Assembly (NCBI RefSeq): GCF_021028995.1
Contig: NZ_JAJJZG010000014.1
Coordinates: 1 to 64,000 of the forward strand
Length of the DNA stretch: 64,000 bases
Direction of reading: 5' to 3'
Origin: Halobacterium sp. KA-4
Lineage (GTDB): Archaea; Halobacteriota; Halobacteria; Halobacteriales; Halobacteriaceae
Part shown: positions 1 through 64,000 of the stretch, piece after piece
Layout of the letters: every line of letters starts with the position of its first letter
Numbering within the stretch: the first letter of the stretch is position 1
Made by a program: the position numbers and the translations under genes
The notes under the pieces: generated by a model
Database searches by the model: none
Seen by the model: the letters and a program-made list of their open reading frames with translations, nothing else
What the model was told of the DNA's origin: nothing

Positions 1-389
1 GAGTGATAGAGGTTCTCCGTGTCGTCTTCATCACCGTAGTAGGGCCGCAGGTGGAGGTCTGCGCAGACCTCCACCTGCTCGGGGAGCAGTTCGACGATGT
101 CTCGGCGAAGAAGCGTGTTAGCGACGCGTTCGAGCCGTTCCGGCTCGAACTTCGTCCGTAGATGATAGAGAATCGTGTTCGCCGATGGGGAGTCTTCACT
201 GGAGTTGCACAGCGTCGAGATCGAGGTCCCGTCGGCGGTCGCGCCGACGAGGACCTCGTAGATGTCCTCTGCACCGATTTCAGCGTTGTTGGCGAGGTTG
301 AGAGAAACTTCCTCGTCAAGGCAGTTGACGAGGAAGTTAAGGAGCTGGTCCTCGTGAATCTCACTGTCTGCTTGCTGGGTTGTAGACAC
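1..389 (-). CDS. ISH3-family transposase, N-terminal part (partial)
   Basis: This is the first ~130 residues of a transposase that continues past the left edge. From a GTG at 389 the reading frame is open to base 1 and aligns with the transposase at 55311-56477 (shared EIHEDQLLNFLVN, then ADGTSISTLCNSSEDSPSAN, then LRTKFEPERLERVANTLLRR). The first six residues differ from the right-hand copy, so this is a related but not identical family member. The family makes short target duplications by a DDE-type reaction. Whether this copy is intact cannot be judged here. Confidence 0.85.
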   Translation of the reverse strand, partial: MSTTQQADSEIHEDQLLNFLVNCLDEEVSLNLANNAEIGAEDIYEVLVGATADGTSISTLCNSSEDSPSANTILYHLRTKFEPERLERVANTLLRRDIVELLPEQVEVCADLHLRPYYGDEDDTENLYH

Positions 390-436
390 ACCTTCAGCAA
401 GCAGACGTCTCAACTAACCGGCTTTGTGATGTACTG
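1..436 (-). mobile_element. ISH3-family insertion sequence, transposase 5' half (runs off the left edge)
   Basis: The terminus GCTTTGTGATGTACTG at 421-436 is the reverse complement of the left terminus of the complete ISH3 copy at 55264-56652. The interior matches that copy at roughly nine bases in ten, being weaker over the first 100 bases of the gene and stronger after that. The element lies in inverted orientation relative to the right-hand copy. Its far end, and so its target duplication, is outside the window. It cuts off the CofE-like gene next to it. Confidence 0.9.
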
Positions 437-445
437 AATCTTCGG

Positions 446-958
446 CTAATCATCCGGATTTGTTTGTCCGAAGTTGCTATCGACCGCTCCGATTCCCGAA
501 CACCCGATCGCCAGGTCCACCGAACCTGGGCCAGCAATTTCCGAGTCAGCCAAGACAACAGCCATATCTGTGTCTGTCCGTCCTTCGATCCTCTCGCGGA
601 GACGACGAGCACTCTCGTCGGGATCTCCCGGCAGCAACGTCATTATCCCGTCCGGACTGTTCGACCAATCGAAACCCGCCTTTGTACAAAGCTGTCCGTT
701 GCGCTCGGTCACGAGCATCGCTGGGACCTCCTCGAGTGCTTCCTGCGCCAACTCGGGGTCGACAGTGTGTCCCAACAGAAGGTCTTCGCCGATCTCTGCG
801 ATCGGGATCGCACCGATGACCTCGCTTTCATCGGCGATCGCGGAGATTTCTCGCGGATCGATGCCGGTGATATCGGCCACTCGCTGATCGCGGTCGGTAA
901 CTTCGACCTCGTCGGCCTCAACGAGTCGATTCTCGGCGAACGATACGACCACCGTCAC
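446..958 (-). pseudogene. CofE-like (F420-0:gamma-glutamyl ligase family) gene, truncated by ISH3
   Basis: The protein shows the order expected for the CofE-like ligase family: a VVVS-FAENRLV segment near the start, a central PAMLVTERNGQLCTKAGFDWSNSP segment (Asn/Gly-rich active-site region), LLPGDPDESARRLRE, then AVVLADSEI and DLAIGCSGI. It stops ten bases before the ISH3 terminus, in the middle of the catalytic domain, so the C-terminal part is gone. The frame stays open upstream of the GTG at 958 (REVDALLAGDLLQVV), as if the N-terminus is also incomplete. CofE enzymes add glutamate to coenzyme F420 in the cytoplasm. This remnant is unlikely to be active. Confidence 0.6.
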
Positions 959-1027
959 CGGAACAACCTGGAGGAGATCGCCGGCGAGCAGAGCGTCTAC
1001 CTCCCGCCGGCGTGATTTCGCGACCTG

Positions 1028-1050
1028 TTTTTCGTGCCCCCAGAGAGGGC
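1028..1050 (+). promoter_or_regulatory. T-tract plus GC hairpin in the leader of the 1087 gene
   Basis: Five T residues (1028-1032) are followed by GCCCCCAGAGAGGGC, which can fold as a short GC stem. The same order, a T-run then a GCCCC/GGGGC stem, precedes the genes at 1522 (1447-1470) and 4444 (4395-4418). The recurrence suggests a shared leader signal. Function is unknown. Confidence 0.4.
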
Positions 1051-1086
1051 GAGGGCTCCTTCGAGAGCCCTCAGAGGTGACTTCCA

Positions 1087-1434
1087 GTGAGTCAACAACA
1101 GAGTCCCGACAACGTCTCGATCGACGAGATCCCGGTCGATATCGACAACACGCAATCAGCGGAGGTCGATCCCGCCGACATCCCCGACGGAATCGAATCC
1201 ATCACCCGTGGGCTCGCCGGTGAGCAGCCACCGACGAATCCGCTGGTCGTGCTGAAAGCGGCCCGGTGGTGGTACATTCACGGCAAGGGCGGCACGGATC
1301 CCGCCTTCCAGTGGGCCATCGAGTGGGCGCGTCACCTTGCGACCGACACGCCCAGCGACGTTGAGCGGTTCGACGAGTTCCTCGAGTACCTCGTTACGGT
1401 CGGCTTTGCGGACGAACGTCACGAGCTCCGCTAA
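1087..1434 (+). CDS. Hypothetical acidic haloarchaeal protein
   Basis: A 115-residue protein that I do not recognise. The first ~45 residues are acidic and probably disordered. The rest (from about NPLVVLKAARWWYIHGKGG to the end) looks like a compact helical domain with a Trp/Tyr-rich stretch and an AIEWARHLATD helix. The start is a GTG at 1087, just after the T-tract/hairpin leader. It is followed 87 bases later by the ArdC-like gene on the same strand, which has the same kind of leader, so the two may be co-regulated. Confidence 0.6.
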   Translation: MSQQQSPDNVSIDEIPVDIDNTQSAEVDPADIPDGIESITRGLAGEQPPTNPLVVLKAARWWYIHGKGGTDPAFQWAIEWARHLATDTPSDVERFDEFLEYLVTVGFADERHELR

Positions 1435-1446
1435 CCGCCAGAGCGG

Positions 1447-1470
1447 TTTTTTGAACGCCCCTGAGGGGTG
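1447..1470 (+). promoter_or_regulatory. T-tract plus GC hairpin in the leader of the ArdC-like gene
   Basis: Six T residues (1447-1452) are followed by CGCCCCTGAGGGGTG, a short stem with a TGA loop. It follows the 1434 stop codon closely, so it could act as terminator and/or leader signal. It matches the arrangements at 1028-1050 and 4395-4418. Confidence 0.4.
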
Positions 1471-1521
1471 CGGCGCGGTCTGAACTGATGCAGTCGCCGT
1501 GAACTCGATTCCGTGCACACA

Positions 1522-2469
1522 ATGGCTACGACCAGTGATTCGTCGGTCTCCTTCGACCAGACCGACACGCGATCCGACGAGATGAACAGCACGATCGAAC
1601 AGTGGATCGACGACCTCGTCGCCGGCGTCGACGATGCGCAGGCCAGCTCAGAGTTCCAGGAGTGGCTTGACGTCCAGAGTCGGTTCTACGACTACTCCTA
1701 CCGGAACACGCTCCTCATCAAGCGGCAGTGTCCCGAGGCAACCCGCGTGGCTGGCTACCGGACGTGGCAGGAGGAGTTCGACCGCCACGTCACGGAGGGC
1801 GAGTCGGCCATCTGGATCTGGGCGCCGATCATCACCAAGCAGTGCCCGGAGTGCGAGAACTCGCCGAGCTACCACGAGGACAGCGACTGTGACTACGACG
1901 AGACGCCGCCCGAGGAGTGGTCCGAGGGACTCGTCGGGTTCAAGCCCGCGCCGGTGTTCGACGTCTCCCAGACCGAGGGCGAGCCGCTTCCCGACCTAGA
2001 CACGGAAGCGACCGGCGACGCCGGCGACCTCGTCGAACAGCTAACTGCCGCCGCTGACGACCTCGGCGTGACGGTGCGGATCGTTCCAGCCGAGGAGTGG
2101 ACCCACGGCGAGGCAAAGGGCATCTGCGAGCAGCTAAGCCTCGTCGACGTTCAGCCGCTCGTCGAGGTGCGTGATCGGGAGAACGAGGCCGACCTCGCGC
2201 GGACGCTGATTCACGAGTACGCCCACGCCCTGCTCCACTTCGACGTCGACGACGACACCGAACGGGCAAAACGCGAGGTCGAGGCTGAAGCCGTCGCGTA
2301 CGTTGTCGGTCGCTACTGCGGGCTCGACACGAGCGGGTCAGCGTTCTACCTCGCTGCGTGGGAGTCGGACGATCCCGAGGTCGTTCGCGAGCGCCTCGGC
2401 CGGATTAGTCGAACGGCAGAAGAACTCATCGACGTTCTCGAGGAAAAATTCTCTCTCCAATTTGATTAA
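1522..2469 (+). CDS. ArdC-like protein with ImmA/IrrE-type zinc metallopeptidase domain
   Basis: A 315-residue protein with two parts. Residues ~20-150 resemble the ssDNA-binding N-terminal domain of ArdC antirestriction proteins (FQEWLDVQSRFYDYSYRNTLLI, AGYRTWQEEFDRHV, AIWIWAPI) and contain an inserted Cys/His cluster (CPEC near CDYDE). The C-terminal part has a zincin motif HEYAHALLH with a downstream EAEAVAYVVG, the zinc ligand pattern of ImmA/IrrE peptidases. Such proteins occur on plasmids, where ArdC protects incoming DNA. The ATG at 1522 is preferred over the GTG at 1513. The stop codon lies inside the left arm of an inverted repeat (2464-2508). Confidence 0.8.
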   Translation: MATTSDSSVSFDQTDTRSDEMNSTIEQWIDDLVAGVDDAQASSEFQEWLDVQSRFYDYSYRNTLLIKRQCPEATRVAGYRTWQEEFDRHVTEGESAIWIWAPIITKQCPECENSPSYHEDSDCDYDETPPEEWSEGLVGFKPAPVFDVSQTEGEPLPDLDTEATGDAGDLVEQLTAAADDLGVTVRIVPAEEWTHGEAKGICEQLSLVDVQPLVEVRDRENEADLARTLIHEYAHALLHFDVDDDTERAKREVEAEAVAYVVGRYCGLDTSGSAFYLAAWESDDPEVVRERLGRISRTAEELIDVLEEKFSLQFD

Positions 2470-2508
2470 CCAACAGAGGGATGTGTAGTTTTGTATTGTT
2501 GGTTAATC
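2464..2508. repeat. Bipartite inverted repeat, copy A
   Basis: GATTAACCAACA at 2464-2475 and its exact complement TGTTGGTTAATC at 2497-2508 are separated by 21 bp. This is the longest perfect copy (12-bp arms) of a six-copy family. The left arm overlaps the stop codon of the ArdC-like gene. The IS5-family element was inserted 40 bp to the right. Confidence 0.85.
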
Positions 2509-2548
2509 CATACGTGATGTCGCCATTCTTTCAGTCAATTCTAATTTC

Positions 2549-3481
2549 GGCCGTGTTTAGACGCCGCTCAGTTGCCGTCTCGACCGGGATTATGTGGCGT
2601 TGAGCGAGGAAGCGGCGAGTATGCCGTCTCAACTCGCCCGCTTCACCGACCGATGCGTCGATTTATCCCAGAACGCTGTCATCGGCGAGCCAGCACCGGC
2701 GATCAAGAAGGGTGATGGCGGCTATGCTGACTGGGTGATTATATCGATCCACTGCCTCCGAGAGTACCTGAACCAGCCATACCGCGGTTGCTCGATATCC
2801 TGTACGAGATGCCCGGAATCGCCGCTAAACTCGAGCTTTCTGTGGATCAACTACCGAATTTCACCACCGTCTGCACGCGAAAACAGGATCTCAAAATGCG
2901 GGTCTGGCGGGTGTTGCTACAGTTGTCTGTTTCGCTACACGAACTCGGCAACGTTCAGGCAATCGACGCGACCGCCTTTAAACGCCATCAAGCCAGCCGC
3001 CACTACGTCCTCCGCGTCGGCTACAACTTTGACGATATCAAGACGACAGCGCTCGTTGACTGCGATACCAGTGTCATCCTCGATATCCATTGCTCGATGA
3101 AACAGCCGCACGATACACACGTTGGACGACAGGTACTGACGAGAAATCTAGCACAGCTAAACACGATTACCGCCGACAAAAGCTACGACTGGGACGCGCT
3201 GCGGCACGAACTCAGGGATGCTGGCATCCGCCCGGTGATCAAACACCGAGAGTTCTACTCACTTGACAAAGCGCACAACGCTCGCCACAACGAGAACGTC
3301 TATCACCGCCGCTCGATCGTCGAAGCGATCTTCTTCGCGTTGAAGCATCGGTTCGGCGAGACGTTGCGGGCTAGAACATGGTTTGGCCAGTTCAGAGAAC
3401 TCGTCCTAAAGGCCGCCGTCAGAAACATCGAGCAAGCCGTGAAGCTCTGATACCGCTGATCTCACGCGTCTAAACAAGCCC
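2549..3481 (+). mobile_element. IS5-family insertion sequence, 933 bp, with 8-bp target duplication
   Basis: The direct repeat CTAATTTC lies at 2541-2548 and again at 3482-3489. Just inside are imperfect 16-bp terminal inverted repeats (GGCCGTGTTTAGACGC at the left, GGGCTTGTTTAGACGC read inward from the right, 14 of 16 matching). The element holds a single transposase gene that is frameshifted, so it is probably no longer able to move by itself. Confidence 0.85.
2621..3450 (+). pseudogene. IS5-family transposase, frameshifted
   Basis: The N-terminal part (MPSQLARFTDRCVDL to LREYLNQPYR) reads from the ATG at 2621. The rest (LLDILYEMPGIAAKL to the end at 3450) lies in another frame. One base appears to be missing near 2784-2787, where CGCGGTTG stands in place of an expected CGC-CGG-TTG. 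DDE residues are plausible in AIDATAF, ITADKSYDW and the later YHRRSIVEAIFFALKHRFGE segment, typical of haloarchaeal IS5 transposases. It is about 275 residues once the shift is repaired. Confidence 0.85.
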
Positions 3482-3523
3482 CTAATTTCTAATCAGGAGG
3501 TCAAATTCGGTGAGTGGCTCCTG

Positions 3524-4282
3524 TTATTGGTCAATGAGTTGTTGTTGCTCTTCGAGCGTTCCCTCGTGGTCTTCAACAGCATCTTCCCGAGCCTCTGCAT
3601 CACCACTGAGCCGGTCTGACAATTCTTTGAGACGGTCTTGTTTCCCATAGAGGACAAGCGTGTCGTCCGGTTTTGTCTCCGTATCTGGTTGTGGGGCACC
3701 AATATATGAATCATCACGACGGATGCCGAGTATCAACACCCCTTCGCGTGGTAAATCCAGCTCCGAAATCGACCCCCCTGCCAGCCAATCCCCCTCGCTG
3801 ATTTCCACCTCCGCCACACGATATTCACGTTGCAATCCGAGTAACTGGGCATAATCCGAGATCTCCAACTCTGTCGTCTCACTCAGCGCCCACTCAATAA
3901 GTGGCGTCACGAGGCGGTTGAACCACCGACTCCGTGCGAACAGAATGATCACACCGGCGCCACCGAGAATGTACAGTAAGTTCAACAGGTCGTCGCCACC
4001 AGTTCGCGTGAATGAAAGGATAAGTGACGAAATTGCACCGAGGAGCCCAATACTGCCGAGCCGAATGAGCGCCTTCACGGTTTTGCGGCGGCCGACGGTG
4101 GTGATAGCCTGTTCTGCCTCTTCGGTCGTATATCCGGCTCCAGAGAACGCCGACGTGGCCTGGAAGGAGGCCACATCTGGTGAAAGGCCCGTCATTTCCA
4201 GCGCAATCGAGCCGGTACGCACAATCAACAACGACAGCGCGAAGATGATCAGTAGTGACAGTATTGAGTACGTGGCAGCCAT
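3524..4282 (-). CDS. Membrane protein with TrkA C-terminal (RCK-C) domain
   Basis: A 252-residue protein starting at the ATG at 4282 (MAATYSILSLLIIFALSLL); a longer frame upstream is probably not translated. Three or four membrane segments lie in residues 1-115, and a cytoplasmic TrkA-C type domain lies at ~140-225 (REYRVAEVEISEGDWLAGGSI, EGVLILGIRRDDSYIGAP, LVLYGKQDRLKELSDRL). RCK-C domains bind small ligands and gate or regulate ion transporters, so a role in potassium or other ion handling is likely but not specific. It ends 35 bases from the IS5-element duplication. Confidence 0.75.
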   Translation of the reverse strand: MAATYSILSLLIIFALSLLIVRTGSIALEMTGLSPDVASFQATSAFSGAGYTTEEAEQAITTVGRRKTVKALIRLGSIGLLGAISSLILSFTRTGGDDLLNLLYILGGAGVIILFARSRWFNRLVTPLIEWALSETTELEISDYAQLLGLQREYRVAEVEISEGDWLAGGSISELDLPREGVLILGIRRDDSYIGAPQPDTETKPDDTLVLYGKQDRLKELSDRLSGDAEAREDAVEDHEGTLEEQQQLIDQ

Positions 4283-4394
4283 ACCTAGTGGAGCGTTCCC
4301 ATATCTGTAAATAGCACCGCCTACGCGAACACTACACCCTTCGTGTCTATAAGCAGTCATTCTGAGTGAAAACCAGTCCATCAGCTACACGGAA

Positions 4395-4418
4395 TTTTTT
4401 CTGCGCCCGCGGAGGGGC
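4395..4418 (+). promoter_or_regulatory. T-tract plus GC hairpin in the leader of the SWIM protein gene
   Basis: Six T residues (4395-4400) are followed by TGCGCCCGCGGAGGGGCGG, which can form a short GC stem 25-40 bases before the ATG at 4444. It is the third copy of the arrangement seen at 1028 and 1447. Confidence 0.4.
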
Positions 4419-4443
4419 GGAGGCGCATTCAGATCTCCGTCGA

Positions 4444-5262
4444 ATGATGACTGAACCCTATCTCACGACGGTTCTCGAGGAAGCCGAGCACGTTGCCGAG
4501 CAGCATGACCAGGTCGCTCGAACGACAGACAACCAAGCCCACGAGTACCTCCGATACGCCGTTCTTCGGGTGCTCGAAGGCGAGGCGGACCACCTCCCAG
4601 CAGACTGGACGCCGATCGACGGCGTGACCGTCGGCTACGGGACCGACGAGGCGATGTGCGACAGCTGGGGCTCCAGCGAAGACTGGTGGGAGACCGTCCC
4701 GCCGCAGGAGGCGTGTACCCGCTTCCGGGTGTTCTTCCCGGATGACGGCCAGACGGTTCCCCGCGACATCGTCGACGTGATGGCCGCGCTCGGGGGCTGG
4801 CGGGTGTGGACTGGGAGCGCAGCCGCGTGGGGTTCCTACGACCATCGCGAGCGCCGCGAGGTCCACTACCTGTGGCCGGAAGGCCATCCGGTGGAGGAAC
4901 TGCTCCACGAGCGGCTCAGTGGCCCTGCGGAAGCCGTCGCGCCGGACGGAGGCCGAACGGGCGACGTTCACGACCGACTGGTCGTCGACGAGAACGCAGA
5001 GTCACAGGACGATCTCGAGCCCCGCACGAAGCGTGCCGTCGCCGAAGCAATGGACGTCTCACTCCTTTCGAAAGGTGGCCGCTATGAGGTGCAGTCCGCG
5101 TCCGGCAACAGGTACGAAGTCGACATCGTCGACGAGTCGTGTTCCTGTCCTGACTGGCAGCAGCGCTCACCCGAGGGGGGCTGCAAGCACCTGCGTCGCG
5201 TCGATCACGAGATCAAACGAGGCCGTGTTCCCCGACCAGACGGCCGCCTTCCTTCTCCATAG
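4444..5262 (+). CDS. SWIM zinc-finger protein
   Basis: A 272-residue protein starting at ATG 4444 (a second ATG follows directly). The C-terminus (residues ~205-260) carries the SWIM signature CxCxnCxH: CSCPDWQQRSPEGGCKHLRRV. The N-terminal two thirds form a separate domain rich in Trp (WGSSEDWWETVPPQEACTRFRV, GGWRVWTGSAAAWGSYDHRE) that I cannot name. SWIM fingers bind DNA or protein in recombination and replication factors; the role here is inferred only from the finger. It is convergent with the nucleotidyltransferase gene 13 bases downstream. Confidence 0.75.
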   Translation: MMTEPYLTTVLEEAEHVAEQHDQVARTTDNQAHEYLRYAVLRVLEGEADHLPADWTPIDGVTVGYGTDEAMCDSWGSSEDWWETVPPQEACTRFRVFFPDDGQTVPRDIVDVMAALGGWRVWTGSAAAWGSYDHRERREVHYLWPEGHPVEELLHERLSGPAEAVAPDGGRTGDVHDRLVVDENAESQDDLEPRTKRAVAEAMDVSLLSKGGRYEVQSASGNRYEVDIVDESCSCPDWQQRSPEGGCKHLRRVDHEIKRGRVPRPDGRLPSP

Positions 5263-5274
5263 GTAGTGAGTGAG

Positions 5275-6078
5275 CTACTCCACGTGACGGATTGTCTCGC
5301 CATCCCGACGAATCCGGTCGAACGTTGAGAGATACGCGATCCGGTCGTGAACCTCGTCAGTATCCAGCTCCAGTTTGGCGGCCAGTTCGTCGACGGTCAT
5401 CGGCTCGTCGAGTGCCTGGAGGACTTCGAGCCCCCGGTAGTACCTGTTCGTGAGTTCCTGGACGCGGGCCTCGATCGGTGTGGTCACTCCGTACCGCTCC
5501 TCGAGTTCGACCAGCGCCTCGTTCGCGAACGTGGCGAACTGATCGTCCCCCAGACGTTCGATCTGGGCTTCGAGTTCAGCCCGGACGACGTCGTAATCGA
5601 GGCCGGCCTGCACGAGCATATTCATGTCCTCGATGTCGTCGTCACGGCCTGCGATCGCCTTGAACAGGAAGATATCCTCGGTGCTGACCAGCCGGACCAT
5701 CAGTCGATCCGTGTCGAGGAACGGCTCGCTGCGCTCTTGCATCCCGTCGGTGAGCACGAGCTTGTTCGCGACCTGCTGGTTGAAGATGTCGAGGCGACAC
5801 CCATCGTCGTTCTCGACGCAGCTCGTCGCCCCCAGCGCCCGGTAATCTGGATCCAGCGACTGGACCTCCGCATACCCGAGGTCCATCAGGACGGCCCACA
5901 GCTGGCCGTACGCGTCGCCATCTGGGACGACCAGGTCGATATCTTTCGTCGCCCCCTTGAGGTCGCGCAGCGACATCGCGCCACCACCAATCAGGTAGAC
6001 CGTGAGCGGTTCAGATAACCCATCCCCGATTCGCTGGAATTCGTTCTCGATGTACTCGCGGCCGAATGTTGGTCTCAT
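5275..6078 (-). CDS. Nucleotidyltransferase-fold protein with C-terminal winged helix
   Basis: A 267-residue protein. The N-terminal 110 residues show a minimal nucleotidyltransferase fold: LTVYLIGGGAMSLRDL, then ATKDIDLVV with the Dx(D) metal pair, then CRLDIF for the third acidic position. The last ~60 residues (VDELAAKLELDTDEVHDRIAYL) look like a winged helix. The start overlaps the stop of the upstream regulator by 4 bases (ATGA), so the two are co-translated. This order is that of AbiEi/AbiEii-like or MNT toxin-antitoxin pairs, with this protein as the probable toxin or modifying enzyme. Confidence 0.75.
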   Translation of the reverse strand: MRPTFGREYIENEFQRIGDGLSEPLTVYLIGGGAMSLRDLKGATKDIDLVVPDGDAYGQLWAVLMDLGYAEVQSLDPDYRALGATSCVENDDGCRLDIFNQQVANKLVLTDGMQERSEPFLDTDRLMVRLVSTEDIFLFKAIAGRDDDIEDMNMLVQAGLDYDVVRAELEAQIERLGDDQFATFANEALVELEERYGVTTPIEARVQELTNRYYRGLEVLQALDEPMTVDELAAKLELDTDEVHDRIAYLSTFDRIRRDGETIRHVE

Positions 6079-7001
6079 TGTGGTAGTGATACCTCGTAGT
6101 CAGCCGCCAGTTTCTGGAACTCATCCCACTCCGGGAGCCGGTCGTCGTCGACCTCGCCGTGCGTCTCGAGGTAGCGGACCAAGGCGTCGATTTCGTCTTC
6201 GAGGCCATACTTCGCCGCCTGCGCTCGGAGGGCCGCCTCGTCGACGTCGACGTGACTGAGCAGGAGGAGACAGTACGAACGGTGGCGGCTGCCGTCGTCG
6301 ATCAAGAGGGTGTGACAGCAGAGCTCCGCCGGTGAGACTACGTCGAGGTCCTCGGCGTAGACGTAGTAGCGGTGGTCGGTGAGCAGGAACTGGAGGTCGA
6401 AGGCCGCGAATCGAGCGAGGCCGGTTTCGTGGAACGCCTCCGCATCGATCTCCGTCTCGGTCTGCGCGAGGAATTCGTCGTAGTCCTCCCAGAGAATCGT
6501 GCCCTTCGGGGCGACGGCTTCGAGGCGTTGACGATGCAGATGGTGTGCGAGTTCACGGGCGAACTCGTGGAGACGGTCGAAGTCCGCGTTGAACTCGTAG
6601 TGGCCGTCGGCCGTCCCGACGAGACCACGGTCACGAAACCGCTTGAGGACGCGGTTGACCGTGTTGCGGTAGTTGTCGCTCCGGTCAGCGATCTCGGAGA
6701 CGGTTCGCGGCTGATCGAGGTAGTACAGCACCTCGAGTGCCTTCCCGGTCAGTAGCTCGGGGAAGTCAATGTGGGAGTGCTGACGAACGAGGTCCTGATA
6801 GAGTTCGACGGCGCGAGCATCCGACGGGATGACTCGTTTTCGCCGGCCGTCGCGTTCCGTGTAGACGAGCCCCTTCTCGACGAGCTCGGCGACGGCACGA
6901 GAGAGGTAGCTCTCGCTGTGGTCGAGTTTCGTCGCGAGTTCGGAGATCGTGTCGCCGCGGTCGACTGTGGCGAGGACCTCGAGTTCGATGCGCCGGAGCA
7001 C
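6075..7001 (-). CDS. Winged-helix (MarR/TrmB-like) regulator, probable partner of the nucleotidyltransferase
   Basis: A 308-residue protein. Two winged helices are visible: residues ~1-70 (ISELATKLDHSESYLSRAV) and ~85-150 (RTVSEIADRSDNYRNTVNRV). A longer C-terminal domain has a Cys pair in PAELCCHTLLID. I place the start at the GTG at 7001, because a TATA box (CTTTATATA on this strand, 7025-7033) lies 28 bp upstream, giving a leaderless message. It is translationally coupled to the nucleotidyltransferase and probably acts as autoregulator or antitoxin. An inverted repeat of the bipartite family lies in the divergent gap. Confidence 0.7.
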   Translation of the reverse strand: MLRRIELEVLATVDRGDTISELATKLDHSESYLSRAVAELVEKGLVYTERDGRRKRVIPSDARAVELYQDLVRQHSHIDFPELLTGKALEVLYYLDQPRTVSEIADRSDNYRNTVNRVLKRFRDRGLVGTADGHYEFNADFDRLHEFARELAHHLHRQRLEAVAPKGTILWEDYDEFLAQTETEIDAEAFHETGLARFAAFDLQFLLTDHRYYVYAEDLDVVSPAELCCHTLLIDDGSRHRSYCLLLLSHVDVDEAALRAQAAKYGLEDEIDALVRYLETHGEVDDDRLPEWDEFQKLAADYEVSLPQ

Positions 7002-7024
7002 GGTGTAACATAGTACGAAACTTG

Positions 7025-7033
7025 TATATAAAG
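7025..7033 (-). promoter_or_regulatory. TATA box of the regulator/nucleotidyltransferase operon
   Basis: CTTTATATA read on the minus strand, centred 28 bp before the GTG at 7001. This spacing is typical of leaderless haloarchaeal transcripts and decides the start chosen for the 6075-7001 gene. Confidence 0.6.
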
Positions 7034-7084
7034 AAGTTTCGAGTAGTGTTACAGCCAACAATCGCGAGAACCGCCCCCATCGTC

Positions 7085-7125
7085 TTAACCAACAAAACTA
7101 TGGGTTCATGGGACGTGTTGGTTAA
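7085..7125. repeat. Bipartite inverted repeat, copy B
   Basis: TTAACCAACA (7085-7094), 21 bp, then TGTTGGTTAA (7116-7125). It lies between divergent genes and ends 15 bp before the ATG at 7140, so it covers the promoter position of that gene. Confidence 0.85.
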
Positions 7126-7139
7126 CACGAGAGTAGCCG

Positions 7140-7463
7140 ATGTCCTACGAACCCCCGACCCCACCGGCGAACCTCCCGACGGAGATCGTCAACACGCTCA
7201 ATGAAGCCACACCGGAGCATCTTCGGGATGTTGCCAGCTACGCCGAGGCGTTGGCGGAACACAAAGAGCGGGAAGCTCGTCTCGAGGAGGAAGCGGACGA
7301 CGCCGACGTCGAGGAGCGCCCCGATGACCTCCCAGACGACGTGCCGGCGAAGGCGACGATCACGATCAAGGAGATCAACGACAACCGCTACTACTACTGG
7401 CAGTGGCGAGATGGCGACAGAATCCGCTCTAAGTACAAGAGACCAGTTAATCCCGACGAGTGA
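7140..7463 (+). CDS. Hypothetical small acidic protein with basic-aromatic C-terminus
   Basis: A 107-residue protein that I do not recognise with certainty. The middle is a charged helix (AEALAEHKEREARLEEEADD), and the C-terminus has NDNRYYYWQWRDGDRIRSKYK, a pattern seen in small haloarchaeal plasmid proteins. No function is suggested by the sequence. Bipartite repeat copy B covers its promoter region, so it may belong to the set of genes controlled through that repeat. Confidence 0.6.
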   Translation: MSYEPPTPPANLPTEIVNTLNEATPEHLRDVASYAEALAEHKEREARLEEEADDADVEERPDDLPDDVPAKATITIKEINDNRYYYWQWRDGDRIRSKYKRPVNPDE

Positions 7464-7554
7464 GTTCGTACTTGTTGAGGGATGAGCGTTCACATCGGTC
7501 GCAATTTACGGATGAGGGGCGACACCATCTAATTATCTGATACTTCGTCAGACA

Positions 7555-7746
7555 CTCCACTATTGCCAGTAAAAGCGGCGTACGATAGTGCATCATAGAT
7601 TACTGGCAACCAGGGTGTTTGAGAATCAAATCATATATATTTCATATATGAGGGTACTGGCAACACCGGAGAGGGTACTGGAAAAACTGGCACTGACGGT
7701 TACGTGGTTACTGGCAAAAGTGGAGAGGGTATTGGCAGTACTGGTG
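7555..7746. repeat. Iteron cluster on the 3' side of the orc gene
   Basis: The box TTACTGGCAATAGTGGAG occurs inverted at 7555-7572, and a near copy TTACTGGCAAAAGTGGAG lies at 7708-7725. Shorter relatives of TACTGGCAA start near 7600, 7654, 7675 and 7729, all on the plus strand. The stretch is AT-rich around ATATATATTTCATATATG (about 7632-7650). The same box recurs upstream of orc at 9130 and 9314. These look like binding sites of the Orc protein encoded between the clusters. Confidence 0.75.
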
Positions 7747-7761
7747 TTGGCGGTTCTGAAG

Positions 7762-9018
7762 TCATTCCAGAACCCGATGCCGTTTCGCAGTTTCACGAAT
7801 ATCGTCAAGCTCTCCTAGCTCACCCTCGAGTGCATCAAGAGCTGACGATAGAGAGACATCAAGCTCGTATTCGTTGTAGTTCCCGCGTCCACCCGACGAG
7901 TCGACCAACCGCAGGATTCCGTGAAGGCTCAAATCTGACAAGTGGTCGTGTACCCGCCTGCGTTTCAGCGGTTCACTGCCGTGATCACGAAGAACCTCTT
8001 GATACCGTTCATAGATCAGTTTCGTCCGTTCGGGTGTTTCACCCTCTGCTGCCAGCTGGCAGACTGTTAGTAGCACATACTGTCCCTGTCGGGTCAGCGA
8101 ATGCATTCCCTCGACAACCTGTTGGCGCTGAATTTGATGTTCTCCCTCCCGAACGTGCTCCTCGGTGATCTTCGCCTCCCCGTCGGCCATTGCCTCGTTT
8201 TCAGCGATATCGGCTGCTTTCCGGAGTAACCGTAGCGCCTGTCGAGCCGATCCCGAATCCTGTGCAGAGAACGCTGCGCACAACGGAATTACATCTGTCT
8301 CAAGAACATCATCGTAGAACGCAATATCGGCGCGTTGCCGGAGAATATTCTGTAATTCCGTCGCGTCGTAGGGAGGGAATAGAATTTCCTCCTCGCAGAG
8401 CGTATCCTTAACTTTCGGAGAGAGGTTTTCGCGGAATTTGAAATCATTCGAAATGCCGACTACACCTAATTTCACATCGAGATCCAGCTGTGAGCGTGCT
8501 CGCGGGAGTTCGTACAAGATATCGTCATCCGATCCGATATTATCGATCTCGTCCAAGACCACGAGAATCGTCCCACCGACCGACTCGAGGTCATTGTAGA
8601 GTTCGTTGAAGATACGCTTTTGCTGATATCCGGTTTCACTCATGGGTTCGCGTGGAGACGAGACAGTAGTGAGAGGATGGGACGGAGAGCGAATCTCGTT
8701 CACGAGATTGACCGCTACCTGATAGGATGTGGTGCAACCAGTACAGTTGAGTTCGATAACGTTGAGATCGACGTCATCATATTCTTCGGCAGATTCCTGC
8801 AGCTCCTCAAGAAGATCGTGCGTCGCAGCTGTCTTCCCAACGCCGGTAACGCCATAAAGAAAGACGTTGTTCGGTTGCCAGCCCTGAATGACGGGACGGA
8901 GAGCGGCCGCATATTCGTCGAGTTCTTCATCCCGCTCCTCGAGCGTCTCTGGCTGATAATCATCTCGGAGGACATCTTTGTCCTGGATGATGAACGATTC
9001 TCGATTGAATCGGCCCAT
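7762..9018 (-). CDS. Orc1/Cdc6 family replication initiator
   Basis: A 418-residue AAA+ protein of normal length. It has a Walker A motif (GVTGVGKTAA) near residue 60, a Walker B motif (ILVVLDEIDNIGSDD) near 150, a sensor-like VVGISNDFKF, an arginine-finger/box VII region SGSARQALRLLRKAA, and a C-terminal winged helix (RRRVHDHLSDLSLHGILRLVDSSGGRGNYNEYEL). I use the ATG at 9018 (MGRFNRESFI) rather than 9030. Such proteins bind origin recognition boxes and load the MCM helicase. TACTGGCAA-type boxes on both sides make this the likely active initiator of the replicon. Confidence 0.9.
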   Translation of the reverse strand: MGRFNRESFIIQDKDVLRDDYQPETLEERDEELDEYAAALRPVIQGWQPNNVFLYGVTGVGKTAATHDLLEELQESAEEYDDVDLNVIELNCTGCTTSYQVAVNLVNEIRSPSHPLTTVSSPREPMSETGYQQKRIFNELYNDLESVGGTILVVLDEIDNIGSDDDILYELPRARSQLDLDVKLGVVGISNDFKFRENLSPKVKDTLCEEEILFPPYDATELQNILRQRADIAFYDDVLETDVIPLCAAFSAQDSGSARQALRLLRKAADIAENEAMADGEAKITEEHVREGEHQIQRQQVVEGMHSLTRQGQYVLLTVCQLAAEGETPERTKLIYERYQEVLRDHGSEPLKRRRVHDHLSDLSLHGILRLVDSSGGRGNYNEYELDVSLSSALDALEGELGELDDIRETAKRHRVLE

Positions 9019-9129
9019 AGGCGGACCCAAGACGAAGAACCATCATAAAACCAGGGGTTCCAGTATCGCCACTAACCCACCACTCGAACCAGTTATGCCA
9101 GTATCGCATCTACTTATAAAACACACACA

Positions 9130-9331
9130 CTCCACTATTGCCAGTAAACCTTCGCAACAACTGGAGGGGGTCGTTGACCCCTCTCTAGCCAGCGATACTT
9201 TTATTATAATAGGCGTAAAACCAAAACCGTACTAGCGGAAACGCAAATAGCTGTAGTGGGTGGAGTAATAGCAACTAGACTAGAGACGTGACAGCTTCTG
9301 CCCTCCCGTCTCGTTACTGGCAATAGTGGAG
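9130..9331. other. Candidate replication origin: AT-rich block between inverted iterons
   Basis: TTACTGGCAATAGTGGAG lies inverted at 9130-9147 and direct at 9314-9331, 166 bp apart. Between them is an AT-rich run (ATACTTTTATTATAATAGG, near 9194-9212) that could serve as the unwinding element. Further partial boxes flank the pair (TTGGCAATACTGGCAACTC near 9360). An AT-rich element between inverted origin boxes upstream of a cdc6 gene is the known layout of haloarchaeal origins. The boxes differ from the usual haloarchaeal ORB sequence, so this would be a plasmid-specific type. Confidence 0.7.
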
Positions 9332-9584
9332 TGAGAGAGGTACTTAAACGACGGTATTATTGGCAATACTGGCAACTCTGGTCGTCCTCTCCCTGCTTCC
9401 ATCGTTGCCTGCCCGATATTCCAGCTGAAATCTACCCTTCCCGACACCAACCGATCGATGACCGTGGACCTCTTTCCACATGTTTCGCTCGTTCCCACTT
9501 CCCGATGATGACCGTTTCTGAATCTACTCTCCGTGATCCCTGTCGTTCATCGTGGTTCGAATTTCGACCGATATAGATCATCGA

Positions 9585-9624
9585 TTAACCAACAAAGCGC
9601 ACGTATTGACGGTCTGTTGGTTAA
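9585..9624. repeat. Bipartite inverted repeat, copy C
   Basis: TTAACCAACA (9585-9594), 20 bp, TGTTGGTTAA (9615-9624). It lies in the gap between the origin region and the 3' end of the broken second orc gene. It is one base shorter in the spacer than the other copies. Confidence 0.85.
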
Positions 9625-9748
9625 CTGTTCATGGCCTATGCTCGATTCGCGGTCGGTACTCCGTACTAGTATCCCGTGATTTCGGCGTTTTTCGATTCCG
9701 CAAGGGTTCGCTTGATTGCCGCTCGATCTCACCCAAGGAGACAAGATA

Positions 9749-10710
9749 TTACTGCATTAGCGACGCAACTTCCGAACCGACGAGTGAGTACTTCCGGTCC
9801 CGGCTCGTGCCTTTCGCATCAAGGAGGTTGTACTGGGCCATCTTGGAGAGATACGTCCGCACTGTCCGTTTGGTCCGGGGGTCATCGACGTCCTCGGTAT
9901 AGCGCTCGTGAATCTCGCTCGGGCCGACTGGGCCGTGCTCACGAACGATGTCGTAGACGGCGCGCTGGTGTGGCGTGAGCGAGTCGAGGCTCTTCTGCTT
10001 GATTTGGGCCCGAGCATCCTCGGCGGCGTCCAGGAGAATGTCGTCGGTGATGCGCTCGTGGTTTTCGCGATCTGCTTTGCCGGCGGCCGTTCGGAGGATG
10101 CCGATTGCGAGTCGGGCGTCGCCGGCGGCGGCGATCCGATAGAGCTGGTTGTCGGTGATGACGTCCTCGTCGAGGCCCCACTTCGCCCGCGCACTCAGGA
10201 TCTCGTACAGCTGCTCGTCGTGGTACTTGTCCATCCGGACGTGCTCGCTCGAATGGAGCCGACTCACGAGCCGGTCGTCGACGCGACTGAACAGCTCCTC
10301 TTCCTTGTTCGCGATGCAGATGATCGCGAACTGCGGGAGGCTGTGGAGGTCGTAGATGACGCTGGGATCTTCGAGCTGGTCGACCTCGTCGAGGATGACG
10401 ACCGTTCGCGGGCCGTCGTGCTGCTGGAGGCGGTCGACGAGTTCGTCGTGGGGCGTCGACTGCCGGTGGATGTCGATGGTCGCGCCGAGGTCGTCTCGAC
10501 GTCGAGGACTTTCTCGCGTAGTCGCTCGGTAACGAACTTCGAGATACATGTTTTGCCGGCGCCGCTAGGGCCAGTGACGATGGCGGTGTCGACAGGCTCG
10601 TCGTTCGCGATTGGTTCAAGGACGCTAGAGAGGTGGTTGACTTCGGCGTCACGATGCTCGACTTCTCGAGGGACGAATCCGGCACGGAGGACGCGAGCAT
10701 CGCGGCTCAT
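9749..10710 (-). pseudogene. Orc1/Cdc6 family initiator, broken by an internal deletion
   Basis: The N-terminal part starts at ATG 10710 (SRDARVLRAGFVPREVEHRD; Walker A TGPSGAGKT; ERLREKVLDVET). The rest (LGATIDIHRQSTPHDELV, Walker B TVVILDEVDQLED, and a C-terminal winged helix to 9749) is in another frame. At the junction near 10488-10500 the ~20 residues expected between the Walker A helix and LGATID (a VNCW-type strand) are missing. So a deletion of some 60 bases plus a frame change has destroyed the gene. ORB-like palindromes remain upstream. It is probably the relic of a second origin. Confidence 0.8.
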
Positions 10711-10754
10711 CAGTCTGTAGTCGCCTCATTTTGCGTCTACCCCTAAAAGCGTGA

Positions 10755-10845
10755 TCGGGTCGTTTCCGGAAACGATCTAAGGGGCACTCAATAGCTATCT
10801 TAATTCCTACGCAGTCACGCGGTTCTTGTTTACGGAAAACTAGGG
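10755..10845. promoter_or_regulatory. ORB-like palindromes upstream of the broken orc gene
   Basis: TCGTTTCCGGAAACGA at 10760-10775 is a perfect 16-bp palindrome followed by TCTAAGGGGC. A second, weaker box TTTACGGAAAACTAGGG follows near 10830-10845. TTTCC-GGAAAC with a downstream G-run is the general form of haloarchaeal origin recognition boxes. The cluster is about 50 bp before the start of the orc pseudogene, where such boxes normally sit. Confidence 0.55.
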
Positions 10846-10949
10846 TTTCCGGGAATTTCCCGAATCCGATCTCAGCCAATAAGCATCTCACCAGATGGGG
10901 CAAGAACCCGTTATTTTCGGGTGGCCCTAGTCAGTGAATTTGTGCCCGA

Positions 10950-11046
10950 TAGTGTGGCTAAGCCCCCCAATCCAAAACACTCCATACCGTTGCGCTGTCG
11001 CGCAGCGGAAGCAAAGCGCCCGAGGAGTTCGAAAACCAGTCTATCG
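10950..11046 (+). repeat. Dispersed element, long variant, copy 1 (partial)
   Basis: It begins GTGTGGCTAAG and shares CCAATCCAAAACACTCC with copies at 18117 and 62597. The similarity fades after about 80 bases. The next gene on the same strand starts 112 bp downstream at 11158. Confidence 0.65.
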
Positions 11047-11157
11047 AAATCGTGGCTCAGTTATAACGCCTTGCAGGAGTGACCCGGCTTGAAGTCTCGC
11101 GAGACCTAGTCGGAGTGACGTGGAAAAATTCTTACCATCTAACGGGAATAGGACAAC

Positions 11158-11631
11158 ATGGCCACATCAGATGATTTCGAACATATTCTCGAGCGGGCCG
11201 AAGAACTAGACTGTAACACCGATATCGAGATCGCGTTCATACCATGGAATCTGCTTGCGGCGGACTCTCAAGATGAGCTCGCCTATCATGACGAGGTAAT
11301 AACGGTCCAGAAACTGGCCCAGCAAGAAGACGTTAGAATCGACCAGTTTATCTCATACAGTGATGCAGATACGGTCCAGTTAAACAGTACTGAGCTCTTC
11401 TTCGGTGGCCTATATGTAACGCTAGATTTCGTCCGAAACAACTGGGCGGAGTTGGTCACGCTAATCCAACTGATACAGGAGCACTACTCTCGCCATGATA
11501 TTGGCAGTAAAGCCGAAATCAGCATTAGCGTGGAGAAAGATGATGGAGAAGTTGAAAAGTTCGATTATGAGGGTCCGATTGATGAGCTAGACTCCGTTCT
11601 TGAGAGTGTAAGCAGCTTAGACGATGATTGA
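11158..11631 (+). CDS. Unrecognised protein, first gene of an overlapping pair
   Basis: A 157-residue acidic protein without a confident family. The C-terminal half (AELVTLIQLIQEHYSRHDIG, then AEISISVEKDDGEVEKFDYEG, then ELDSVLESV) has the helix-two-strands-helix order of small effector-associated domains found in bacterial conflict systems. This is only a pattern resemblance. It overlaps the next gene by 8 bases. Base composition is more AT-rich than most of the window, which suggests separate acquisition. A dispersed element lies just upstream. Confidence 0.6.
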   Translation: MATSDDFEHILERAEELDCNTDIEIAFIPWNLLAADSQDELAYHDEVITVQKLAQQEDVRIDQFISYSDADTVQLNSTELFFGGLYVTLDFVRNNWAELVTLIQLIQEHYSRHDIGSKAEISISVEKDDGEVEKFDYEGPIDELDSVLESVSSLDDD

Positions 11632-12274
11632 CTTAGTTCCTATTAGGATGCAACACGAGACATTTGAGTTACTAAATGTGGCTGAGGATGTGTCTGAGAA
11701 CGTTCACCAAGTAAACAACCTTTCTAAATCCGAAGAGTCACGCGAAAAGGTGATTGCCCAAGCAGAAAAACTTGTAGAAAAATCAGAAGAGTATAAACAG
11801 GCTGTCAAGCAGAGGAATGAAAACCCAAAGTGCGCTAATCGAATACTGAGTATCGAAGAAGCGGGCAAAGCTTGGAGCCTTGCCCTTCAGATGTGGAGTG
11901 AATTGCGGGCGGAAGAGTGGGAATCTGCTTGGGACAAGATGGTTTATGCTCAGCGGCATGCCCAAGCGTCTGTACGGGCAGATATGCTGGGTGACAAACT
12001 CAATATGACACCATTCTATAAGCGACTCAATATTATTGAGGAGTTGTTATTCCCAGATCAATTGTTTTCGAGTACAGGGATGCAGATTGGTACCGGGATA
12101 TGCACCCTCTGTGAATCTGAGTACTCAGAGTGCCACCATATCAAAGGTCAAGCCTACAACGGAGAGTTTTGCGTAGTTAGGCTGGAAGACCCAAAGGAAG
12201 TCGACCATCTTGCACTAGTTGAGGATCCTGACGACAAGACCTTGCGAGTCGACGCGCTAACTCCTCTGGAATAA
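11624..12274 (+). CDS. Unrecognised protein with C-terminal Cys/His cluster, second gene of the pair
   Basis: A 216-residue protein. Residues ~10-150 are helical and lysine/glutamate-rich (EKVIAQAEKLVEKSEEYKQ), unlike the acidic neighbours. Near residues 160-185 there is CTLCESEYSECHHIKGQAYNG followed by EFC, a CxxC-x6-CHHIxG-x2-YxG-x2-C arrangement that looks like a zinc-binding module. It overlaps the 11158 gene and is presumably co-translated with it. The pair sits between a dead origin and a helicase gene in an accessory region, which is the kind of place defence genes occur, but no activity can be assigned. Confidence 0.6.
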   Translation: MIDLVPIRMQHETFELLNVAEDVSENVHQVNNLSKSEESREKVIAQAEKLVEKSEEYKQAVKQRNENPKCANRILSIEEAGKAWSLALQMWSELRAEEWESAWDKMVYAQRHAQASVRADMLGDKLNMTPFYKRLNIIEELLFPDQLFSSTGMQIGTGICTLCESEYSECHHIKGQAYNGEFCVVRLEDPKEVDHLALVEDPDDKTLRVDALTPLE

Positions 12275-12355
12275 CCCCATTCGACAGTTCTGTTCGCTCG
12301 GAGCCCAATTTCGGATTAATCCATGGGATTGTACGTCGTGGTCGGCGATTTCTGG

Positions 12356-12490
12356 TATGTACACACGAAACCACGAATTTCGTGTGAACGAGGCACCTTG
12401 TAGATCGACTTGGAGATACGTCGTGGCCCCTGGTTTCAGAAATGAAATCATGTGGTAGTTCTGTTGTTCACACGACGGGCAATGCAGGGG
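12356..12490. promoter_or_regulatory. TCGTGTGAAC-box region, copy 1
   Basis: CACACGAAACCACGAATTTCGTGTG forms an inverted repeat (arms CACACGAAA and TTTCGTGTG) and continues into GTGTGAACGA. About 100 bp on, GTTCACACGACGGGCAA repeats the box in the other direction. The same set, in the same order and spacing, occurs at 18612-18750, and both are followed by a bipartite TTAACCAACA repeat. It may be an operator of a dimeric regulator. The short gap after 12274 holds no gene. Confidence 0.6.
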
Positions 12491-12519
12491 TAATTTGAAG
12501 CTATTGAGGCAAACCAAAC

Positions 12520-12560
12520 TTAACCAACGAACTGAGCGGACTGCCCCAGATGTTGGTTAA
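12520..12560. repeat. Bipartite inverted repeat, copy D
   Basis: TTAACCAACG (12520-12529, one mismatch to the consensus), 21 bp, TGTTGGTTAA (12551-12560). It is preceded by the TCGTGTGAAC-box region, as at copy F. An ATG inside the right arm is in frame with the next gene, but is probably not its start. Confidence 0.8.
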
Positions 12561-12636
12561 CCCTCGATGGGTATCTAACGCCTCGGTTCTCCCCGTCACT
12601 TACCCGTCTAGCGTAGCAACCGAAACACGTCCTCAG

Positions 12637-13074
12637 ATGGACCTCGGAGAATCGCTGCATCACGAATCGGATGGAAACCAAGAAATTCCACCGATCCAGT
12701 GCGACGCATGCGAGTTAGCACTTCAGTCTCCAGACCGGCACATGCTGTCATTTCTGCTGCTCGACCAGCTTACAGCCCCGCTTATCGGCTGTGACGACCA
12801 CCTCCAGCAGTTCGCTTCGATTTGTGGATACACGACGGAGGCCTCCGCTGAACTTCTTAACCACCGGCCTGCTGGCGGCGTGAGCTGTCCCAGTTGTGGC
12901 CTCGCAGCACATACGCCGCACCAGCCGCTCGTCCCGGTTGAGGACGGTGCTGTCGCGATTCTCACCTGCCCGGAGCATCAAACCGAGATTATCAACCGAT
13001 TCCATACTGGTCTCGACACACAGCACCAACTGACAGTCCAACTTGACACGGCTGCACACCACGACGTCTCGTAA
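12637..13074 (+). CDS. Small protein with several CxxC pairs
   Basis: A 145-residue protein. It has CDAC near residue 24, a Cys with GCDDHL near 54, CPSCG near 87 and CPEHQ near 115, which could form one or two zinc-binding knuckles. I do not recognise the family. The frame is open further upstream to an ATG at 12550 inside repeat D, but residues before 12637 look non-coding in character, so the ATG at 12637 is preferred. Its promoter region carries bipartite repeat D and the TCGTGTGAAC boxes. Confidence 0.55.
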   Translation: MDLGESLHHESDGNQEIPPIQCDACELALQSPDRHMLSFLLLDQLTAPLIGCDDHLQQFASICGYTTEASAELLNHRPAGGVSCPSCGLAAHTPHQPLVPVEDGAVAILTCPEHQTEIINRFHTGLDTQHQLTVQLDTAAHHDVS

Positions 13075-13083
13075 CGAGGTTGT

Positions 13084-13497
13084 TCACTCGTCTGCGAGCG
13101 TTTCTAGGTCTTCAGAGACACGTCCGCAGAGCTCCGCCGCTGATCCATAGTCCTCGTCGTCAAGTGCTAGCAGAAATGCGAGAAGGTCATCCCGAAGTGA
13201 AGGGCTCACGTTGTCAACATTCTCCAAATCTATCGATGCGATTTTCGTGACCTCATCGATTTGGACGAACGATGCAGAATCTTTGTCAGCCATTTTGTTC
13301 AGGGCTACCGTCACACTGACCCGCGGTAGTCTTTCCGCTAATTCTCTTCTATATCGAGCGACTGTTTCAGGTTGACCTCTAAATAAAGGAACCGTAATGC
13401 CAACTACTGTGATCGTTCCGGTAGAGAGCCGTGTCTTCGTGTGGCGTCTGTTAGCGGTCCGGTTGAGAGATGATACGGCCGTGCTCGTCGATGGCAT
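13084..13497 (-). CDS. Hypothetical protein downstream of the helicase
   Basis: A 137-residue product from ATG 13497, or 69 residues from the internal ATG 13293 (MADKDSASFVQIDEVTKIASI). The upstream part (TITVVGITVPLFRGQPETV, RVSVTVALNKMADKD) reads like real protein, so the longer form with a 47-base overlap into the helicase gene is possible. The C-terminus is acidic and helical. There is no recognisable domain. It is probably co-transcribed with the helicase. Confidence 0.5.
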   Translation of the reverse strand: MPSTSTAVSSLNRTANRRHTKTRLSTGTITVVGITVPLFRGQPETVARYRRELAERLPRVSVTVALNKMADKDSASFVQIDEVTKIASIDLENVDNVSPSLRDDLLAFLLALDDEDYGSAAELCGRVSEDLETLADE

Positions 13498-15676
13498 CAG
13501 CTAACGCTGTGTAGAGGTCCGCGCACGACTCGTCAGACTGTTTTCCGTCCGCAGGGGTGCCAAGTGTTTCCCAGTCGCCAACCACAACCAAACGTTTCCG
13601 AGCGCGTGTCAACGCGACGTTCAACCGCCGCGGGCCTTCTTCCGGCACAGTCAAGAACCCACTCCGATTCTCGGCGTTGCTCCGTACCAGCGAGACGATG
13701 ATCGCCTCTCGCTCGCTCCCCTGAAAGGCGTCCACCGTGTCCACACTCACGTCATCGACACCGTCCGCCTCGACCGTCGCGAGCTCCTGCTTGATGTGTT
13801 CGACTTGTGCGCTGTAGGCCGCAATCACGCCGATATCGCTTCCCGGAACTCCCTGCTGGAGGAGGATACTGACCTGTTGGGCGGCTGCTTCCCCTTCCTG
13901 CGGATTCAATTTCGAATGCCCACCCGATCTGGTCTGTTCGTCCCCAACGAGATTGATTCCAAGCAAGGGTTCTAGGCCATCGAGTGTCCACGATTCGTTC
14001 CGGGTAGCCGTCTCAAGCATACCATCGTAGAACTGTTCGTTCGGAAACGCTGCAATCGATTTGTGCATCCGGTACTGTTTCGTGAGCATCACGGCGATGT
14101 CGTTGCCGTACCGATTTAGGAGGGCTTCGTACAGCGACGGCCGCTGCTCGTCGCCTAAGAGGTCGTCGCTGGCGCTGAACGGTGGGAGCTGCTTGTGGTC
14201 GCCCGCCAGCACCAATTTCTCGGCGGCATCGTATGCAATAAGCGTGCCGGCGCGACTTGCTTGAGTCGCTTCGTCAACCACTGCGACGTCGAAGGTGTCC
14301 TGGTCGAATTCTGCTGCTCCGTTTGTCGTCGCCGCAACTACGTCTGCCCCACTCGGTGGTGTCGCACCGTAGTAGCCTTGAGCGACTTCACTTGTGGAGT
14401 TCCGACCAACCCGTGCGATAGTCAGGTCGGTATCGTCGCGCTCTGCAATCGCGTGCAGCGTTCCCTCCTCCGGGTTGGTGAGGGTGCTGTCTCCGACGAG
14501 GAGGTTGTCGACCGCGGGATTCGAGTGAGCGCAGACGAGCACCTGTTGGCCCGCATCCACAGCCGCCTTGATATACGCTGTGAGTGTCCGGGTTTTACCA
14601 GTGCCAGGGGGCCCGTGGATGCAGACGCAGTCATTTGCAGCCAGTGCCCAGATCAGCGCGCGTTCCTGGGAGTCGTTCAGGTCAACCGCCGGATTCGGAG
14701 CCGCATACTTGTTCGGGGTGAATTCGATGTCCGTATTCCCGGTGAGGAGGTCCCGTTTCTCGTGGCTAGCTTTGACGCTTCGGATAGCAGCGTCGCGACG
14801 GTCGAAGGGCGTGGGATTCAGGATCTGATATAGCCACAGCTGGTTCGTGGTGTCCGTGAGGTATTGGCCGACTTCTGAATGCCGATGCACGTCGTTGTTC
14901 ACTGCTTCGAGGCGGAGGCGGCGCGTGTTCACGTCGGTGGCGACGACGTGGATGGGGTCGAGGTCGGTGGCGTCCTCACAGACGACATAGTAGTGGTTGT
15001 CCTCGAAGATGCCGGCATCATCACGGAGGTCGAGGTCGCGTTCTGGCTCGTCCGGGTCCTCAGTGATGAGGATTGCCGAAAAGGCGTTCTGGTTGTTGAT
15101 TTCGTGGTCGGTTGGCTGGAGTGGCCCCGTCAGCCGGGAATCTCGAGATGGCTGGCTTGCCGGCTGTGAGTTGTAGGCTTCCTTTCTGGCGGTGAGGGTC
15201 GCGTCACGTTCAGCGTCGACGACAGAACGGATGTCTCCGAACCACTTGCCAATATCTGGTTCAGGGATAGTGTCGATTGGAGCAATCGTTTCCGGCGGGA
15301 GTTTGGATTCATCGAGGGTTTCGATGTTGTCGTTGTATTCGGGAAGCCACCATTTGAGGCGGTGAGCAAGATTCGTGTCCGTAATGTCGGTGGCGTCGAC
15401 TGTTGTTGGGAGGTTCTTGGAGCTGTCGTAGTATTTTATTGTCTGGTCTTGGGGGTGGTAGCGGACGTATCGGTTGGTTGGGCGGCCGGTATCTGGTTCG
15501 AAGATGGGAACGGCATAGAGGTCTTTCATCGCCCAGCCGTCGTCGACGATGTTGACGGCGCGTTCGCAAGCGGCGACAACATCGACGGTGCCTTTGTCGG
15601 TCTGGGTGAGGGAGAGTTTGAGGAGCTGGTTGTTGTCGTCGTATCGAGACCAGGCTTCGAAGTGGGATTCGTCCAT
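13451..15676 (-). CDS. Superfamily 1 helicase, Upf1-like
   Basis: A 741-residue protein. The N-terminal ~330 residues are a variable region. The helicase core follows: motif I GPPGTGKTRT, Ia VLVCAHSNPAVDNLL, II VVDEATQAS (DEAT variant), III LAGDHKQLPP, IV LTKQYRMH, V VDTVDAFQGSEREAIIVSLVRSN and VI NVALTRARKRLVVVGD. The order and the DEA-type motif II place it in the SF1B Upf1/Dna2-like group, which moves 5' to 3' on RNA or DNA. Plasmid-borne members occur near replication genes and in defence islands. Nothing here decides which role applies. Confidence 0.85.
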   Translation of the reverse strand: MDESHFEAWSRYDDNNQLLKLSLTQTDKGTVDVVAACERAVNIVDDGWAMKDLYAVPIFEPDTGRPTNRYVRYHPQDQTIKYYDSSKNLPTTVDATDITDTNLAHRLKWWLPEYNDNIETLDESKLPPETIAPIDTIPEPDIGKWFGDIRSVVDAERDATLTARKEAYNSQPASQPSRDSRLTGPLQPTDHEINNQNAFSAILITEDPDEPERDLDLRDDAGIFEDNHYYVVCEDATDLDPIHVVATDVNTRRLRLEAVNNDVHRHSEVGQYLTDTTNQLWLYQILNPTPFDRRDAAIRSVKASHEKRDLLTGNTDIEFTPNKYAAPNPAVDLNDSQERALIWALAANDCVCIHGPPGTGKTRTLTAYIKAAVDAGQQVLVCAHSNPAVDNLLVGDSTLTNPEEGTLHAIAERDDTDLTIARVGRNSTSEVAQGYYGATPPSGADVVAATTNGAAEFDQDTFDVAVVDEATQASRAGTLIAYDAAEKLVLAGDHKQLPPFSASDDLLGDEQRPSLYEALLNRYGNDIAVMLTKQYRMHKSIAAFPNEQFYDGMLETATRNESWTLDGLEPLLGINLVGDEQTRSGGHSKLNPQEGEAAAQQVSILLQQGVPGSDIGVIAAYSAQVEHIKQELATVEADGVDDVSVDTVDAFQGSEREAIIVSLVRSNAENRSGFLTVPEEGPRRLNVALTRARKRLVVVGDWETLGTPADGKQSDESCADLYTALADAIDEHGRIISQPDR

Positions 15677-16964
15677 CGTGATTGTGGGTGTGAAGAGTTG
15701 GGAGTGTTCAAGAATTTGAGTGCGTCAACAACTACCGATGAGGTCGGACTCGTCGTGGGGTTGTACAGTGCTATTGGGTAGTCAGGTGAACGGAATAAAA
15801 ATTCGCCCCGGGCTGATACGATAAACAGGTGTGTGGCTGACGTACGATCATGTATATCGCTCTTCCGTAGGAGATTGTTGATACAGTTCCCCCAAAGGGT
15901 TCGAGGATAGAAACTGACCGTTAGACTGCTTAGCGACCTAGTTCGTATCTAGTTCGGTCTGTAGCACAATCGCAAGACAGCTCTACATCAACAATATGCT
16001 ACGCATGAGCGCATGTATATTCTCTGTATGTAGCGGCTGTTTCAGCCCTTATTCTGGATAAAGAAACTGGGCTGACAACTACTGATAATGTGCACCACCG
16101 ACCAGTTTACCGAAGCCTTCGATTTGTCATCCTTCACCGCTTGGGCCGGAATCTTGCGCTACCAAGACACCTCGAGTAGGATTAGCGCTGCTGGCTGGTC
16201 ATAGTAGTGGCCGCATTAAGCACACTGAACTCGATCATCTCTTACAACCAGTGGTGTAATGACACGAAGCTCATTACACTTACAGGCGTTTTAGGCACCA
16301 TTAGATGCAGTGAAGAAGAGTCTGATACACTAAATGAACGCCAGACCCTATATCTTCACCAGTATAGTTTGGTGCTAAACTTTCGCCAAGTGAGTCTACA
16401 CCACTATCTTCTGAGGGGAGAAACCTGCGTGATGACCGATACGAAACTCAATCGCTCGTCCGGAGCCATCGTCACTTGAGTGGGACGGCCATCGCCGCCC
16501 CGGCTCATATCGTAGGGAGGGGCCTTACGGCCCTTACTCCCGCTTGAGCCGCACGACGGTGACGATGAGTGCCATGAGGCGGAGGGCCGTTGTCACGACC
16601 CATCTCATCGTCTCCGATACCGTGAAGCCTGCAATGATGGTTCCAATCATCACGCAGGTGGCAGTGGAATACTGCCATCCATTCATAACACGGCCGCCCA
16701 AATAAAGCCCCACGTTCCGCGTGCGCGCGAAAATCGACGGATAGCGCGGTGATGAAGTCGACCTCGTATACACTCGATATAGCCGTCGCTGAGAAGGCTT
16801 AGTGCGTAGGTGGATTAACTGCGCCACCCACGTGATGATTGGAACCAATTGATTGAATGAGTCCCTCATTCATAACATTAGTGCCTGAGTATGGGGTGGG
16901 GTGGAGTTAGACTAAAGTTTCACTCGGCTGTTGAGTGTTGGAGTCTGCGTTCCGTGGCAAACAT
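15677..16964. other. Long intergenic stretch without a convincing gene
   Basis: About 1.3 kb. Only short frames are present. The one at 16207-16479 (plus) has no plausible protein character. TGTAGCGGCTGTTTCAGCCC near 16025-16045 resembles the end of the dispersed element in minus orientation. The best, still weak, coding candidate is at 16534-16869 (minus). The stretch probably consists of decayed mobile or cargo DNA. Confidence 0.4.
16534..16869 (-). CDS. Possible small membrane protein
   Basis: A 111-residue frame. Its C-terminal third is hydrophobic (TIIAGFTVSETMRWVVTTALRLMALIVTVVRL is interrupted by charged residues but could span the membrane once or twice). The N-terminal part is basic, which is unusual for a haloarchaeal protein and argues against it. 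There is no recognisable domain and no clear promoter. Low confidence. Confidence 0.25.
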   Translation of the reverse strand: MRDSFNQLVPIITWVAQLIHLRTKPSQRRLYRVYTRSTSSPRYPSIFARTRNVGLYLGGRVMNGWQYSTATCVMIGTIIAGFTVSETMRWVVTTALRLMALIVTVVRLKRE

Positions 16965-16983
16965 TATGGGGTATGACCCCATA
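16965..16983. promoter_or_regulatory. Operator-like palindrome before the TumE/TumA pair
   Basis: TATGGGGT-ATG-ACCCCATA is a perfect inverted repeat with 8-bp arms and a 3-bp centre, ending 18 bp before the ATG at 17002. This position would let a bound dimer block transcription start. The winged-helix antitoxin encoded by the second gene is the obvious candidate ligand. Confidence 0.6.
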
Positions 16984-17001
16984 GGCTATAGCAGGTAGCA
17001 G

Positions 17002-17301
17002 ATGACCGACGGCCACCCGCTGGAGCTAAACCGAGCTGTCCCCGGCGGCCGCATCGAGTTGTTTGCCGTCCCCGACGACGACTATCCCGGCGGGTGGTTC
17101 TACCGGTTCCAATACTACCACCCAGAACAAGGCGAACTGCTCCGATACGACAACGCCCACGACGACGATACACTCGGCTGGCATCACCGCCACATCACAC
17201 CCGGCGACGACACCGAAATCACGTTCCACTCGCTGACAACCCACGTCGCTCGCTTCCTCACCGAAGTTGAGCACTACCCCACCAACGAAACCCATGACTG
17301 A
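17002..17301 (+). CDS. TumE-family (DUF6516) toxin
   Basis: A 99-residue protein with the pattern of TumE/DUF6516 toxins: GRIELFAVPDDDYPGGWFYRFQYYHPEQGELLRYDNAHD followed by a short linker, GWHHRHI, and a terminal helix HVARFLTEVEHY. These proteins are the toxin of pairs whose antitoxin is a HVO_A0114-type DNA-binding protein, which is exactly the next gene (overlap of 8 bases). The palindrome at 16965-16983 is the likely operator. Confidence 0.8.
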   Translation: MTDGHPLELNRAVPGGRIELFAVPDDDYPGGWFYRFQYYHPEQGELLRYDNAHDDDTLGWHHRHITPGDDTEITFHSLTTHVARFLTEVEHYPTNETHD

Positions 17302-17752
17302 CACGCCTGACGACGGCTGGCCCGAGAAGTACCGCGACCCCCGCGACCGCCCCCATCCTGACGTCCTTCGCGTTACCGTCGAGGGCTTCGACCACACACG
17401 CGAGCAGACGCTTGCCGCTGCTGATGCAGTCAGCGATGGCGACGAGCAGCCGGCAGTCGTCTCGTTCGCGACGGTCGATGAACTTCGGAAAGTGCTCACA
17501 AACCGACGTCTCGAACTGCTGCGGGTGCTTATCGCGGCCGAAGGTGCCGCAGAGAGCATCTCTGCGCTTGCAGAGACGCTTGACCGCGATTATCGGACGG
17601 TCCACGACGACGTCACTCGGCTTGCAGACTACGGTCTGTTGTTCATCGTCGATGAAGGGCAGGCGAAGCGGCCGTACCTCCCCTACGAACGCATCCATCT
17701 GGATGTTGAGTTGGTCGGGGCCGAATCCAGCGACGAACCCGCACCCGCCTGA
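17294..17752 (+). CDS. HVO_A0114-family winged-helix antitoxin (TumA-like)
   Basis: A 152-residue protein. The N-terminal half has LRVTVEGFDHTREQTL, typical of the family. The winged helix covers ~80-140 (NRRLELLRVLIAAEGAAESI, ALAETLDRDYRTVHDDVTRLADYGLL, EGQAKRPYLPY). The ATG at 17294 overlaps the toxin stop, indicating coupling. It should bind the toxin and its own promoter. A degraded relative of its C-terminal half lies at 18867-19060 on the other strand. Confidence 0.8.
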   Translation: MTDTPDDGWPEKYRDPRDRPHPDVLRVTVEGFDHTREQTLAAADAVSDGDEQPAVVSFATVDELRKVLTNRRLELLRVLIAAEGAAESISALAETLDRDYRTVHDDVTRLADYGLLFIVDEGQAKRPYLPYERIHLDVELVGAESSDEPAPA

Positions 17753-17760
17753 CCAAACGG

Positions 17761-17907
17761 ATGCCTGAGTGCCAGAATTGCGGCGGGCACGTGACCTCGG
17801 AGTATGTTCGTGTGTTCACACCAGATGGCGTCGCGGAACCGCGTGCCTACCCTAGTTGTGAGGATAAGGTTCGTGGTCGCGATGGCGTGCGTGACTCGCG
17901 GAGCTGA
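17761..17907 (+). CDS. DUF7563-like small CxxC protein with a missing cysteine
   Basis: A 48-residue protein: MPECQNCGGHVT, then EYVRVFTPDGVAEPRAYPSCEDKVRGR. It matches the intact paralog at 44836-44982, which has the zinc ligands CQNC and CPNC. Here the third cysteine is replaced by tyrosine (RAYPSC). One zinc ligand is therefore lost, which may make this copy non-functional or altered. It starts 9 bases after the antitoxin stop. Confidence 0.65.
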   Translation: MPECQNCGGHVTSEYVRVFTPDGVAEPRAYPSCEDKVRGRDGVRDSRS

Positions 17908-18050
17908 ATCGAAAGTTATCCGGATGCAGGTGTGTCGGGTCTCTATCGGGCCGTTCTGACGATAGGTACGGGCTTTCCGGACGTCGACTGGGTTACTTGG
18001 ACGTCCGCTGGAGAATCGTAGTGAGCGGCCGCTGGCTGGACCCATTCGTC

Positions 18051-18091
18051 TTAACCAACACTTGCGTATACAAAGCCCAGTTGTTGGTTAG
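18051..18091. repeat. Bipartite inverted repeat, copy E
   Basis: TTAACCAACA (18051-18060), 21 bp, TGTTGGTTAG (18082-18091; last base differs). It lies after the small CxxC protein gene and 26 bp before a dispersed element. Confidence 0.8.
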
Positions 18092-18116
18092 CGAACGCAC
18101 TCAAACAGAATGCGGA

Positions 18117-18240
18117 GCGTGTGGCTAAGGCCACCAATCCAAAACACTCCCCACAGTTCCGCACAGCGCAGCAGAAACCCATCTTGACGCATAAATTCCG
18201 CAGCAGTTCTAGTGAAATAGGCGCTCAGTAAGGATGCGAG
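18117..18240 (+). repeat. Dispersed element, long variant, copy 2
   Basis: It runs from GTGTGGCTAAGGCCACCAAT to GCTCAGTAAGGATGCG and matches 62597-62718 over its whole length. Its end corresponds to the end of the shorter elements (CCGCTCAGTAGGGATGCG). The gene at 18335 follows 95 bp later on the same strand. Confidence 0.75.
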
Positions 18241-18334
18241 TGGACCAATACCCCACCGTCAAAATTTACTCGGTTAATTATAAATAACCGAATGTTATAA
18301 GACACCACGGATGTATTGTTAGTTAAGAATCATT

Positions 18335-18478
18335 ATGGGAGAGTGCTTCAACTGCGTAGGGGCTACCTCAAGGCAGTACACATTACGTCTGGAAGGCGGC
18401 AAGGTCATCGAGGATGTGCTTATCTGCGAACGCTGCGTTGCAGACTTTCAGACAGAAGACTGGATTACCGTTCAATAG
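18335..18478 (+). CDS. Small two-CxxC zinc-knuckle protein
   Basis: A 47-residue protein: MGECFNCVGATSRQYTLRL, then VIEDVLICERCVADFQTEDW. Two CxxC pairs (CFNC, CERC) about 28 residues apart would bind one zinc. This is the form of the many small CxxC proteins of haloarchaea that often act as regulators or adaptors. An AT-rich promoter (TTAATTATAAATAACC, near 18275) precedes it. The gene is too short for most automatic calls. Confidence 0.65.
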   Translation: MGECFNCVGATSRQYTLRLEGGKVIEDVLICERCVADFQTEDWITVQ

Positions 18479-18611
18479 AGTGTTGTCCCATCACGTGGCG
18501 AGCGTAATACGCTATCGATGAGCCTTTTCCCTGTACTTAGCGATTCATAGGATCCCGAGGAAACGAGTTTCCGCGTGAACCCTCGGGATTCCACGTCGAG
18601 AGGATGGACTT

Positions 18612-18750
18612 TCGAGATGTGCACACGAAATCGGGAATCCTGTGTGAACGAACCGATGGGAAGATTGGAACGTTCACCCGTTTAGACACTAATTCGCCGC
18701 AACACTGTGTCCTGACTGTGTTCTTGTTCACACGACCGGGCAACCGCTAG
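18612..18750. promoter_or_regulatory. TCGTGTGAAC-box region, copy 2
   Basis: GCACACGAAATC and GTGTGAACGAACC, then GTTCTTGTTCACACGACCGG about 110 bp later, repeat the layout at 12356-12490. An imperfect GC stem (GGATCCCGAGG with CCTCGGGATTCC) lies just before, at about 18549-18592. No gene is seen here. Confidence 0.55.
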
Positions 18751-18780
18751 GTAAGTCGGGGTCGCTCAGCCAATACTACT

Positions 18781-18821
18781 CTAACCAACACCTGCCGGCA
18801 GATTCGGTCTGTGTTGGTTAA
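18781..18821. repeat. Bipartite inverted repeat, copy F
   Basis: CTAACCAACA (18781-18790), 21 bp, TGTTGGTTAA (18812-18821). It follows the second TCGTGTGAAC-box region, as copy D follows the first. Confidence 0.8.
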
Positions 18822-18866
18822 CGTGGAGGGCGAGAATAGCACCGACCCAAGCGAAGAACCAGTCCG

Positions 18867-19060
18867 TTAGGCGTTTGCTGCGTCTTGCTGGGCTTCCGTC
18901 GACATCAACGGGAGGTCGACGTCGATCTCGTCGTACCAGACGACCGGCCGTTTCGCCTGCCCATCCTCCTCGAGTTTAAGCAGGCCGTAGTCTGCGAGCT
19001 CGTTGACGTTCTCCAAGACCTCCGGCGGTTTCCGGTCGTCGAGACGCCCGTCGCTTGACC
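18867..19060 (-). pseudogene. C-terminal remnant of a HVO_A0114-like winged-helix protein
   Basis: In one frame the minus strand reads RKPPEVLENVNELADYGLLKL, then EEDGQAKRPVVWYDEIDVDLP, ending at TAA 18867-18869. This matches the C-terminal part of the TumA-like antitoxin (VTRLADYGLL, EGQAKRPYLPYERIHLDVEL). Upstream the similarity stops and the frame changes into MRLLRIYIDGPATAETPTSE-type sequence (to 19225), so the gene is broken. It is a second, dead antitoxin of the same family. Confidence 0.6.
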
Positions 19061-19247
19061 GGCCGCCGAGACGGCTTCTTCCGAGAGTGGATAACTCAAG
19101 GATGCACCGTCTTCACCGGAGGTCTCCGACCGTGAGTCATCGCCCTTGGGGCTGTCAGCCGGCGACTCAGACGTTGGCGTCTCTGCCGTAGCGGGGCCGT
19201 CAATGTAGATTCGTAGTAACCTCATCCCCCTGTTCGAGAAAGCGTGT

Positions 19248-19440
19248 CTACTCCTCGGCTGGCTCCTCTAAGGGGAGGTGGCGCTTGTGGACAATTGCGA
19301 GTTTTGAGTCGGTATCCTCCGCTGTCTCTATCCGGTCGATAATCTCACGTACTGTCTCAAATTCCGGAATTGCCTCAAACTCATCATCGTCTATGTTTGC
19401 CCGCGTCTCGCAGCGAGTCAGGAGACGTAAGGGATACTGG
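19248..19440 (-). pseudogene. Fragment of an unrecognised gene
   Basis: The minus strand has an open stretch ending at TAG 19248-19250: YPLRLLTRCETRANIDDDEF, then EAIPEFETVREIIDRIETAED, then SKLAIVHKRHLPLEEPAEE. The composition is typical of real haloarchaeal protein, but there is no start codon in this frame. It is probably the 3' end of a truncated gene. Its upstream part overlaps the small acidic gene on the other strand. Confidence 0.35.
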
Positions 19441-19465
19441 TCTGTCTGAGGTTGAGGGAAAGTTG

Positions 19466-19717
19466 ATGGACAACGAGGCGACTGATGTTACGAGGTGGTT
19501 AGGCGAGGGTGTGAGTGGAGACGGCAACAGTAGTTTCTCCATGGATGAGCCCACAGATAGCGGGCGAGACAGCCCTGAGATGGAGAGTAGTAGCGTCGGA
19601 GAATCCACCGACGAGTGGAGTCGGTTAGACGCCGATACGGCCAGTTTCTCCACGAACACCCAAGACCACTCAGCGTCCGGCGAAGACGAGAACAGCGAGG
19701 AATCCAGCGACGGTTAG
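19466..19717 (+). CDS. Small acidic serine-rich protein
   Basis: An 83-residue product from ATG 19466. It is almost entirely Ser, Glu, Asp and Gly (for example GVSGDGNSSFSMDEPTDSG) with no hydrophobic core, so it is probably disordered. A GAGGGAA purine run lies before the start. It could be a genuine small protein or a chance frame. No function is suggested. Confidence 0.35.
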   Translation: MDNEATDVTRWLGEGVSGDGNSSFSMDEPTDSGRDSPEMESSSVGESTDEWSRLDADTASFSTNTQDHSASGEDENSEESSDG

Positions 19718-19797
19718 AACCCAGCAGCATTTCTGGCGGCTCATGACCGGTTTGCACGAGCCAAACGGTTATGGGGTTCGGGCGCTAAATCCAGACT

Positions 19798-20118
19798 ATG
19801 AGCCAAGGACGCGACGATACCGGCCAATTCAAAGAAACAGTGACCGAGCAGGACATCCTCAAAGTCTTCGACTATGAAGACGACCCCGTCCTCACCGCTC
19901 CCGAGGTCGCAGACGGATTGCGTCGCTTCGGCAAACAAATCACCCCCGAAGGCGTCCGCAACCGACTCGAAGAGATGGCCGATCAAGGCCTCGTCTCACG
20001 AAAGAAACTCGGCGCACGAGCAGTCGGCTGGTGGGCCGAAGTCGCCCCCGATCTCAACACTGAAACTGCCGAAACCGTCGAAGACCGGAAAGACTCCGAC
20101 GAATGGGCTGAACTCTAG
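19798..20118 (+). CDS. Winged-helix antitoxin of a RelE-type pair
   Basis: A 106-residue protein. Residues 15-85 form a winged helix (EQDILKVFDYEDDPVLTAPEVADGL, KQITPEGVRNRLEEMADQGLVSRKK, ARAVGWW), followed by an acidic tail that is a likely toxin-binding segment. The gene is 6 bases before the RelE-type toxin. It probably represses its own promoter. Confidence 0.75.
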   Translation: MSQGRDDTGQFKETVTEQDILKVFDYEDDPVLTAPEVADGLRRFGKQITPEGVRNRLEEMADQGLVSRKKLGARAVGWWAEVAPDLNTETAETVEDRKDSDEWAEL

Positions 20119-20124
20119 GTACGG

Positions 20125-20373
20125 ATGGCGACGGTACTGTTGCATCCTGATGTCGAGAAGCAACTGGACGCACTCCCCAACGACATTGAGGACCGAATCC
20201 GCTCCAAACTAGGCGAAGCCGGCGACAACCCTAGCCGGCATTTGAAGCCACTCAAGGGCCGAGACGACTACTCGCTTCGAATCGGCAAACGCCGTGCGAT
20301 CATCGACTGGCACACCAACCAGGACGAACTCAGAGTCCTAGAAATCGACACTCGCGATACCGTCTACGAATGA
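20125..20373 (+). CDS. RelE/ParE-family toxin
   Basis: An 82-residue protein of typical RelE size. It has LLHPDVEKQLDALPNDIEDRI, then HLKPLKGRDDYSLRIGKRRAIIDW, then LRVLEIDTRDTVYE. The basic RIGKRRAI strand and the terminal strand are hallmarks of ribosome-dependent mRNA interferases of this fold. The partner is the winged-helix gene just upstream. A hairpin follows the stop codon. Confidence 0.85.
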   Translation: MATVLLHPDVEKQLDALPNDIEDRIRSKLGEAGDNPSRHLKPLKGRDDYSLRIGKRRAIIDWHTNQDELRVLEIDTRDTVYE

Positions 20374-20384
20374 GCAGGCCGAGA

Positions 20385-20406
20385 GCCTCGGGGCTTAACC
20401 CGAGGC
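20385..20406 (+). terminator. Hairpin after the RelE-type pair
   Basis: GCCTCGGG (20385-20392), loop of 6, CCCGAGGC (20399-20406). It is a perfect 8-bp GC stem 12 bases after the toxin stop codon. No T-run follows, so termination is only inferred from its place. Confidence 0.45.
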
Positions 20407-20613
20407 CGTTCACGAATGAGCACATCTGGCGACATCCGCCTTCCTAAGGGGTAAGTGGCCCCCAGCGACGAGCTCCCGAACGTTGTAGCGATGCCATGCC
20501 ACTACGGACCTGTAGCAAACACTGCCGGTGTAGATTAGGTGACTTCTATGCGGCCTGGGATTCTCATAATGTATGCAAATTCTGTGATTCCCACACATTA
20601 CGTAGAGTCTACG

Positions 20614-20737
20614 ATTTCTATAATTTCTATAAATCTCGTGATTCAGCCCCTACACAGCCACAATTTCTATAAATTATGGAAACTATGCAATTCCCTAAAA
20701 TCACGCAAAGTTTTAACATGAGAAGAATTATAGAAAT
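20614..20737. promoter_or_regulatory. ATTTCTATA repeats before parA (operator or centromere)
   Basis: ATTTCTATA occurs in tandem at 20614-20622 and 20623-20631, again at 20663-20671, and inverted (TATAGAAAT) at 20729-20737, just before the parA ATG. The stretch is much more AT-rich than its surroundings. Sites in front of a partition operon usually bind the partner protein and serve as operator, centromere or both. Confidence 0.65.
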
Positions 20738-20744
20738 TACCACG

Positions 20745-21698
20745 ATGAGCGAGCCAACACCCCGCGCCGTCTCATTCGCGATGCTCAAAGGCGGCTTCGG
20801 CAAATCAATCTGCGCAAACACCCTCGGCGGCGTTCTCGGCAACCGCGGCCACAACGTCCTCGTCGCAGACCTCGACCCAGCAGGCCACCTCTCCACCGGC
20901 CTCGGATACTACACACGCGAAGACGAAGACAAAACCGACCTCGGAGACGTCCTCCTCAACGACGCCAACCCCCAAGAAATCATCAAGTCTCCCGGCTACG
21001 GATTCGACTTCATCCCCGCACTCAACCTCGAACGCGTCAACGACGATCTCGCCCGCGAGGACGTCTTCGCGAGCGACATGAAACTCAAAAACGAGCTCGT
21101 CGACCCGCTGCTCGGCGACGACTACGACTACATCCTCTTCGACGTCCCCGGCTCCCGGAACAAGCTCGTGAACAACGCAGTCGTCGGCGCACCGAACGCG
21201 ATTCTCCCCCTCATGCCGGCTCCAGAAGCCCTGAACGGCCTGCGGGAGACGTCGAAGAAGCTCGTGATGGACATTCGGAAAGCCTTCGATTTCGAGATTC
21301 TCGCAACCATCCCGAACAACCTCTCCCAACGGATCGACCAGCGGACGAAGGACCGCAACCTGCTTGAGTCGATGAACACTGACCCCACGTTTGCCGCCTA
21401 CCTCGAAGCTGGCCGTCGCGCCTCTTGGGAAGGCAGTCAGCCCGAGCTTCACGACGGCGTCGACGTCGAGGAAGTCCTGGACGAACACATCCCGTCGTTT
21501 GCGCGAATCACGGCCGAGCAGTGGGAACAGATCGATAACGGGGACCTCCACCTCAAGCCGGGCATCCGGCATTCCAGCGAGTTTGGGGACGCCTACGAGG
21601 AACGCCAGCCGCTAACGGCATACAACCCGGAGAACCCGCAGCTAGAGCACTTCGAGACGCTTGCTGATATCGTCGAGAACGGAGGGATGCAGGCATGA
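20745..21698 (+). CDS. parA: ParA-family partition ATPase
   Basis: A 317-residue protein. It has a deviant Walker A motif (MLKGGFGKSICANTLG, with GGFGKS in place of GGxGKT), a Walker A' region DLDPAGHLSTGLGYY, and a Walker B region YDYILFDVPGSRNKLVNNAVVGA. The ATG at 20745 is used because it is the first after the ATTTCTATA repeats and begins the conserved RAVSFAMLKGG segment. The protein should move or position the plasmid by ATP-driven DNA binding. Its stop overlaps the start of the next gene (ATGA). Confidence 0.85.
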   Translation: MSEPTPRAVSFAMLKGGFGKSICANTLGGVLGNRGHNVLVADLDPAGHLSTGLGYYTREDEDKTDLGDVLLNDANPQEIIKSPGYGFDFIPALNLERVNDDLAREDVFASDMKLKNELVDPLLGDDYDYILFDVPGSRNKLVNNAVVGAPNAILPLMPAPEALNGLRETSKKLVMDIRKAFDFEILATIPNNLSQRIDQRTKDRNLLESMNTDPTFAAYLEAGRRASWEGSQPELHDGVDVEEVLDEHIPSFARITAEQWEQIDNGDLHLKPGIRHSSEFGDAYEERQPLTAYNPENPQLEHFETLADIVENGGMQA

Positions 21699-22081
21699 GT
21701 GGATTCGACCTCGGCGAGAGCGCGGAAGACGCGGACGACGACCCGGCCGAGCAAGAGACGGCCGAAGACGCGGAGCAGATGGAGTCGCCGGCAGAGGACG
21801 CCACCAGCGAGGAAGAAGAGGAAGTGAACCCGAAAGAAGAACCACAGTTCGGGACGGAGGACGTCCGCCAGTATTCGACGTACCCGCGCGAGGAGACTCT
21901 TGAGGAGTTCCAGCGGGTTGATACGGCGGAGGTGCAGCCGTTTCTTGTCTCAGAAGGCATCAAGAACGTTGAGACGCGGGAAATCCATGATGCGCTCTAT
22001 CGAATGGCTATCGAGAATCCCGAGCGTCTTGGAGAGTTGATTATGGAAGGGCGCGGGCTTGATCCAGACCGTGAAAATTGA
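21695..22081 (+). CDS. Probable ParA partner protein
   Basis: A 128-residue protein with no recognised domain. Residues 1-60 are extremely acidic and disordered. The C-terminal half (QYSTYPREETLEEFQRVDTA, NVETREIHDALYRMAIENPERLGELIM) is helical. Overlap with parA and the shared promoter suggest that it is the DNA-binding or ATPase-stimulating partner, but it lacks ParB signatures. This assignment rests on position only. Confidence 0.6.
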   Translation: MSGFDLGESAEDADDDPAEQETAEDAEQMESPAEDATSEEEEEVNPKEEPQFGTEDVRQYSTYPREETLEEFQRVDTAEVQPFLVSEGIKNVETREIHDALYRMAIENPERLGELIMEGRGLDPDREN

Positions 22082-22097
22082 GTTCAGTAACTAAACG

Positions 22098-22811
22098 CTA
22101 TTGAAATATTGACGGCCGTCGCCTGTACCACGGTTTAGAGTTATTATCTGCCTCTTCGTCGTTGCTATGACTATTGGGGTTCGTTTCCTCCTCCTCTGAG
22201 TCGACCTCTGAGACGACATGAATCTGTTCGATGTCATCTTCAAAAAAGAGAATCTTTTCCAGACCCATCTTTGACCAGTCACTCCCATCCCATTCGGCAG
22301 GACGGCCCAAAGCAAGCTGGCGTTCATCCCCCGACTCACTCCACTCAACAATATATCCCTGATACCACGAATCAGTAGTTAATACTCGAACGACGAACGC
22401 TGTCCTCAGCGAGCCCTCCCAGGGTTGGTGTGGGTGGCTATTCACGTCAAACCGTCGCTGAAGTCTATTGCGAGCGGCATAGGTGAAATCGCCACTAATA
22501 GCAATAGCCCCCAGAATTCCGACCACTACGGAGAGAAGTGCGAGTATGAGAACACGCTCTGGTCGAAATCCGCCTTCAAAGAATAATCCGACTGCTGCTG
22601 TTGGGTCGGTGATTTCCCCGCCAAACAGCGTGTAACCCCAGAAGAATAGTGGATCGATGATGAACGCTGCTGCAATACTCGCACCGAGTAGTCGCCCATC
22701 GGAGAGAGTCTCTCTGAGACCGCCAAATATGATAAGGGTATAGACTGCGATGAAACCGGGTGCAACAACGATTAACGATAAAAGGACATTCTCCGGGGAA
22801 ATTGCTGGCAT
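22098..22811 (-). CDS. DUF6338-like membrane protein
   Basis: A 237-residue protein. Hydrophobic segments lie at ~8-28 (LLSLIVVAPGFIAVYTLIIFG), ~42-65 and ~85-105, followed by a soluble C-terminal domain (GSLRTAFVVRVLTTDSWYQGYIVEW, DIEQIHVV) and an acidic, Asn-rich tail. The PGF motif in the first segment and the small beta-domain fit the DUF6338 family. It is convergent with the partition operon and in an operon with a small acidic gene 12 bases upstream. Confidence 0.6.
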   Translation of the reverse strand: MPAISPENVLLSLIVVAPGFIAVYTLIIFGGLRETLSDGRLLGASIAAAFIIDPLFFWGYTLFGGEITDPTAAVGLFFEGGFRPERVLILALLSVVVGILGAIAISGDFTYAARNRLQRRFDVNSHPHQPWEGSLRTAFVVRVLTTDSWYQGYIVEWSESGDERQLALGRPAEWDGSDWSKMGLEKILFFEDDIEQIHVVSEVDSEEEETNPNSHSNDEEADNNSKPWYRRRPSIFQ

Positions 22812-22823
22812 TAGGGCAGGTCT

Positions 22824-23027
22824 CTACTCGTCTTCAGTACTCGACTTGTCGTCTGTTTGCATCTGCGTCGGGATGTGTTCCGGAGCCATCGTGACGTGGT
22901 CTGCGTCTTCAGGGATTTCCCGCTCACCACCGAGAGCTTCTTGCTCACCGCGAGAACGGGAGTTAGCAATTATTTCAGAACGGTTTGTTTGTTCGTCAGT
23001 ATCCTGATTTTTGCCGTCATTACTCAT
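22824..23027 (-). CDS. Small acidic hydrophilic protein
   Basis: A 67-residue product beginning MSNDGKNQDTDEQTN. It is acidic and probably unstructured. The gene lies 12 bases before the DUF6338-like gene and is likely co-transcribed. No family is recognised. An AT-rich promoter-like TAATAAAATATCC lies 10-20 bp before the start. Confidence 0.5.
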   Translation of the reverse strand: MSNDGKNQDTDEQTNRSEIIANSRSRGEQEALGGEREIPEDADHVTMAPEHIPTQMQTDDKSSTEDE

Positions 23028-23212
23028 GCAGGATATTTTATTACCAGTCTGGGATATTAGTTTCCCCGCTGTTGCAGACAGTAGTTGAGACTGGCCGTCT
23101 CAATGCATACGGTTCTCGACCGCCTTCGCGATGGACAGTAATTCACCTTCAGCAATTTCGTAGCTTTCACACCTAACACTCTTTACAGGGCATGACGTAC
23201 CTCCTTTCAACG

Positions 23213-23584
23213 ATGTCCATCGACCGAGATATGTTCGAGAACACGAGCGAGGACGAGCTCGCGGATCTTTCGGTCCCTGATCAGGTTCTCGGGTTTCTCG
23301 CCGCCAACGAGGATCGGGCGTTCAAGGCGCGCGAAATTCCCTCTCAGATCGGCGTTGACGACGGGGCGGTGAGCACTGCACTCTCACGATTGAAGGATCG
23401 CGGTCTGGTCGAACACAAGGCGACGTACTGGGCGATAACCGACGACGCCGAGCGCCTCGAAGGATACAGCGGCTACGAACGGGCGACCGCACTGTTCAAC
23501 GACCAACTCGGTACAGAGGATAAGGAGGCGTGGCGCGAGCACGCACCCCAGAAGCCCCACCCGAGCGTCGAGGATGAACAGTGA
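23213..23584 (+). CDS. Winged-helix antitoxin of a PemK/MazF-type pair
   Basis: A 123-residue protein. Residues 15-80 form a MarR-type winged helix (SVPDQVLGFLAANEDRAFKAREI, DDGAVSTALSRLKDRGLVEHKATYW). A C-terminal helical tail (ATALFNDQLGTEDKEAW) could mask the toxin. The ATG at 23213 (MSIDRDMFENTSEDEL) is preferred over the frame start at 23192. Its stop overlaps the GTG of the toxin gene (GTGA), showing coupling. Confidence 0.75.
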   Translation: MSIDRDMFENTSEDELADLSVPDQVLGFLAANEDRAFKAREIPSQIGVDDGAVSTALSRLKDRGLVEHKATYWAITDDAERLEGYSGYERATALFNDQLGTEDKEAWREHAPQKPHPSVEDEQ

Positions 23585-23931
23585 CCGACGAAGGGACACC
23601 GATCTTTGAGCGTGGCGATGTCGTCTACGGCGATGACCCGTTCAAAGGCGAAGAAGACGCTCGTCCCTAGCTTATCCTCTCGAACCACGAAGGCCGTCCG
23701 TTCTACGGCGAGCAGTATATCGCAGTAACACTAACGTCGAAGTCTTGGATGGATGGCCTCCTCGCCATTCCTGAGGAGAGCTGGCTTCGTGGCGGGACAC
23801 CGGACGAGAGTCGGATCGTCCCGTGGGGCGTCCAATCCATTGACCACGAGGATATCGACTTCTGGCAGGGGTGTCTTGCCGGAGATCTCGTTGACGAGAC
23901 GGTTGCTGCACTCGTTGAGGAGCTTCAGTAG
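23581..23931 (+). pseudogene. PemK/MazF-family toxin with an in-frame stop
   Basis: From GTG 23581 the frame reads IFERGDVVYGDDPFKGEEDARP, then TAG at 23668-23670, then LILSNHEGRPFYGEQYIAVTL to ESRIVPWGVQSIDHEDIDFWQG, ending at 23931. It is one frame throughout, interrupted only by the TAG where family members have Trp (ARPWLILSN). A single base change (TGG to TAG) explains it. The antitoxin gene is intact. The toxin is therefore probably inactive unless the stop is suppressed. Confidence 0.8.
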
Positions 23932-23997
23932 CATATACACCACATTTTCATTCAAAATTGGATGCATTTATGTCGGTAGCTAGTAATTTGTAAAATA

Positions 23998-24378
23998 ATG
24001 CCCTCCCTGAACAGCCGTCTTACCTTCGCAGTTGCCGGAGGAGTGTTGAATACTGTACTTCTCAACTGGTGGCTCATCTCCATTTTAGGTGGAAGTGGTC
24101 CTGGCCCCCAAACTACCATTGCCACCCAGATTGGGGCGTGGTCGTACTGGATCATCGGCCCGTTCCTCCTTGGGGCTATCCCATTCTATCTCTATTTCGA
24201 GTACAACCTATTCACCGCTCCCCTACTGACAATTCTGCTCTCTGGGTACTGTCTCGCAGACAGACTACCGGGAGGTTCGATGGAAGACTTCACAGCATTC
24301 TATTTCGGTGTCTGGCCGTTCTTCCTCGCTGTTATCGGGGTGATAGCCGCCGCCGAATACTACGTTCGAATGCGGTGA
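23998..24378 (+). CDS. Four-helix membrane protein (paralog of 49637-50011)
   Basis: A 126-residue protein with four hydrophobic segments: LTFAVAGGVLNTVLLNWWLI, SYWIIGPFLLGAIPFYLYF, APLLTILLSGYCLADR and YFGVWPFFLAVIGVIAAAEYY. The last matches YYGVWPFFLTIILLVGGVEYY in the 49637 gene, and the SMExFTxxYxGVWPFF stretch is shared. The family is unknown. The gene stands alone between the dead PemK pair and an empty stretch. Confidence 0.65.
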   Translation: MPSLNSRLTFAVAGGVLNTVLLNWWLISILGGSGPGPQTTIATQIGAWSYWIIGPFLLGAIPFYLYFEYNLFTAPLLTILLSGYCLADRLPGGSMEDFTAFYFGVWPFFLAVIGVIAAAEYYVRMR

Positions 24379-24726
24379 TACCTGAAGACAATGCCGGACG
24401 ACACTGAAGTTGTGAACGCTGTTCAAGAACTCGAGTAGCCTCATTGTCCGCTTACCCGTCGTAAGCGGCAGTACTATTTTGATTTGCCAGACGTGCCATG
24501 TATTGTCTGGTTGGTGGTTTGTAGAAATCCAAACGCAGAATCTGTGTTATCTTCCAGATCCCAGAGTTTTGTATAGCGGTATGTAGTTTAAGATTGCGCT
24601 TATTCCGGCATAGCAGGCGCTTCAGAGCCCGAAAGCCGTGATTTCGCTCCGACAGAGTTGGTTTGGTTTAGAAGCGTAAAACAAACCAGAACTAAGAGGG
24701 TGGCCGCCCTCCCGTAAGCACGAACA
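24379..24726. other. Intergenic stretch without a gene
   Basis: About 350 bases. An imperfect inverted repeat (GGTTTGGTTTAGAAGCG followed by TAAAACAAACC, near 24660-24690) precedes the 24727 gene and may be part of its promoter. Nothing else was recognised. Confidence 0.4.
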
Positions 24727-24978
24727 ATGGAAGTCCCACAGCGAGCGTCTATATCCCACCAAAACGTCGATGCTGGCCCAATCGCTAAACGCACCGTCGT
24801 AAACAACAGCGAAGTCGTCGCCTGTGCTGGCTGCGACGAGGACCTCGACACCAGCAACTACCACCTCCACACCACCCTCAGATTCGGCGCTGGCGGTGGC
24901 CGAGGCGTCCGCTACAAATCCTTCGTACTCCACGATACGGAGTGTTTCAACACGTGGCAGCGTGATTTAGATGTCTAA
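24727..24978 (+). CDS. Small CxxC protein, overlaps the integrase gene
   Basis: An 83-residue protein. A CAGC pair near residue 33 and a later Cys in LHDTECFNTW suggest a metal site (CAGCDEDLDT, then TTLRFGAGGGRGVRYKSFVLHD). Its stop overlaps the start of the recombinase gene by 8 bases, so the two are co-translated. It may assist or control the recombinase; the sequence alone does not show this. Confidence 0.6.
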   Translation: MEVPQRASISHQNVDAGPIAKRTVVNNSEVVACAGCDEDLDTSNYHLHTTLRFGAGGGRGVRYKSFVLHDTECFNTWQRDLDV

Positions 24979-26089
24979 CAACGACGCTACCCCTGGGGTT
25001 CGCGACCTCGAAACCCTCCTCGACGACCGGATGGTCAGCCTCGAAAGCCCACAGACCCAGCAAATCACGAGGGTCGCCGTCAACAACCTGTTCCAGTTCC
25101 TCACCGCGAACAACGACGTCGACCGCGTCCCAGACGTCGACGAACAGGACGCTCGAGATTGGGTTATCCACCTCGTGAAAGAAGACGACCTCGCCGCGAA
25201 CTCCATCCGGACGTATTTCGCGCTCGCTCGCGCCACCTTCGGCTGGTGGCAACGCAGCGGCGAAATCGACCAAAACCCGCTCGCGACGACCACCGCCGAA
25301 GAAGTACTCCCATCGAAGAGCAACGACGTCGAGCAACAATTCTGGACTGCCGATGCTCGCGAACGGTTGCTCGCCCACGTCGACGAGCGCGCCCATGCTG
25401 CACTCGAGAACGACAGCAGCGACGCCGCACACGCGTTCCGGGACCGCTCCCTCGTCTACATCCTTGCGGATACCGGCGTCCGTGGAGCAGAGGTCTGCAG
25501 CGTCAGTCGCGACGACCGCCGCAACGGCCTTCGGTGGGAAGACGCCGACCTCGAGGCGGGCGTGATGACTGTCCTCGGGAAGTCCGGCGACCAAGAATCG
25601 GTGTCGCTCCCGGGGGTAACCACCGAGAAGCTGGGGCGCTACCGACGGCTCATCGACGCTCCCGACGAGTGGCCCGTCATCCCGACCGGCGATGCAGCCT
25701 CAAAATACCGGGCCGTTCGCGAGCAGCTACGCGAACGCGAGTACGGGAACGAGGCAATCGAGGGAGTCCTGGAAGACTGCGAAATCGACGAGGTGCTGCG
25801 CGAGTATGCGGTTGTGCCGCCTGCGTTGACGACAGAGGGCGCGAGAACGCTCTTGAAGCGGCTTTGCGAGGAGGCGAACGTCGATATTGATGGGGATTAT
25901 TTAAAACCGCACGGCGGCCGGCGTGGACTCGGCCACGATCTCTACGGCGAAGTTACTGCCGAGAGCGCACAGGAGGTTCTCCGGCACAAGTCCATCGAGA
26001 CAACCCACGCCTCCTATCGGGAGCGGCGGGCCGAGGACCTGAGCGCGGATATCGAGAAGGTCCGGTATAACAACACCGACGAAGAGTGA
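24971..26089 (+). CDS. Tyrosine recombinase (XerC/D-like integrase)
   Basis: A 372-residue protein. The N-terminal SAM-like core-binding domain lies at ~15-110 (AVNNLFQFLTANNDVDRVPD, ARDWVIHLVKEDDLAANSIRTYF). The catalytic domain has Arg I in LADTGVRGAEVC, the beta-hairpin Lys in GKSGDQ, the H-x-x-R motif in KPHGGRRGLGHDLY, and a terminal H with Tyr in VLRHKSIETTHASYRERR. All catalytic positions seem present. It could resolve multimers or integrate an element. No attachment site was identified in the flanks. Confidence 0.85.
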   Translation: MSNNDATPGVRDLETLLDDRMVSLESPQTQQITRVAVNNLFQFLTANNDVDRVPDVDEQDARDWVIHLVKEDDLAANSIRTYFALARATFGWWQRSGEIDQNPLATTTAEEVLPSKSNDVEQQFWTADARERLLAHVDERAHAALENDSSDAAHAFRDRSLVYILADTGVRGAEVCSVSRDDRRNGLRWEDADLEAGVMTVLGKSGDQESVSLPGVTTEKLGRYRRLIDAPDEWPVIPTGDAASKYRAVREQLREREYGNEAIEGVLEDCEIDEVLREYAVVPPALTTEGARTLLKRLCEEANVDIDGDYLKPHGGRRGLGHDLYGEVTAESAQEVLRHKSIETTHASYRERRAEDLSADIEKVRYNNTDEE

Positions 26090-26336
26090 GGCGCGAAACG
26101 CCGGCAGTGAGGAACTTTAGAGGCTAAAACAGACGTATGGGATCCTCGCTGACCGAGGCTCGAAAAGCCTGAAACCTCGGACAGTACACTGAGCCGCGTT
26201 GACCTATATTGCCTCCTCAACACAGAGGTCGATATTCTCGTCGAGGCGAGCGTTTTCGGGCATAGATCACTCAGAAAACGCTCCGCCTCACCTTTCAATC
26301 CTTATCTGAACACCGCCTCCTGAGAAGGGTGAACAG

Positions 26337-27362
26337 TTAGGCGGTCGCAGTCGCCGTCAGCTCGTCTGATTCGCGCAGCGTCTCGAGGAACTCCTCGGCA
26401 TCGAGGGCAGCCATACTCCCGGTGCCGGCGGACGTGATCGCCTGGCGGTACCGGGGGTCGGCGACGTCGCCGGCGGCGAACACGCCATCGACGCTCGTCC
26501 GGGCCGTCGGTCGGCCGACATCGTCTGCCTGCGTGAAGATGTAGCCGCTTTCGTCTCGTTCGACGGCAGTCTCATCCAGGAACCGCGTGTTCGGCGTGTG
26601 GCCCACCGCGTAGAACACGCCGCCAACATCGACGGTCTCCCGCTCGACGTCGACCCCGGACTCGGCCTTCTCCGTGGGGTAGCCATCGGGGTGGGAGACG
26701 AGCGTGGCACCGGTGACGCCCGTCTCCTGGGAGCCGTGGATGGCTTCGAGCTCCGTGTTCCAGCGGAACTGGACGTCGTCGTGGTCGCGAGCGCGGTCGG
26801 CCATGATCTCGGACGCACGCAGCTCCTCACGTCGGTGGACGACCGTCACGGAGTCGGCGAACTTCGCGAGGAACAACGCTTCCTCCATGGCGCTGTCGCC
26901 GCCGCCGACGACGAGGACATCGTCGCCGCGGTGGAACGCGCCGTCACAGGTCGCACACGTCGAGAGCCCGGCCCCCATCAGCTCGTCTTCGTTCTCGGCA
27001 CCGACCCAGCGCGCGCTCGCGCCGGTGGCGACGATCAGCGACCGCGTGTAGAGCGTGTCGCCGGTCGACAGCGATAGCTCCAGCGGCTGGCCGTCCAGGT
27101 CCGCAGCCTCGATGCGGCCGTGTTCGAACTGGGCGCCGAACTGCTCGGCCTGCTCTTTGCCGCGCTGGACGAGTTCCATCCCGCCGACGCCGTCGGGAAA
27201 GCCGAGGTAGTTCTCGACGTCGGTCGTCAGCGTGAGCTGGCCGCCCGGCTCGTCGCCCTCGAGAACGAGGGGGTCGAGGTCGGCCCGCGCAGCGTAGACC
27301 GCTGCCGAGAGGCCGGCGATTCCTGACCCGGCGATGACGAGGTCGTGGATATCCTGAGTCAT
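26337..27362 (-). CDS. trxB: Thioredoxin reductase
   Basis: A 341-residue flavoprotein of normal length. It has an FAD-binding GSGIAGLSAAVYAARADL, a GGQLTLTTDVENYLGFP segment, the redox motif CATCDGAF, an NAD(P)-binding VVGGGDSAMEEALFLAK, and a C-terminal FAAGDVADPRYRQAITSAGTG. It reduces thioredoxin with NAD(P)H in the cytoplasm. It directly abuts the thioredoxin gene upstream and is transcribed with it from a promoter carrying the island operator. Confidence 0.95.
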   Translation of the reverse strand: MTQDIHDLVIAGSGIAGLSAAVYAARADLDPLVLEGDEPGGQLTLTTDVENYLGFPDGVGGMELVQRGKEQAEQFGAQFEHGRIEAADLDGQPLELSLSTGDTLYTRSLIVATGASARWVGAENEDELMGAGLSTCATCDGAFHRGDDVLVVGGGDSAMEEALFLAKFADSVTVVHRREELRASEIMADRARDHDDVQFRWNTELEAIHGSQETGVTGATLVSHPDGYPTEKAESGVDVERETVDVGGVFYAVGHTPNTRFLDETAVERDESGYIFTQADDVGRPTARTSVDGVFAAGDVADPRYRQAITSAGTGSMAALDAEEFLETLRESDELTATATA

Positions 27363-27722
27363 TTACTCGGTGTAGCTCTCGATGAGCGTTCGAAGCTGGT
27401 CTTCGCCCTGGAGACCGACGACTTCCTCGGCTTGCTCGCCGTCCGCGAAGAGGACCAGCGTGGGGACGCCACGCACGCCGTACGCGCTGGCGAGGGGTTG
27501 ATTTTCGTCGACGTCGATTTTCGCGACGGCCGCGTCGGTCTCCTCGGCGAGCGTTTCGACGACGGGTTCGAGCATCTGGCAGGGGCCACACCAGTCGGCG
27601 TAAAAGTCCGCGAGCACGACGTCGTTGTCGCTGGTGACGTCATCGAGCTCTGTCTGGCCGTTCACGTAGAGTGGTTCGTCAGGCGTTGCGGTGCCAGTCG
27701 TGGCTGCAGTATCGGTTGCCAT
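27363..27722 (-). CDS. trxA: Thioredoxin
   Basis: A 119-residue protein with the active site ADWCGPCQMLEP, a cis-Pro region RGVPTLVLFADGE and an N-terminal extension of ~25 residues. The start is the ATG at 27722 or the GTG at 27725. A TATA-like box (TCTTAACT, centred near 27750) lies 25-28 bp before, so the message is leaderless. The operator at 27766-27777 adjoins the TATA box upstream. The next gene is trxB with no gap. Confidence 0.95.
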   Translation of the reverse strand: MATDTAATTGTATPDEPLYVNGQTELDDVTSDNDVVLADFYADWCGPCQMLEPVVETLAEETDAAVAKIDVDENQPLASAYGVRGVPTLVLFADGEQAEEVVGLQGEDQLRTLIESYTE

Positions 27723-27765
27723 CACTCGATAGTATGTGAGTGCAGTAGTTAAGAGTTTTGGACGT

Positions 27766-27777
27766 ACTACACAATAC
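27766..27777. promoter_or_regulatory. Island operator at the trxA-trxB promoter
   Basis: ACTACACAATAC, reading GTATTGTGTAGT on the coding strand, starts 16 bp upstream of the TATA centre. It is a member of the TATTGTRCA motif set shared by promoters of this region. Confidence 0.6.
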
Positions 27778-27910
27778 TACTGGCCGGTAACTCACCTACC
27801 ACACCGTAACCGCGCGCGGCTATGAGAAGCAGATATGGTTTTGGGATAGGATTAAGCGACTAGCTGGGGCTGCGGGACCGCAGAAGCACACGTCAAAGGG
27901 ACAAGAAACG

Positions 27911-28315
27911 TTAGCTTTCGGCAGATTGGGGCACGCTATCGGGCTGTTCGTATTTCGTCTCGAACTCCTGGATGAGCTGGCCCATCTTCGCGTACCAGTC
28001 GTTGAGCATCCGCTGCATGTCATCCGTAATCTGAGACGGATCGCTTGGCGAGTAGACGTGGTAGTAGCCGCCCTGCTCGTAGTTGACCTGTTCTTTCTCG
28101 ATGAATCCCGTCTGGAGGAGCCGCTGAACGGCCCGGTACGCCGTCGAACGCTCCCGGTCGACGGCCTCCGCGAGTTCGTCGACGGTCATCGGTTCCTCGG
28201 CCTCAACGAGCGCTTGAAAGCACTCTTTGTCGAGTTCTTTGAGGCCGTGGAAACACTCCAGAAGCCCCTCACACTCCATATCCTGACGGAGTTGTTCGGA
28301 CATCGAATCTGGCAT
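27911..28315 (-). CDS. Winged-helix (TrmB/MarR-like) regulator, candidate controller of the sulfur island
   Basis: A 134-residue protein. The helix-turn-helix lies at residues ~38-95 (MTVDELAEAVDRERSTAYRAVQRLLQTGFIEKE), and a C-terminal helix (DDMQRMLNDWYAKMGQLIQEFE) probably dimerises. Four cysteines near the N-terminus (MECEGLLEC, ELDKEC) could sense redox state or sulfane sulfur. The gene has the shared operator (GCACAATTGTGC) adjacent to its own TATA box, suggesting autoregulation. A decayed relative of its C-terminal part lies at 43149-43245. Confidence 0.75.
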   Translation of the reverse strand: MPDSMSEQLRQDMECEGLLECFHGLKELDKECFQALVEAEEPMTVDELAEAVDRERSTAYRAVQRLLQTGFIEKEQVNYEQGGYYHVYSPSDPSQITDDMQRMLNDWYAKMGQLIQEFETKYEQPDSVPQSAES

Positions 28316-28364
28316 TAGTATCACTCAATCGTAGGGGCTGTGCAGTTATAAGATTTTTGTATGG

Positions 28365-28379
28365 ATTGCACAATTGTGC
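28365..28379. promoter_or_regulatory. Island operator at the regulator promoter
   Basis: ATTGCACAATTGTGC contains the perfect 12-bp palindrome GCACAATTGTGC (28368-28379). It starts 17 bp upstream of the TATA-like CTTATAACT (28344-28352) of the regulator gene, as at the other promoters of the set. Confidence 0.65.
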
Positions 28380-28427
28380 GCTATAGCGGCCCGAGAAACA
28401 GGGTTAGACGCTCCCCGTGACCACGGG

Positions 28428-29420
28428 TTACGTCGCCGACAGGCGACACCAGAAGTCAGCGTTGTCGTCGCGAAGCTGGCACACCGCAGCCAACAGGATC
28501 GCACCACTTACGACGACGGTCGCGCCGAAGATGAGCGCGATACTCACAGTGTTGAGGACGGCGATGTCGTAGGCGGTGCCGACGCGTTTGGCGGCGACGG
28601 CGACGCTGCCGGCGAGTAGCATCGTCGCGAAGTACCCCTTGATGTCGTCCTCGTCGACGATGTTCGAGACGCCCGCGCCGATGCGCGCGCCGAGCGCGCT
28701 CCCGGCGAGCAGCGTCGCCACGACCGGAATCGCGACGAACCCGTCGCGGGCGTAGACGAAGGCGCCGAACGCTCCCGAAATCGTAATCTGGAGGATGTCC
28801 GTGCCGACGGCGATGGCAGCGGGGACGCCCAGCCCGTACATCATCGCGGGCATCAACAGGAAGCCGCCGCCGACGCCGAGAAGCCCGGAGAGGACGCCGA
28901 CGACCAGACCGATACCGAAGATGATGCTCGCAGATACCCGAACGTCTCCGCGGAGCGTCACCATCGGAGGAATTTCGAGTGCCTGTACGCGCTCGGAAAG
29001 GTCGACACTCGCTGTGGTGCCGCTAGCGCGGGCGTCACGGAGCGTGAATATCCCCACCGTCGCCAGCAGGCCAACGTACGCGACGCTGATGACCAGGTCG
29101 GCGTTCCCTGCCGCGTGGAGGGCGTCGACGACACGCTTGCCGGCTTCGATGCCGATCGTCATCGCGACGGTCATGATGACGGCGAGTTTGTAGTCGACGT
29201 GACCGTGATCGCGGTGGCGGAGCGCGCCGATGACGCTCGTACCGAACACGAACGCGAGTCCGCTACCAACGGCGACCCGCGAGGGGTAACCCATCACGAG
29301 TAGTGCGGGCGTGACGAGGAACGACCCGCCCATCCCGAAGAAGCCGAAGAGGATGCCGATGAGCAACCCGAACCCGGCGAAGAAGCTGACGAGCAGCAGA
29401 CTCATCCCGAGCAGTTCCAC
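28428..29420 (-). CDS. TauE/SafE-family sulfite or sulfoacetate exporter
   Basis: A 330-residue membrane protein with about eight to nine segments in two similar halves. Each half starts with the family glycine motif: GILFGFFGMGGSFLVTPALLV in the first and GVLSGLLGVGGGFLLMPAMM in the second. TauE/SafE proteins move sulfite, sulfoacetate or related anions out of the cell. It is translated just after a 49-residue membrane protein gene (3-base gap), and its place among sulfur genes supports sulfite export. Confidence 0.9.
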   Translation of the reverse strand: MELLGMSLLLVSFFAGFGLLIGILFGFFGMGGSFLVTPALLVMGYPSRVAVGSGLAFVFGTSVIGALRHRDHGHVDYKLAVIMTVAMTIGIEAGKRVVDALHAAGNADLVISVAYVGLLATVGIFTLRDARASGTTASVDLSERVQALEIPPMVTLRGDVRVSASIIFGIGLVVGVLSGLLGVGGGFLLMPAMMYGLGVPAAIAVGTDILQITISGAFGAFVYARDGFVAIPVVATLLAGSALGARIGAGVSNIVDEDDIKGYFATMLLAGSVAVAAKRVGTAYDIAVLNTVSIALIFGATVVVSGAILLAAVCQLRDDNADFWCRLSAT

Positions 29421-29423
29421 AGC

Positions 29424-29573
29424 TTACTCACCTCCGAGCGCTTGTTTTACGTTCGGCCCAAGCGCCTTCGTAACGACACCGTAGCCGACGTGGAGGACTA
29501 TCGCTTCGAGCAATACGGTGCCGATCAGTCCTGCTGCTTGTACGGTCGGTGGGAGCGACAGCGTGTCGATCAT
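29424..29573 (-). CDS. DUF7512-like small membrane protein
   Basis: A 49-residue protein from ATG 29573 (MIDTLSLPPTVQAAGLIG, then TVLLEAIVLHVGYGVVTKALGP). One membrane segment is followed by a short hydrophilic end. Small proteins of this form regularly precede TauE/SafE genes in haloarchaea and may be a subunit or stabiliser. The promoter carries the island operator at 29669-29682. Confidence 0.7.
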   Translation of the reverse strand: MIDTLSLPPTVQAAGLIGTVLLEAIVLHVGYGVVTKALGPNVKQALGGE

Positions 29574-29668
29574 CGCTGCGGTCCACCCATCCGAACCGGG
29601 TTTGTGCGAATCATACTTTTCTGCACATGGCACCGTAACCGGCAGTGGGTATTAACACTTTTGGGACG

Positions 29669-29682
29669 ACTGCACAATACTA
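29669..29682. promoter_or_regulatory. Island operator at the DUF7512-tauE promoter
   Basis: ACTGCACAATACTA, that is TAGTATTGTGCAGT on the coding strand, lies about 19 bp upstream of a TATA-like GTGTTAATAC (near 29650). Confidence 0.6.
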
Positions 29683-29794
29683 TTTGCGGCAGCACTCTAT
29701 AACTTATCGAATGAACACGAGTAGGTAAACACCAAAGAGAGGGGCGATAAAATCGTAGATACTGTCGAAATTGGATACTTCGACAGGTCAGTTA

Positions 29795-31060
29795 TCAATC
29801 GGAGGGCGCAGGCGCAGGTGGTTCGTGCGTACCAAAGTCAGGATGGGTCTCCTCCATCCAAACGTACACTACTGCACCCGACGCAAACATCAGGCCCGCA
29901 GTCAGGTAAAACGCGGCTGCTGCATTCACGAACTCCATCGAGAGTCCAATCAGGACCGCGCCGACAGCGTAGCCGGAATCACGCCACATCCGGTAGACGC
30001 CCATCCCCGCCGACCGCCAAGTCGGGTGAGCTGCGTCGCTCGGAACCGTCATCAGGTTCGGGTACAGCAACGCCATCCCGAGCCCGGAGACCCCAGCCAA
30101 GACGGCCCACGGGAGGTAGCCATCGACGAGCACCATCCCGAGGACGCCCGCGCCCGCGAGGAACATCCCGGCAACGACGGGCGGACGGCGGCCGATGCGG
30201 TCCGCGAGCCCCCCGGTCGCAATCTGGAGGAAGTACATCGCACTGTGGACACCGACGACGACCCCAACCGCCGCGATACCGAGGCCCTGACTCGTCAGGT
30301 ACAGCGGGACGGCAATCCAGAACAGTGTATCGACGAAGTTCTCTATGTGGCCGGCCTGCGCCGCCGCGAACAGCGTCCGGTCGCCGTACGTCGCGCGCTT
30401 CAGCACCTTATTGAACGGGAGGTTCGCGTCGTGATGGTCGTCGTCACCCTCGGCTTGGGCGTACTGGACAGTCTCCTTGATCAGGAAGATCGAGATGAGG
30501 AACGCCAGCACGACGACCACTGCGAGGAAGTAGAACGGCTCGGGCCGCAGACTCCACTGGCCAGCGATGACGCCCGTGACCCAGGCGCCGACGGCGACGC
30601 CAGTGTAGCCGAACGCCTCGTCGATGCCGACCGCGAGCCCGCGCTGATCGGGGCCCGCGAGGTCGATCTTCGCGTTGATCGCCATACTCCAGGTCAACGC
30701 CTGGTTGATCCCCAGCAGGACGTTCCCGACCGTAATCCAGCCCCAGCTCGGGGCGAAGATGAGAATAATCGGCAGCGGGAGCGCTGTCGCCCACCCGGCG
30801 ATGAGGACGGGCTTGCGGCCGTACTCCTCGCCCCACTTGCCGGCGTAGAGATTGAGGATCGACTTCACGACGCCGAACGAAACGACGAACGAGCCGATCA
30901 CGAGGAACGACTCGACGCCGAGGACGTCCTCCCCGAGTACGGGGACGACTGTCCGTTCGGAGCCGATGGTCAGGCCGGTCGCGAACACGAGCAGGACGTG
31001 CAGCGAGAACTGCCCGAGGTGTTCGCGGATTCCTTGGCGGAGTTCAGTTGTCGTACTCAT
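29795..31060 (-). CDS. MFS transporter
   Basis: A 421-residue protein with twelve predicted membrane segments in two halves. The family loop motif GKWGEEYGRKPVLIAG lies after segment 2, with a second copy GGLADRIGRRPPVVAG after segment 8. The central loop is charged and His-rich (EGDDDHHDANLPF). It shares an operon with the upstream rhodanese/beta-lactamase-fold gene, separated by 3 bases. The substrate cannot be read from the sequence; a sulfur anion is plausible from the context. Confidence 0.85.
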   Translation of the reverse strand: MSTTTELRQGIREHLGQFSLHVLLVFATGLTIGSERTVVPVLGEDVLGVESFLVIGSFVVSFGVVKSILNLYAGKWGEEYGRKPVLIAGWATALPLPIILIFAPSWGWITVGNVLLGINQALTWSMAINAKIDLAGPDQRGLAVGIDEAFGYTGVAVGAWVTGVIAGQWSLRPEPFYFLAVVVVLAFLISIFLIKETVQYAQAEGDDDHHDANLPFNKVLKRATYGDRTLFAAAQAGHIENFVDTLFWIAVPLYLTSQGLGIAAVGVVVGVHSAMYFLQIATGGLADRIGRRPPVVAGMFLAGAGVLGMVLVDGYLPWAVLAGVSGLGMALLYPNLMTVPSDAAHPTWRSAGMGVYRMWRDSGYAVGAVLIGLSMEFVNAAAAFYLTAGLMFASGAVVYVWMEETHPDFGTHEPPAPAPSD

Positions 31061-31063
31061 GAA

Positions 31064-32173
31064 TTACTCGGCCGCACAGTTGTTTGGGCCCAGTTCTAGT
31101 TCGGCTAGTTTCTCCTCGGGGATCGACTCCTGGCCGACGTTCGTCCGCTTGACGCGTTCGAAGTTCGGCGGATGGTCCGGGATGTCCGACGCGAGCTCCT
31201 CAACGAACGCCTCCCGGTCGCGGCCAAGGTCGTCGTTCCGTGCTCTGACCGCCGCGAGTGTGGCGGCCACCGGCGGTTCAGGCGATCCCGGATCGTGCGC
31301 CGGCAGGACCAGCGCGTCGTCGGGGCGGTCCAGCAACCGCTGGAGGCTCTCGTACAGCGTCGCGGCGTTCTCCTTGACGTTAACGTCCTCGATGCCGGCC
31401 TCGACGCCGAGTTCGACGCGGCCGACGCTGTCGTGGAACAGCGTATCGCCAGTCAGAAGCGCCACACCTTCGACATCGAAGGAGACGCTGCCCTCGCTGT
31501 GGCCGGGCGTGTGGACGACCTCGATGTCGAGGCTCCCGACCGTCACAGTCTGTCCATCCTCGACCGGCGTCGCATCGAGTGCAAGCGCATCCTTTTGGTG
31601 GAGATAGTATGGAACGTCGTGGCGGTCAGCGAGATCTGCCGCCCCTGAAACGTGGTCCGCGTGGGCGTGCGTGTCGAAGACGCCGACGAGCTCGGCGTCG
31701 TAATCGTCGAGGACAGCGTCGTACTCGTCGAGGTTGTGTGACGGGTCGAAGACGGCAGCCTCGCCGTCGGAGACGAGCACATGCGAGAGACAGCCCTTCC
31801 CCGGACGGGCGACTTGCACGAGGGCCCCATCGACGTCTACGGGGACTTCCGCGTGCCGATGGACGCGGCTCCAGCCGTTCATCCCGTCCGTCAGCGTCAC
31901 CGCATCGTACCCCAGCTCTCGGAGGACGGCCGTCGCAGTCTGGGAGACGACGCCTGCTGCACAGACAGTAACGATTTGCTCGTCACTGGGCAGGTCGTCG
32001 AGCGTTTCGATGGCCTGTTCCGGGTCGTCAGTCAGTTCGTCGTAGACGTCGACGTTACGGCTGCCCGGAATGTGCCACTCCTGGAAGTCTTCTTCGTGGC
32101 GAATATCCAGCACGAGTGGGCCATCATCATCCTGTACCTGTTCGCCGAGTTCCGCTGCCGAGAGTTCCTGCAT
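31064..32173 (-). CDS. Rhodanese domain fused to metallo-beta-lactamase (persulfide dioxygenase-like)
   Basis: A 369-residue protein. The rhodanese domain spans residues 1-100, with an active-site loop VTVCAAGVVSQTA (Cys) and DGMNGWSRV. The metallo-beta-lactamase domain has the metal ligands THAHADHVSG, HTPGHSEGSVS and LTGDTLF. The order is reversed compared with ETHE1-rhodanese fusions. The C-terminal ELGPNNCAAE is shared with the 35158 protein. Such enzymes oxidise glutathione- or cysteine-type persulfides, and the rhodanese part handles the sulfane sulfur. Its promoter is divergent from the 32221 regulator with only 47 bp between starts. Confidence 0.85.
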   Translation of the reverse strand: MQELSAAELGEQVQDDDGPLVLDIRHEEDFQEWHIPGSRNVDVYDELTDDPEQAIETLDDLPSDEQIVTVCAAGVVSQTATAVLRELGYDAVTLTDGMNGWSRVHRHAEVPVDVDGALVQVARPGKGCLSHVLVSDGEAAVFDPSHNLDEYDAVLDDYDAELVGVFDTHAHADHVSGAADLADRHDVPYYLHQKDALALDATPVEDGQTVTVGSLDIEVVHTPGHSEGSVSFDVEGVALLTGDTLFHDSVGRVELGVEAGIEDVNVKENAATLYESLQRLLDRPDDALVLPAHDPGSPEPPVAATLAAVRARNDDLGRDREAFVEELASDIPDHPPNFERVKRTNVGQESIPEEKLAELELGPNNCAAE

Positions 32174-32188
32174 CGGTAGTCTGGATTA

Positions 32189-32200
32189 GCAGATATATTA
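32189..32200. promoter_or_regulatory. Shared AT-rich core of divergent promoters
   Basis: AGATATATTATC serves as TATA box for the leaderless ATG at 32221 (centre about 26 bp away) and, read on the other strand, for the ATG at 32173 (about 24 bp). One core thus feeds two divergent genes, so expression may be mutually exclusive. Confidence 0.5.
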
Positions 32201-32220
32201 TCATATGGGTACTGCCGGCC

Positions 32221-32997
32221 ATGACCGGCACCGCTAATTACGTCGAGTTCGAACCTACGCGTATGGGACTGTACGAGGCCTCCATTCGAGTGAAACACGA
32301 ATGCCCGTACCGACGGATTTCGGAGCGATACCCGGATCTGACAATACGTGAGTGGCCGTTGAGCGACTGCCAAGTACTCGAAATCACAACGGAGACGACG
32401 CCAACCGACGAACTACTCGACGAGATCAACGAGATCGGCACCGTACTGTACGAATCGGCGGACGACAACGGGTATCACGTCGTCACTCAGTCCTGTCTTT
32501 GCTCGCTCGAAGACTCCGTCATCGACCGCTTCGAGGAGCACAACTGCCTGTACCAGTCACCGACAATCTATCGTCAGGGCTGGGAGCACTACACGGTCGT
32601 CGCGTTCGACAGCGAGGACGTGCGCGAACTGCTCGAATCGCTCCGTTCCGACAGAGAGATCGAACTCCTCTCGAAGACGTCAATCTCGGAGACACAGATT
32701 CCCCACAGTATGCTGGCGCCGGCGAATCAGCTGTTCGAGGACATCACTGACCGGCAGTTAGCCGCACTCCAGCTTGCCCTCGAAAGCGGCTACTACGAAC
32801 AGCCCCGGAGGACGTCGCTCCGCGACCTCGCCGAACGGACGGCCGTCGCTCGCTCGACGTACGAAGAACACCTCCGGAAGGCAGAGAACAAACTGCTCAC
32901 GAACGCGGGCCAGTTCCTACGGCTGGTCACCGCGACCTCGACGACCGACCCACTGGGCATCGAGGACGGTCGACGAATCGAACAGGCCGCTGACTAA
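32221..32997 (+). CDS. Bacterio-opsin-activator-type HTH regulator
   Basis: A 258-residue protein. The N-terminal ~190 residues are a sensor-like region with Cys residues (KHECPYRRI, LSDCQVLEI, SCLCSLEDS, EHNCLYQ). The C-terminal HTH-10 domain lies at ~195-245 (LTDRQ-type start in DITDRQLAALQLALESGYYEQPR, then LRDLAERTAVARSTYEEHLRKAENKLL). The ATG at 32221 fits a leaderless message. It is divergent from the rhodanese/MBL-MFS operon, which it probably controls, perhaps by cysteine chemistry. Confidence 0.8.
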   Translation: MTGTANYVEFEPTRMGLYEASIRVKHECPYRRISERYPDLTIREWPLSDCQVLEITTETTPTDELLDEINEIGTVLYESADDNGYHVVTQSCLCSLEDSVIDRFEEHNCLYQSPTIYRQGWEHYTVVAFDSEDVRELLESLRSDREIELLSKTSISETQIPHSMLAPANQLFEDITDRQLAALQLALESGYYEQPRRTSLRDLAERTAVARSTYEEHLRKAENKLLTNAGQFLRLVTATSTTDPLGIEDGRRIEQAAD

Positions 32998-33013
32998 CGA
33001 CGGTCGGCAAAGA

Positions 33014-34189
33014 CTACAGCAGCAACGCACCAGCGGCATACGCGAGGGCGAACGAGAGGGCGAACGATCCGATCCACGCACCAATCGTCACACCGATTTT
33101 CCGGGCGTCTACCGCTTCTCGACCGCCGACAGCGGCACCACTTCCGATGATGGCGCTGACGACGATTTCGTTGAACGAAACTGGGACTCCCAGCAACACG
33201 GCCAGCTGTGCGATCAGGAACGAGGGGACGAGCGCCGAGATGGAGCGTCGCGGCCCAAGCGATGAATAGTCCTGAGCGAGCGACTTGATCATCCGTGGCG
33301 CACCCGTCCACGAGCCGACGAGCATCCCGAGGCCGCCGCCGACGAGCACGGCGAACGTCGAGACCATCCCTACCTCGTCGAGCAGCGGCAACAGCGGCCC
33401 GACGGCGAGCCCGACCTGACTCCCGCCGGCGGAGAACGCCACGAGCGACCCGAGCGCGAGCAGCACACGCCGCAGGCCACCGCGCTCGTCGCGACTGACA
33501 TCCCACCAGACGACCACCGCGACGACGAGCGCTGCGAAGCCGGTAATCCCGACCGCCGACGCAAGTCCATCGACTGCCAGCGTCCGCTGTCCGAGCCCAC
33601 GGATGGTTCCCGCTGCGCTCCCTTCACCGAGAAAACTGAACTGAACGTTTACGAGGACGGCCCCGACGAGGCCTGCGAGAACGGGGATACTGTACCGCTC
33701 GGGGACGTCGGGGCGTGGTAGCAGGCTTGCGATGGTGAACGCGATGCCGCCGCCGATGAACGGAGTCAACACCCAGACGGCGGCAATCTGCTGGTACTTC
33801 GGCCAGACCGGTGAGCCGCCAAGCGCGAGGCCGACGCCAATTACAGCGCCGGTCACGGTGAACGCCGTCGCGATGGGATAGCCGGTTGTGATGCCGATTG
33901 CCATCAGCCCCGCACCCAACACGAGTACGAGGATGACACCGGCGACCGGGAGACTGATTCCACCGACGAGGCCGCTCCCGATGGCTTCCGAGACGTTGCC
34001 GCCTTGCGTGACGGCACCGACGAAGCCGAAAAGGCCGACGAGGAGGGCGGCACGCATCGTCGAGATGGCGTTCGCCCCGACGGCAGGGGCATACGGCGTC
34101 GCCCCACTCGAGCCGGCGCCGATAACCCACGCCATGAACAGGCTAGCCAGCGCTGCACCGACGAAGAGGGCGATGAGAGCGGGGTCCAT
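33014..34189 (-). CDS. PiT-family permease (phosphate or sulfate, CysP-like)
   Basis: A 391-residue membrane protein with ten to eleven segments and the two PiT signature repeats: YAPAVGANAISTMRAALLVGLFGF near the N-terminus and PVSFNEIVVSAIIGSGAAVGG near the C-terminus. PiT relatives carry phosphate, and the CysP branch carries sulfate. The operon with YeeE/YedE, rhodanese and MBL genes favours sulfate or thiosulfate here. It is 10 bases downstream of the YeeE/YedE gene. Confidence 0.8.
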   Translation of the reverse strand: MDPALIALFVGAALASLFMAWVIGAGSSGATPYAPAVGANAISTMRAALLVGLFGFVGAVTQGGNVSEAIGSGLVGGISLPVAGVILVLVLGAGLMAIGITTGYPIATAFTVTGAVIGVGLALGGSPVWPKYQQIAAVWVLTPFIGGGIAFTIASLLPRPDVPERYSIPVLAGLVGAVLVNVQFSFLGEGSAAGTIRGLGQRTLAVDGLASAVGITGFAALVVAVVVWWDVSRDERGGLRRVLLALGSLVAFSAGGSQVGLAVGPLLPLLDEVGMVSTFAVLVGGGLGMLVGSWTGAPRMIKSLAQDYSSLGPRRSISALVPSFLIAQLAVLLGVPVSFNEIVVSAIIGSGAAVGGREAVDARKIGVTIGAWIGSFALSFALAYAAGALLL

Positions 34190-34199
34190 AAACAGTGAG

Positions 34200-34658
34200 T
34201 TAGTCTGCGCCCGTCACGGCAGCGTCACGCGCCTGGCTGCGGCTCCGCCAGAAGCCCTGGGCGTACGCGCCGAGGAACATCCCGGCGAGCGCCCAGAGGA
34301 TGGTGATGTTCCCGATGCCGAGGCTCGCGTAGGCGGCGCCCGGGCAGATGCCGGAGAGCCCCCAGCCGACGCCGAAAATGGCGCCACCGATGAGGACGTT
34401 CCGGTCGAAGGACTTCAGGCGGCGCTCGAAGCTATCGCCGGTCAGCGGCGCGCGGCCCAACAGCCGCGGCGCGAGGAAGAACGTCACGCCCGTCACGGCG
34501 GCGCCGCCGAACATCACGAACACCAGCCCGAAGTCCTCGAACTGGAGGAAGTTCAGGACGACCTCGGGCCGGGCCATCTGGCTGTACGCGAGCCCGAACC
34601 CGAAGATGAGGCCGCCGACGAGAATCAACGGCATGAACGCTGGATGCCGGTCACTCAT
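34200..34658 (-). CDS. YeeE/YedE-related (DUF6691-like) membrane protein
   Basis: A 152-residue protein with four membrane segments. The signature GWGLSGICPGAAYASLGIGN contains the conserved Cys that carries sulfur in thiosulfate-importing YeeE proteins. The start ATG at 34658 overlaps the stop of the upstream half (TAATG). With the next entry it forms a two-gene version of a YeeE/YedE transporter, each gene holding one half of the channel. Confidence 0.85.
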   Translation of the reverse strand: MSDRHPAFMPLILVGGLIFGFGLAYSQMARPEVVLNFLQFEDFGLVFVMFGGAAVTGVTFFLAPRLLGRAPLTGDSFERRLKSFDRNVLIGGAIFGVGWGLSGICPGAAYASLGIGNITILWALAGMFLGAYAQGFWRSRSQARDAAVTGAD

Positions 34659-35149
34659 TACGGGCTCACCCCCAGTGCGGCGACCACTTGTGCGGTCACG
34701 ATGGCGACGGTGAGGAACGCGAGGACGCCCACGATGGACGTCTTCGACGCCGACCCGACGCCACAGACGCCGTGGCCCGACGTACAGCCCTTGCCGACGC
34801 GCGTGCCGATGCCGACGAAGACACCGCCGACGAGCAGCCGCCACGGCTGGACGTCGGTCGTCCATGCGCCGCCCTGATAGACGACGGCGTAGACGGCCGC
34901 GCCGAGGACGATGCCGAGCGTGAACACGAGCCGCCAGTCCCGAGAGGTGACGTACTGCTGGAAGCGGGACTGGTCGGAGACGTACGACAGCGTCGACTCC
35001 AGGAACGTGCTGGCGCCGGCGCTGATGCCGGTTCCGAGGTAGATGACGGTGACGCCGAGCCCGACCAGCAGTCCGCCGATAGCGTAGCGGCTGATGCCGT
35101 TCGGGAACAGCTCAGCGGCGACCTGTAGTGGAAGTGGGTCAAGTACCAT
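34658..35149 (-). CDS. YeeE/YedE-family protein, first half of a two-gene transporter
   Basis: A 163-residue membrane protein. The functional signature GTRVGKGCTSGHGVCGVG lies near residue 120, with the CTSGHG-type Cys characteristic of YeeE/YedE thiosulfate transporters. Four membrane segments surround it. It is translationally coupled to the DUF6691-like half and sits 8 bases after the rhodanese/MBL gene, so imported sulfane sulfur could be passed directly to that enzyme. Confidence 0.9.
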   Translation of the reverse strand: MVLDPLPLQVAAELFPNGISRYAIGGLLVGLGVTVIYLGTGISAGASTFLESTLSYVSDQSRFQQYVTSRDWRLVFTLGIVLGAAVYAVVYQGGAWTTDVQPWRLLVGGVFVGIGTRVGKGCTSGHGVCGVGSASKTSIVGVLAFLTVAIVTAQVVAALGVSP

Positions 35150-35157
35150 CGGCGTCG

Positions 35158-36351
35158 TTAGTCACCTGCGAGGGAGTCCTGGCTGGCTGCGCAGTTGTTC
35201 GGGCCGAGCTCCAGGGTGAACGCTTCCTCGTCGTCGACGGCGTGCTGGCCGAGGTTCGTCGCGATGATGTCCTCGTAGTTCGCCGGCCGCGGCGGCATGT
35301 CCGAGAGGACCAGGTCGACGAACTCCTGTTCGTCCATCGTGAGCGCGTCCATCTCCTCGACGAGTTCGCCGATGGGCGCGGTGTAGGTGCCGTCGGCGGC
35401 TGGCTCGGCGGCGTCGCTGAAGTGCGCGCCACCGACGAGCGTGTCGTCGGGTAGCGTCAGCACGCGCTCCTGGAGGGACTCGTAGAGCATGCGCGCGGCG
35501 TCCGGCGCGCCGTCGTCGCCCTCTTCGAGGTCGGGGCGGGCGACGCTCTCGATGAACAGCCCGTCGCCGGTCGCGAGCAGGCTGTCGTCGACGAGGTACG
35601 AGGTCATCCCGGTCGTGTGACCGGGCGTGTAGACAGCTTCGATGGTAGCGTCGCCGACGTCGAAGGTGTCGCCGTCTGCGGCGGTCGTCATGTCGTCGGC
35701 GTACGTGATGCCACGGTCGACAGCGGCCTCCGGGATGACGCCCTCGATGCCCTCCTCAGCGAGATTGCGAACACCGGAAATGTGGTCGGCGTGGACGTGG
35801 GTATCTAGGGCGTACTGCAGGTCGACGCCGAGGTCGTCGGCGTCGTCAAGGTAGCGGTCGGTGAACGCCCGCAGCGGATCGATGATCGCGGCTTCGCCAT
35901 CGTCGTACAGCAGGTAGCCGAGACAGCCCGAGGAGGGGCGCTGGTACTGCAGCAGCGTGCCGGCGCCGTCGTAGCCTTCGACTTCGACGGCCTCGTAGAT
36001 GCGCGCCCAGCCGTTCATCCCATCTTCGAGGTGGTCGACGTCGTAGCCGCGTTCCGCGAGCGTGCCCGCGACGAACTCGCTGGCGCCGCCCTTCGCGCAC
36101 AGGACGGTCACTTCGCGGTCGTCGGGAATCTGGTCGAGGACGTCCTCGTCGATGTCGTCCTCGAGGAATTCGAAGTACGGGACGTTGATCGACGTGACGT
36201 TCTCCCCGTCGATGTGCCACTCTTCGTAGTCGCTGGTCATTCGCGCGTCGAGGAGCGTGACGTCCTCGCCGGCGTCGATGCGATCTTTGAGCGATTCCGG
36301 ATCGACGGATTCCACGTCGGCGTCCGGAGTCGGAAAGTCGTCGGCGTTCAT
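35158..36351 (-). CDS. Rhodanese domain fused to metallo-beta-lactamase (second copy)
   Basis: A 397-residue protein. The rhodanese domain has VTVLCAKGGASEFVAG with the active Cys, followed by EDGMNGWARIYEAV. The metallo-beta-lactamase domain has DTHVHADHISG, YTPGHTTGMTS and ATGDGLF. Like the 31064 protein it ends in ELGPNNCAAS. It is the first gene of the operon with the YeeE/YedE pair and the PiT permease. The island operator overlaps its start region. It probably detoxifies or oxidises persulfide made from imported thiosulfate or sulfide. Confidence 0.85.
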   Translation of the reverse strand: MNADDFPTPDADVESVDPESLKDRIDAGEDVTLLDARMTSDYEEWHIDGENVTSINVPYFEFLEDDIDEDVLDQIPDDREVTVLCAKGGASEFVAGTLAERGYDVDHLEDGMNGWARIYEAVEVEGYDGAGTLLQYQRPSSGCLGYLLYDDGEAAIIDPLRAFTDRYLDDADDLGVDLQYALDTHVHADHISGVRNLAEEGIEGVIPEAAVDRGITYADDMTTAADGDTFDVGDATIEAVYTPGHTTGMTSYLVDDSLLATGDGLFIESVARPDLEEGDDGAPDAARMLYESLQERVLTLPDDTLVGGAHFSDAAEPAADGTYTAPIGELVEEMDALTMDEQEFVDLVLSDMPPRPANYEDIIATNLGQHAVDDEEAFTLELGPNNCAASQDSLAGD

Positions 36352-36360
36352 ATTGTGCAG
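36351..36360. promoter_or_regulatory. Island operator overlapping the start of the 35158 operon
   Basis: TATTGTGCAG begins at the last base of the start codon, and the full motif reads ACTGCACAAT then ATG on the coding strand. A TATA-like stretch lies near 36380-36390. The site would cover the transcription start, which fits repression rather than activation. Confidence 0.55.
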
Positions 36361-36556
36361 TCGCTTCTACTGGGTGGACGCACAAAAGCATTTGCATAGT
36401 AATTCCCATTCCAAGCAATACTGTAGGGTGGCGATATTCTGAATACCACGCCTAAATGCCTATTTGTAGGTATTACGGCGTTCAAACCCGGTTCCCTCGC
36501 CCAGCAGTAGTTGGTGGTTTCCACAAGAATCGACAATCTTTTAGTTGCGTAGTAGG

Positions 36557-36568
36557 TATTGTGCGATA
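36557..36568. promoter_or_regulatory. Island operator at the tusA promoter
   Basis: TATTGTGCGATA, a near-palindromic copy of the motif, lies 33 bp before the tusA start and about 15 bp after a TATA-like CTTTTAGTTG (36537-36546). It would overlap the transcription start. Confidence 0.6.
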
Positions 36569-36600
36569 GCTCCAAGACAGACTACCGGAGCAGACAAACC

Positions 36601-36846
36601 ATGAGTGCAGATTACGACATCACGGAGACGCTCGACGTCAAAGGCGCATCGTGCCCCATGCCAGTAGTGAAGACGAAGTCAGCCATCGACGACCTCGCCG
36701 AGGGTGAAATCCTCGAAGTATTGGCGACTGACGCTGGAAGCATGAGCGACATCGAAGGCTGGGCCTCCGGCACCGCCGGCGTCGAGCTCGTCGACCAGCA
36801 GGAAGGCGACGACGTGTACACGCACTACGTCCGCAAGACGGAGTAA
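36601..36846 (+). CDS. TusA-family sulfur carrier
   Basis: An 81-residue protein with the TusA signature GASCPMPVVKTKSAIDDL; the CPxP cysteine binds sulfane sulfur as a persulfide. The second half has the expected VLATDAGSMSDIEGWA segment. TusA proteins hand sulfur from rhodaneses and transporters to DsrE-type proteins and beyond. The gene is two bases before the DsrE-like gene and divergent from the rhodanese/YeeE operon, with operators at both promoters. Confidence 0.9.
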   Translation: MSADYDITETLDVKGASCPMPVVKTKSAIDDLAEGEILEVLATDAGSMSDIEGWASGTAGVELVDQQEGDDVYTHYVRKTE

Positions 36847-36848
36847 CG

Positions 36849-37421
36849 ATGAGCACGGACACACCCGACGCGTCCGCCGACGACACGCCCTCGCGTGCGG
36901 AACTCGCCGCACGCGTCGACGAACTCGAAGACGCGCTCGCCGAAGCCACCAGCGAGGACGACGCCAAGAAGATGAGCATCATCGCCACGAAGGGCACGCT
37001 CGACATGGCGTACCCGCCGCTCATCCTCGCCAGCACCGCGGCCGCGTTCGGCTACGAGGTGACCGTCTTTCACACGTTCTGGGGGCTGGAAATCCTCCAC
37101 GAGGAACGCTCGAAGAACCTCAAACTCAGCTCCGTCGGCAACCCGAACATGCCCGTCCCGAACGCCGTCGCAGCGCTCCCAGGCATGGACCGCGTGACGA
37201 CGAAGATGATGGAGAAGAAAATCGACGACAACGACACCGCCACCATCGAGGAACTCATCGAGACGAGCCTCGACATGGGCGTCGAGTTCCAGGCCTGTCA
37301 GATGACCATCGACCTGATGGACTACGACGAGGACGACTTCTACGACGGCGTCACCACCGGCGTCGGCGCGGCGACCGCCCTCCAAGACATGGCCGAGGCC
37401 GACATCCAGCTCCTCGTCTGA
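36849..37421 (+). CDS. DsrE/DsrF-like (DsrE2-type) sulfur-relay protein
   Basis: A 190-residue protein. An acidic N-terminal ~45 residues with a helix (RAELAARVDELEDALAEAT) precede a DsrE2-type core: KKMSIIATKGTLDMAYPPLILA, GYEVTVFHTFWGLEIL, and a C-terminal FQACQMTIDLMDYDEDDF with the conserved cysteine. Such proteins accept sulfur from TusA. It directly follows tusA (gap of 2 bases), so the pair works as a relay module. Confidence 0.85.
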   Translation: MSTDTPDASADDTPSRAELAARVDELEDALAEATSEDDAKKMSIIATKGTLDMAYPPLILASTAAAFGYEVTVFHTFWGLEILHEERSKNLKLSSVGNPNMPVPNAVAALPGMDRVTTKMMEKKIDDNDTATIEELIETSLDMGVEFQACQMTIDLMDYDEDDFYDGVTTGVGAATALQDMAEADIQLLV

Positions 37422-37539
37422 ACTCCGATGCACAAACCCGGGAGCCCGATTCCCAGCTTTCCAGTGCCTTAGGCGGGCAGAAACCACCGAAGCGGTCGAC
37501 CTGCTCGTGTTGTCCAGCCAAGTTCGGTCTGGGAGGATG

Positions 37540-38535
37540 TCACCCGCCGTAACCCTCGCCCTCGATTGGACCGCTGAACACGCCGTAAAGGAATTTGAAG
37601 TACCACAAGACCAGCAGCAGGACCGGGAATCCGAGGACGGTCACGAGGTTCAACGCTAGCGGCGACACGACGGCTTCTCTCACCAGCAGTCCGGTCGGCG
37701 GATAGACCGTCGGATACAGCAACACCGCGACCAAGAGCGTCAGCAGCGTGGGGAGCGCCAGCGCGCTCGCGAGCCAGGCTCGGTACCGGCCGCGTCTGGC
37801 CAGCACGCTCCCGCCCACCCCGGCGACGATAGAGAGCGCGACGACTGCAGCGACGGGCAGCGAGAGCACCGCGCTGGCGGCCCCACCCGCATCGGTCGCG
37901 ACGACGGTCCCCAACAGGACGACCACGCCGCCGAGGTACGCGACCGTCGCGCCGACGCCGTACGAACGCAACTCCGACGCCAACCCAGGGTCGGTCTTCG
38001 CGGCGAGGAACGCCGCCCCCGTGACTATCGAGACCGCGACCAGACCGACGCCGGTCAACACCACCGGTAGCGTCGCCCCACCGAATAGCCACCGGCCGGC
38101 GAGCATCCCCAACAGCAGCGGCGCGAACACGCTCCCGCCGACGAAGGCGTAGTCGGTGTAGCGCTTCCAGCGCTCGTCCTCGCGCTGCTCGCGGAGCTCC
38201 GGACCGAGCCCGCGGAACACCAACGCAACGACGAACCCGAGTGCGAGCAGATAGTTGTCCGCCAGGAGCCGCGAGTACACGCACGGGAACGCCGCTAGCA
38301 ACATCGTCCCGAACGCCACGACCCACACCTCGTTGGCGTCCCACACCGGGCCGAACGCCGCTAGGAACGTCTCCCGCTCGTGTTCGTCCGTCCGGGTCGC
38401 GTACAGCATCCCGATACCGAAGTCGAAGCCATCAAGGACGATGTACATCCCCAACGCGAACACCACGGCGCCGAACCAGACCTCCGGCAGGGAGTCGACG
38501 AGGTACGTGTCGACGGGAATCAGTGGGTCAGTCAT
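37540..38535 (-). CDS. cydB: Cytochrome bd oxidase subunit II
   Basis: A 331-residue membrane protein with eight to nine segments. It has the CydB features LPEVWFGAVVFALGMYIVLDGFDFGIGML near the N-terminus, WDANEVWVVAFGTMLLAAFP, and VTVLGFPVLLLVLWYFKFLYG near the end. With CydA it forms a quinol oxidase that reduces oxygen to water. It overlaps cydA by 8 bases. Bd oxidases keep working in the presence of sulfide, which fits the neighbourhood. Confidence 0.9.
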   Translation of the reverse strand: MTDPLIPVDTYLVDSLPEVWFGAVVFALGMYIVLDGFDFGIGMLYATRTDEHERETFLAAFGPVWDANEVWVVAFGTMLLAAFPCVYSRLLADNYLLALGFVVALVFRGLGPELREQREDERWKRYTDYAFVGGSVFAPLLLGMLAGRWLFGGATLPVVLTGVGLVAVSIVTGAAFLAAKTDPGLASELRSYGVGATVAYLGGVVVLLGTVVATDAGGAASAVLSLPVAAVVALSIVAGVGGSVLARRGRYRAWLASALALPTLLTLLVAVLLYPTVYPPTGLLVREAVVSPLALNLVTVLGFPVLLLVLWYFKFLYGVFSGPIEGEGYGG

Positions 38536-39976
38536 CGCTGGTCACCCACGGGAGGGGCCCGCGCCAGCGGCCCGCACTCGACTCCTGGACGCCGAGCGAC
38601 CGGAGCTCTCCATGAATCAGCCACTTCAGGACGTACAGCGCAGTCAGTATCAACGCGATGTAGAGGACAACGAACCCGACGAGAGTCAGGGTCGCCTCGG
38701 TCCCAGTGAGCGTCGAGGAGACCGCCTCGCTCGTCTTGAGTTCGCCCTGGATGACCCACGGTTGGCGGCCGATCTCGGTGACGTACCAGCCGGTGAGTAA
38801 CGCCGCATAGCCGAATGGCGATGCCGCGATCATCGACTTCAGGTAGCGCGTACTCTCTGTCAACCGTCCGCGGTACGTGAGGTACCCGCCCCAGAGCGCG
38901 AGCCCGATGAACAGGAACCCGAGCCCGACCATGAATCGGAACGACCAGAACACGAGCGCAACGGGTGGGTTCTCCTCGTACTCGTTCAGGCCGATGACCT
39001 CGGCGTCGAAGTCGCCGCCACTGGCGAGGAACGACCCGACTCTGGGGAGACTCACCGTGAAGAGGTTCTCGGCGCGCGGGTCGGTGAGCGCGTCGAGGGA
39101 CTTCGGGAACGCGAGCAGGTGGAGGTCGGCCGACCCCGTCTCGTAGTGGGCTTCCATCGCGGCGAACTTCTGGGGCTGCGTATCCTCAACGTGCCGGCCG
39201 TAGGCGTCACCGTGGACCGCTTGGAACGGCGCCGAGACGAGTAGCAGGACGACGGCGAGTTTGAGCGCGGAGTTCCAGGCATCCGCGTCCGGCTTCTTCC
39301 AGACGAGGTATGCCGAGACGCCCGCGACGAGCAGCGCGACCGCTATCACCGACGCGTTCATCATGTGAACGTACATCCACGGCATTCGCGGGGTGAGGAA
39401 CGCTGCGACCGGGTCAGTGAGCTTGGCGATCTCCATCCCGTTGCGGGTGACCATCTCGTAGCCCCGAGGCGTCTGCATCCACGAGTTGACGACCAGGATC
39501 CAGAACCCCGACAGCCAAGCACCGACGCCGACGAGGACCGAGGAGAGGACGTACGTTCGGTCCGCGACCCGCTCGCGGCCGTACAGCAACACGCCGAGAA
39601 AGACGGCTTCCAAGAAGAACGCCATCTTCGCCTCGAACGCGAGTGGCCCACCAATCAGTTCACCGGCGATTGTGGCGAACTGCGGGAAGTTCGTCCCGAA
39701 CTGGAAACTCATCGGGATACCGGTGACCGTTCCCATCACGAAGCCAACGGCGAACACCTTCACCCAAAACGAGCGTAACCGCGCATACCGCTGCTCGTTA
39801 GTCCGTACGTCTTTCCACGTGAAGTAGATAATAAACGGTGCGAGCCCGATCGAGAGAGACGCGAAAATGATGTGCACGGAGATCGTCCACCCGAACTGCA
39901 TACGGCTCGCGATTTCTGGAGAGAGCAAGGCCATCCACCCCAGGTCGACGGTGGATAGAAGTGTCGCTGGGACCAT
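38528..39976 (-). CDS. cydA: Cytochrome bd oxidase subunit I
   Basis: A 482-residue protein with about nine membrane segments. Conserved features are the N-terminal RMQFGWTISVHIIFASLSIG with a haem His, FAVGFVMGTVTGIPMSFQFGTNFP, the periplasmic-side Q-loop region, GLGFLFIGLALWGGYL, and ETGRQPW-type motif TEIGRQPWVIQGELKT. It binds haems b and d and oxidises quinol. The promoter holds a TATA-like CTATAAAATTTTG (near 40045-40055) and the palindrome at 40021-40035 between that and the start. Confidence 0.95.
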   Translation of the reverse strand: MVPATLLSTVDLGWMALLSPEIASRMQFGWTISVHIIFASLSIGLAPFIIYFTWKDVRTNEQRYARLRSFWVKVFAVGFVMGTVTGIPMSFQFGTNFPQFATIAGELIGGPLAFEAKMAFFLEAVFLGVLLYGRERVADRTYVLSSVLVGVGAWLSGFWILVVNSWMQTPRGYEMVTRNGMEIAKLTDPVAAFLTPRMPWMYVHMMNASVIAVALLVAGVSAYLVWKKPDADAWNSALKLAVVLLLVSAPFQAVHGDAYGRHVEDTQPQKFAAMEAHYETGSADLHLLAFPKSLDALTDPRAENLFTVSLPRVGSFLASGGDFDAEVIGLNEYEENPPVALVFWSFRFMVGLGFLFIGLALWGGYLTYRGRLTESTRYLKSMIAASPFGYAALLTGWYVTEIGRQPWVIQGELKTSEAVSSTLTGTEATLTLVGFVVLYIALILTALYVLKWLIHGELRSLGVQESSAGRWRGPLPWVTSDD

Positions 39977-40020
39977 GGGTAGACACTGCGGGGCGCAATA
40001 TGATTAGTCATTAGGCGATT

Positions 40021-40035
40021 TCCCGAATTTCGGGA
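40021..40035. promoter_or_regulatory. Palindrome in the cydAB leader
   Basis: TCCCGAATTTCGGGA has 7-bp arms around one central base. It lies 45 bp before the cydA ATG and just downstream of the TATA-like box, where a bound repressor would block initiation. It differs from the island operator, so cydAB probably has another regulator. Confidence 0.55.
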
Positions 40036-40484
40036 TACCCCCACAAAATTTTATAGGTGAGGATATAAGTTCCCAAATACCCTAGAAAAGTTTGGGTTCT
40101 GATATACGCCGGGTTTGGAAACGAGAGGAACAGCATTGAACCTCTCGACGCGAGGACCACCGAGGCCGTGCGAGAAAACTGGTGCTATCAGAGGGAGAGG
40201 GTGGTCTTCGGTAGGAACCTAACCGCTCACGCTGCGCCGTCAGTGAGTGACGACAAAGAGCTATCATTCCAGAGACGAACCGCTATCTCAGCGATCAGAC
40301 GTCGATCAGGACAGCGTTAGCCAATTTGGTGGTGCGCCCAACAGGGCGGAACAGGGTGCGGGACGGGGCAGGCGTCGACAAATAACCGCCTCCATTTCGG
40401 GGTGGCGCCAGCAGATGTGTGGTCTACTGATACAGGGGTCAGCCTGACGAAATGCGATAGCCGAAGTAAACTCTTCTGCGGTTG
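40036..40484. other. Intergenic stretch without a gene
   Basis: About 450 bases between the cydA promoter and the 3' end of the aminotransferase gene. Nothing was recognised beyond a short stem (GAGAGG with CCTCTC near 40118-40143). Confidence 0.35.
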
Positions 40485-41603
40485 TCAGGTCCACTCCGAT
40501 TCGAGGGCGTCCAGCAGCCGCTCAACCTCAGTGTGAGTGTTGACCGCGTGGACCGACGCGCGGACGGCGTCTGGCGTCGGTAAGGCACGAACGACGATTC
40601 CCTCTGACGCGAGTCTATCGACCGTCGCTTCAGGATCAGCCACGTCGATTGTCACGAGTCCCGACTCGGGGTCCATCGGGCTGAGAAGCCGGTCGTGAGG
40701 GACGCCAACGGCCAGCTGACCGGCCAATTCCTGGATTCGGGCAGCGATACGGTCGACTCCAACTTCGTCGATCGCCTCGATAGCTTCCGCCAGGGCAACG
40801 TGTGGCGCCGGGTTCGCCGAGCCGACCTCGAATCGGCGGGCGCCAGCTGCGAACTCGTAGGGATCTGCAGTCGGCGTCTCGACGCTTCGGTACCCAACTG
40901 TGGTGGGTAGGAGGGAGTCAGCAGCTGTCCGGTCGACGTAGAGGAAGCCGCCGCCCCACAGCCCCAGCAGCCACTTGTGACCGGCCGCCACGACGGCGTC
41001 CGCACCCCACTCGCCGACATCGAGGGGAAGCTGTCCTGGCACCTGTACAGCGTCGACGAGCGCGAACGTGCCGGCTTCGTGGGCGATATCAACGAGATCG
41101 CTGACGGGCAACTGGGTGCCGTGCGTCCACGTTACCGCGCTGAAACAGGCCAGGCACGCGTCCTCGACGGCCTCGGCGAAGGCGTCGGGATCGATACGGC
41201 CGTCCGCTGTCTCGACGACGCGAACCTCGACGCCCTCCTGTTCTAGGCGTTGCCATGGGAGCGTCCCGGCCGGATGTTCGAGGTCGGTTCGAACGACGGT
41301 GTCGCCGGGCTCCCAGTCGATGGCGGTCGCGACAGCGTTGATGCCCGCGGTGGTGCTCTCCGTGAGCGCGATCTCGTCGTCGTCCGCACCGACGAAGGTG
41401 GCGACGCGCTCCCGCACGCGGTCGTAGGCGTCGAACGCCACCTCGTAGGGATCGTTTTGCGTGCTCGTTTCGTACTCGTGTGACCGGACGAACTCGTCAG
41501 CAGCCTCGACGACGTACCGTGGGCTCGGCCCGTGGGCGCCGAAGTTCAGGTAGACGTCGTCGTGCAGGGCGGGCGTGTCGGCGCGAAGTTCTCTGGGGTT
41601 CAT
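40485..41603 (-). CDS. Class V aminotransferase (cysteine desulfurase-like)
   Basis: A 372-residue PLP enzyme. It has YLNFGAHGPSPRYVV at the N-terminus, a cofactor-contact stretch IALTESTTAGINAVATAIDW, SAVTWTHGTQLPVSDLVDIAH, and the PLP lysine in VVAAGHKWLLGLWGGGFLYV. Class V members include cysteine desulfurases and isopenicillin-N-epimerase-like enzymes. I see no clear desulfurase Cys loop near the C-terminus, so the substrate is open. It follows the second thioredoxin gene by 15 bases in one operon, which favours a sulfur-related reaction. Confidence 0.8.
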   Translation of the reverse strand: MNPRELRADTPALHDDVYLNFGAHGPSPRYVVEAADEFVRSHEYETSTQNDPYEVAFDAYDRVRERVATFVGADDDEIALTESTTAGINAVATAIDWEPGDTVVRTDLEHPAGTLPWQRLEQEGVEVRVVETADGRIDPDAFAEAVEDACLACFSAVTWTHGTQLPVSDLVDIAHEAGTFALVDAVQVPGQLPLDVGEWGADAVVAAGHKWLLGLWGGGFLYVDRTAADSLLPTTVGYRSVETPTADPYEFAAGARRFEVGSANPAPHVALAEAIEAIDEVGVDRIAARIQELAGQLAVGVPHDRLLSPMDPESGLVTIDVADPEATVDRLASEGIVVRALPTPDAVRASVHAVNTHTEVERLLDALESEWT

Positions 41604-41618
41604 CTCGTTCTCGAGGAG

Positions 41619-41957
41619 TTAGTCGTGATATCGGGCGATCAGGTCGCGGAGTGTCTGTTCGTTCTGGCCGCCGCGAAGCTGTTTCACCGGTTGCCCGTCG
41701 ACGAAGAGGACGAACGTGGGCGTGCTCTGGGCACCGAACTCGATCGCCGTCTCGAGGTTCGACTCGATGTCGATCGTCAGGATCGTCGCCTCAGTGTCTT
41801 CGGCGAGTGCTTCGAGGACCGGCTTCATTCGTTTGCAGGTGCCACACCACTCCGTGTAGAACTCCACGAGCGCGACGCTACTGTCTTCGACGACCGTTTC
41901 GAGGTCGTCGTCACCAAGCGAAACCACGCGGTCCGTCTTCGCTGTCTGCGTTGCCAT
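41619..41957 (-). CDS. Thioredoxin-family protein
   Basis: A 112-residue protein with active site YTEWCGTCKRMKP and a cis-Pro region QSTPTFVLFVDGQP. It differs from the 27363 thioredoxin (WCGPC) in its central residues, which usually tunes the redox potential. The start ATG 41957 is 27 bp from a TATA-like CTATTAAA (leaderless), and the island operator (41999-42010) adjoins that box. The operon continues into the aminotransferase. Confidence 0.9.
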   Translation of the reverse strand: MATQTAKTDRVVSLGDDDLETVVEDSSVALVEFYTEWCGTCKRMKPVLEALAEDTEATILTIDIESNLETAIEFGAQSTPTFVLFVDGQPVKQLRGGQNEQTLRDLIARYHD

Positions 41958-41998
41958 TACCAGCCTCTACGCACCCGGTGTTTAATAGTCTTGGGTAA

Positions 41999-42010
41999 AC
42001 TGTACAATAC
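41999..42010. promoter_or_regulatory. Island operator at the second thioredoxin promoter
   Basis: ACTGTACAATAC, that is GTATTGTACAGT on the coding strand, starts about 15 bp upstream of the TATA centre, the same geometry as at trxA. Confidence 0.65.
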
Positions 42011-42073
42011 AACTTGGTGCGTTCAATTCCCCGGTCGAAACCGAATAAGAGGATGAAGCGGCCACGAACGCTG

Positions 42074-42352
42074 TCAAGTCCGTGTCGAGCAACTCTGGTC
42101 GGCATAGTTGGAGGTGTGGAACCAGTAGAGGCCACCAATCACGCCGGCCGTTAGAGCGGTCACCAGAATCCTAACGAGGCCACTAGTGAGGGCAGCCGCC
42201 GTGCCCCCGGCAGCGGCGACACCGGCTGCTGGTGCCGCAAAGAGACAACAGAGACTCAACGCGCCGCCAACACCGAGTAATCGCCACGGCGGTGTTGAGC
42301 TGTCTTCGGCACTCGTCTCCTCATCCGAAGCGGTCATCGGTTGGTCTTGCAT
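42074..42352 (-). CDS. Small membrane protein with a CC motif (MerT/MerF-like)
   Basis: A 92-residue protein with two membrane segments. The first begins GVGGALSLCCLFAAPAAGVA; a vicinal Cys pair at the start of segment one followed by Pro/Ala/Gly is the pattern of MerT/MerF mercury transporters. A Cys also lies near the C-terminus. Whether it moves a metal or a sulfur species is unknown. An AGGTGA purine run precedes ATG 42352; ATG 42337 is the alternative start. It is upstream of the second thioredoxin gene on the same strand. Confidence 0.6.
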   Translation of the reverse strand: MQDQPMTASDEETSAEDSSTPPWRLLGVGGALSLCCLFAAPAAGVAAAGGTAAALTSGLVRILVTALTAGVIGGLYWFHTSNYADQSCSTRT

Positions 42353-42404
42353 TCACCTGACCGGACCAAGTGTGTTTGGGTCAGCGATACCGTCGGTCGT
42401 ACGG

Positions 42405-42818
42405 TCAGCACACCTCACAACGCCGACGCTGGTAGACCAGGAGCGCGGCGAAGACTGCAACGCTCATGACACCGAGTATTGGTCGAATTGGATCGAAGTA
42501 TGTCATGAGTGCCGACGAGCTGAACAGTGCGAGTAGCACAGCGTTACAGATCGGACACCCAAAGGCTAGGAACCCGCCGACAACGCCGCCAGCGGCGAGC
42601 CTGTCGCCCATCGGCTCTTCGGCCAGTGAGCGCTGGTAGATGAACGCGCCGGCGAAGGCGGCTGTGGCGACGAGAAACAGGTAATCAGTCGGGGTCCGGT
42701 CAATCATCCGAACGTAGATTGGGTTCGGCAAGAGGCCCGTTACCGTCCCGAATAGGACGAAGAGCGCTGCGCTCACGCCGACACTCCGGAGCAGCCGAGG
42801 GTGTGGCAGCGACGTCAT
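42405..42818 (-). CDS. Membrane protein with a CPIC motif
   Basis: A 137-residue protein with four membrane segments from ATG 42818 (MTSLPHPRLLRSVGVSAALF). A CPIC pair sits in segment three (GFLAFGCPICNAVLLALF), and the protein ends RRRCEVC. The CxxC within the membrane and the terminal CxxC suggest thiol or metal chemistry. The family is not recognised. It neighbours the CC-motif membrane protein, so the two may work together. Confidence 0.6.
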   Translation of the reverse strand: MTSLPHPRLLRSVGVSAALFVLFGTVTGLLPNPIYVRMIDRTPTDYLFLVATAAFAGAFIYQRSLAEEPMGDRLAAGGVVGGFLAFGCPICNAVLLALFSSSALMTYFDPIRPILGVMSVAVFAALLVYQRRRCEVC

Positions 42819-43148
42819 GATTTCGCATCCCGGCGATTCGAATACGCTCGTGGAGTTACTGGCTGCTCGCCGAAAGTACAACGTAGATGTATGTCGCTGA
42901 GCCGAAGCGGTGTAGCACTGAATTTGGGTTTTTCGTCACCGAGCCACCGTCTTTGCCCGTTGATCTTGTCTCGCCAACCCATTTTTATCCAATATCTTCT
43001 CGGTGTTTGATAGCCATTATGGTCCTAATCCGAGCCTCCACAGTAATTTGTGGGTTTCTCCGAACCCCCCGCGCTTTCGACCGCTTTAATGATCGCATAC
43101 GGGTTACGTGAGTTATCATTCCGTACCACGACAACGAGTCCGGTGGGC

Positions 43149-43245
43149 TTCGAACTCCTAGACGAGATGTCCGATGGCATCATACCAGTCGTTGAGCAAT
43201 CGCTGCATGTCGTGAGTGACTTCCTCGAACATCTGCGGACGATAT
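43149..43245 (-). pseudogene. Remnant of a regulator related to 27911-28315
   Basis: The minus strand reads MFEEVTHDMQRLLNDWYDAIGHLV, stop, EFE. It matches the C-terminal DDMQRMLNDWYAKMGQLIQEFE of the regulator at 27911-28315, with a TAG replacing the Gln codon. Only this C-terminal part survives. It indicates that a second copy of the regulator once stood at this end of the sulfur island. Confidence 0.65.
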
Positions 43246-43321
43246 TCTATGCCCGTGAATATGCGTTCTGATGGGGGAGACTCGAAGGGACTTTGTGCTA
43301 TAGGCCCAATATAATACACGA

Positions 43322-43762
43322 ATGACGCTCCCAATTGACCCGAACCAGATCGACCCAGAAGACATCGGCGAAGAACAGGCGACCCTCGAGATGAGCCACG
43401 AAGAAGCGATCGAACACGTCCGCGGGGTGTTCACGGACGCCGGCTTCGGCATTCCCGTCGAGTTCTCACCTTCCGAGATGCTCAACGAGAAGGTGGACGC
43501 GGACCGCGACCCCTACTACGTGCTCGGCGCGTGCAATCCCGAGGTGGCCGACCGAGCGCTCGACGCGACCGACAACCGGCTCGGTGCACTAATGCCGTGC
43601 AACGTCGTCGTCTGGGAGGAGGAATCGGGCAAGCAGGTCGTCTATCACGTCTCAATCATGCGTATCGCCCGCCTCGTCGGGATGGCGCCCGACGACGACG
43701 AGATGGCGGACATCGTCGCCGATACCGGCGAACTCGTCGACGAGGCGTTCGCGAACCTCTAA
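43322..43762 (+). CDS. DUF302 protein
   Basis: A 146-residue protein of the DUF302 fold: EATLEMSHEEAIEHVRGVFTDAGFGIPVEF, then VLGACNPEVADRALDATDNRLGALMPCNVVVWEE. DUF302 proteins are cytosolic, bind small molecules or metals, and commonly occur beside sulfur-oxidation genes. The Cys in GACNPE and in MPCNVV are typical. It is followed after 1 base by a methyltransferase gene. Confidence 0.85.
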   Translation: MTLPIDPNQIDPEDIGEEQATLEMSHEEAIEHVRGVFTDAGFGIPVEFSPSEMLNEKVDADRDPYYVLGACNPEVADRALDATDNRLGALMPCNVVVWEEESGKQVVYHVSIMRIARLVGMAPDDDEMADIVADTGELVDEAFANL

Positions 43763-43763
43763 A

Positions 43764-44324
43764 ATGGGACATCACACGTTCGACGCCGACCGCGCTGACA
43801 AACTCGAAGAGGCACAGCGCCGGTACCGCTTCCTCTCCGCGGAGGAACTGCTCTGGGCGCTGTCACCAGACGGCGACGAGACGATCGCAGATCTCGGCAG
43901 CGGGACCGGGTTCTACACCGACGACGTCGCACCAACTGTCGACCACGTGTACGCCGTCGACATCCAGGATGCGATGCACGACTACTACCGGGAGAAAAGC
44001 GTCCCCGAGAACGTCGAGCTCGTGACGAGTGGCATCGACGACCTCCCGTTCGATACTGACAGTCTCGACGCTGCGTTCTCGACGATGACCTACCATGAGT
44101 TCGCGAGCGAGCGGGCGCTGAGCGAACTCAGTCGCGTGCTCGCCTCACAGGGGACGCTCGTTATCGTCGACTGGGCAGCTTCCGGAAGTGGGTCTCACGG
44201 CCCACCCGTTGACGAGCGGTATTCCGCCACTGAGACGACGAGTGCGCTCCGTCAGCACGGATTCACAGTCGAATTCGAAGCGGTACGGCCAGAAACGTTT
44301 CTGGTAACGGCGACCACCGATTAA
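43764..44324 (+). CDS. Class I SAM-dependent methyltransferase
   Basis: A 186-residue protein with a Rossmann core: motif I IADLGSGTGFYTDDVA, motif II VYAVDIQDAMHDYY, and TMTYHEFASERALSELSRVL. The acceptor substrate is unknown. It is in an operon with the DUF302 gene. In context it might methylate a thiol or metalloid, but this is inference only. Confidence 0.8.
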   Translation: MGHHTFDADRADKLEEAQRRYRFLSAEELLWALSPDGDETIADLGSGTGFYTDDVAPTVDHVYAVDIQDAMHDYYREKSVPENVELVTSGIDDLPFDTDSLDAAFSTMTYHEFASERALSELSRVLASQGTLVIVDWAASGSGSHGPPVDERYSATETTSALRQHGFTVEFEAVRPETFLVTATTD

Positions 44325-44441
44325 CATCCCGGCAGTCGTCGCCGTCCGTATCGCGCTCTTGGCGGCCGGTCAGAATGAGTGCCACGTCCGGGACGCAGCG
44401 GGAAACCCTTTGACACGGAGTTGCCGTTCGCCGTCGTCGGT

Positions 44442-44679
44442 TTCACGGAGTTCGATGGTGGGTGATACAGACGACGGGTTCTACGTTGCCGACGATGGAG
44501 TGGGACTGCCCGAATCAGCGAGTGGAAGCGTGTTTGAAGCAGGCTATACGACTGCTGACGAGGGAACCGGCTTCGGGCTCAGTATCGTCGAAGAAGTCGC
44601 TAGTCGGCACGGCTGGGAGATTTCGGCAGCAAACGGACGGAACGGCGGTGCTCGCTTCGAAATCACTACCACTTGCTGA
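44442..44679 (+). pseudogene. C-terminal remnant of a sensor histidine kinase
   Basis: The open stretch contains the HATPase G-boxes FYVADDGVGLPESASGSVFE, AGYTTADEGTGFGLSIVEEV and the terminal NGGARFEI. The dimerisation helix and sensor part are missing; upstream of about 44460 the frame does not resemble a kinase. It is a truncated 3' end. Confidence 0.7.
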
Positions 44680-44835
44680 GTCGACGGTCTTGGCGAGCCA
44701 GACGAGAAAAGACTTCAAATTGTTGTTCACTCACAAAGCCCAACGTCCCTTCAGGCTGGTAGCGCTGTGGAGTGCTAGTGTATCAAGGGCGCTAGCCATC
44801 GACTCTTTCGATATTGGGATGCGCGATGACTTGGA

Positions 44836-44982
44836 TCATGTTCGTTTCTCTCGGACTCCTTCGCGGCTGCGGGTCATGTCTTCGCAGTTCGGACACACAC
44901 GTGGTTCGTCGATAGAGTCCGGTGTAAATACACGAACGTAGACATCTGTGACGTGGCTGCCACAGTTTTGGCACTCCGGCAT
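44836..44982 (-). CDS. DUF7563-like small CxxC zinc protein
   Basis: A 48-residue protein: MPECQNCGSHVTDVYVRVF, then SIDEPRVCPNCEDMTRSREG. The two pairs CQNC and CPNC should hold one zinc ion. A longer frame upstream is probably not translated. It is the intact counterpart of the 17761-17907 gene, which lost a ligand. Proteins of this kind are widespread in haloarchaea and lack an established role. Confidence 0.75.
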   Translation of the reverse strand: MPECQNCGSHVTDVYVRVFTPDSIDEPRVCPNCEDMTRSREGVREKRT

Positions 44983-45249
44983 ACCAGTAGCAGTCATCTC
45001 ATCTGTCATAGGCTTTCTGACAGCGACGAAACGAACGAGTAAAAATGCAGAAGCGTCCACAATAGTTCCAGACTCAGTCTCGGGAATCTCACAAATCAAT
45101 ACCTTGTATAGATCTCCTGGCTATGGAGTGACACATTTGGCGCTATTGAAATACTATTGGTCAATTACTACGTGCGGTGAAAACAATTGGTAAGTGAGTA
45201 TGCGAATTTATCACTTGGATTTTTCTTTCTGCGTTTGGTATCGGTGGTT

Positions 45250-45531
45250 ATGGACTGGGTGACGCTTCTGGTGAGTGGACTATTTGCGCTTGCGTGGCTT
45301 ATCACCCTCCGTCAATCACGGACAGAGGACTGGACTGTGATTCGGACAGTTGGATGGCTTGTGTTCCTCAGTGGTGCGACCATCGGGGCGTTTTATGACA
45401 ATTTCCTCTCCGCTGCGTCGCCGCTCCTCCCGTGGATCGAACCTATTGCCGCCATCATTATGTTCGTCGGAATAGGCATCGCGTGGATGTGGACTCCCAG
45501 CGGAGACAATCGGTCAGCCGAACGACGATAG
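45250..45531 (+). CDS. Small three-helix membrane protein
   Basis: A 93-residue protein from ATG 45250 (MDWVTLLVSGLFALAWLITL). Further segments are IRTVGWLVFLSGATIGAF and IEPIAAIIMFVGIGIAWMW. There is no recognised family. A dispersed element begins 9 bases after its stop codon, on the same strand. Confidence 0.6.
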   Translation: MDWVTLLVSGLFALAWLITLRQSRTEDWTVIRTVGWLVFLSGATIGAFYDNFLSAASPLLPWIEPIAAIIMFVGIGIAWMWTPSGDNRSAERR

Positions 45532-45540
45532 CTGGGCACT

Positions 45541-45597
45541 CTGTACTTATCGAAGACACTCAGCCCCGTCGAAATGAGTTCCCACCACCTAATGTGA
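45541..45597 (+). repeat. Dispersed element, partial copy
   Basis: CTGTACTTATCGAAGACACT to the CCACCACCTAATGTGAAGT end region. The last third of the usual element is missing, and the sequence runs directly into a GC hairpin of the 45598-45960 region, as if another element had replaced it. Confidence 0.65.
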
Positions 45598-45960
45598 AGT
45601 ACCCCGCGCACGGTGGTGCGGGGCTTCGCCGTTTGGCCTCTCCCCAAGATGGGGAGCGTAACGGCAGCAGGCGAATGTAATTCCCTCCGTACTCCCCGAA
45701 GGGTCGTCTGCGAGCAGATGACACCCGAACATGCCATGTCTCCTACCGCACTAGCGGTCGTCTAGTGCCGCCGTAGGTGGCTGTCCGTGGAGGTCGGCGG
45801 CTTCACCACCGCCCGACACAGCCCGGCGCAACCTCTCGGTGTTTTGCGAGGCGGATAACGTGGCTCCCGTCCCTGCTGTATGGTTGCCTGTCAACTTGAA
45901 CGGACGGAATATGCAGCGGAGCGTACGCGCTTTACCCCCGCCCACGGTGGGGCGGGGAAC
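45598..45960. mobile_element. Possible non-autonomous IS200/IS605-type remnant bounded by GC hairpins
   Basis: Two similar hairpins bound a non-coding stretch: ACCCCGCGCACGGTGGTGCGGGGC at 45601-45624 (imperfect) and CCCCGCCCACGGTGGGGCGGGG at about 45936-45957. Subterminal hairpins without inverted repeats and without target duplication are typical of IS200/IS605 elements and of their MITE derivatives (PATEs) in haloarchaea. No tnpA or tnpB is present. Confidence 0.35.
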
Positions 45961-46018
45961 TTGCGCTGCTTTTCGTTTAGAGTGAAACGGCCGCCCAGTA
46001 GATGTGCGTATCGCGTAG

Positions 46019-47287
46019 TCAGTCTGACAGCGCGACAAGTGTCCCGCCACTCTCGTCAGCACTCCAGTAGATGGGAACGTATATCCGGCCATCGGCAGCA
46101 ACGGCGTCAAAGCCGACATTGCCCGGTTGGTCAACCGTCCACCGCATTTCGCCGGTTTGACGGTCAACAGCGTAGGTCGTCACACGCTCGTCCAGCTGGG
46201 GCTTTTCCGTCGTCACGATGACCGACTGGTTGGTCACGAGTGGACGCGTTCGGAGGTACACACTGTCGCCGGCAGCGAGGGTCGTGCGCCACGTCTCGAT
46301 TCCGTCCGCCGTTTCGTAGGCGACGAGATCGCCCCCCGAAGTCGTGGCGAACAGTCGACTGCTGTCGGTCGCGACGCTGGACGACGTGGTCACCTCTGTT
46401 GTCCACATTTCCTCACCGGTCGCGACGTCAATGGCATGAATCTGGGTACTGCCGGGGACGTACACCGTCTCATTCGCCACGGTCGGCGTTCCGAAATTGC
46501 TATCGGCTTGGTATATCCACTCCGAGACGCCACTACCCTCACGAGGGTCGATCGCAACGATGCTTCCGAGGAAGCCCGTCGTGTAGAGGACGTAGCCGCC
46601 GCCGACCGCCGGTGGAGAGACGGAAGCCCGGTCGTCGCCAGTGTGGTAGGTCCACTGATCGTGGCCGCGTTCGTCGAACGCAAGTAGTTCGTCGCCGGTG
46701 GAGGCGACGACGTTGTTCTGAAAGCCGATAGCGGCTTCGTTGATTGAATTGTCCGTCTCGTGTCGCCACCGTGGACTGCCGTCCCGCACGTCGATCGCGT
46801 ATAGCCCGCTCTTACCAGCGTGCCCGACGTACACCGAACCGCGATAGACGATTGGCGGACACCCGGAGTAGCCACCGCCAATGCTTGGCAGGTCGCGCCG
46901 CCACTCCTGGCTTCCGTCGTCCGACTGGAGTGAGAATACCGCGCCACCAGAGAATCCGTCGCTCCCATCCGACTCCGGTGTAACTCCTCCATGGACGATG
47001 ACCCGGTTGCCGACGATCGCCGGTGGCGTCATACTCCCAGTGAGAGTAAACGTCCAGTCTTCGCTTGGGTCGTCAACGCGGACCTCTGGGGCGAACCCAG
47101 TGTGGCGCGTGTCTCGGCCGTACTGGGGCCAGCCAGTAGATTCAGTGGGTAACGGCTCAGTTGTGCCGTCCGCAGTCGTCGGCCACTCATTGCCGAGAAG
47201 GCCGTCAACGGTCGCACAGCCTGCAAGCGATACAACACCTAGTGTACCGGCGGTAGTGAGAAATTCCCGGCGCGAGTGGAGGGACAT
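46019..47287 (-). CDS. Tat-exported lipoprotein with PQQ-type beta-propeller
   Basis: A 422-residue protein starting at ATG 47287. It has a twin-Arg signal and lipobox (SRREFLTTAGTLGVVSLAGC), then seven or eight repeats of the PQQ/BamB type with Trp-containing blades (WPQYGRDTRHTGFAPEV, DGSPRWRHETDNSI, GSTQIHAIDVATGEEMWTTEV, RQTGEMRWTVDQ). It should sit outside the membrane as a lipoprotein. The promoter has a leaderless TATA spacing and the palindromic island operator, so it belongs to the same regulon as the sulfur genes. Confidence 0.85.
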   Translation of the reverse strand: MSLHSRREFLTTAGTLGVVSLAGCATVDGLLGNEWPTTADGTTEPLPTESTGWPQYGRDTRHTGFAPEVRVDDPSEDWTFTLTGSMTPPAIVGNRVIVHGGVTPESDGSDGFSGGAVFSLQSDDGSQEWRRDLPSIGGGYSGCPPIVYRGSVYVGHAGKSGLYAIDVRDGSPRWRHETDNSINEAAIGFQNNVVASTGDELLAFDERGHDQWTYHTGDDRASVSPPAVGGGYVLYTTGFLGSIVAIDPREGSGVSEWIYQADSNFGTPTVANETVYVPGSTQIHAIDVATGEEMWTTEVTTSSSVATDSSRLFATTSGGDLVAYETADGIETWRTTLAAGDSVYLRTRPLVTNQSVIVTTEKPQLDERVTTYAVDRQTGEMRWTVDQPGNVGFDAVAADGRIYVPIYWSADESGGTLVALSD

Positions 47288-47332
47288 ACGGTATTTTAAA
47301 CCAACCAACACTTAAACTGCTTGCCTGGAGAA

Positions 47333-47344
47333 TATTGTACAATA
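47333..47344. promoter_or_regulatory. Island operator, fully palindromic copy
   Basis: TATTGTACAATA is a perfect 12-bp palindrome. It begins 18 bp upstream of the TATA-like AGTTTAAG (47311-47318) of the PQQ-propeller lipoprotein gene. Confidence 0.7.
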
Positions 47345-47537
47345 GTCAGTATGTACCGACCAATCTGTATCCACGCTTCTCGCAGAATCGACAGAAATGA
47401 ATATGCGGCCTATACCGAGTGACTCGTGGTTCATCACTTCACCGATTCACGCACTCGGTGATCAGTGTGAAGCTGTTCGATACCACCATTATTTCAGGTG
47501 GCGAAACACCTGTAGTGGTACGGACGGGACTGCCAGT

Positions 47538-47978
47538 ATGCGTGAAGCCCTCCACACGATCCTGTTCGCAAATCGCTTCGAGCGCCGGCTCGACGTGCTG
47601 ATCGCGGCCGTCGTCGCTATCGGCACGTTCGTGATGTACGCGACCGGCAGCTTCAGCGCCGACGGTGGTGTCGTGTTCCTTCCCTTGGATGCGACGCTCG
47701 TCGGCGCCGTCGCAGCAGCGGGAATCGGCTATCGACATGGGAGTCTCCTCGGTGCGTGGGTGACGCTGTTTGGCGCGTACGCCGCATTCTTTGCCGAATG
47801 GGCGTTTCTTGGATTGTCGAGCCACACGCTTGCTGGCAAGCTCGCATTCCTCTTCGACCCGGTCTCAATCGGGTTGTCCGCACTCGCAGCCATCGTGTTC
47901 GGGACAGCCGCGTTCGCAGTCGGATACGTCGGTGTGAGAGGGGTCAATTGGCTAGCTAAGAAACGAGCCAAATTGTGA
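47538..47978 (+). CDS. Membrane protein of unknown function
   Basis: A 146-residue protein from ATG 47538. Four membrane segments can be seen (VLIAAVVAIGTFVMYATGSF, ATLVGAVAAAGIGYRHGSLL, WVTLFGAYAAFFAEWAFLGL, VSIGLSALAAIVFGTAAFAV). The C-terminus is basic. There is no family assignment. It is divergent from the PQQ-propeller gene. Confidence 0.6.
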   Translation: MREALHTILFANRFERRLDVLIAAVVAIGTFVMYATGSFSADGGVVFLPLDATLVGAVAAAGIGYRHGSLLGAWVTLFGAYAAFFAEWAFLGLSSHTLAGKLAFLFDPVSIGLSALAAIVFGTAAFAVGYVGVRGVNWLAKKRAKL

Positions 47979-48227
47979 CGATCGCTACGAGGCCGAACTC
48001 GAGAATACGGAAATAGTGTCACTGGACACTCTGTTCCGAACTTTTGTCCTCCGTGGATATCTCCTAGACCGTAGTTGCATCGCGAGGCCCGTGATGTCGC
48101 TGGCTCGTCCGTGAGTCCGCCCGTCTCAATCACGAACAGCCACACCGATTGGTATCCGCGGGTGGCCGCCAGAACCCATTCGTGCGACTGTATTACCACG
48201 GCACTCTGACAGAAAGGGCTGCAGTGT

Positions 48228-48626
48228 TCACGATGTGGGCTGCGTCGAGGGTTGTCGCCGGCCAATCAGCCAGTACGCAATGGGAAGGCACCCAGCGAAC
48301 GCGACCGGCCAATAGAGCATCTGTGAGACGGGATCGGGTGGGAGAGCCACGGCAGCGACGAGGAAGCCACCCACTCCAGATACAGCGACGACGGCCGCAT
48401 ATCGTTCCCGGCGAGACGGCGGCTGTCCACGGCCATGTTTGCGGCGCCACCAGCCAACATAGTAGAGGAGGAGGACGCCGGGGAACGGTGCGAAGACGGC
48501 CCACAAGAGAGGGTGTGAAGCTCCACGAGCGCTGGCATCGAGGGCGACCCACACGCCAATTGCAATAAACATGACCAAGAGGAGGAGCGTGCTGAGGGCG
48601 ACGAGGAGAGGGAACACGGGGGACAT
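48228..48626 (-). CDS. Membrane protein of unknown function
   Basis: A 132-residue protein with four segments: LLVALSTLLLLVMFIAIGVW, HPLLWAVFAPFPGVLLLYYV, a basic loop KHGRGQPPSRRERYA, VVAVSGVGGFLVAAVALP and LYWPVAFAGCLPIAYWLI. The VALDASARGASHPLLWAVFA stretch is common in small haloarchaeal membrane proteins. Confidence 0.6.
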   Translation of the reverse strand: MSPVFPLLVALSTLLLLVMFIAIGVWVALDASARGASHPLLWAVFAPFPGVLLLYYVGWWRRKHGRGQPPSRRERYAAVVAVSGVGGFLVAAVALPPDPVSQMLYWPVAFAGCLPIAYWLIGRRQPSTQPTS

Positions 48627-48731
48627 AGTTTACCGAGCTGTCTCGTTGGTTGTAGGTTTTTCTGGTCCAGGGACACAGACGATAGAGTCGGTAATTGGTG
48701 GCCGTCGAATTATCTAAGGCGGAGCGGTAGA

Positions 48732-48854
48732 CTACGCGTCGCTCCCGTTCGGTATACGATCAGCAGTGCCATCGGTGGAGGCAGTTCGTCGGCGCAGCCA
48801 ATAGCCGAGTAGCAGCACGAAACCAATCACGGCGAGGACCTTTTTTAGGGACAT
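48732..48854 (-). CDS. Very small single-span membrane protein
   Basis: A 40-residue product, MSLKKVLAVIGFVLLLGYWL, followed by a basic RRRTAS and a hydrophilic end. It has one membrane helix with a positive inside flank. It lies 105 bases upstream of the previous gene on the same strand. Coding status rests on its clean hydrophobic pattern only. Confidence 0.4.
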   Translation of the reverse strand: MSLKKVLAVIGFVLLLGYWLRRRTASTDGTADRIPNGSDA

Positions 48855-48953
48855 ATCGATTCAGAACTACCGTATTTCGAGTTATACGTGTTCTGTTTGA
48901 CGGTACGCCGAGGGTGTCATAGAACAGTTCACAGGGCGATTAATTCCATCACT

Positions 48954-48986
48954 GCTGGGATGAATCATCCGCTTAGTAGGGATGTG
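48954..48986 (+). repeat. Dispersed element, 3' end fragment
   Basis: GGGATGAATCATCCGCTTAGTAGGGATG retains only the last part of the element. Just before it, TCATAGAACAGTTCACAGGG resembles a stretch at 53788-53807. Confidence 0.5.
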
Positions 48987-49003
48987 AACTAACCAGGAGT
49001 CGT

Positions 49004-49174
49004 TCAAGCATTCGGAGATGAGGTGGTTTGCTGTGCCTGTTTCTTGCCACGGAAGTACATCCAAAATATCACTAGTAGCGTAATTGGGAATAGCACGATA
49101 GCGAGGAGTGCTATCGGCGGAAACAGCAAGAAGAGGGCAAACGTCTTCCAAGACACAATCGTGTCACGGGCCAT
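49004..49174 (-). CDS. Small membrane protein
   Basis: A 56-residue product from ATG 49174: MARDTIVSWKTFALFLLFPP, then IALLAIVLFPITLLVIFWMY, then a basic FRGKKQAQQ end. There are two closely spaced or one long hydrophobic segments. It is too short for usual gene calls, and coding status is inferred from composition. Confidence 0.45.
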   Translation of the reverse strand: MARDTIVSWKTFALFLLFPPIALLAIVLFPITLLVIFWMYFRGKKQAQQTTSSPNA

Positions 49175-49240
49175 TTGATTCGTTTTACACTCTCAACAGA
49201 TATATGGTTAGTGGGGCATCGGTTCTGTTCGTTGTGCCTC

Positions 49241-49319
49241 CTGTACTTACCGAAGCCACTCACCCATCGAAGTGAGTGCTCACCAGCTGATTCGAGGTGA
49301 AATGGCCTGTTAGTGTGGG
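49241..49319 (+). repeat. Dispersed element
   Basis: CTGTACTTACCGAAGCCACT to GGCCTGTTAGTGTGGGCTTA. A full-length copy. It is one of the few copies not on the strand of the adjacent genes. Confidence 0.75.
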
Positions 49320-49320
49320 C

Positions 49321-49554
49321 TTAGTTATCGCGTCGTTGTTCCTCGATTTCTTCTGCTTGGTTGCTTATTTTGGCGAGTTCACGGACTCGCTGGCTGTCCG
49401 ACCCACCGTGACCGATTCGGACGGACAAGTCCAGCGGGGACGGAACAAAGCGCCCCTCGGCTTCCTCCTCAACAGATTCTTCACCGGATTTCTCTTTGGA
49501 TTCCTCACCTCCGCTGAATAAGGAGAGGAACACTTCCCAAACACTGAGGGCCAT
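49321..49554 (-). CDS. Small charged protein with hydrophobic N-terminus
   Basis: A 77-residue product from ATG 49554: MALSVWEVFLSLFSGGEESK, then glutamate-rich, then SPLDLSVRIGHGGSDSQRV and a helical charged end (VRELAKISNQAEEIEEQRR). The family is unknown. The stop codon abuts the dispersed element. Confidence 0.45.
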   Translation of the reverse strand: MALSVWEVFLSLFSGGEESKEKSGEESVEEEAEGRFVPSPLDLSVRIGHGGSDSQRVRELAKISNQAEEIEEQRRDN

Positions 49555-49636
49555 ATACGACACCTATGAGTTGTTGGAGGATAAGTGTTGATGCGGTTTC
49601 ATTAGTAGGACCAATTAACCGGTGGCTCATCTAAAC

Positions 49637-50011
49637 CTATGAGCGGCAGAGATAATATTCAACGCCACCCACGAGCAAGATAATTGTGAGAAAGAACGGC
49701 CACACGCCGTAGTATAGCGGAGTGAACGACTCCATTGACGTAGAGAACGAGTCCCAGAAACAGTACCCCGTGAACAGGCCGGTCAGCAGGAGTGGACTAA
49801 GGAGTCGATTACGGACAGCAAGGTATGTGGGGAGCGCGCCCATCACCCAAAGGCCACCAATCCAGAACGACCACGTTGCGACGAAATTGAGCCGACTTAC
49901 GTACGGCCCCCCGGACAGATTCAATACGACCTCCCCATACCACAGGAGCAGCCCGAGATTCACGAATCCGACGACCACCGCCACCGCGATCTGACGACCT
50001 CGTTCAGTCAT
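49637..50011 (-). CDS. Four-helix membrane protein (paralog of 23998-24378)
   Basis: A 124-residue protein from ATG 50011, preceded by a GGAGGA purine run. The segments are IAVAVVVGFVNLGLLLWYGE, ATWSFWIGGLWVMGALPTYL, LLSPLLLTGLFTGYCFWD and YYGVWPFFLTIILLVGGVEYYL. The Trp and Phe positions and SMESFTPLYYGVWPFF match the 23998 protein throughout. The family is unknown and appears twice on this replicon. Confidence 0.65.
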   Translation of the reverse strand: MTERGRQIAVAVVVGFVNLGLLLWYGEVVLNLSGGPYVSRLNFVATWSFWIGGLWVMGALPTYLAVRNRLLSPLLLTGLFTGYCFWDSFSTSMESFTPLYYGVWPFFLTIILLVGGVEYYLCRS

Positions 50012-50120
50012 CCTCCTGCCGCCTTTGACATACTGTATCAAACCCGAGGAGGTGGTAAATGTCTTGTCTGTACTTAGCAATCCGTCCGCGGACAGTACTT
50101 GCTGGAGTCGTTTCTGCTGG

Positions 50121-50612
50121 TCAGCAGATGCACTCGTGGTGTTGGCCGACCAGGTGAACGACTTGCTGGTGAATGCGGTTTGCGAGCGCGAGCATCGTCG
50201 CGGCTCGCGCTCGTGTTGCCATCCCGTCCTGATAGTACGTCTGTGCGCGATTATCCGACCAGAGGTCATCTAGCCTGGCGGCGAGTTCTGGGCTGATGAA
50301 TCCGACGTCAGCGCTTCGGTTGATTGCCGTCGTGTGTGATTGTGGCGGGTTCGCTGGGTCCTGATGCCCCTCGTCGATCAACCAGAACAACAACGTCTTC
50401 TCGATGGACGTGAAGGCGGCTTCGATCGTCAGCGTGTAATATCCGTCCGCCATGAGCTGGTCAGCTCCGGAGAGTGATCGGCACGCTTTTCGTAACTGCA
50501 CGAAGCCAGCATCAGACACGTCAAGCCCTGCTTCCGGGTCTTGATTGCCGTGCCGAAATGCGGTTTCAGCCTCAGAGAGTTCTGACTCAACGTCGTCAAG
50601 CGTGAGTGGCAT
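50121..50612 (-). CDS. HEPN-like protein of a HEPN/MNT pair
   Basis: A 163-residue helical protein. It has a core helix GADQLMADGYYTLTIEAAFTSIEKTLLFWL and a later DDLWSDNRAQTYYQDGMATRARAATMLA. The RAQTYY segment stands where HEPN proteins have the catalytic or AMP-acceptor R-x4-6-H/Y motif. Its start overlaps the stop of the nucleotidyltransferase gene by one base. In HEPN/MNT systems the HEPN protein is an RNase toxin that the partner silences by nucleotidylation. Confidence 0.7.
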   Translation of the reverse strand: MPLTLDDVESELSEAETAFRHGNQDPEAGLDVSDAGFVQLRKACRSLSGADQLMADGYYTLTIEAAFTSIEKTLLFWLIDEGHQDPANPPQSHTTAINRSADVGFISPELAARLDDLWSDNRAQTYYQDGMATRARAATMLALANRIHQQVVHLVGQHHECIC

Positions 50613-51298
50613 CAGTCCGTCACCTCTCCGTCGTCTTGGTAGACTGCTGCCCGAACATCTGCTAACGTATCAGTTCGTTCTACGATAATGCCGTCGTCAA
50701 AAATCTCCCGGAGGTTGTCGCCACGGGAGGCGGCTGATTCGGGTGTTTCGACGAGGACCTCGAACTGGTAGCGGTCGCCGTCGAACGCTCGGGTTTCAAG
50801 GTCCCTGGCGAGTTTCGAGGTGAGCCGTCGTGCGTACGTCGCGTCGCCATCGACGAGTACGAGCAGGTCGATGTCGCTGCTCCGGTCGGCAGTCCCGCGT
50901 GCGACGCTCCCGAACAGCACTACACCGACGAGCTCGTCCACCTCCTCGGAGGCGTCGATGTCGTCGGATACCTCCTCCAGAAACGTCTGTACGGGTTTCC
51001 GGAACTCCTCTTGTGGGATTGTAAGGAGGGGATTGGATGCGGTGAGATGGTCTTGGTCGATTGCGATTTTCGCGGGCGTTTCCTCGGAGACAGTGATGGC
51101 GCCGAGTTGTTCGAGGAGATTGACTGACCGAGAGACCGACGAGATGTCGGCTCCAGTGATCGTCGCTAGCTCCTTTTGCGTGAATTCTTCGAACGGATTG
51201 TTCACGAGATGGTGGAGGATGTCTTGCATTGCCTGATACCGGAAGACCCGCTCTTCGGGGAGGGGGTAGTCCAGTAGCACACGCGCCCCATTTTGCAT
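50612..51298 (-). CDS. Winged-helix plus minimal nucleotidyltransferase antitoxin
   Basis: A 228-residue protein. The N-terminal winged helix covers ~20-80 (FTQKELATITGADISSVSRSVNLLEQL). The nucleotidyltransferase domain has GVVLFGSVARGTADRSSDIDLLVLVDGD with the GSxxRG and DxD motifs, and YQFEVLV as third strand. ATG 51298 is leaderless, 24-26 bp from a TATA-like GCATATACT. The fused DNA-binding domain should autoregulate the operon. The HEPN gene follows directly. Confidence 0.8.
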   Translation of the reverse strand: MQNGARVLLDYPLPEERVFRYQAMQDILHHLVNNPFEEFTQKELATITGADISSVSRSVNLLEQLGAITVSEETPAKIAIDQDHLTASNPLLTIPQEEFRKPVQTFLEEVSDDIDASEEVDELVGVVLFGSVARGTADRSSDIDLLVLVDGDATYARRLTSKLARDLETRAFDGDRYQFEVLVETPESAASRGDNLREIFDDGIIVERTDTLADVRAAVYQDDGEVTD

Positions 51299-51748
51299 AA
51301 TAGGAAACTACTTGCAGTATATGCAAAAGAGTTGTGGTTTGCTTGAGCGTCTGCTTCCCCGATTTGCCAACCTCCACTGTAATTTGTTCTCGAGGACAGG
51401 CCCGCTACGAATTTCGCTGTCGGGGCGATATCCCGGCTTCGTCACAGCGCATTACCGGTCCCCTTCGCGCCCGCTGACTGTTGCTGACCCAGAATCGCCT
51501 GACAACGGCGACTTCTGATGACCTTCGTGGTCTGCCTGTGTATGGGCTTCGTCATGCGATGTGACGAACACACCTAGACCGATGATCTACGAACACTGTC
51601 TGCTGACTCTGGTTCGTCGTTGGTGGTTGCTACTCTCTCTGGAGGTGCGCTTTGGACTGTTCGTTACAACCGAGACTGTTCCGAATCACCCGCAAAGTTT
51701 GTGAGCGAATATCCCGGTATAGGCCCTTGTATTATGGCTCTGAGCGGG
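51299..51748. other. Intergenic stretch without a convincing gene
   Basis: About 450 bases. The promoter of the HEPN/MNT operon lies at its left end (TATA near 51316-51324). A frame at 51312-51518 has no plausible protein character. Nothing else was recognised. Confidence 0.4.
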
Positions 51749-51917
51749 TTACAGTCCATAGACGTACGTATCAATGAGCCAGCTAACGACAAACAACGCT
51801 GAAACCAAGCCAGCAACGAAAATCGCACCACCAACAGTTCCGGTGTTTCTCCAACCGACAACAAGGCCGACACAGACGACGAATCCGGCAACGAGCAACC
51901 GCCAGTCCATAGACATT
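51749..51917 (-). pseudogene. Small two-helix membrane protein, start out of frame
   Basis: ATG 51917 reads MSMDWR and then leaves the frame. One base later the frame LLVAGFVVCVGLVVGW, then TVGGAIFVAGLVSALFVVSWL, runs to a stop at 51749. One extra G in a GGG run (near 51899-51901) would explain the break. Alternatively translation begins at the TTG at 51898, giving 49 residues. Confidence 0.4.
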
Positions 51918-51964
51918 AACCCACGAACTAGATGATAACTCTGTGTGCTAATCTATGTGGGTTA

Positions 51965-52141
51965 CTAGCTAACTTGACCGCCTGCACCGTCGCTATACGA
52001 TAAATAACGCCACGCCACGTACACTAGCACTGGAAGAAGCGCTAACAGAATACCACCCGCTGCTGTCCCTCCAATAAGGAACATGTATACGAATATACCT
52101 ACCGAACTACCGCCGACTGTGATTTCTGCAAGGTGACTCAT
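51965..52141 (-). CDS. Small membrane protein
   Basis: A 58-residue product from ATG 52141 (MSHLAEITVGGSSVGIFVYM, then FLIGGTAAGGILLALLPVLVYVAW). Two membrane helices with a glycine-rich turn and a hydrophilic end. No family is recognised. Confidence 0.5.
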   Translation of the reverse strand: MSHLAEITVGGSSVGIFVYMFLIGGTAAGGILLALLPVLVYVAWRYLSYSDGAGGQVS

Positions 52142-52190
52142 GGCAGAGTTCTTGGCCGTAACTGTTACCCGGAGAATCATAAATCTTCAC

Positions 52191-52272
52191 TGTACTTACC
52201 GAAGCCACGCACCACAGCAAGGCGAATTCTTCCCAGCGAATCCTGAGTGAAACAGCCGCTTAGTAGGGATGC
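52191..52272 (+). repeat. Dispersed element
   Basis: TGTACTTACCGAAGCCACGC to CAGCCGCTTAGTAGGGATGC, full length. The lipoprotein gene on the same strand starts 75 bp later. Confidence 0.75.
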
Positions 52273-52346
52273 GGATGTCTCAATCATTCTCTCCGGTTTC
52301 TCAAACTCACAAAAAATACTTATCGACAGTCATACAAATCTTGGAT

Positions 52347-52823
52347 GTGAATCGTCGTGCCCTCCTCGCATCGCTCAGTGCGATTGGTATGTCCGGCTTT
52401 GCCGGGTGTTCTGTCTTTCAAAGCGATGATATCCCCGCCGGGAGCCTCCAGTTCAAGAATCAAGACAACCTCCCACACGTGATTGGAATTTCAGTCGTAG
52501 ACATTGGCACTGATGCAGAGACGGACTCCGATGGCTACAGCGTCTCCGGCAACGTGACCGTACGGCCTCAACAACGAGAATTGACAGCCTCGTCGTCAGT
52601 CGCTCCCGGTGAGACACAGACCTTCAGAAACATTTTCACTGAATCCGTTTACTACTTGGTTGAGTTCACAATCGACGGCACCCTTCCCGAGACAGGCGGA
52701 CGAGTTCCATTCAATCCGTCTACCCGAGAGTACGACAACGTCTTAGAAGGAGTTGTATATGCAGCTGGAGAATTCTCGTGGAAGATCAGTACGACGGACA
52801 ATACTGGACGATTCAAACAATAG
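52347..52823 (+). CDS. Secreted lipoprotein of unknown function
   Basis: A 158-residue protein. The start is taken at GTG 52347 (reading MNRRALLASLSAIGMSGFAGC) because a TATA-like AATACTTATCG (near 52314-52324) lies about 27 bp before it. The twin-Arg and lipobox indicate Tat export and lipid anchoring. The mature part is a beta-rich domain (GSLQFKNQDNLPHVIGISVV, VYYLVEFTIDG) of unknown family. Dispersed elements lie on both sides. Confidence 0.65.
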   Translation: MNRRALLASLSAIGMSGFAGCSVFQSDDIPAGSLQFKNQDNLPHVIGISVVDIGTDAETDSDGYSVSGNVTVRPQQRELTASSSVAPGETQTFRNIFTESVYYLVEFTIDGTLPETGGRVPFNPSTREYDNVLEGVVYAAGEFSWKISTTDNTGRFKQ

Positions 52824-52859
52824 GGCAACGCGTCTGTAACAGACGATAGATGCATCCTC

Positions 52860-52944
52860 TGCACTTAACGAAATGCCGCACCACATCGGGAAAGGTTCTC
52901 CCCCACCTGGATTTGGCGTGGAACAACCGATAAGTGGAGATGCG
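52860..52944 (+). repeat. Dispersed element
   Basis: TGCACTTAACGAAATGCCGC to AACCGATAAGTGGAGATGCG. It begins 36 bases after the stop codon of the lipoprotein gene, on the same strand, and is more diverged than most copies. Confidence 0.7.
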
Positions 52945-52966
52945 TATTTCTCAAATCAGACTGCAC

Positions 52967-53260
52967 TCACTGGGCCCATATTATCTCTGGAGCCAATATG
53001 AGGAGAACAACGAGGACAACGAGGATACCAAGGCCAAGTATTCGCAGTACTCCTGCTGAACGTTGTCGGTTCGGCGGCAGAGATTCGGCTATCCCAGAGA
53101 ACCCAAACGCGAGACCCAAGAAGAGCATATTGTGAGGGCCGTTGAGGACAATCCCGAAATACACCCACCCGAGGAGGCAAACGAACGATAAGAGTGCGAA
53201 GATGAGACTCTTCGGTTGTCCGTCCGGCTCACGAAACAACACCCTGCGAAGTGCCTGCAC
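52967..53260 (-). CDS. Three-helix membrane protein
   Basis: A 97-residue protein. The segments are LIFALLSFVCLLGWVYFGIV, NMLFLGLAFGFSGIAESLP and GILVVLVVLLILAPEIIW, with an Arg-rich loop PPNRQRSAGVLR between the last two. Unknown family. Confidence 0.6.
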   Translation of the reverse strand: MQALRRVLFREPDGQPKSLIFALLSFVCLLGWVYFGIVLNGPHNMLFLGLAFGFSGIAESLPPNRQRSAGVLRILGLGILVVLVVLLILAPEIIWAQ

Positions 53261-53441
53261 ACGTACTAACCGAAGCTTGACCCAATAAAGCGTTCGGCTG
53301 TCCTTAGTGATTCGAGCATCAGTCTGTTACCGGATGAGGCTGCCAATAGAGCCAGAGAGTTCTATTAACAAGGCCAATAATAGGCGGTCTTTCCCCTAGC
53401 TATGTGGTGGTTTTCTATTGGAATTCGGGGTGTACTATGGC

Positions 53442-53723
53442 TTAGGTGTTGATGTCGATATAGTCAGATTCCCAGTTGCGACGCGCCGCAATTTCACGAC
53501 GCCCACGGCGAGTTAACGTGTAAGAATTCGTTCGCTGGTCTACTTCCCCTTTCTCTACGAGTCCCTTGTCAACGAGCGTATCGAGATTCGGATAGAGCCG
53601 GCCATGATGAATCTCGGACTCGTAGTACTCCTCTAACTCATCTTTGATCGCCAATCCGTGTGGCTCATCAAGTCCTGCAATCACATACAACAAATCACGC
53701 TGAAACCCCGTCAAATCGTACAT
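53442..53723 (-). CDS. PadR-family transcription regulator
   Basis: A 93-residue winged-helix protein from ATG 53723 (MYDLTGFQRDLLYVIAGLDE). It has PHGLAIKDELEEYYESEIHHGRLYPNLDTLVDKGLVEKGEVDQR and NSYTLTRRGRREIAAR, the PadR N-terminal domain without the C-terminal dimerisation part. Small PadR proteins of this size are frequent in haloarchaea. A TATA-like CTTTTAGCAG lies about 26 bp upstream (leaderless). Its targets are unknown. Confidence 0.8.
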   Translation of the reverse strand: MYDLTGFQRDLLYVIAGLDEPHGLAIKDELEEYYESEIHHGRLYPNLDTLVDKGLVEKGEVDQRTNSYTLTRRGRREIAARRNWESDYIDINT

Positions 53724-53831
53724 ACCTCTGTTATTGGGTAATACTGCTAAAAGCGTTCGCACAATCTGCCGGCTATCAGCGTCTCATAGAACGGCTCACA
53801 GGGTTGTCAATTTCAGGACGATCAAGGTGAA

Positions 53832-54014
53832 TTAGACAGGTGGAGAATCATTATCGGAAAGTTCCGTGAGAGTTTGGCGAATATCTGCCAATACCCCAAG
53901 AATCCGCACCAATAAGAGAACCACCAATCCAATAAATATCTCACCAGTCAGAACTATCAATACGAGAATCGCCGCAAGAATAACCAGTTCTTGCGGGGAG
54001 AGTTCGGTTAGCAT
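53832..54014 (-). CDS. Small membrane protein
   Basis: A 60-residue product from ATG 54014 (MLTELSPQELVILAAILVLI, then VLTGEIFIGLVVLLLVRILG). Two helices and a hydrophilic end (ADIRQTLTELSDND). A dispersed element on the same strand ends 32 bp upstream. Confidence 0.5.
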   Translation of the reverse strand: MLTELSPQELVILAAILVLIVLTGEIFIGLVVLLLVRILGVLADIRQTLTELSDNDSPPV

Positions 54015-54045
54015 TACGGGCAGAGAAACAGTCCCTTCATATAAC

Positions 54046-54135
54046 ACATTCGTACACCGACTGAGTGGCTGTTTCACTCCGAATCCGCTGGTAAGAACCA
54101 ACCCTGATAGATTGAGTTCCATCGCTAAGTACAGA
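54046..54135 (-). repeat. Dispersed element
   Basis: On the minus strand it starts CTGTACTTAGCGATGGAAC and ends near CAGCCACTCAGTCGGTGTACG. It lies between two same-strand genes (stop at 54165, next start at 54014). Confidence 0.7.
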
Positions 54136-54164
54136 GAAACAGTTTCTCTGTTACCGAAATCAAC

Positions 54165-54362
54165 TTAGCTGCCATATAGTAGGTGCGAGATAGATAGAAA
54201 CGCAAGGACCGCACCGGCGATAAACCCGACTAAGCCAAGATTGCCAGACCCCAGTGTCCCAAGGAGACTACCGGATACCGCACCGACGAGTGCGGAACCA
54301 ATAATGAGGAAGGCGCCCGTCTGCCATTCCTCAATAAATCCCACAACGTTCTGCTCAGCCAT
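54165..54362 (-). CDS. Small two-helix membrane protein
   Basis: A 65-residue product from ATG 54362 (MAEQNVVGFIEEWQTGAFLI). Glycine-rich segments IGSALVGAVSGSLLGTLGSG and LGLVGFIAGAVLAFLSISHL. Unknown family. Confidence 0.5.
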   Translation of the reverse strand: MAEQNVVGFIEEWQTGAFLIIGSALVGAVSGSLLGTLGSGNLGLVGFIAGAVLAFLSISHLLYGS

Positions 54363-54436
54363 ACTCAACTAGTCACTTCTCAACCACATTATTCCACCGG
54401 TAGATTCACGGACACATATATCGAGATACTCGGCTT

Positions 54437-54628
54437 TCAGCGGTCCAAGATGCGCTCTGCGATCAACCACGGAATGTCCAGTACGATACAAAGTATAATT
54501 ACTATCCCTAATTCAGCTAGAAATCCGTCTGCGATACGCTGTGCGATATATACGGCTAGTCCAGCAACAATAACTTTGGACACTCGGGCCGCGTCCCAAT
54601 CGAATAGCGCGGATCGAAGAGCAGACAT
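54437..54628 (-). CDS. Small membrane protein
   Basis: A 63-residue product (MSALRSALFDWDAARVSKVI, then VAGLAVYIAQRIADGFLAEL, then GIVIILCIVLDIPWLIAER). Two helices. A second ATG precedes at 54631. A dispersed element on the same strand ends 78 bp upstream. Confidence 0.5.
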   Translation of the reverse strand: MSALRSALFDWDAARVSKVIVAGLAVYIAQRIADGFLAELGIVIILCIVLDIPWLIAERILDR

Positions 54629-54705
54629 CACTCCAAAGATAGACCACTTTAATTATGAACTTATTGGTTAAGAGATACTATTGAAAGTCACACCAAGAAT
54701 CAGTT

Positions 54706-54792
54706 CACATCCCGACTGAGCGGCTGTTTCACGCCGAATTCGGCTGGCGAGCACCCATCTCGATGCGGTGAGAGGCTTCGGTAAGTACAGAG
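54706..54792 (-). repeat. Dispersed element
   Basis: On the minus strand it runs CTGTACTTACCGAAGCCTCT to AACAGCCGCTCAGTCGGGATG, full length and close to consensus. It lies 40 bp after the stop of the 54832 pseudogene. Confidence 0.75.
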
Positions 54793-54831
54793 GATACAAA
54801 GATCAGTTAGCACAGAGCGTATGCCAGACGA

Positions 54832-55103
54832 TTAAAGTGGAAGTACAATATCAAGGACGGTCAGAATCAGAATCAAACAAGCAGTGCCACTGATAAGAAG
54901 GAGTGCACCAGCAGAGACAGTGAACTCATCGGGATCAGTTCGGAGAGATTCATAGCCCGAGCCGAGAACCAGAGCACTCCCACTTACCGCAACGAGGATT
55001 GGAACAAGCCCTCGTCTCCGGTAGCGAATGAAGTCCCGGCGTTAAGGAGAAACGACAATCCCCATACAGCTAACGAACCTTGATACAAATATAATCGTTC
55101 CAT
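54832..55103 (-). pseudogene. Frameshifted small membrane protein gene
   Basis: ATG 55103 reads MERLYLYQGSLAVWGLSFLL, then NAGTSFATGDEG. The continuation LVPILVAVSGSALVLGSGYE, then SLRTDPDEFTVSAGALLLIS and GTACLILILTVLDIVLPL, is in another frame and ends at 54832. The shift lies near 55007-55013, in a GGG run. The repaired protein would be about 90 residues with three helices. Confidence 0.6.
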
Positions 55104-55163
55104 GGTTATCATCTCACATCAGTTTACTAGGAAGTTTGGATAACCCAAGAATTTCACTGTTTG

Positions 55164-55242
55164 GTATGCACGGCTACTGAGCGGCTGCTTCATACCAAAT
55201 CAGCTGGTGAGAACCCCCCTCGCTGTGGTGAGTAACTGCGGT
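55164..55242 (-). repeat. Dispersed element, start disturbed
   Basis: The right part matches (CATTTGGT-type centre, AGCAGCCGCTCAGTAGCCGTGC read on the minus strand). The usual start GTACTTACCGAAG is changed to CGCAGTTACTCACC. The ISH3 element is inserted about 20 bp away. Confidence 0.6.
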
Positions 55243-55263
55243 CAGAACAGACGAACCGATTAT

Positions 55264-56652
55264 CAGTACATCACAAAGCCGGTTAGTTAGAACGTCTGCT
55301 TGCTGATGGTGTGTTCAAGACCAAGCAAGCAGACAGTGAAATCCACGAAGACCAGCTCCTTAACTTTCTCGTCAACACGCTCAGCGATGAAATTGATCTT
55401 GACCTCGGCGCTACTGCTGAAATCGAAGCTGAGGACATCTACGAGGTCCTCGTCGGCGCATGCGCCGACGGGACATCGGTCTCTACGCTGTGCAACTCCA
55501 GTGAAGACTCCCCATCGGCGAACACGATTCTCTATCATCTACGGACGAAGTTCGAGCCGGAACGGCTCGAACGAGTCGCTAACACGCTTCTTCGACGAGA
55601 CATCGTTGAGCTGCTTCCCGAGCAGGTGGAGGTCTGCGCAGACCTCCACCTGCGACCCTACTACGGTGATGAAGACGACACAGACGCTCTCTACCACTCG
55701 GAAGCGAAGCGTGGAACCACCGCATTCCACGCCTACGCCACACTCTACGCGCGTGTGAAGAACAAACGCTACACGCTGGCGGTGCGCCGTCTCGAAGACG
55801 GCGACACCGCCAGCAGTGTCCTCGCTGAGTTCCTCGGTGTCCTCGACGGCCTTGACACCGACGTCAAGGCCGTCTATCTTGATCGCGGATTCTACGACAG
55901 CAAGTGTCTCACGCTGTTACAGACGCACAACTACGCCTATGTGGTTCCGATCATCCGGTGGGGTGAAGCGATTCAGCAGGAACTCTCGGAAGGATGGAGT
56001 CGCATTATTCAACACAACCTGACAGGGAAACTCGACGGTCACAGCTGGACCGTCGAGTTTCCCGTCTACATCGACTGTACATACCTGAATGGACGGTACG
56101 ACGAGAACGGCGTGGCGCGTCACGGCTACGCCGCTGACGCGCCGTTCATCGAGACACCACGCCAGGCTCGATACCACTACAGCAAACGCTTCGGTATCGA
56201 ATCGAGCTATCGGTTGTCCGAGCAAGCGATAGCGACGACAACGACACGAGACGCGACGGTGAGACTGCTGTACGTCGTAGTGAGTCTGCTGCTACAGAAT
56301 GTTTGGCGGTATCTCCACTATGAATACGTGGCGACGCCGCGCCGAGGCGGGCGTCGCCTGTGGTGGTGGCCGTACAAGGAGTTCGTGAATATGGTTCGAC
56401 GGGCTGCGTGGACGGCCCTCGCGGTGCGTCGGGCCGTCCCCGCGAACCGACCACCTGACGACCGATTCCACCGCTAACCACTGACCGGGACAGCCCCCGC
56501 ACTGAGTGGCGACGCTGTCGCGTCGGCGGCTGAGCGCCGCCGACAGCGACAGCTTCCCGTCGATCTGTGAGGAGATCGCGGTCGGTCACTGCACTCCGCA
56601 ACAGAAATCAGACCTCAGACTGACTCAACTGAGGACGCTTTGTGAGGTACTG
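55264..56652 (+). mobile_element. ISH3, complete, 1,389 bp, with 5-bp target duplication
   Basis: ATTAT lies at 55259-55263 and again at 56653-56657. Inside are terminal repeats CAGTACATCACAAAGC (55264-55279) and its complement with one mismatch, GCTTTGTGAGGTACTG (56637-56652). The 1,389-bp length equals that known for ISH3. A GC-rich hairpin (GTCGGCGG with CCGCCGAC) lies after the transposase gene near 56522-56544. The element appears intact and is inverted relative to the partial copy at 1-436. Confidence 0.95.
55311..56477 (+). CDS. ISH3-family transposase
   Basis: A 388-residue protein, the normal length for this family, from GTG 55311. It has an N-terminal DNA-binding half (NFLVNTLSDEIDLDLGATAE, TILYHLRTKFEPERLERVAN). 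The catalytic core includes VCADLHLRPYYGDEDDTDAL, VKAVYLDRGFYDSKCLTLLQ and a terminal YHYSKRFGIESSYRLSEQAIA, which place the Asp, Asp and Glu of a DDE transposase. No stop or frameshift is seen, so it should be active. Confidence 0.9.
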   Translation: MFKTKQADSEIHEDQLLNFLVNTLSDEIDLDLGATAEIEAEDIYEVLVGACADGTSVSTLCNSSEDSPSANTILYHLRTKFEPERLERVANTLLRRDIVELLPEQVEVCADLHLRPYYGDEDDTDALYHSEAKRGTTAFHAYATLYARVKNKRYTLAVRRLEDGDTASSVLAEFLGVLDGLDTDVKAVYLDRGFYDSKCLTLLQTHNYAYVVPIIRWGEAIQQELSEGWSRIIQHNLTGKLDGHSWTVEFPVYIDCTYLNGRYDENGVARHGYAADAPFIETPRQARYHYSKRFGIESSYRLSEQAIATTTTRDATVRLLYVVVSLLLQNVWRYLHYEYVATPRRGGRRLWWWPYKEFVNMVRRAAWTALAVRRAVPANRPPDDRFHR

Positions 56653-56679
56653 ATTATTGACTCTCCGCTGATCGGGGTA

Positions 56680-57528
56680 CTAATCCGAAGAAGTCTCAAC
56701 GTCATATTCATATCCAAGTTTCTCACGTAGCTGGCGGAACGCATCCAATATCTTTTCTCCGTCTTCACCAGTAGGAATCTCGATTTGTGCTGGCGGAGTA
56801 GCACTCTCCGAACCCAGAACTCGCCAAACCGTTCGACGAAGTAACGACTCCTCGGACACCGGCTTCCAATCGAGGCGTAGGACGTTCTCAGAAAACAGTG
56901 CAGTCACCTGCCTTAGCCGTTCCAACTCATATGACGTACTCTGCTCTCTATAGGAGCAATACAGAGAGTTCCATTTCAAATCATACGTGGTACCGTTAAA
57001 TGTCCACGAGGCAAGCCCACCAAACGGAACAATAGCCGAACCTCGAACCTGAGCAAATGTCTCGTTCAGTTTCTCAATTACTCCCTCGTGTTCCCCTGCG
57101 TTGATTTCTCGGATATGGGCCTCATGCGGCACTGAGCGATATAGCCACGACTGGTCGGTCAGAACTGCAAATTCGACGAAGTAGAACAGACGGTCCGTCC
57201 ACGCATCAGTATCACCGTCCGGGATTTCGAGTAATGACTCAACCAATGCCCGGTCCTCGAGAAGCGACGCTCGGAATTCATGATCTGAACCGACAAAGAT
57301 ACATTTCGAGTCGGGGACCTGCGTTAGCTCCCGTTGTACCGTCTCAAATTGACCGTGTTCTGGATCAAGCCCTATGTGGACAACAGTTCCGTAGTCCATC
57401 AGAACACGAATCGCCCGGTTCTCGACTGTCACACCGCCGAGCTCGTCCCAGTCTTTCACACCAGATAGACGTCGAGTGACGAGTCTATGTGTCGGTTCTG
57501 CAGCATCGAACTTCTCTGTAAACTCCAT
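56680..57528 (-). CDS. Hypothetical protein
   Basis: A 282-residue soluble protein without a recognised family. It is mostly alternating strand and helix, with a conserved-looking GSAIVPFGGLASWTFNGTTYD segment and LKWNSLYCSYREQSTSYE. The N-terminal half contains VHIGLDPEHGQFETVQRELT. It ends 28 bp from the ISH3 terminus and is the largest gene in the zone of small membrane proteins, so it may be recent cargo. Confidence 0.6.
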   Translation of the reverse strand: MEFTEKFDAAEPTHRLVTRRLSGVKDWDELGGVTVENRAIRVLMDYGTVVHIGLDPEHGQFETVQRELTQVPDSKCIFVGSDHEFRASLLEDRALVESLLEIPDGDTDAWTDRLFYFVEFAVLTDQSWLYRSVPHEAHIREINAGEHEGVIEKLNETFAQVRGSAIVPFGGLASWTFNGTTYDLKWNSLYCSYREQSTSYELERLRQVTALFSENVLRLDWKPVSEESLLRRTVWRVLGSESATPPAQIEIPTGEDGEKILDAFRQLREKLGYEYDVETSSD

Positions 57529-57609
57529 TATCGTTACGTACTCTCGGGATTGTTGAAATCCTCAGTAGTGAGATATTCTGATCCGGTTGCGGTCATACAG
57601 AGGGTGAGT

Positions 57610-57807
57610 CTATCGTGGGTCAAACGCATAGTCGACGATTACCGTCGTAACTCCCATCATCACTGCGTGGACAGTGGTCAGTTCCTGCAACAACAGACTC
57701 CCAACGAATACCCCGAAGAAACTCGCAATACCTACGGCGATGGCGAATTTCAGTCGGGGGAGGTCTTCGGCCCACCCCTCCAAACGGTAGTATGATTCCA
57801 ACACCAT
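57610..57807 (-). CDS. Small two-helix membrane protein
   Basis: A 65-residue product from ATG 57807 (MVLESYYRLEGWAEDLPRLK, then FAIAVGIASFFGVFVGSLLL, then VHAVMMGVTTVIVDYAFD). A dispersed-element fragment on the same strand ends 50 bp upstream. Unknown family. Confidence 0.5.
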   Translation of the reverse strand: MVLESYYRLEGWAEDLPRLKFAIAVGIASFFGVFVGSLLLQELTTVHAVMMGVTTVIVDYAFDPR

Positions 57808-57856
57808 CGCCGTGATGTTACTTGAACAGGAGTGTGTAAAAATCATACGTTGATAC

Positions 57857-57901
57857 ATATGCAACCCCACTTACAAGCTGTTTCACCACAAATAGTACCT
57901 G
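57857..57901 (-). repeat. Dispersed element, 3' fragment
   Basis: On the minus strand GGTACTATTTGTGGTGAAAC, then AGCTTGTAAGTGGGGTTGCA, matches the last part of the element. It lies upstream of the 57807 gene. Confidence 0.5.
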
Positions 57902-57952
57902 ATTAATGGTGAAGCCGTGCCCTTCTTCCCACTCCAGGGTATCAATTTGTCT

Positions 57953-58531
57953 ATGGGACAATACGATATTCAGGGAATTGACCTGTCGTCCGATCATTAC
58001 ACCGTCGAACAGAGCATGGTACGAAACAAGTACACAGCAAAGGACGACAGCGGCAATACAGTCCTTCAGGGGAAGCAGGAGACGTTCAAACTCAAAGAGG
58101 AGTTCCCATTCTTCGACAAGAACGGCGAAGATGTGTTCACGGTAAACGCTCAGCAGATCCGAGACTACGAGGGCCAGTACGTCCTCACGGAGGCCCGAAG
58201 CGGTGAGGACATCGTCGTCCTCGATCACGAGTATTCCATTCTCGAACAGATTAAGGGTGCAAGTTGGACGATCCGCGATCCCGAGACCGATGCTGAACTG
58301 GCGGAGATTTCCTCTCGTAAGTTCGTGGGCCTATTCCGCACGGGACTATTGGGTAATCTGATCCCACACCACTACGAGATTACCGACGCCGACGGCGGGC
58401 ACGTGGGAACGATCTCTGGCCAGCTCTCGATGAAAGACCGGTACGACGTCAATATCGAAGATACCAGCTCTGTCCCACGGGAACCGATAGTGGCTGCCGC
58501 GATGGTTATCGACGCAATCGAAGGGAACTAG
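57953..58531 (+). CDS. LURP-one-related (scramblase-like fold) protein
   Basis: A 192-residue protein from ATG 57953. It shows the LURP-one/Tubby-like beta-barrel pattern: YTVEQSMVRNKYTAKDDSGN, LQGKQETFKLKEEFPFFDKN, VLDHEYSILEQIKGASWTIRD and HYEITDADGGHVGTISGQL with a final hydrophobic helix IVAAAMVIDAIEG. Such proteins occur in many haloarchaea. The biochemical role is unknown; membrane association is likely from the family. Confidence 0.75.
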   Translation: MGQYDIQGIDLSSDHYTVEQSMVRNKYTAKDDSGNTVLQGKQETFKLKEEFPFFDKNGEDVFTVNAQQIRDYEGQYVLTEARSGEDIVVLDHEYSILEQIKGASWTIRDPETDAELAEISSRKFVGLFRTGLLGNLIPHHYEITDADGGHVGTISGQLSMKDRYDVNIEDTSSVPREPIVAAAMVIDAIEGN

Positions 58532-58610
58532 CCTGCGCGATTGATTGGAAACTGACTCCAATTGGTGTTCCCAATTGAGAGATTGGTCGTGTTCAAATAT
58601 GTCTATTCAG

Positions 58611-58676
58611 TATGCACACCTACTGAGCAGCTGTTTCACTCCGAATCCGCTGGTGAGAACCCTCAGTAAGTACAGG
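58611..58676 (-). repeat. Dispersed element with an internal deletion
   Basis: On the minus strand CTGTACTTACTGAGGGTTCTC joins the end ATTCGGAGTGAAACAGCTGC, with about 20 bases of the usual middle missing (the ACTCACC/GGTGGGT stem). It lies after the stop of the 58770 gene. Confidence 0.65.
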
Positions 58677-58769
58677 AAGTCTATGAATCGGTCGTTATAG
58701 ATATTCCAGACGTCATTATGTGGCTATCAACAGTATGATTCTAGGGGAAGGCCCACGTTTGATGGGGTT

Positions 58770-58979
58770 TCAGAAATATGCCTCTCTGATTACAAGCAGT
58801 AGCCAGACTATCGGAACAAGAGCAACTATCAATCCAAATATGCCTATCGTATAGTTCCCTTCCACGAGCCCCCGCGCCCACCCCCTTCCGAGGTGAAAAG
58901 TGAACAGGGCAAGGACGACTAAGATCGCATTACGGAGCGAAAACTCCAACCCGTCCGTACTGGAATTAGTTGGCGACAT
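58770..58979 (-). CDS. Small two-helix membrane protein
   Basis: A 69-residue product (MSPTNSSTDGLEFSLRNAIL, then VVLALFTFHLGRGWARGLVE, then YTIGIFGLIVALVPIVWLLL). Unknown family. Dispersed elements lie on both sides, all on the same strand. Confidence 0.55.
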   Translation of the reverse strand: MSPTNSSTDGLEFSLRNAILVVLALFTFHLGRGWARGLVEGNYTIGIFGLIVALVPIVWLLLVIREAYF

Positions 58980-59027
58980 TCCATAATACTTCGTCTCGCC
59001 TTGTGAAAAGCCTTCTTTCGTTGCGTT

Positions 59028-59110
59028 CGCTCACCTACTGAGCGGCTGTTTCACTTCGAATAACCGAATTAAAATCCGCCTTGATGTCGTGCTCGATCCG
59101 GTAAGTACAT
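59028..59110 (-). repeat. Dispersed element
   Basis: On the minus strand it runs from ATGTACTTACCGGATCGAGC to GAAACAGCCGCTCAGTAGGT, full length. The 58979 gene on the same strand starts 49 bp further on. Confidence 0.75.
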
Positions 59111-59159
59111 CAAAATAGCTTAGCGAAAAGTTACACTTGTTGGAGTATATTCATCCGAT

Positions 59160-59552
59160 ATGGATTCCCGAAGATTGGCCCTCGTCATCCTTCTCGTCCT
59201 CGCTGGTTGTCAGCAGGGGCCAGACCATAATTACCCTGAAGAACCACACGCCGTGCACTTGGGTGCGAGTATCGAGGAGAGTACTCCTGCAAACGTGACT
59301 GTCGTCAACTGGAACGAGACCTCGCTTTCAGCGAACGAAACCGTCCAATCAGTCGTCGAAACCGCAGTCAAAACGAACGCGACAGATGAGACGATCTCCC
59401 TCGAAATGTCCCGGTCACTTCGAGACCAATTCCGCGAGCTCCCACATCAAATAACCCAATCAGACTACGTGACGGAGCCAACCGTATCCGTCTACGTCAG
59501 GCATAATACCACTATTATTCAGATCCAACTTGAGCCAATCATATACGGCTAA
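59160..59552 (+). CDS. Small secreted lipoprotein
   Basis: A 130-residue protein with a lipobox signal (MDSRRLALVILLVLAGCQQG). The mature part is short and rich in Asn-Xaa-Thr/Ser sequons (ANVTVVNWNETSLSANETV), which fits surface N-glycosylation. It has no recognised domain. Confidence 0.6.
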   Translation: MDSRRLALVILLVLAGCQQGPDHNYPEEPHAVHLGASIEESTPANVTVVNWNETSLSANETVQSVVETAVKTNATDETISLEMSRSLRDQFRELPHQITQSDYVTEPTVSVYVRHNTTIIQIQLEPIIYG

Positions 59553-59870
59553 GGTAGATTCTGGAATCAGGAACAGGAGTGCATAGGATGGTTCGGCTCC
59601 AAGTTCGCAGATCTACTCCCTAGGGAATTCGCCTAGTTCGAGAATGAAAATAACCACTCTGTAAACAGTTCTTTGGCACCCTCAACTAGAGCCCTCCCAG
59701 TCGAGGGTGAGTTCGGTGAGACTGTCAAACCTGCAACTCCCACCGCTCGGGATTCCTCCGTGTGAACGTGGAGGATGTCAATCGAGGGTTCGCTATCGCT
59801 GGAGCTCTATCGGATATGTTTTGTGCCCTCTCGAAAGACGATGATATGGAGAGTAATGTATACTACACGA
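59553..59870. other. Intergenic stretch without a gene
   Basis: About 320 bases. CACCCTCAACTAGAGCC with CCCAGTCGAGGGTG (59676-59709) can form an imperfect stem. The following ACTCCCACCGCTCGGGATTC resembles sequences at the 3' ends of haloarchaeal IS605/tnpB-type elements, but no transposase gene is present. Confidence 0.35.
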
Positions 59871-60506
59871 ATGCGAGTGGCGGTCGCAGCCGCCCTCGTT
59901 GCCCTCACGCTGACTGCCGGCTGTATCGGCGGGCTATCCACTGATAGCTCTGTCAACGCCGCCGCAGTCGGAGACGCAGTCGAACAGCGATACGCCGCCC
60001 TTGACGGCTACGACGCCACGGTCTCCCGTACAGTTGAAGTCGGTGACGCAACTACGGAGACCCGCGCGGACGTCACCGTCCACGGCGATCAACGAGATGT
60101 TATGTACACGGCTGGCCCGAATGCTGGTGAAACAGTTACTAGCGCAGCCGATAGTGGCCCGGTCTTCACCACAGGCCCAAGCAATACTGGCGCGGTTGCG
60201 CCGGCTAGTTATGGGGCACTTGCGGAAACGCTCGTCCGAACAAGTAACGTCTCCGTCGATCGGGTAACTAGCTATGGCGGCCACCAGACCGCTGTTGTTG
60301 AACTCACGCCGGTGGCGAACGCAACGGCGACAGGGACGGCGAACGTGACACGCACCGTCTGGGTGGATCTGAACCGTAAGATTCCCCTGAAGGTCGTCAC
60401 GTCCTGGACGACGGCTGACGGGCAGCCGGCGACCGTTACCGTCTCCTACGATGACGTCGATCTCCACGAAAATAATGCATCGAATACTGCTGAGGTGGCG
60501 ATGTGA
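59871..60506 (+). CDS. LolA-like lipoprotein
   Basis: A 211-residue protein from ATG 59871 with a signal and lipobox (RVAVAAALVALTLTAGCIGG). The mature domain (VEQRYAALDGYDATVSRTVEV, TRADVTVHGDQRDVMYTAGP, TRTVWVDLNRKIPLKVVTSW) has the half-barrel pattern of outer-membrane-lipoprotein sorting (LolA/DUF-type) proteins found on haloarchaeal surfaces. It overlaps the SppA gene by 4 bases and is the first gene of a three-gene operon. Confidence 0.7.
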   Translation: MRVAVAAALVALTLTAGCIGGLSTDSSVNAAAVGDAVEQRYAALDGYDATVSRTVEVGDATTETRADVTVHGDQRDVMYTAGPNAGETVTSAADSGPVFTTGPSNTGAVAPASYGALAETLVRTSNVSVDRVTSYGGHQTAVVELTPVANATATGTANVTRTVWVDLNRKIPLKVVTSWTTADGQPATVTVSYDDVDLHENNASNTAEVAM

Positions 60507-61414
60507 CGGCCCTTGATGGCTCTACTCGCCAGCTCACACTCGTTCTCATCGTTGTTGGTCTCCTCGTCGGCGTTGCGGTCGCACCACAGGCATGGGATCG
60601 CGCGACCGAACCCAACGGGACAGTCGCGGTTGTGGAGCTTCACGGCTCTATCACGGGTGACTCCGCGACCGCAGTCATCGACGATCTCCGGGACGCCCGT
60701 CAGAACGACTCCATTCAGGCGGTCGTTCTTGATGTGAACAGTCCTGGTGGGACGGCGTCGGCGAGCGAGCAGCTCTATCTCGCGGTGAAGCGCACCGCGG
60801 GTGAGATGCCTGTCGTTGCGAGCGTCACCGGCACTGCGGCCTCTGGGTCGTACTACGCTGCCGCGCCCGCTGACGATATCTACGTCACGCCCGCCTCTGT
60901 TGTCGGGAGCATCGGCGTGCGCGCCACCCTGCCCTCGTCGAGCATTCCATCCGGGCAAGTCGTCACTGGTCCGGACAAAGTCGGTGGCTCAACGCCTGAT
61001 GAAGTCCGCCAGCGCGTCGAGACGCTGCGGCGCGCGTTCGTCGGCTCCGTGTTCGCCGAGCGCGGCGACCGTATCGAGTTGACGCGCGAGGAGGTCTCGC
61101 ACGCGAAGGTGTACGCGGGCGCCAGCGGCGTGGAGAACGGCCTCGCGGACGAAATCGGCGGCGTTGACACGGCTATCGAGGCCGCTGCTGACGACGCCGG
61201 CCTTAGCAACTACGACGTGGCGCGCATGGAAGCGCCGCAGCCGTCGGTACTCGCCCAGCTTGGGCTTTCCGCAGACACCACTAGCGACGCGACCACCGAG
61301 CAGACCTTCGACTATCGCGGCGTCGACACCGTCCAATATCTCATGCTGCATGGAACCATCACAACCGACACAGCTCGTAACGCAACGGAGGTGACCGCGA
61401 ATGCAACCGCGTAA
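60503..61414 (+). CDS. sppA: Signal peptide peptidase SppA (S49 family)
   Basis: A 303-residue protein from GTG 60503. One N-terminal membrane anchor (LTLVLIVVGLLVGVAVAPQA) is followed by the S49 core: VAVVELHGSITGDSA, AVVLDVNSPGGTASASEQLY, the serine motif GTAASGSYYAAAPADDI, VVGSIGVRA and GASGVENGLADEIGGVDTA. It cleaves remnant signal peptides or membrane fragments at the outer face. The overlap with both neighbours indicates a dedicated three-protein unit. Confidence 0.9.
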   Translation: MTALDGSTRQLTLVLIVVGLLVGVAVAPQAWDRATEPNGTVAVVELHGSITGDSATAVIDDLRDARQNDSIQAVVLDVNSPGGTASASEQLYLAVKRTAGEMPVVASVTGTAASGSYYAAAPADDIYVTPASVVGSIGVRATLPSSSIPSGQVVTGPDKVGGSTPDEVRQRVETLRRAFVGSVFAERGDRIELTREEVSHAKVYAGASGVENGLADEIGGVDTAIEAAADDAGLSNYDVARMEAPQPSVLAQLGLSADTTSDATTEQTFDYRGVDTVQYLMLHGTITTDTARNATEVTANATA

Positions 61415-62414
61415 GGTTGCCCGCGCCATCGGCGTCATCGCCGTCGTCGCTGCAGTCGTCGTCGCCGCGGCATTCGCCGGCGGTCTCGTGTTGGGCTCAC
61501 CCACGCAGGGTGACGCACCCGACGCACCCGCCTACGACACGAACGAACTGGTCGCCGAGCCCATCGAAGACGATGGGAGCGTCACCGCACCTGCAGATGG
61601 CGAGTCGAAGACTGTCGTGGTGGACATGAGCCACGGCAACGGCGTCAGCGAGAACGCCATCCAGCCGCTCGTCGACGCGCTCGTCGCCGCGGGCCACGAG
61701 GTCCAGATGTACGCCGGCGGGTCGTCGAGCACCATCGGCTCGCAGTCCGGCGCGGCGTTCAACGAGACGCTGCGCGGCGCGGACGCACTTGTCGCTGCCA
61801 GCCCCGCGACGACGTACTCGTCGAACGAAGTGGCAGGCGTCGAAGCGTTCGCTGACGCCGGCGGTCGCGTGCTGCTCGCGGCTGAGCCGCCGACGACCAC
61901 GAGCACGACGTCGACCGTCTCGATACCCGGCTTGACGTCGAGCGGGACGGTGTCCGCTGCCGGGCAGCCGACGAACCTTGCAGCCGCGTTCGGCGTGTCG
62001 TTCGGGAACGGCTACCTCTACGACATGGCCGAGAACGCGAACAACTTCCAGTCCGTGTACGCGGGCGGTGACAGCGGCGTCGCCGACGGCGTCGAGGATG
62101 CAGTCCTCACCGACGCCACGCCCGTGACAACTGGCGGGGACGCCTCGCCGGTGCTCACTGCCAGCGACGTCTCGCTGTCCTCAACACGCGAGGAAGCGTC
62201 GTATAGTGTCGCTGCGCGCAACGGGAACGTGCTCGCCGTCGGGGACACTGACTTCCTGACGTCGACGAGCGCGACGACCGGCGACAACGACGTGTTGTTG
62301 AGCAACGTTGCCGCGTTCCTCGTCGAGGGTGACAAGCAATCCGGCATCCCCGCTAGCAGTCAATCCGGTGGGCAATCATCCGGCACAGGCACGACACCCG
62401 TGATGGCTACCTGA
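61401..62414 (+). CDS. DUF4350-like membrane-anchored protein
   Basis: A 337-residue protein. There is an N-terminal anchor (VIAVVAAVVVAAAFAGGLVL), then a Rossmann-like domain (TVVVDMSHGNGVSENAIQPL, ALVAAGHEVQMYAGGSSS, ADALVAASPATTYSSNEVAG, VEAFADAGGRVLLAAEPP) as in DUF4350/GATase-like proteins, and a Ser/Gly/Thr-rich tail. It overlaps sppA by 14 bases. It probably presents a substrate to SppA or scaffolds it at the cell surface; this is inferred from the operon. Confidence 0.7.
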   Translation: MQPRKVARAIGVIAVVAAVVVAAAFAGGLVLGSPTQGDAPDAPAYDTNELVAEPIEDDGSVTAPADGESKTVVVDMSHGNGVSENAIQPLVDALVAAGHEVQMYAGGSSSTIGSQSGAAFNETLRGADALVAASPATTYSSNEVAGVEAFADAGGRVLLAAEPPTTTSTTSTVSIPGLTSSGTVSAAGQPTNLAAAFGVSFGNGYLYDMAENANNFQSVYAGGDSGVADGVEDAVLTDATPVTTGGDASPVLTASDVSLSSTREEASYSVAARNGNVLAVGDTDFLTSTSATTGDNDVLLSNVAAFLVEGDKQSGIPASSQSGGQSSGTGTTPVMAT

Positions 62415-62596
62415 TCGGGGATCCAGCTCTGCATCGGGCACCTGGCACGTTGCTCGCCCCAATCGGTACCCATACGCACCGATCGAGATTTGCGTAGTGT
62501 ACGCTTCGAACTTCCCGAGCAAACGGTTGCAGTCCGAATTCCACGAGGGACGGATACGTAGCGCAGTCCACCCAGTCACTCTAGCAACGAAAACGG

Positions 62597-62718
62597 TGGG
62601 CTAAGGCCACCAATCCAAAACACTACCCACAACTCAGCACAGCGCAGCAGAAACCCACCTTAACGCAGAAATTCCTCAGCAGTTCTAGTGAGATAGGCGC
62701 GAAGTAGAGATGCTTATC
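62597..62718 (+). repeat. Dispersed element, long variant, copy 3
   Basis: GTGGGCTAAGGCCACCAATC to GCGAAGTAGAGATGCTT. It matches 18117-18240 over its full length. The 62794 gene on the same strand starts about 75 bp later. Confidence 0.75.
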
Positions 62719-62793
62719 GCACGGTTTCAAATGCCAATAGTTGTAAATCGTTCTCTGGGATAGTTTCCGCTGTCCGTAGGGTGTTCACGACCT

Positions 62794-63150
62794 ATGTATA
62801 CGGGAGATGACGTCGAATTCGGTGGTATTTGGGAGGGGCTGAGTACCCTCCTCGTCTCGGTGCTTGCATTAGGCGTGTTCGTGGTCGCGTCGGACCCAAT
62901 CAACATTGGTGGCGTTGTAGCGAGTGTCGCCCTTGCCGTATTTGGGCTTGCGCAGCTCCTTGCGCCCCGAGTGTTACCGTGGTATACGAGTCTCTCGCCT
63001 CGCTGGACTGGCCTGTTCTGGATACTCGTTGGAATCGGTCTCGCCATGTTGGGTGTCGTCGCCTCGACTACGATTGGCACATTCAGTGGCGGTCTGATAC
63101 TCGGGATTCTATTCGTTCTCTACGGGTGTCTCACCGCACTTGACCGATAA
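62794..63150 (+). CDS. Four-helix membrane protein
   Basis: A 118-residue protein with segments LSTLLVSVLALGVFVVASDP, GGVVASVALAVFGLAQLLAP, GLFWILVGIGLAMLGVVAST and GGLILGILFVLYGCLTAL. Unknown family. It is bracketed by dispersed elements on the same strand. Confidence 0.6.
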   Translation: MYTGDDVEFGGIWEGLSTLLVSVLALGVFVVASDPINIGGVVASVALAVFGLAQLLAPRVLPWYTSLSPRWTGLFWILVGIGLAMLGVVASTTIGTFSGGLILGILFVLYGCLTALDR

Positions 63151-63160
63151 ACACATCTCT

Positions 63161-63245
63161 TGTACTTACCGAAAATATGAACCACATCGAGGCGGGTTCT
63201 CACCAGCGAATTCGGAGTGAAACAGCTGCTCAGTCGGTGTGCGAG
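63161..63245 (+). repeat. Dispersed element
   Basis: TGTACTTACCGAAAATATGA to CAGCTGCTCAGTCGGTGTGC, full length. It begins 10 bases after the stop of the 62794 gene and is followed by the promoter and start of the 63305 gene, all on the plus strand. Confidence 0.8.
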
Positions 63246-63304
63246 TGTATCGAACAGTTCAGTCTGTCGGGACATTTAAAATGTGAGCAATTGTGCATTA
63301 GACC

Positions 63305-63505
63305 ATGACTTCTGGTGCAGTTGACGCAGAAGATTCCCCCTCCGTCCGGGTCCTGTCCCCGGTGAATGTTGGACTTGTTCTGATTGGTATTGTGTACGCT
63401 GTGTTGACGCTTGCTGATGTCATCGATTATCCGTGGCTCTCAGTCGTGTTAATCCTCGTGGGTGGCGGGGTCGTCACATATAGAGCATACCGACGGGAGT
63501 CGTGA
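63305..63505 (+). CDS. Small two-helix membrane protein
   Basis: A 66-residue product from ATG 63305, with a TATA-like TTTAAAAT (63274-63281) 27 bp upstream (leaderless). Segments VNVGLVLIGIVYAVLTLADV and WLSVVLILVGGGVVTYRAY. Unknown family. A fragment of the dispersed element follows 13 bases after the stop. Confidence 0.6.
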   Translation: MTSGAVDAEDSPSVRVLSPVNVGLVLIGIVYAVLTLADVIDYPWLSVVLILVGGGVVTYRAYRRES

Positions 63506-63518
63506 GAGATACACGCCC

Positions 63519-63545
63519 TGTACTTACCGACCGACGCTCGAATCT
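63519..63545 (+). repeat. Dispersed element, 5' fragment
   Basis: TGTACTTACCGACCGACGCTCGAA matches only the start of the element. It lies between the 63305 gene and tbp. Confidence 0.55.
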
Positions 63546-63624
63546 AGTAGCCGTTGAGAGTTTCAACAGAGCCCCAAATTTCCACCCGCCGTACTTTAAG
63601 TGAGTTGTCCGACGAATACTCTGT

Positions 63625-64000
63625 ATGAGCACGCTCGCGGACACAATCCAAATCGAGAACGTCGTTGCGTCCAGTGATCTCGGCCAGGAACTCGCCCTCG
63701 ACCAACTCGCCACAGACCTTCCCGGCGCCGAGTACAACCCCGAGGACTTTCCTGGAATCGTCTACCGCCTCCAGGAGCCGAAGTCAGCCACGCTGATTTT
63801 CCGCTCGGGGAAAGTCGTCTGTACCGGCGCCCAAAGCGTCGATGACGTTCACGAAGCCCTCGAAATCGTGTTTGAGGACATCCGCGAGTTAGGCATCGAT
63901 GTCTCGAGTAATCCGCCGATTGAGGTGCAGAATATCGTCTCCAGTGCCGATCTCAAGCAATCGTTGAACTTGAACGCAATCGCAATCGGGCTCGGCCTAG
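63625..64000 (+). CDS. tbp: TATA-box binding protein (partial, runs off the right edge)
   Basis: The first 125 residues are visible: an N-terminal segment IQIENVVASSDLGQELALDQ, the first saddle half with YNPEDFPGIVYRLQEPKSAT, LIFRSGKVVCTGAQSVDDV, and the beginning of the second repeat IEVQNIVSSADLKQSLNL. This is archaeal TBP, which places TFB and RNA polymerase at promoters. Haloarchaea carry several tbp genes, often on megaplasmids, that direct subsets of promoters. Confidence 0.95.
   Translation, partial: MSTLADTIQIENVVASSDLGQELALDQLATDLPGAEYNPEDFPGIVYRLQEPKSATLIFRSGKVVCTGAQSVDDVHEALEIVFEDIRELGIDVSSNPPIEVQNIVSSADLKQSLNLNAIAIGLGL

What the first reader, a model, noticed from the sequence alone, without database searches (positions are those of the whole stretch)
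7555..9331. Candidate plasmid origin with a box type unlike the usual haloarchaeal ORB
TTACTGGCAATAGTGGAG occurs exactly three times (7555, 9130, 9314) and once with a single change (7708), with more partial copies. It brackets the intact orc gene on both sides. The pair at 9130/9314 is inverted around an AT-rich block. The sequence lacks the TTTCC-GGAAAC core of common haloarchaeal origin boxes, so initiator and box may have co-evolved separately.
Basis: partly seen in the sequence, partly recalled or inferred. Interest (0 to 1): 0.65.

Follow-up and report, generated by a model that had tools for sequence, protein, structure and literature searches.

The report
Plasmid replication origin with initiator-specific boxes
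This is a replication-start module of a salt-loving archaeal plasmid: an initiator gene with its own set of binding boxes on both sides, a family-specific version of the known archaeal origin box; the less expected part is a 9-bp repeat of half-boxes against the initiator's own promoter, which recurs in many divergent initiator families and suggests that the initiator controls its own supply.

Summary
In detail: TTACTGGCAATAGTGGAG lies exactly at 7555, 9130 and 9314 and with one change at 7708, on both sides of an intact orc1/cdc6 gene, and nowhere else in the 3.34-Mb genome. The same 2-kb module (orc plus both arrays) occurs in at least 15 haloarchaeal genera, and on eight complete plasmids as the only detectable Orc relative, so a plasmid origin is the best reading; no replication data exist. 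The claim that the box is unlike the usual ORB is not supported. It is a family-specific ORB: core ACTGGCAA instead of ACTGGAAA, followed by a GT/G-string (14/18 identical to a canonical-type box), one of a graded series that tracks Orc identity. Orc/ORB linkage is already known (Wu 2012). The layout resembles oriC2 of Haloarcula hispanica: origin upstream, extra boxes downstream (titration). The period recurs in promoters across 23 divergent Orc families (lag-9 autocorrelation 0.44, other lags about 0.26; 43 control genes 0.28, p=2e-6), and promoter words match each family's own boxes. This points to initiator autoregulation. I found no report of it in the papers held here.

The parts
7762..9018 (-). 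orc1/cdc6 initiator gene, 418 aa, AAA+ (Walker A GVTGVGKT, Walker B VVLDEID), Cdc6 lid and C-terminal winged helix
9314..9331 (+). ORB, perfect copy; outer member of the inverted origin pair, followed by TGAGAGAGG
   Evidence: conserved at this place in diverged homologues
9130..9147 (-). ORB, perfect copy; inner member of the inverted origin pair, followed by TGTGTGTG
9148..9313 (.). Central block between the inverted ORBs (putative unwinding region), 50.6% A+T
   Evidence: unwinding inferred
9165..9182 (.). G-rich inverted repeat GGGGGTC-GTT-GACCCC inside the ORB pair; kept in several homologues (L023, L024, L035) with changed loop; compare the G-rich inverted-repeat enhancer of oriC1
   Evidence: alignment, read by eye; analogy from PMC3936714
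9358..9381 (+). Outer tandem half-boxes TATTGGCAA-TACTGGCAA-CTCTGG, 9-bp period
   Evidence: conserved in most homologues
9089..9105 (-). Degenerate box GATACTGGCATAACTGG, part of the promoter-proximal array
9058..9075 (-). Half-box array TTAGTGGCGATACTGGAA directly upstream of the orc TATA element
   Evidence: lag-9 signal p=0.002 for this promoter
9045..9055 (-). CCTGGTTTTAT: BRE/TATA-like element of orc, 26 nt before the ATG; its TGG is in 9-bp phase with the half-boxes
   Evidence: promoter role inferred from position and conservation
7708..7725 (+). ORB copy with one mismatch, downstream array
7555..7572 (-). ORB, perfect copy, downstream array
   Evidence: missing in the more diverged L034 and L035
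7601..7753 (+). Degenerate downstream boxes at 7601, 7655, 7676, 7685, 7730, 7739 (two 9-bp steps); putative Orc-titrating cluster
   Evidence: function inferred by analogy with oriC2D

Best explanation
This is an orc1/cdc6-associated replication origin of a haloarchaeal plasmid of about 100 kb. Most likely mechanism: the Orc at 7762-9018 binds the two inverted ORBs at 9130 and 9314, opens the 166-bp block between them and loads MCM (inferred from the family). Orc also binds the 9-bp tandem half-boxes at 9045-9112 that abut its own BRE/TATA element and so represses its own transcription (inferred). The box cluster downstream of orc (7555-7753) takes up surplus Orc, as oriC2D does in Haloarcula hispanica (inferred). 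Shown here: the elements, their selective conservation, their co-occurrence with this Orc, their family specificity, and the 9-bp promoter periodicity across Orc families. Not shown: binding, replication, repression.
For: Module found with 84-97% identical Orc in 21 genome loci, every one with boxes on both sides at near-constant spacing. In intergenic alignments of 85-97% Orcs the boxes stay while the rest diverges. In 392 species of the order the exact 15-mer is in 28 and this Orc in 26, both in 23, reversed-pattern control 1. The five box-only cases include two with Orc fragments next to the boxes, one of them at a contig end, and two with a downstream-type array and only a distant Orc. Eight complete plasmids of 99-186 kb have it as the only match to this Orc; one read in full has no other annotated Rep. 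The window's contig is 96,052 bases and carries a ParA-type ATPase. ORB series by Orc family. Promoter periodicity; promoter words match own-family distal boxes, 258 shared 7-mers against 108.6 expected, permutation p 5e-5. Titration precedent: PMC3936714.
Against: No ARS or marker-frequency data. GC and AT skew of a complete relative do not point to the module. The central block is only mildly AT-rich. A second, frame-broken orc lies at 9749-10710, so the region has a history of more than one initiator. Nine of 23 Orc families do not show the promoter period individually.
Confidence: 0.82

Rival explanations
1. Dormant or former origin: the module is a passenger on this replicon and the plasmid fires from another origin, while the orc stays for other reasons.
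For: Dormant orc-linked origins are documented in Haloferax mediterranei. The neighbouring second orc is broken, and arrays without an intact orc exist in other genomes (L074-L076). The genome has at least a dozen other orc genes.
Against: The orc is intact and its boxes look to be under selection. In eight complete plasmids it is the only match to this Orc. In the window the second orc, not this one, is decaying.
Confidence: 0.13
2. The boxes are mainly a transcriptional operator of the orc and neighbouring genes, and the protein acts as a regulator rather than an initiator, as Orc1-2 does in Sulfolobus.
For: A half-box array abuts the orc TATA element. Orc1-2 is a non-initiator regulator (PMC9738581, abstract).
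Against: Inverted pair around a central block, boxes on both sides of orc, and complete plasmids with no other Orc relative fit an origin better.
Confidence: 0.04
3. Chance repeat or mobile-element debris unrelated to Orc.
For: None beyond the mobility of the module.
Against: 0.01 expected matches in the window, cross-genome co-occurrence 23 of 26 against 5 of 366, conserved spacing.
Confidence: 0.01

Closest known systems
oriC2-cdc6E of Haloarcula hispanica with its downstream ORB-rich region oriC2D (PMC3936714)
   Same: Origin upstream of cdc6, additional ORB cluster downstream, Orc-specific boxes; negative control by the downstream cluster shown genetically there.
   Different: Different Orc family and different box; no functional data here.
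oriP-cdc6K of pHH400 and its relative on pNG700 (PMC3528665, PMC3936714)
   Same: Plasmid origin with adjacent orc (49.6% identical for the pHH400 and pNG700 copies) and inverted ORBs; in the pNG700 copy read here, ORBs on both sides and half-box repeats against GGTGGTTTTATA.
   Different: Box GAACAGCGGACACAGTGGTGTG instead of TTACTGGCAATAGTGGAG.
Canonical haloarchaeal/archaeal ORB (core plus G-string)
   Same: Same register: ACTGGCAAT + AGTGG + G/GT-string against ACTGGAAAC + AGTGGGGGG; 14 of 18 positions.
   Different: A to C in the core, T for C after it, GT-string instead of a pure G-run.
DnaA-box autoregulation of dnaA in bacteria
   Same: Initiator sites inside the initiator's own promoter (as cited in PMC3936714).
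   Different: Here archaeal Orc half-sites in a 9-bp tandem at BRE/TATA; regulation not tested.

Membership tests
orc1/cdc6-associated haloarchaeal replication origin | intergenic region directly adjacent to an orc1/cdc6 gene over 300 aa with AAA+ and winged-helix domains | tested here: met
orc1/cdc6-associated haloarchaeal replication origin | at least two inverted ORB repeats | tested here: met
   9130/9314 and 7555/7708 inverted
orc1/cdc6-associated haloarchaeal replication origin | AT-rich unwinding region between the ORBs | tested here: inconclusive
   50.6% and 54.8% A+T against 42.0%; local peaks 63%
orc1/cdc6-associated haloarchaeal replication origin | halophile-specific G-string at the end of the ORB | tested here: inconclusive
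   G-rich AGTGGAG followed by TGTGTGTG or TGAGAGAGG, not a pure G-run; the same GT-type string is seen in other Orc families
orc1/cdc6-associated haloarchaeal replication origin | ORB sequence specific to the Orc family | tested here: met
orc1/cdc6-associated haloarchaeal replication origin | autonomous replication or marker-frequency peak | not testable with these tools
   needs experiment or reads
a named Orc/origin family of Wu 2012 (members at least 80% identical) | Orc at least 80% identical to a named member | tested here: not met
   closest plasmid Orcs of the genomes in that study are about 53% identical; their chromosomes were covered only by the close-relative scan, which returned none of those organisms
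oriC2-type control (downstream titration) | ORB-rich region directly downstream of orc | tested here: met
   titrating function not testable here

The most novel reading that the evidence does not exclude
Haloarchaeal orc1/cdc6 genes of many divergent families carry, directly against their BRE/TATA element, a tandem array of their own ORB half-sites with a fixed 9-bp period. The ORB itself would be a two-unit version of this repeat fused to a G-string. The array would be an initiator-specific autoregulatory operator, an archaeal counterpart of DnaA boxes in the dnaA promoter, and it moves together with the origin as a self-regulated replicator-initiator cassette.
Probability: 0.6. Interest if true: 0.65.

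Novelty: new member of a known kind. Interest (0 to 1): 0.45.

Why it matters
It defines an Orc/ORB pair that appears to drive plasmids of roughly 100-300 kb across many haloarchaeal genera and gives exact elements to test. Such a portable module could serve as an orthogonal origin for vectors. The 9-bp half-box array at orc promoters makes a long-open question, how archaea set the dose of each of many initiators, directly testable by footprinting and promoter mutation.

Tried and rejected
Cumulative skews of a complete 99-kb relative gave no origin signal at the module. No phage relatives of the Orc. The literature library has no paper with the 14-mer; the original Haloferax volcanii mapping paper could not be read. 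The TTAACCAACA palindromes on both sides of the module were considered as cassette boundaries and rejected: they occur many times per genome. Coding periodicity as the cause of the lag-9 signal was rejected because lags 6 and 12 are flat. The first control gene set was contaminated with orc genes and was redone without them. Structure prediction was not run because domain assignment was already clear.

Full report
Observation. The 18-mer TTACTGGCAATAGTGGAG is at 7555 (-), 9130 (-) and 9314 (+), and with one change at 7708 (+); 0.01 such matches are expected in the window, and its 14-mer core occurs nowhere else in the 3.34-Mb genome at up to one mismatch. The gene between them, 7762-9018 (-), is an intact Orc1/Cdc6: TIGR02928 at 412.8 bits, Cdc6 lid and Cdc6_C winged helix, with archaeal Cdc6/Orc1 chains 2v1u and 2qby as the best solved relatives. 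Weaker boxes fill both intergenic regions: 11 of the 12 matches to TACTGGCAATAGTGG at up to 3 mismatches in 64 kb lie in those 680 bp. Both strict pairs are inverted with their GGAG ends outward. The block between 9130 and 9314 is only mildly AT-rich (50.6% against 42.0%).

Comparative evidence. A scan of 84,980 genomes gave 21 loci with 84-97% identical Orc, and all carry the boxes on both sides at nearly constant spacing. Alignment of intergenic regions from the more diverged members shows that the box elements upstream of orc, the element next to the promoter and the TATA-like element stay, while the DNA between them changes. In 392 species of the order, the exact 15-mer TACTGGCAATAGTGG is found in 28 (the reversed control in 1) and the Orc at E<=1e-150 in 26; comparing the two lists, 23 genomes have both. 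The three Orc-only cases are 61-64% identical or truncated. Of the five box-only cases, two carry Orc fragments beside the boxes (one at a contig end), two keep a downstream-type array with only a 35% Orc nearby, and one is an isolated partial match. The identity of the module to other replicons often ends within or near the module: 95-98% over 2.2-2.5 kb with one genome and 93-94% over 1.9-2.0 kb with another, with only weaker, separate matches beyond, so it behaves as a mobile replicator-initiator cassette; other plasmids share wider synteny. Eight complete plasmids of 99-186 kb hold it as the only match to this Orc, and the one read in full has no other annotated Rep protein. The window's contig is 96,052 bases long and carries a ParA-type ATPase at 20676-21695. 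A plasmid origin is therefore the best reading. No phage record has it.

Is the box unlike an ORB? No. Boxes found next to other Orcs fall into one register, a variable core followed by a G- or GT-string: this family TTACTGGCAATAGTGGAGTGTGTGTG; a 63% Orc TTACTGGCACGGGTGGTGTGTGTT and similar, again as an inverted pair upstream and four copies downstream; a 61% Orc AAACTGGCAATGGGGGTGTG; the 52-53% Orcs of pNG500 and Halalkalicoccus plasmid 2 TTCACTTGAAAGAGTGGTGTG; the 49.6% Orc of pNG700 AGAACAGCGGACACAGTGGTGTG; and a canonical-type pair TTCACTGGAAACAGTGGGGGGT. Other orc genes of the window's own genome have further boxes of the same design, for example AGAACAGCGGAACCAGTGGGGTGGGGGTGT and the inverted pair TTCCACTCGAAACGAAGGGGTGGGGG near the orc on contig 54. 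Ungapped, the 18-mer agrees with the canonical-type box at 14 positions; the key core difference is ACTGGCAA for ACTGGAAA. Orc-family-specific ORBs, and ORBs on both sides of orc, were described for haloarchaea in 2012 (PMC3528665). The family here is at most about 53% identical to the plasmid Orcs seen from that data set, so it is a new family of the known kind, not a new kind.

Mechanism. The layout matches oriC2-cdc6E of Haloarcula hispanica, where the origin lies upstream and an ORB-rich region downstream restrains it, likely by titrating Cdc6E (PMC3936714). By that analogy 9130/9314 is the origin proper and 7555-7753 a titration array. The downstream array is less conserved (its outer box is missing in L034 and L035), which fits a regulatory rather than an essential role. 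A G-rich inverted repeat at 9165-9182, kept with a changed loop in several homologues, recalls the G-rich inverted-repeat enhancer of oriC1 described in the same paper.

An additional finding. Upstream of the orc TATA-like element the half-boxes run in tandem at a 9-bp step: GTGGcgatACTGGaaccCCTGGTTTTAT here, ATTGGCAATACTGGCAATATTGGCAAGGGTGGTTTTATA beside the 63% Orc, CGGACACTCCGGACACTGCGGACAGGGGTGGTTTTATA beside the pNG700 Orc. I tested this on 23 Orc representatives below 65% identity with a TATA-like element. Mean autocorrelation at lag 9 in -75 to -33 is 0.439 against 0.24-0.30 at all other lags, and it is flat at -180 and -280. The signal peaks at -70 to -37. In 43 non-orc control genes lag 9 is 0.277 (p=2e-6), and in the 16 families not inspected beforehand it is 0.422 (p=3e-5). 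Fourteen of 23 families reach p<0.05 alone. Words in the promoter array recur in the same gene's distal boxes (258 shared 7-mers against 108.6 for other families, permutation p=5e-5), so the array is made largely of that family's own ORB half-sites. The natural reading is that Orc binding there competes with TFB/TBP and limits its own synthesis. Binding and repression are inferred. The searches made here found no report of it, but most subscription papers are not held. Limits: representatives were chosen for a TATA-like element, the controls are few, start codons are predicted, and relatedness among Orc families was handled only by the 65% cut.

Verdict. Observation confirmed; plasmid origin well supported by comparison but untested in the cell; the 'unusual box' claim is not supported, because the box is an ORB variant; initiator-box pairing is real but of a known kind. 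The 9-bp promoter array is the part most worth following up.

Noticed in passing
window 2466-2506, 7085-7125, 9585-9624, 12520-12560, 18051-18091, 18781-18821: Palindromes TTAACCAACA-N19..22-TGTTGGTTAA with non-conserved spacer; 21 in the own genome and exact copies in 23 of 40 related genomes (up to 30 each), none for the reversed control. One ends 14 bp before the ATG at 7140. Looks like the operator of a widespread, unidentified regulator of haloarchaeal accessory DNA.
   Followed up: partly
window 9749-10710 (-): A second, shorter orc1/cdc6 gene, frame-broken near 10500. The homologue in a Halorientalis plasmid (L017) is frame-broken at a different place, so this second initiator seems to be decaying independently in the plasmid family.
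   Followed up: partly
L074, L075, L076 (other genomes): Box arrays with only an Orc fragment or a distant 35% Orc nearby: orphan ORB clusters, either remnants or solitary titration sites.
   Followed up: no
window 7140-7463 (+): 107-aa conserved protein with no Pfam match; a 132-bp stretch of its gene is about 86-89% identical on many haloarchaeal plasmids, some with several copies per record.
   Followed up: no
L049 1109-1277: Another orc of the same genome has a 43-bp tandem repeat array on one side (four copies, the first two identical), each with ACCCCCCGCTTGCCCAAATGTAGAA.
   Followed up: no
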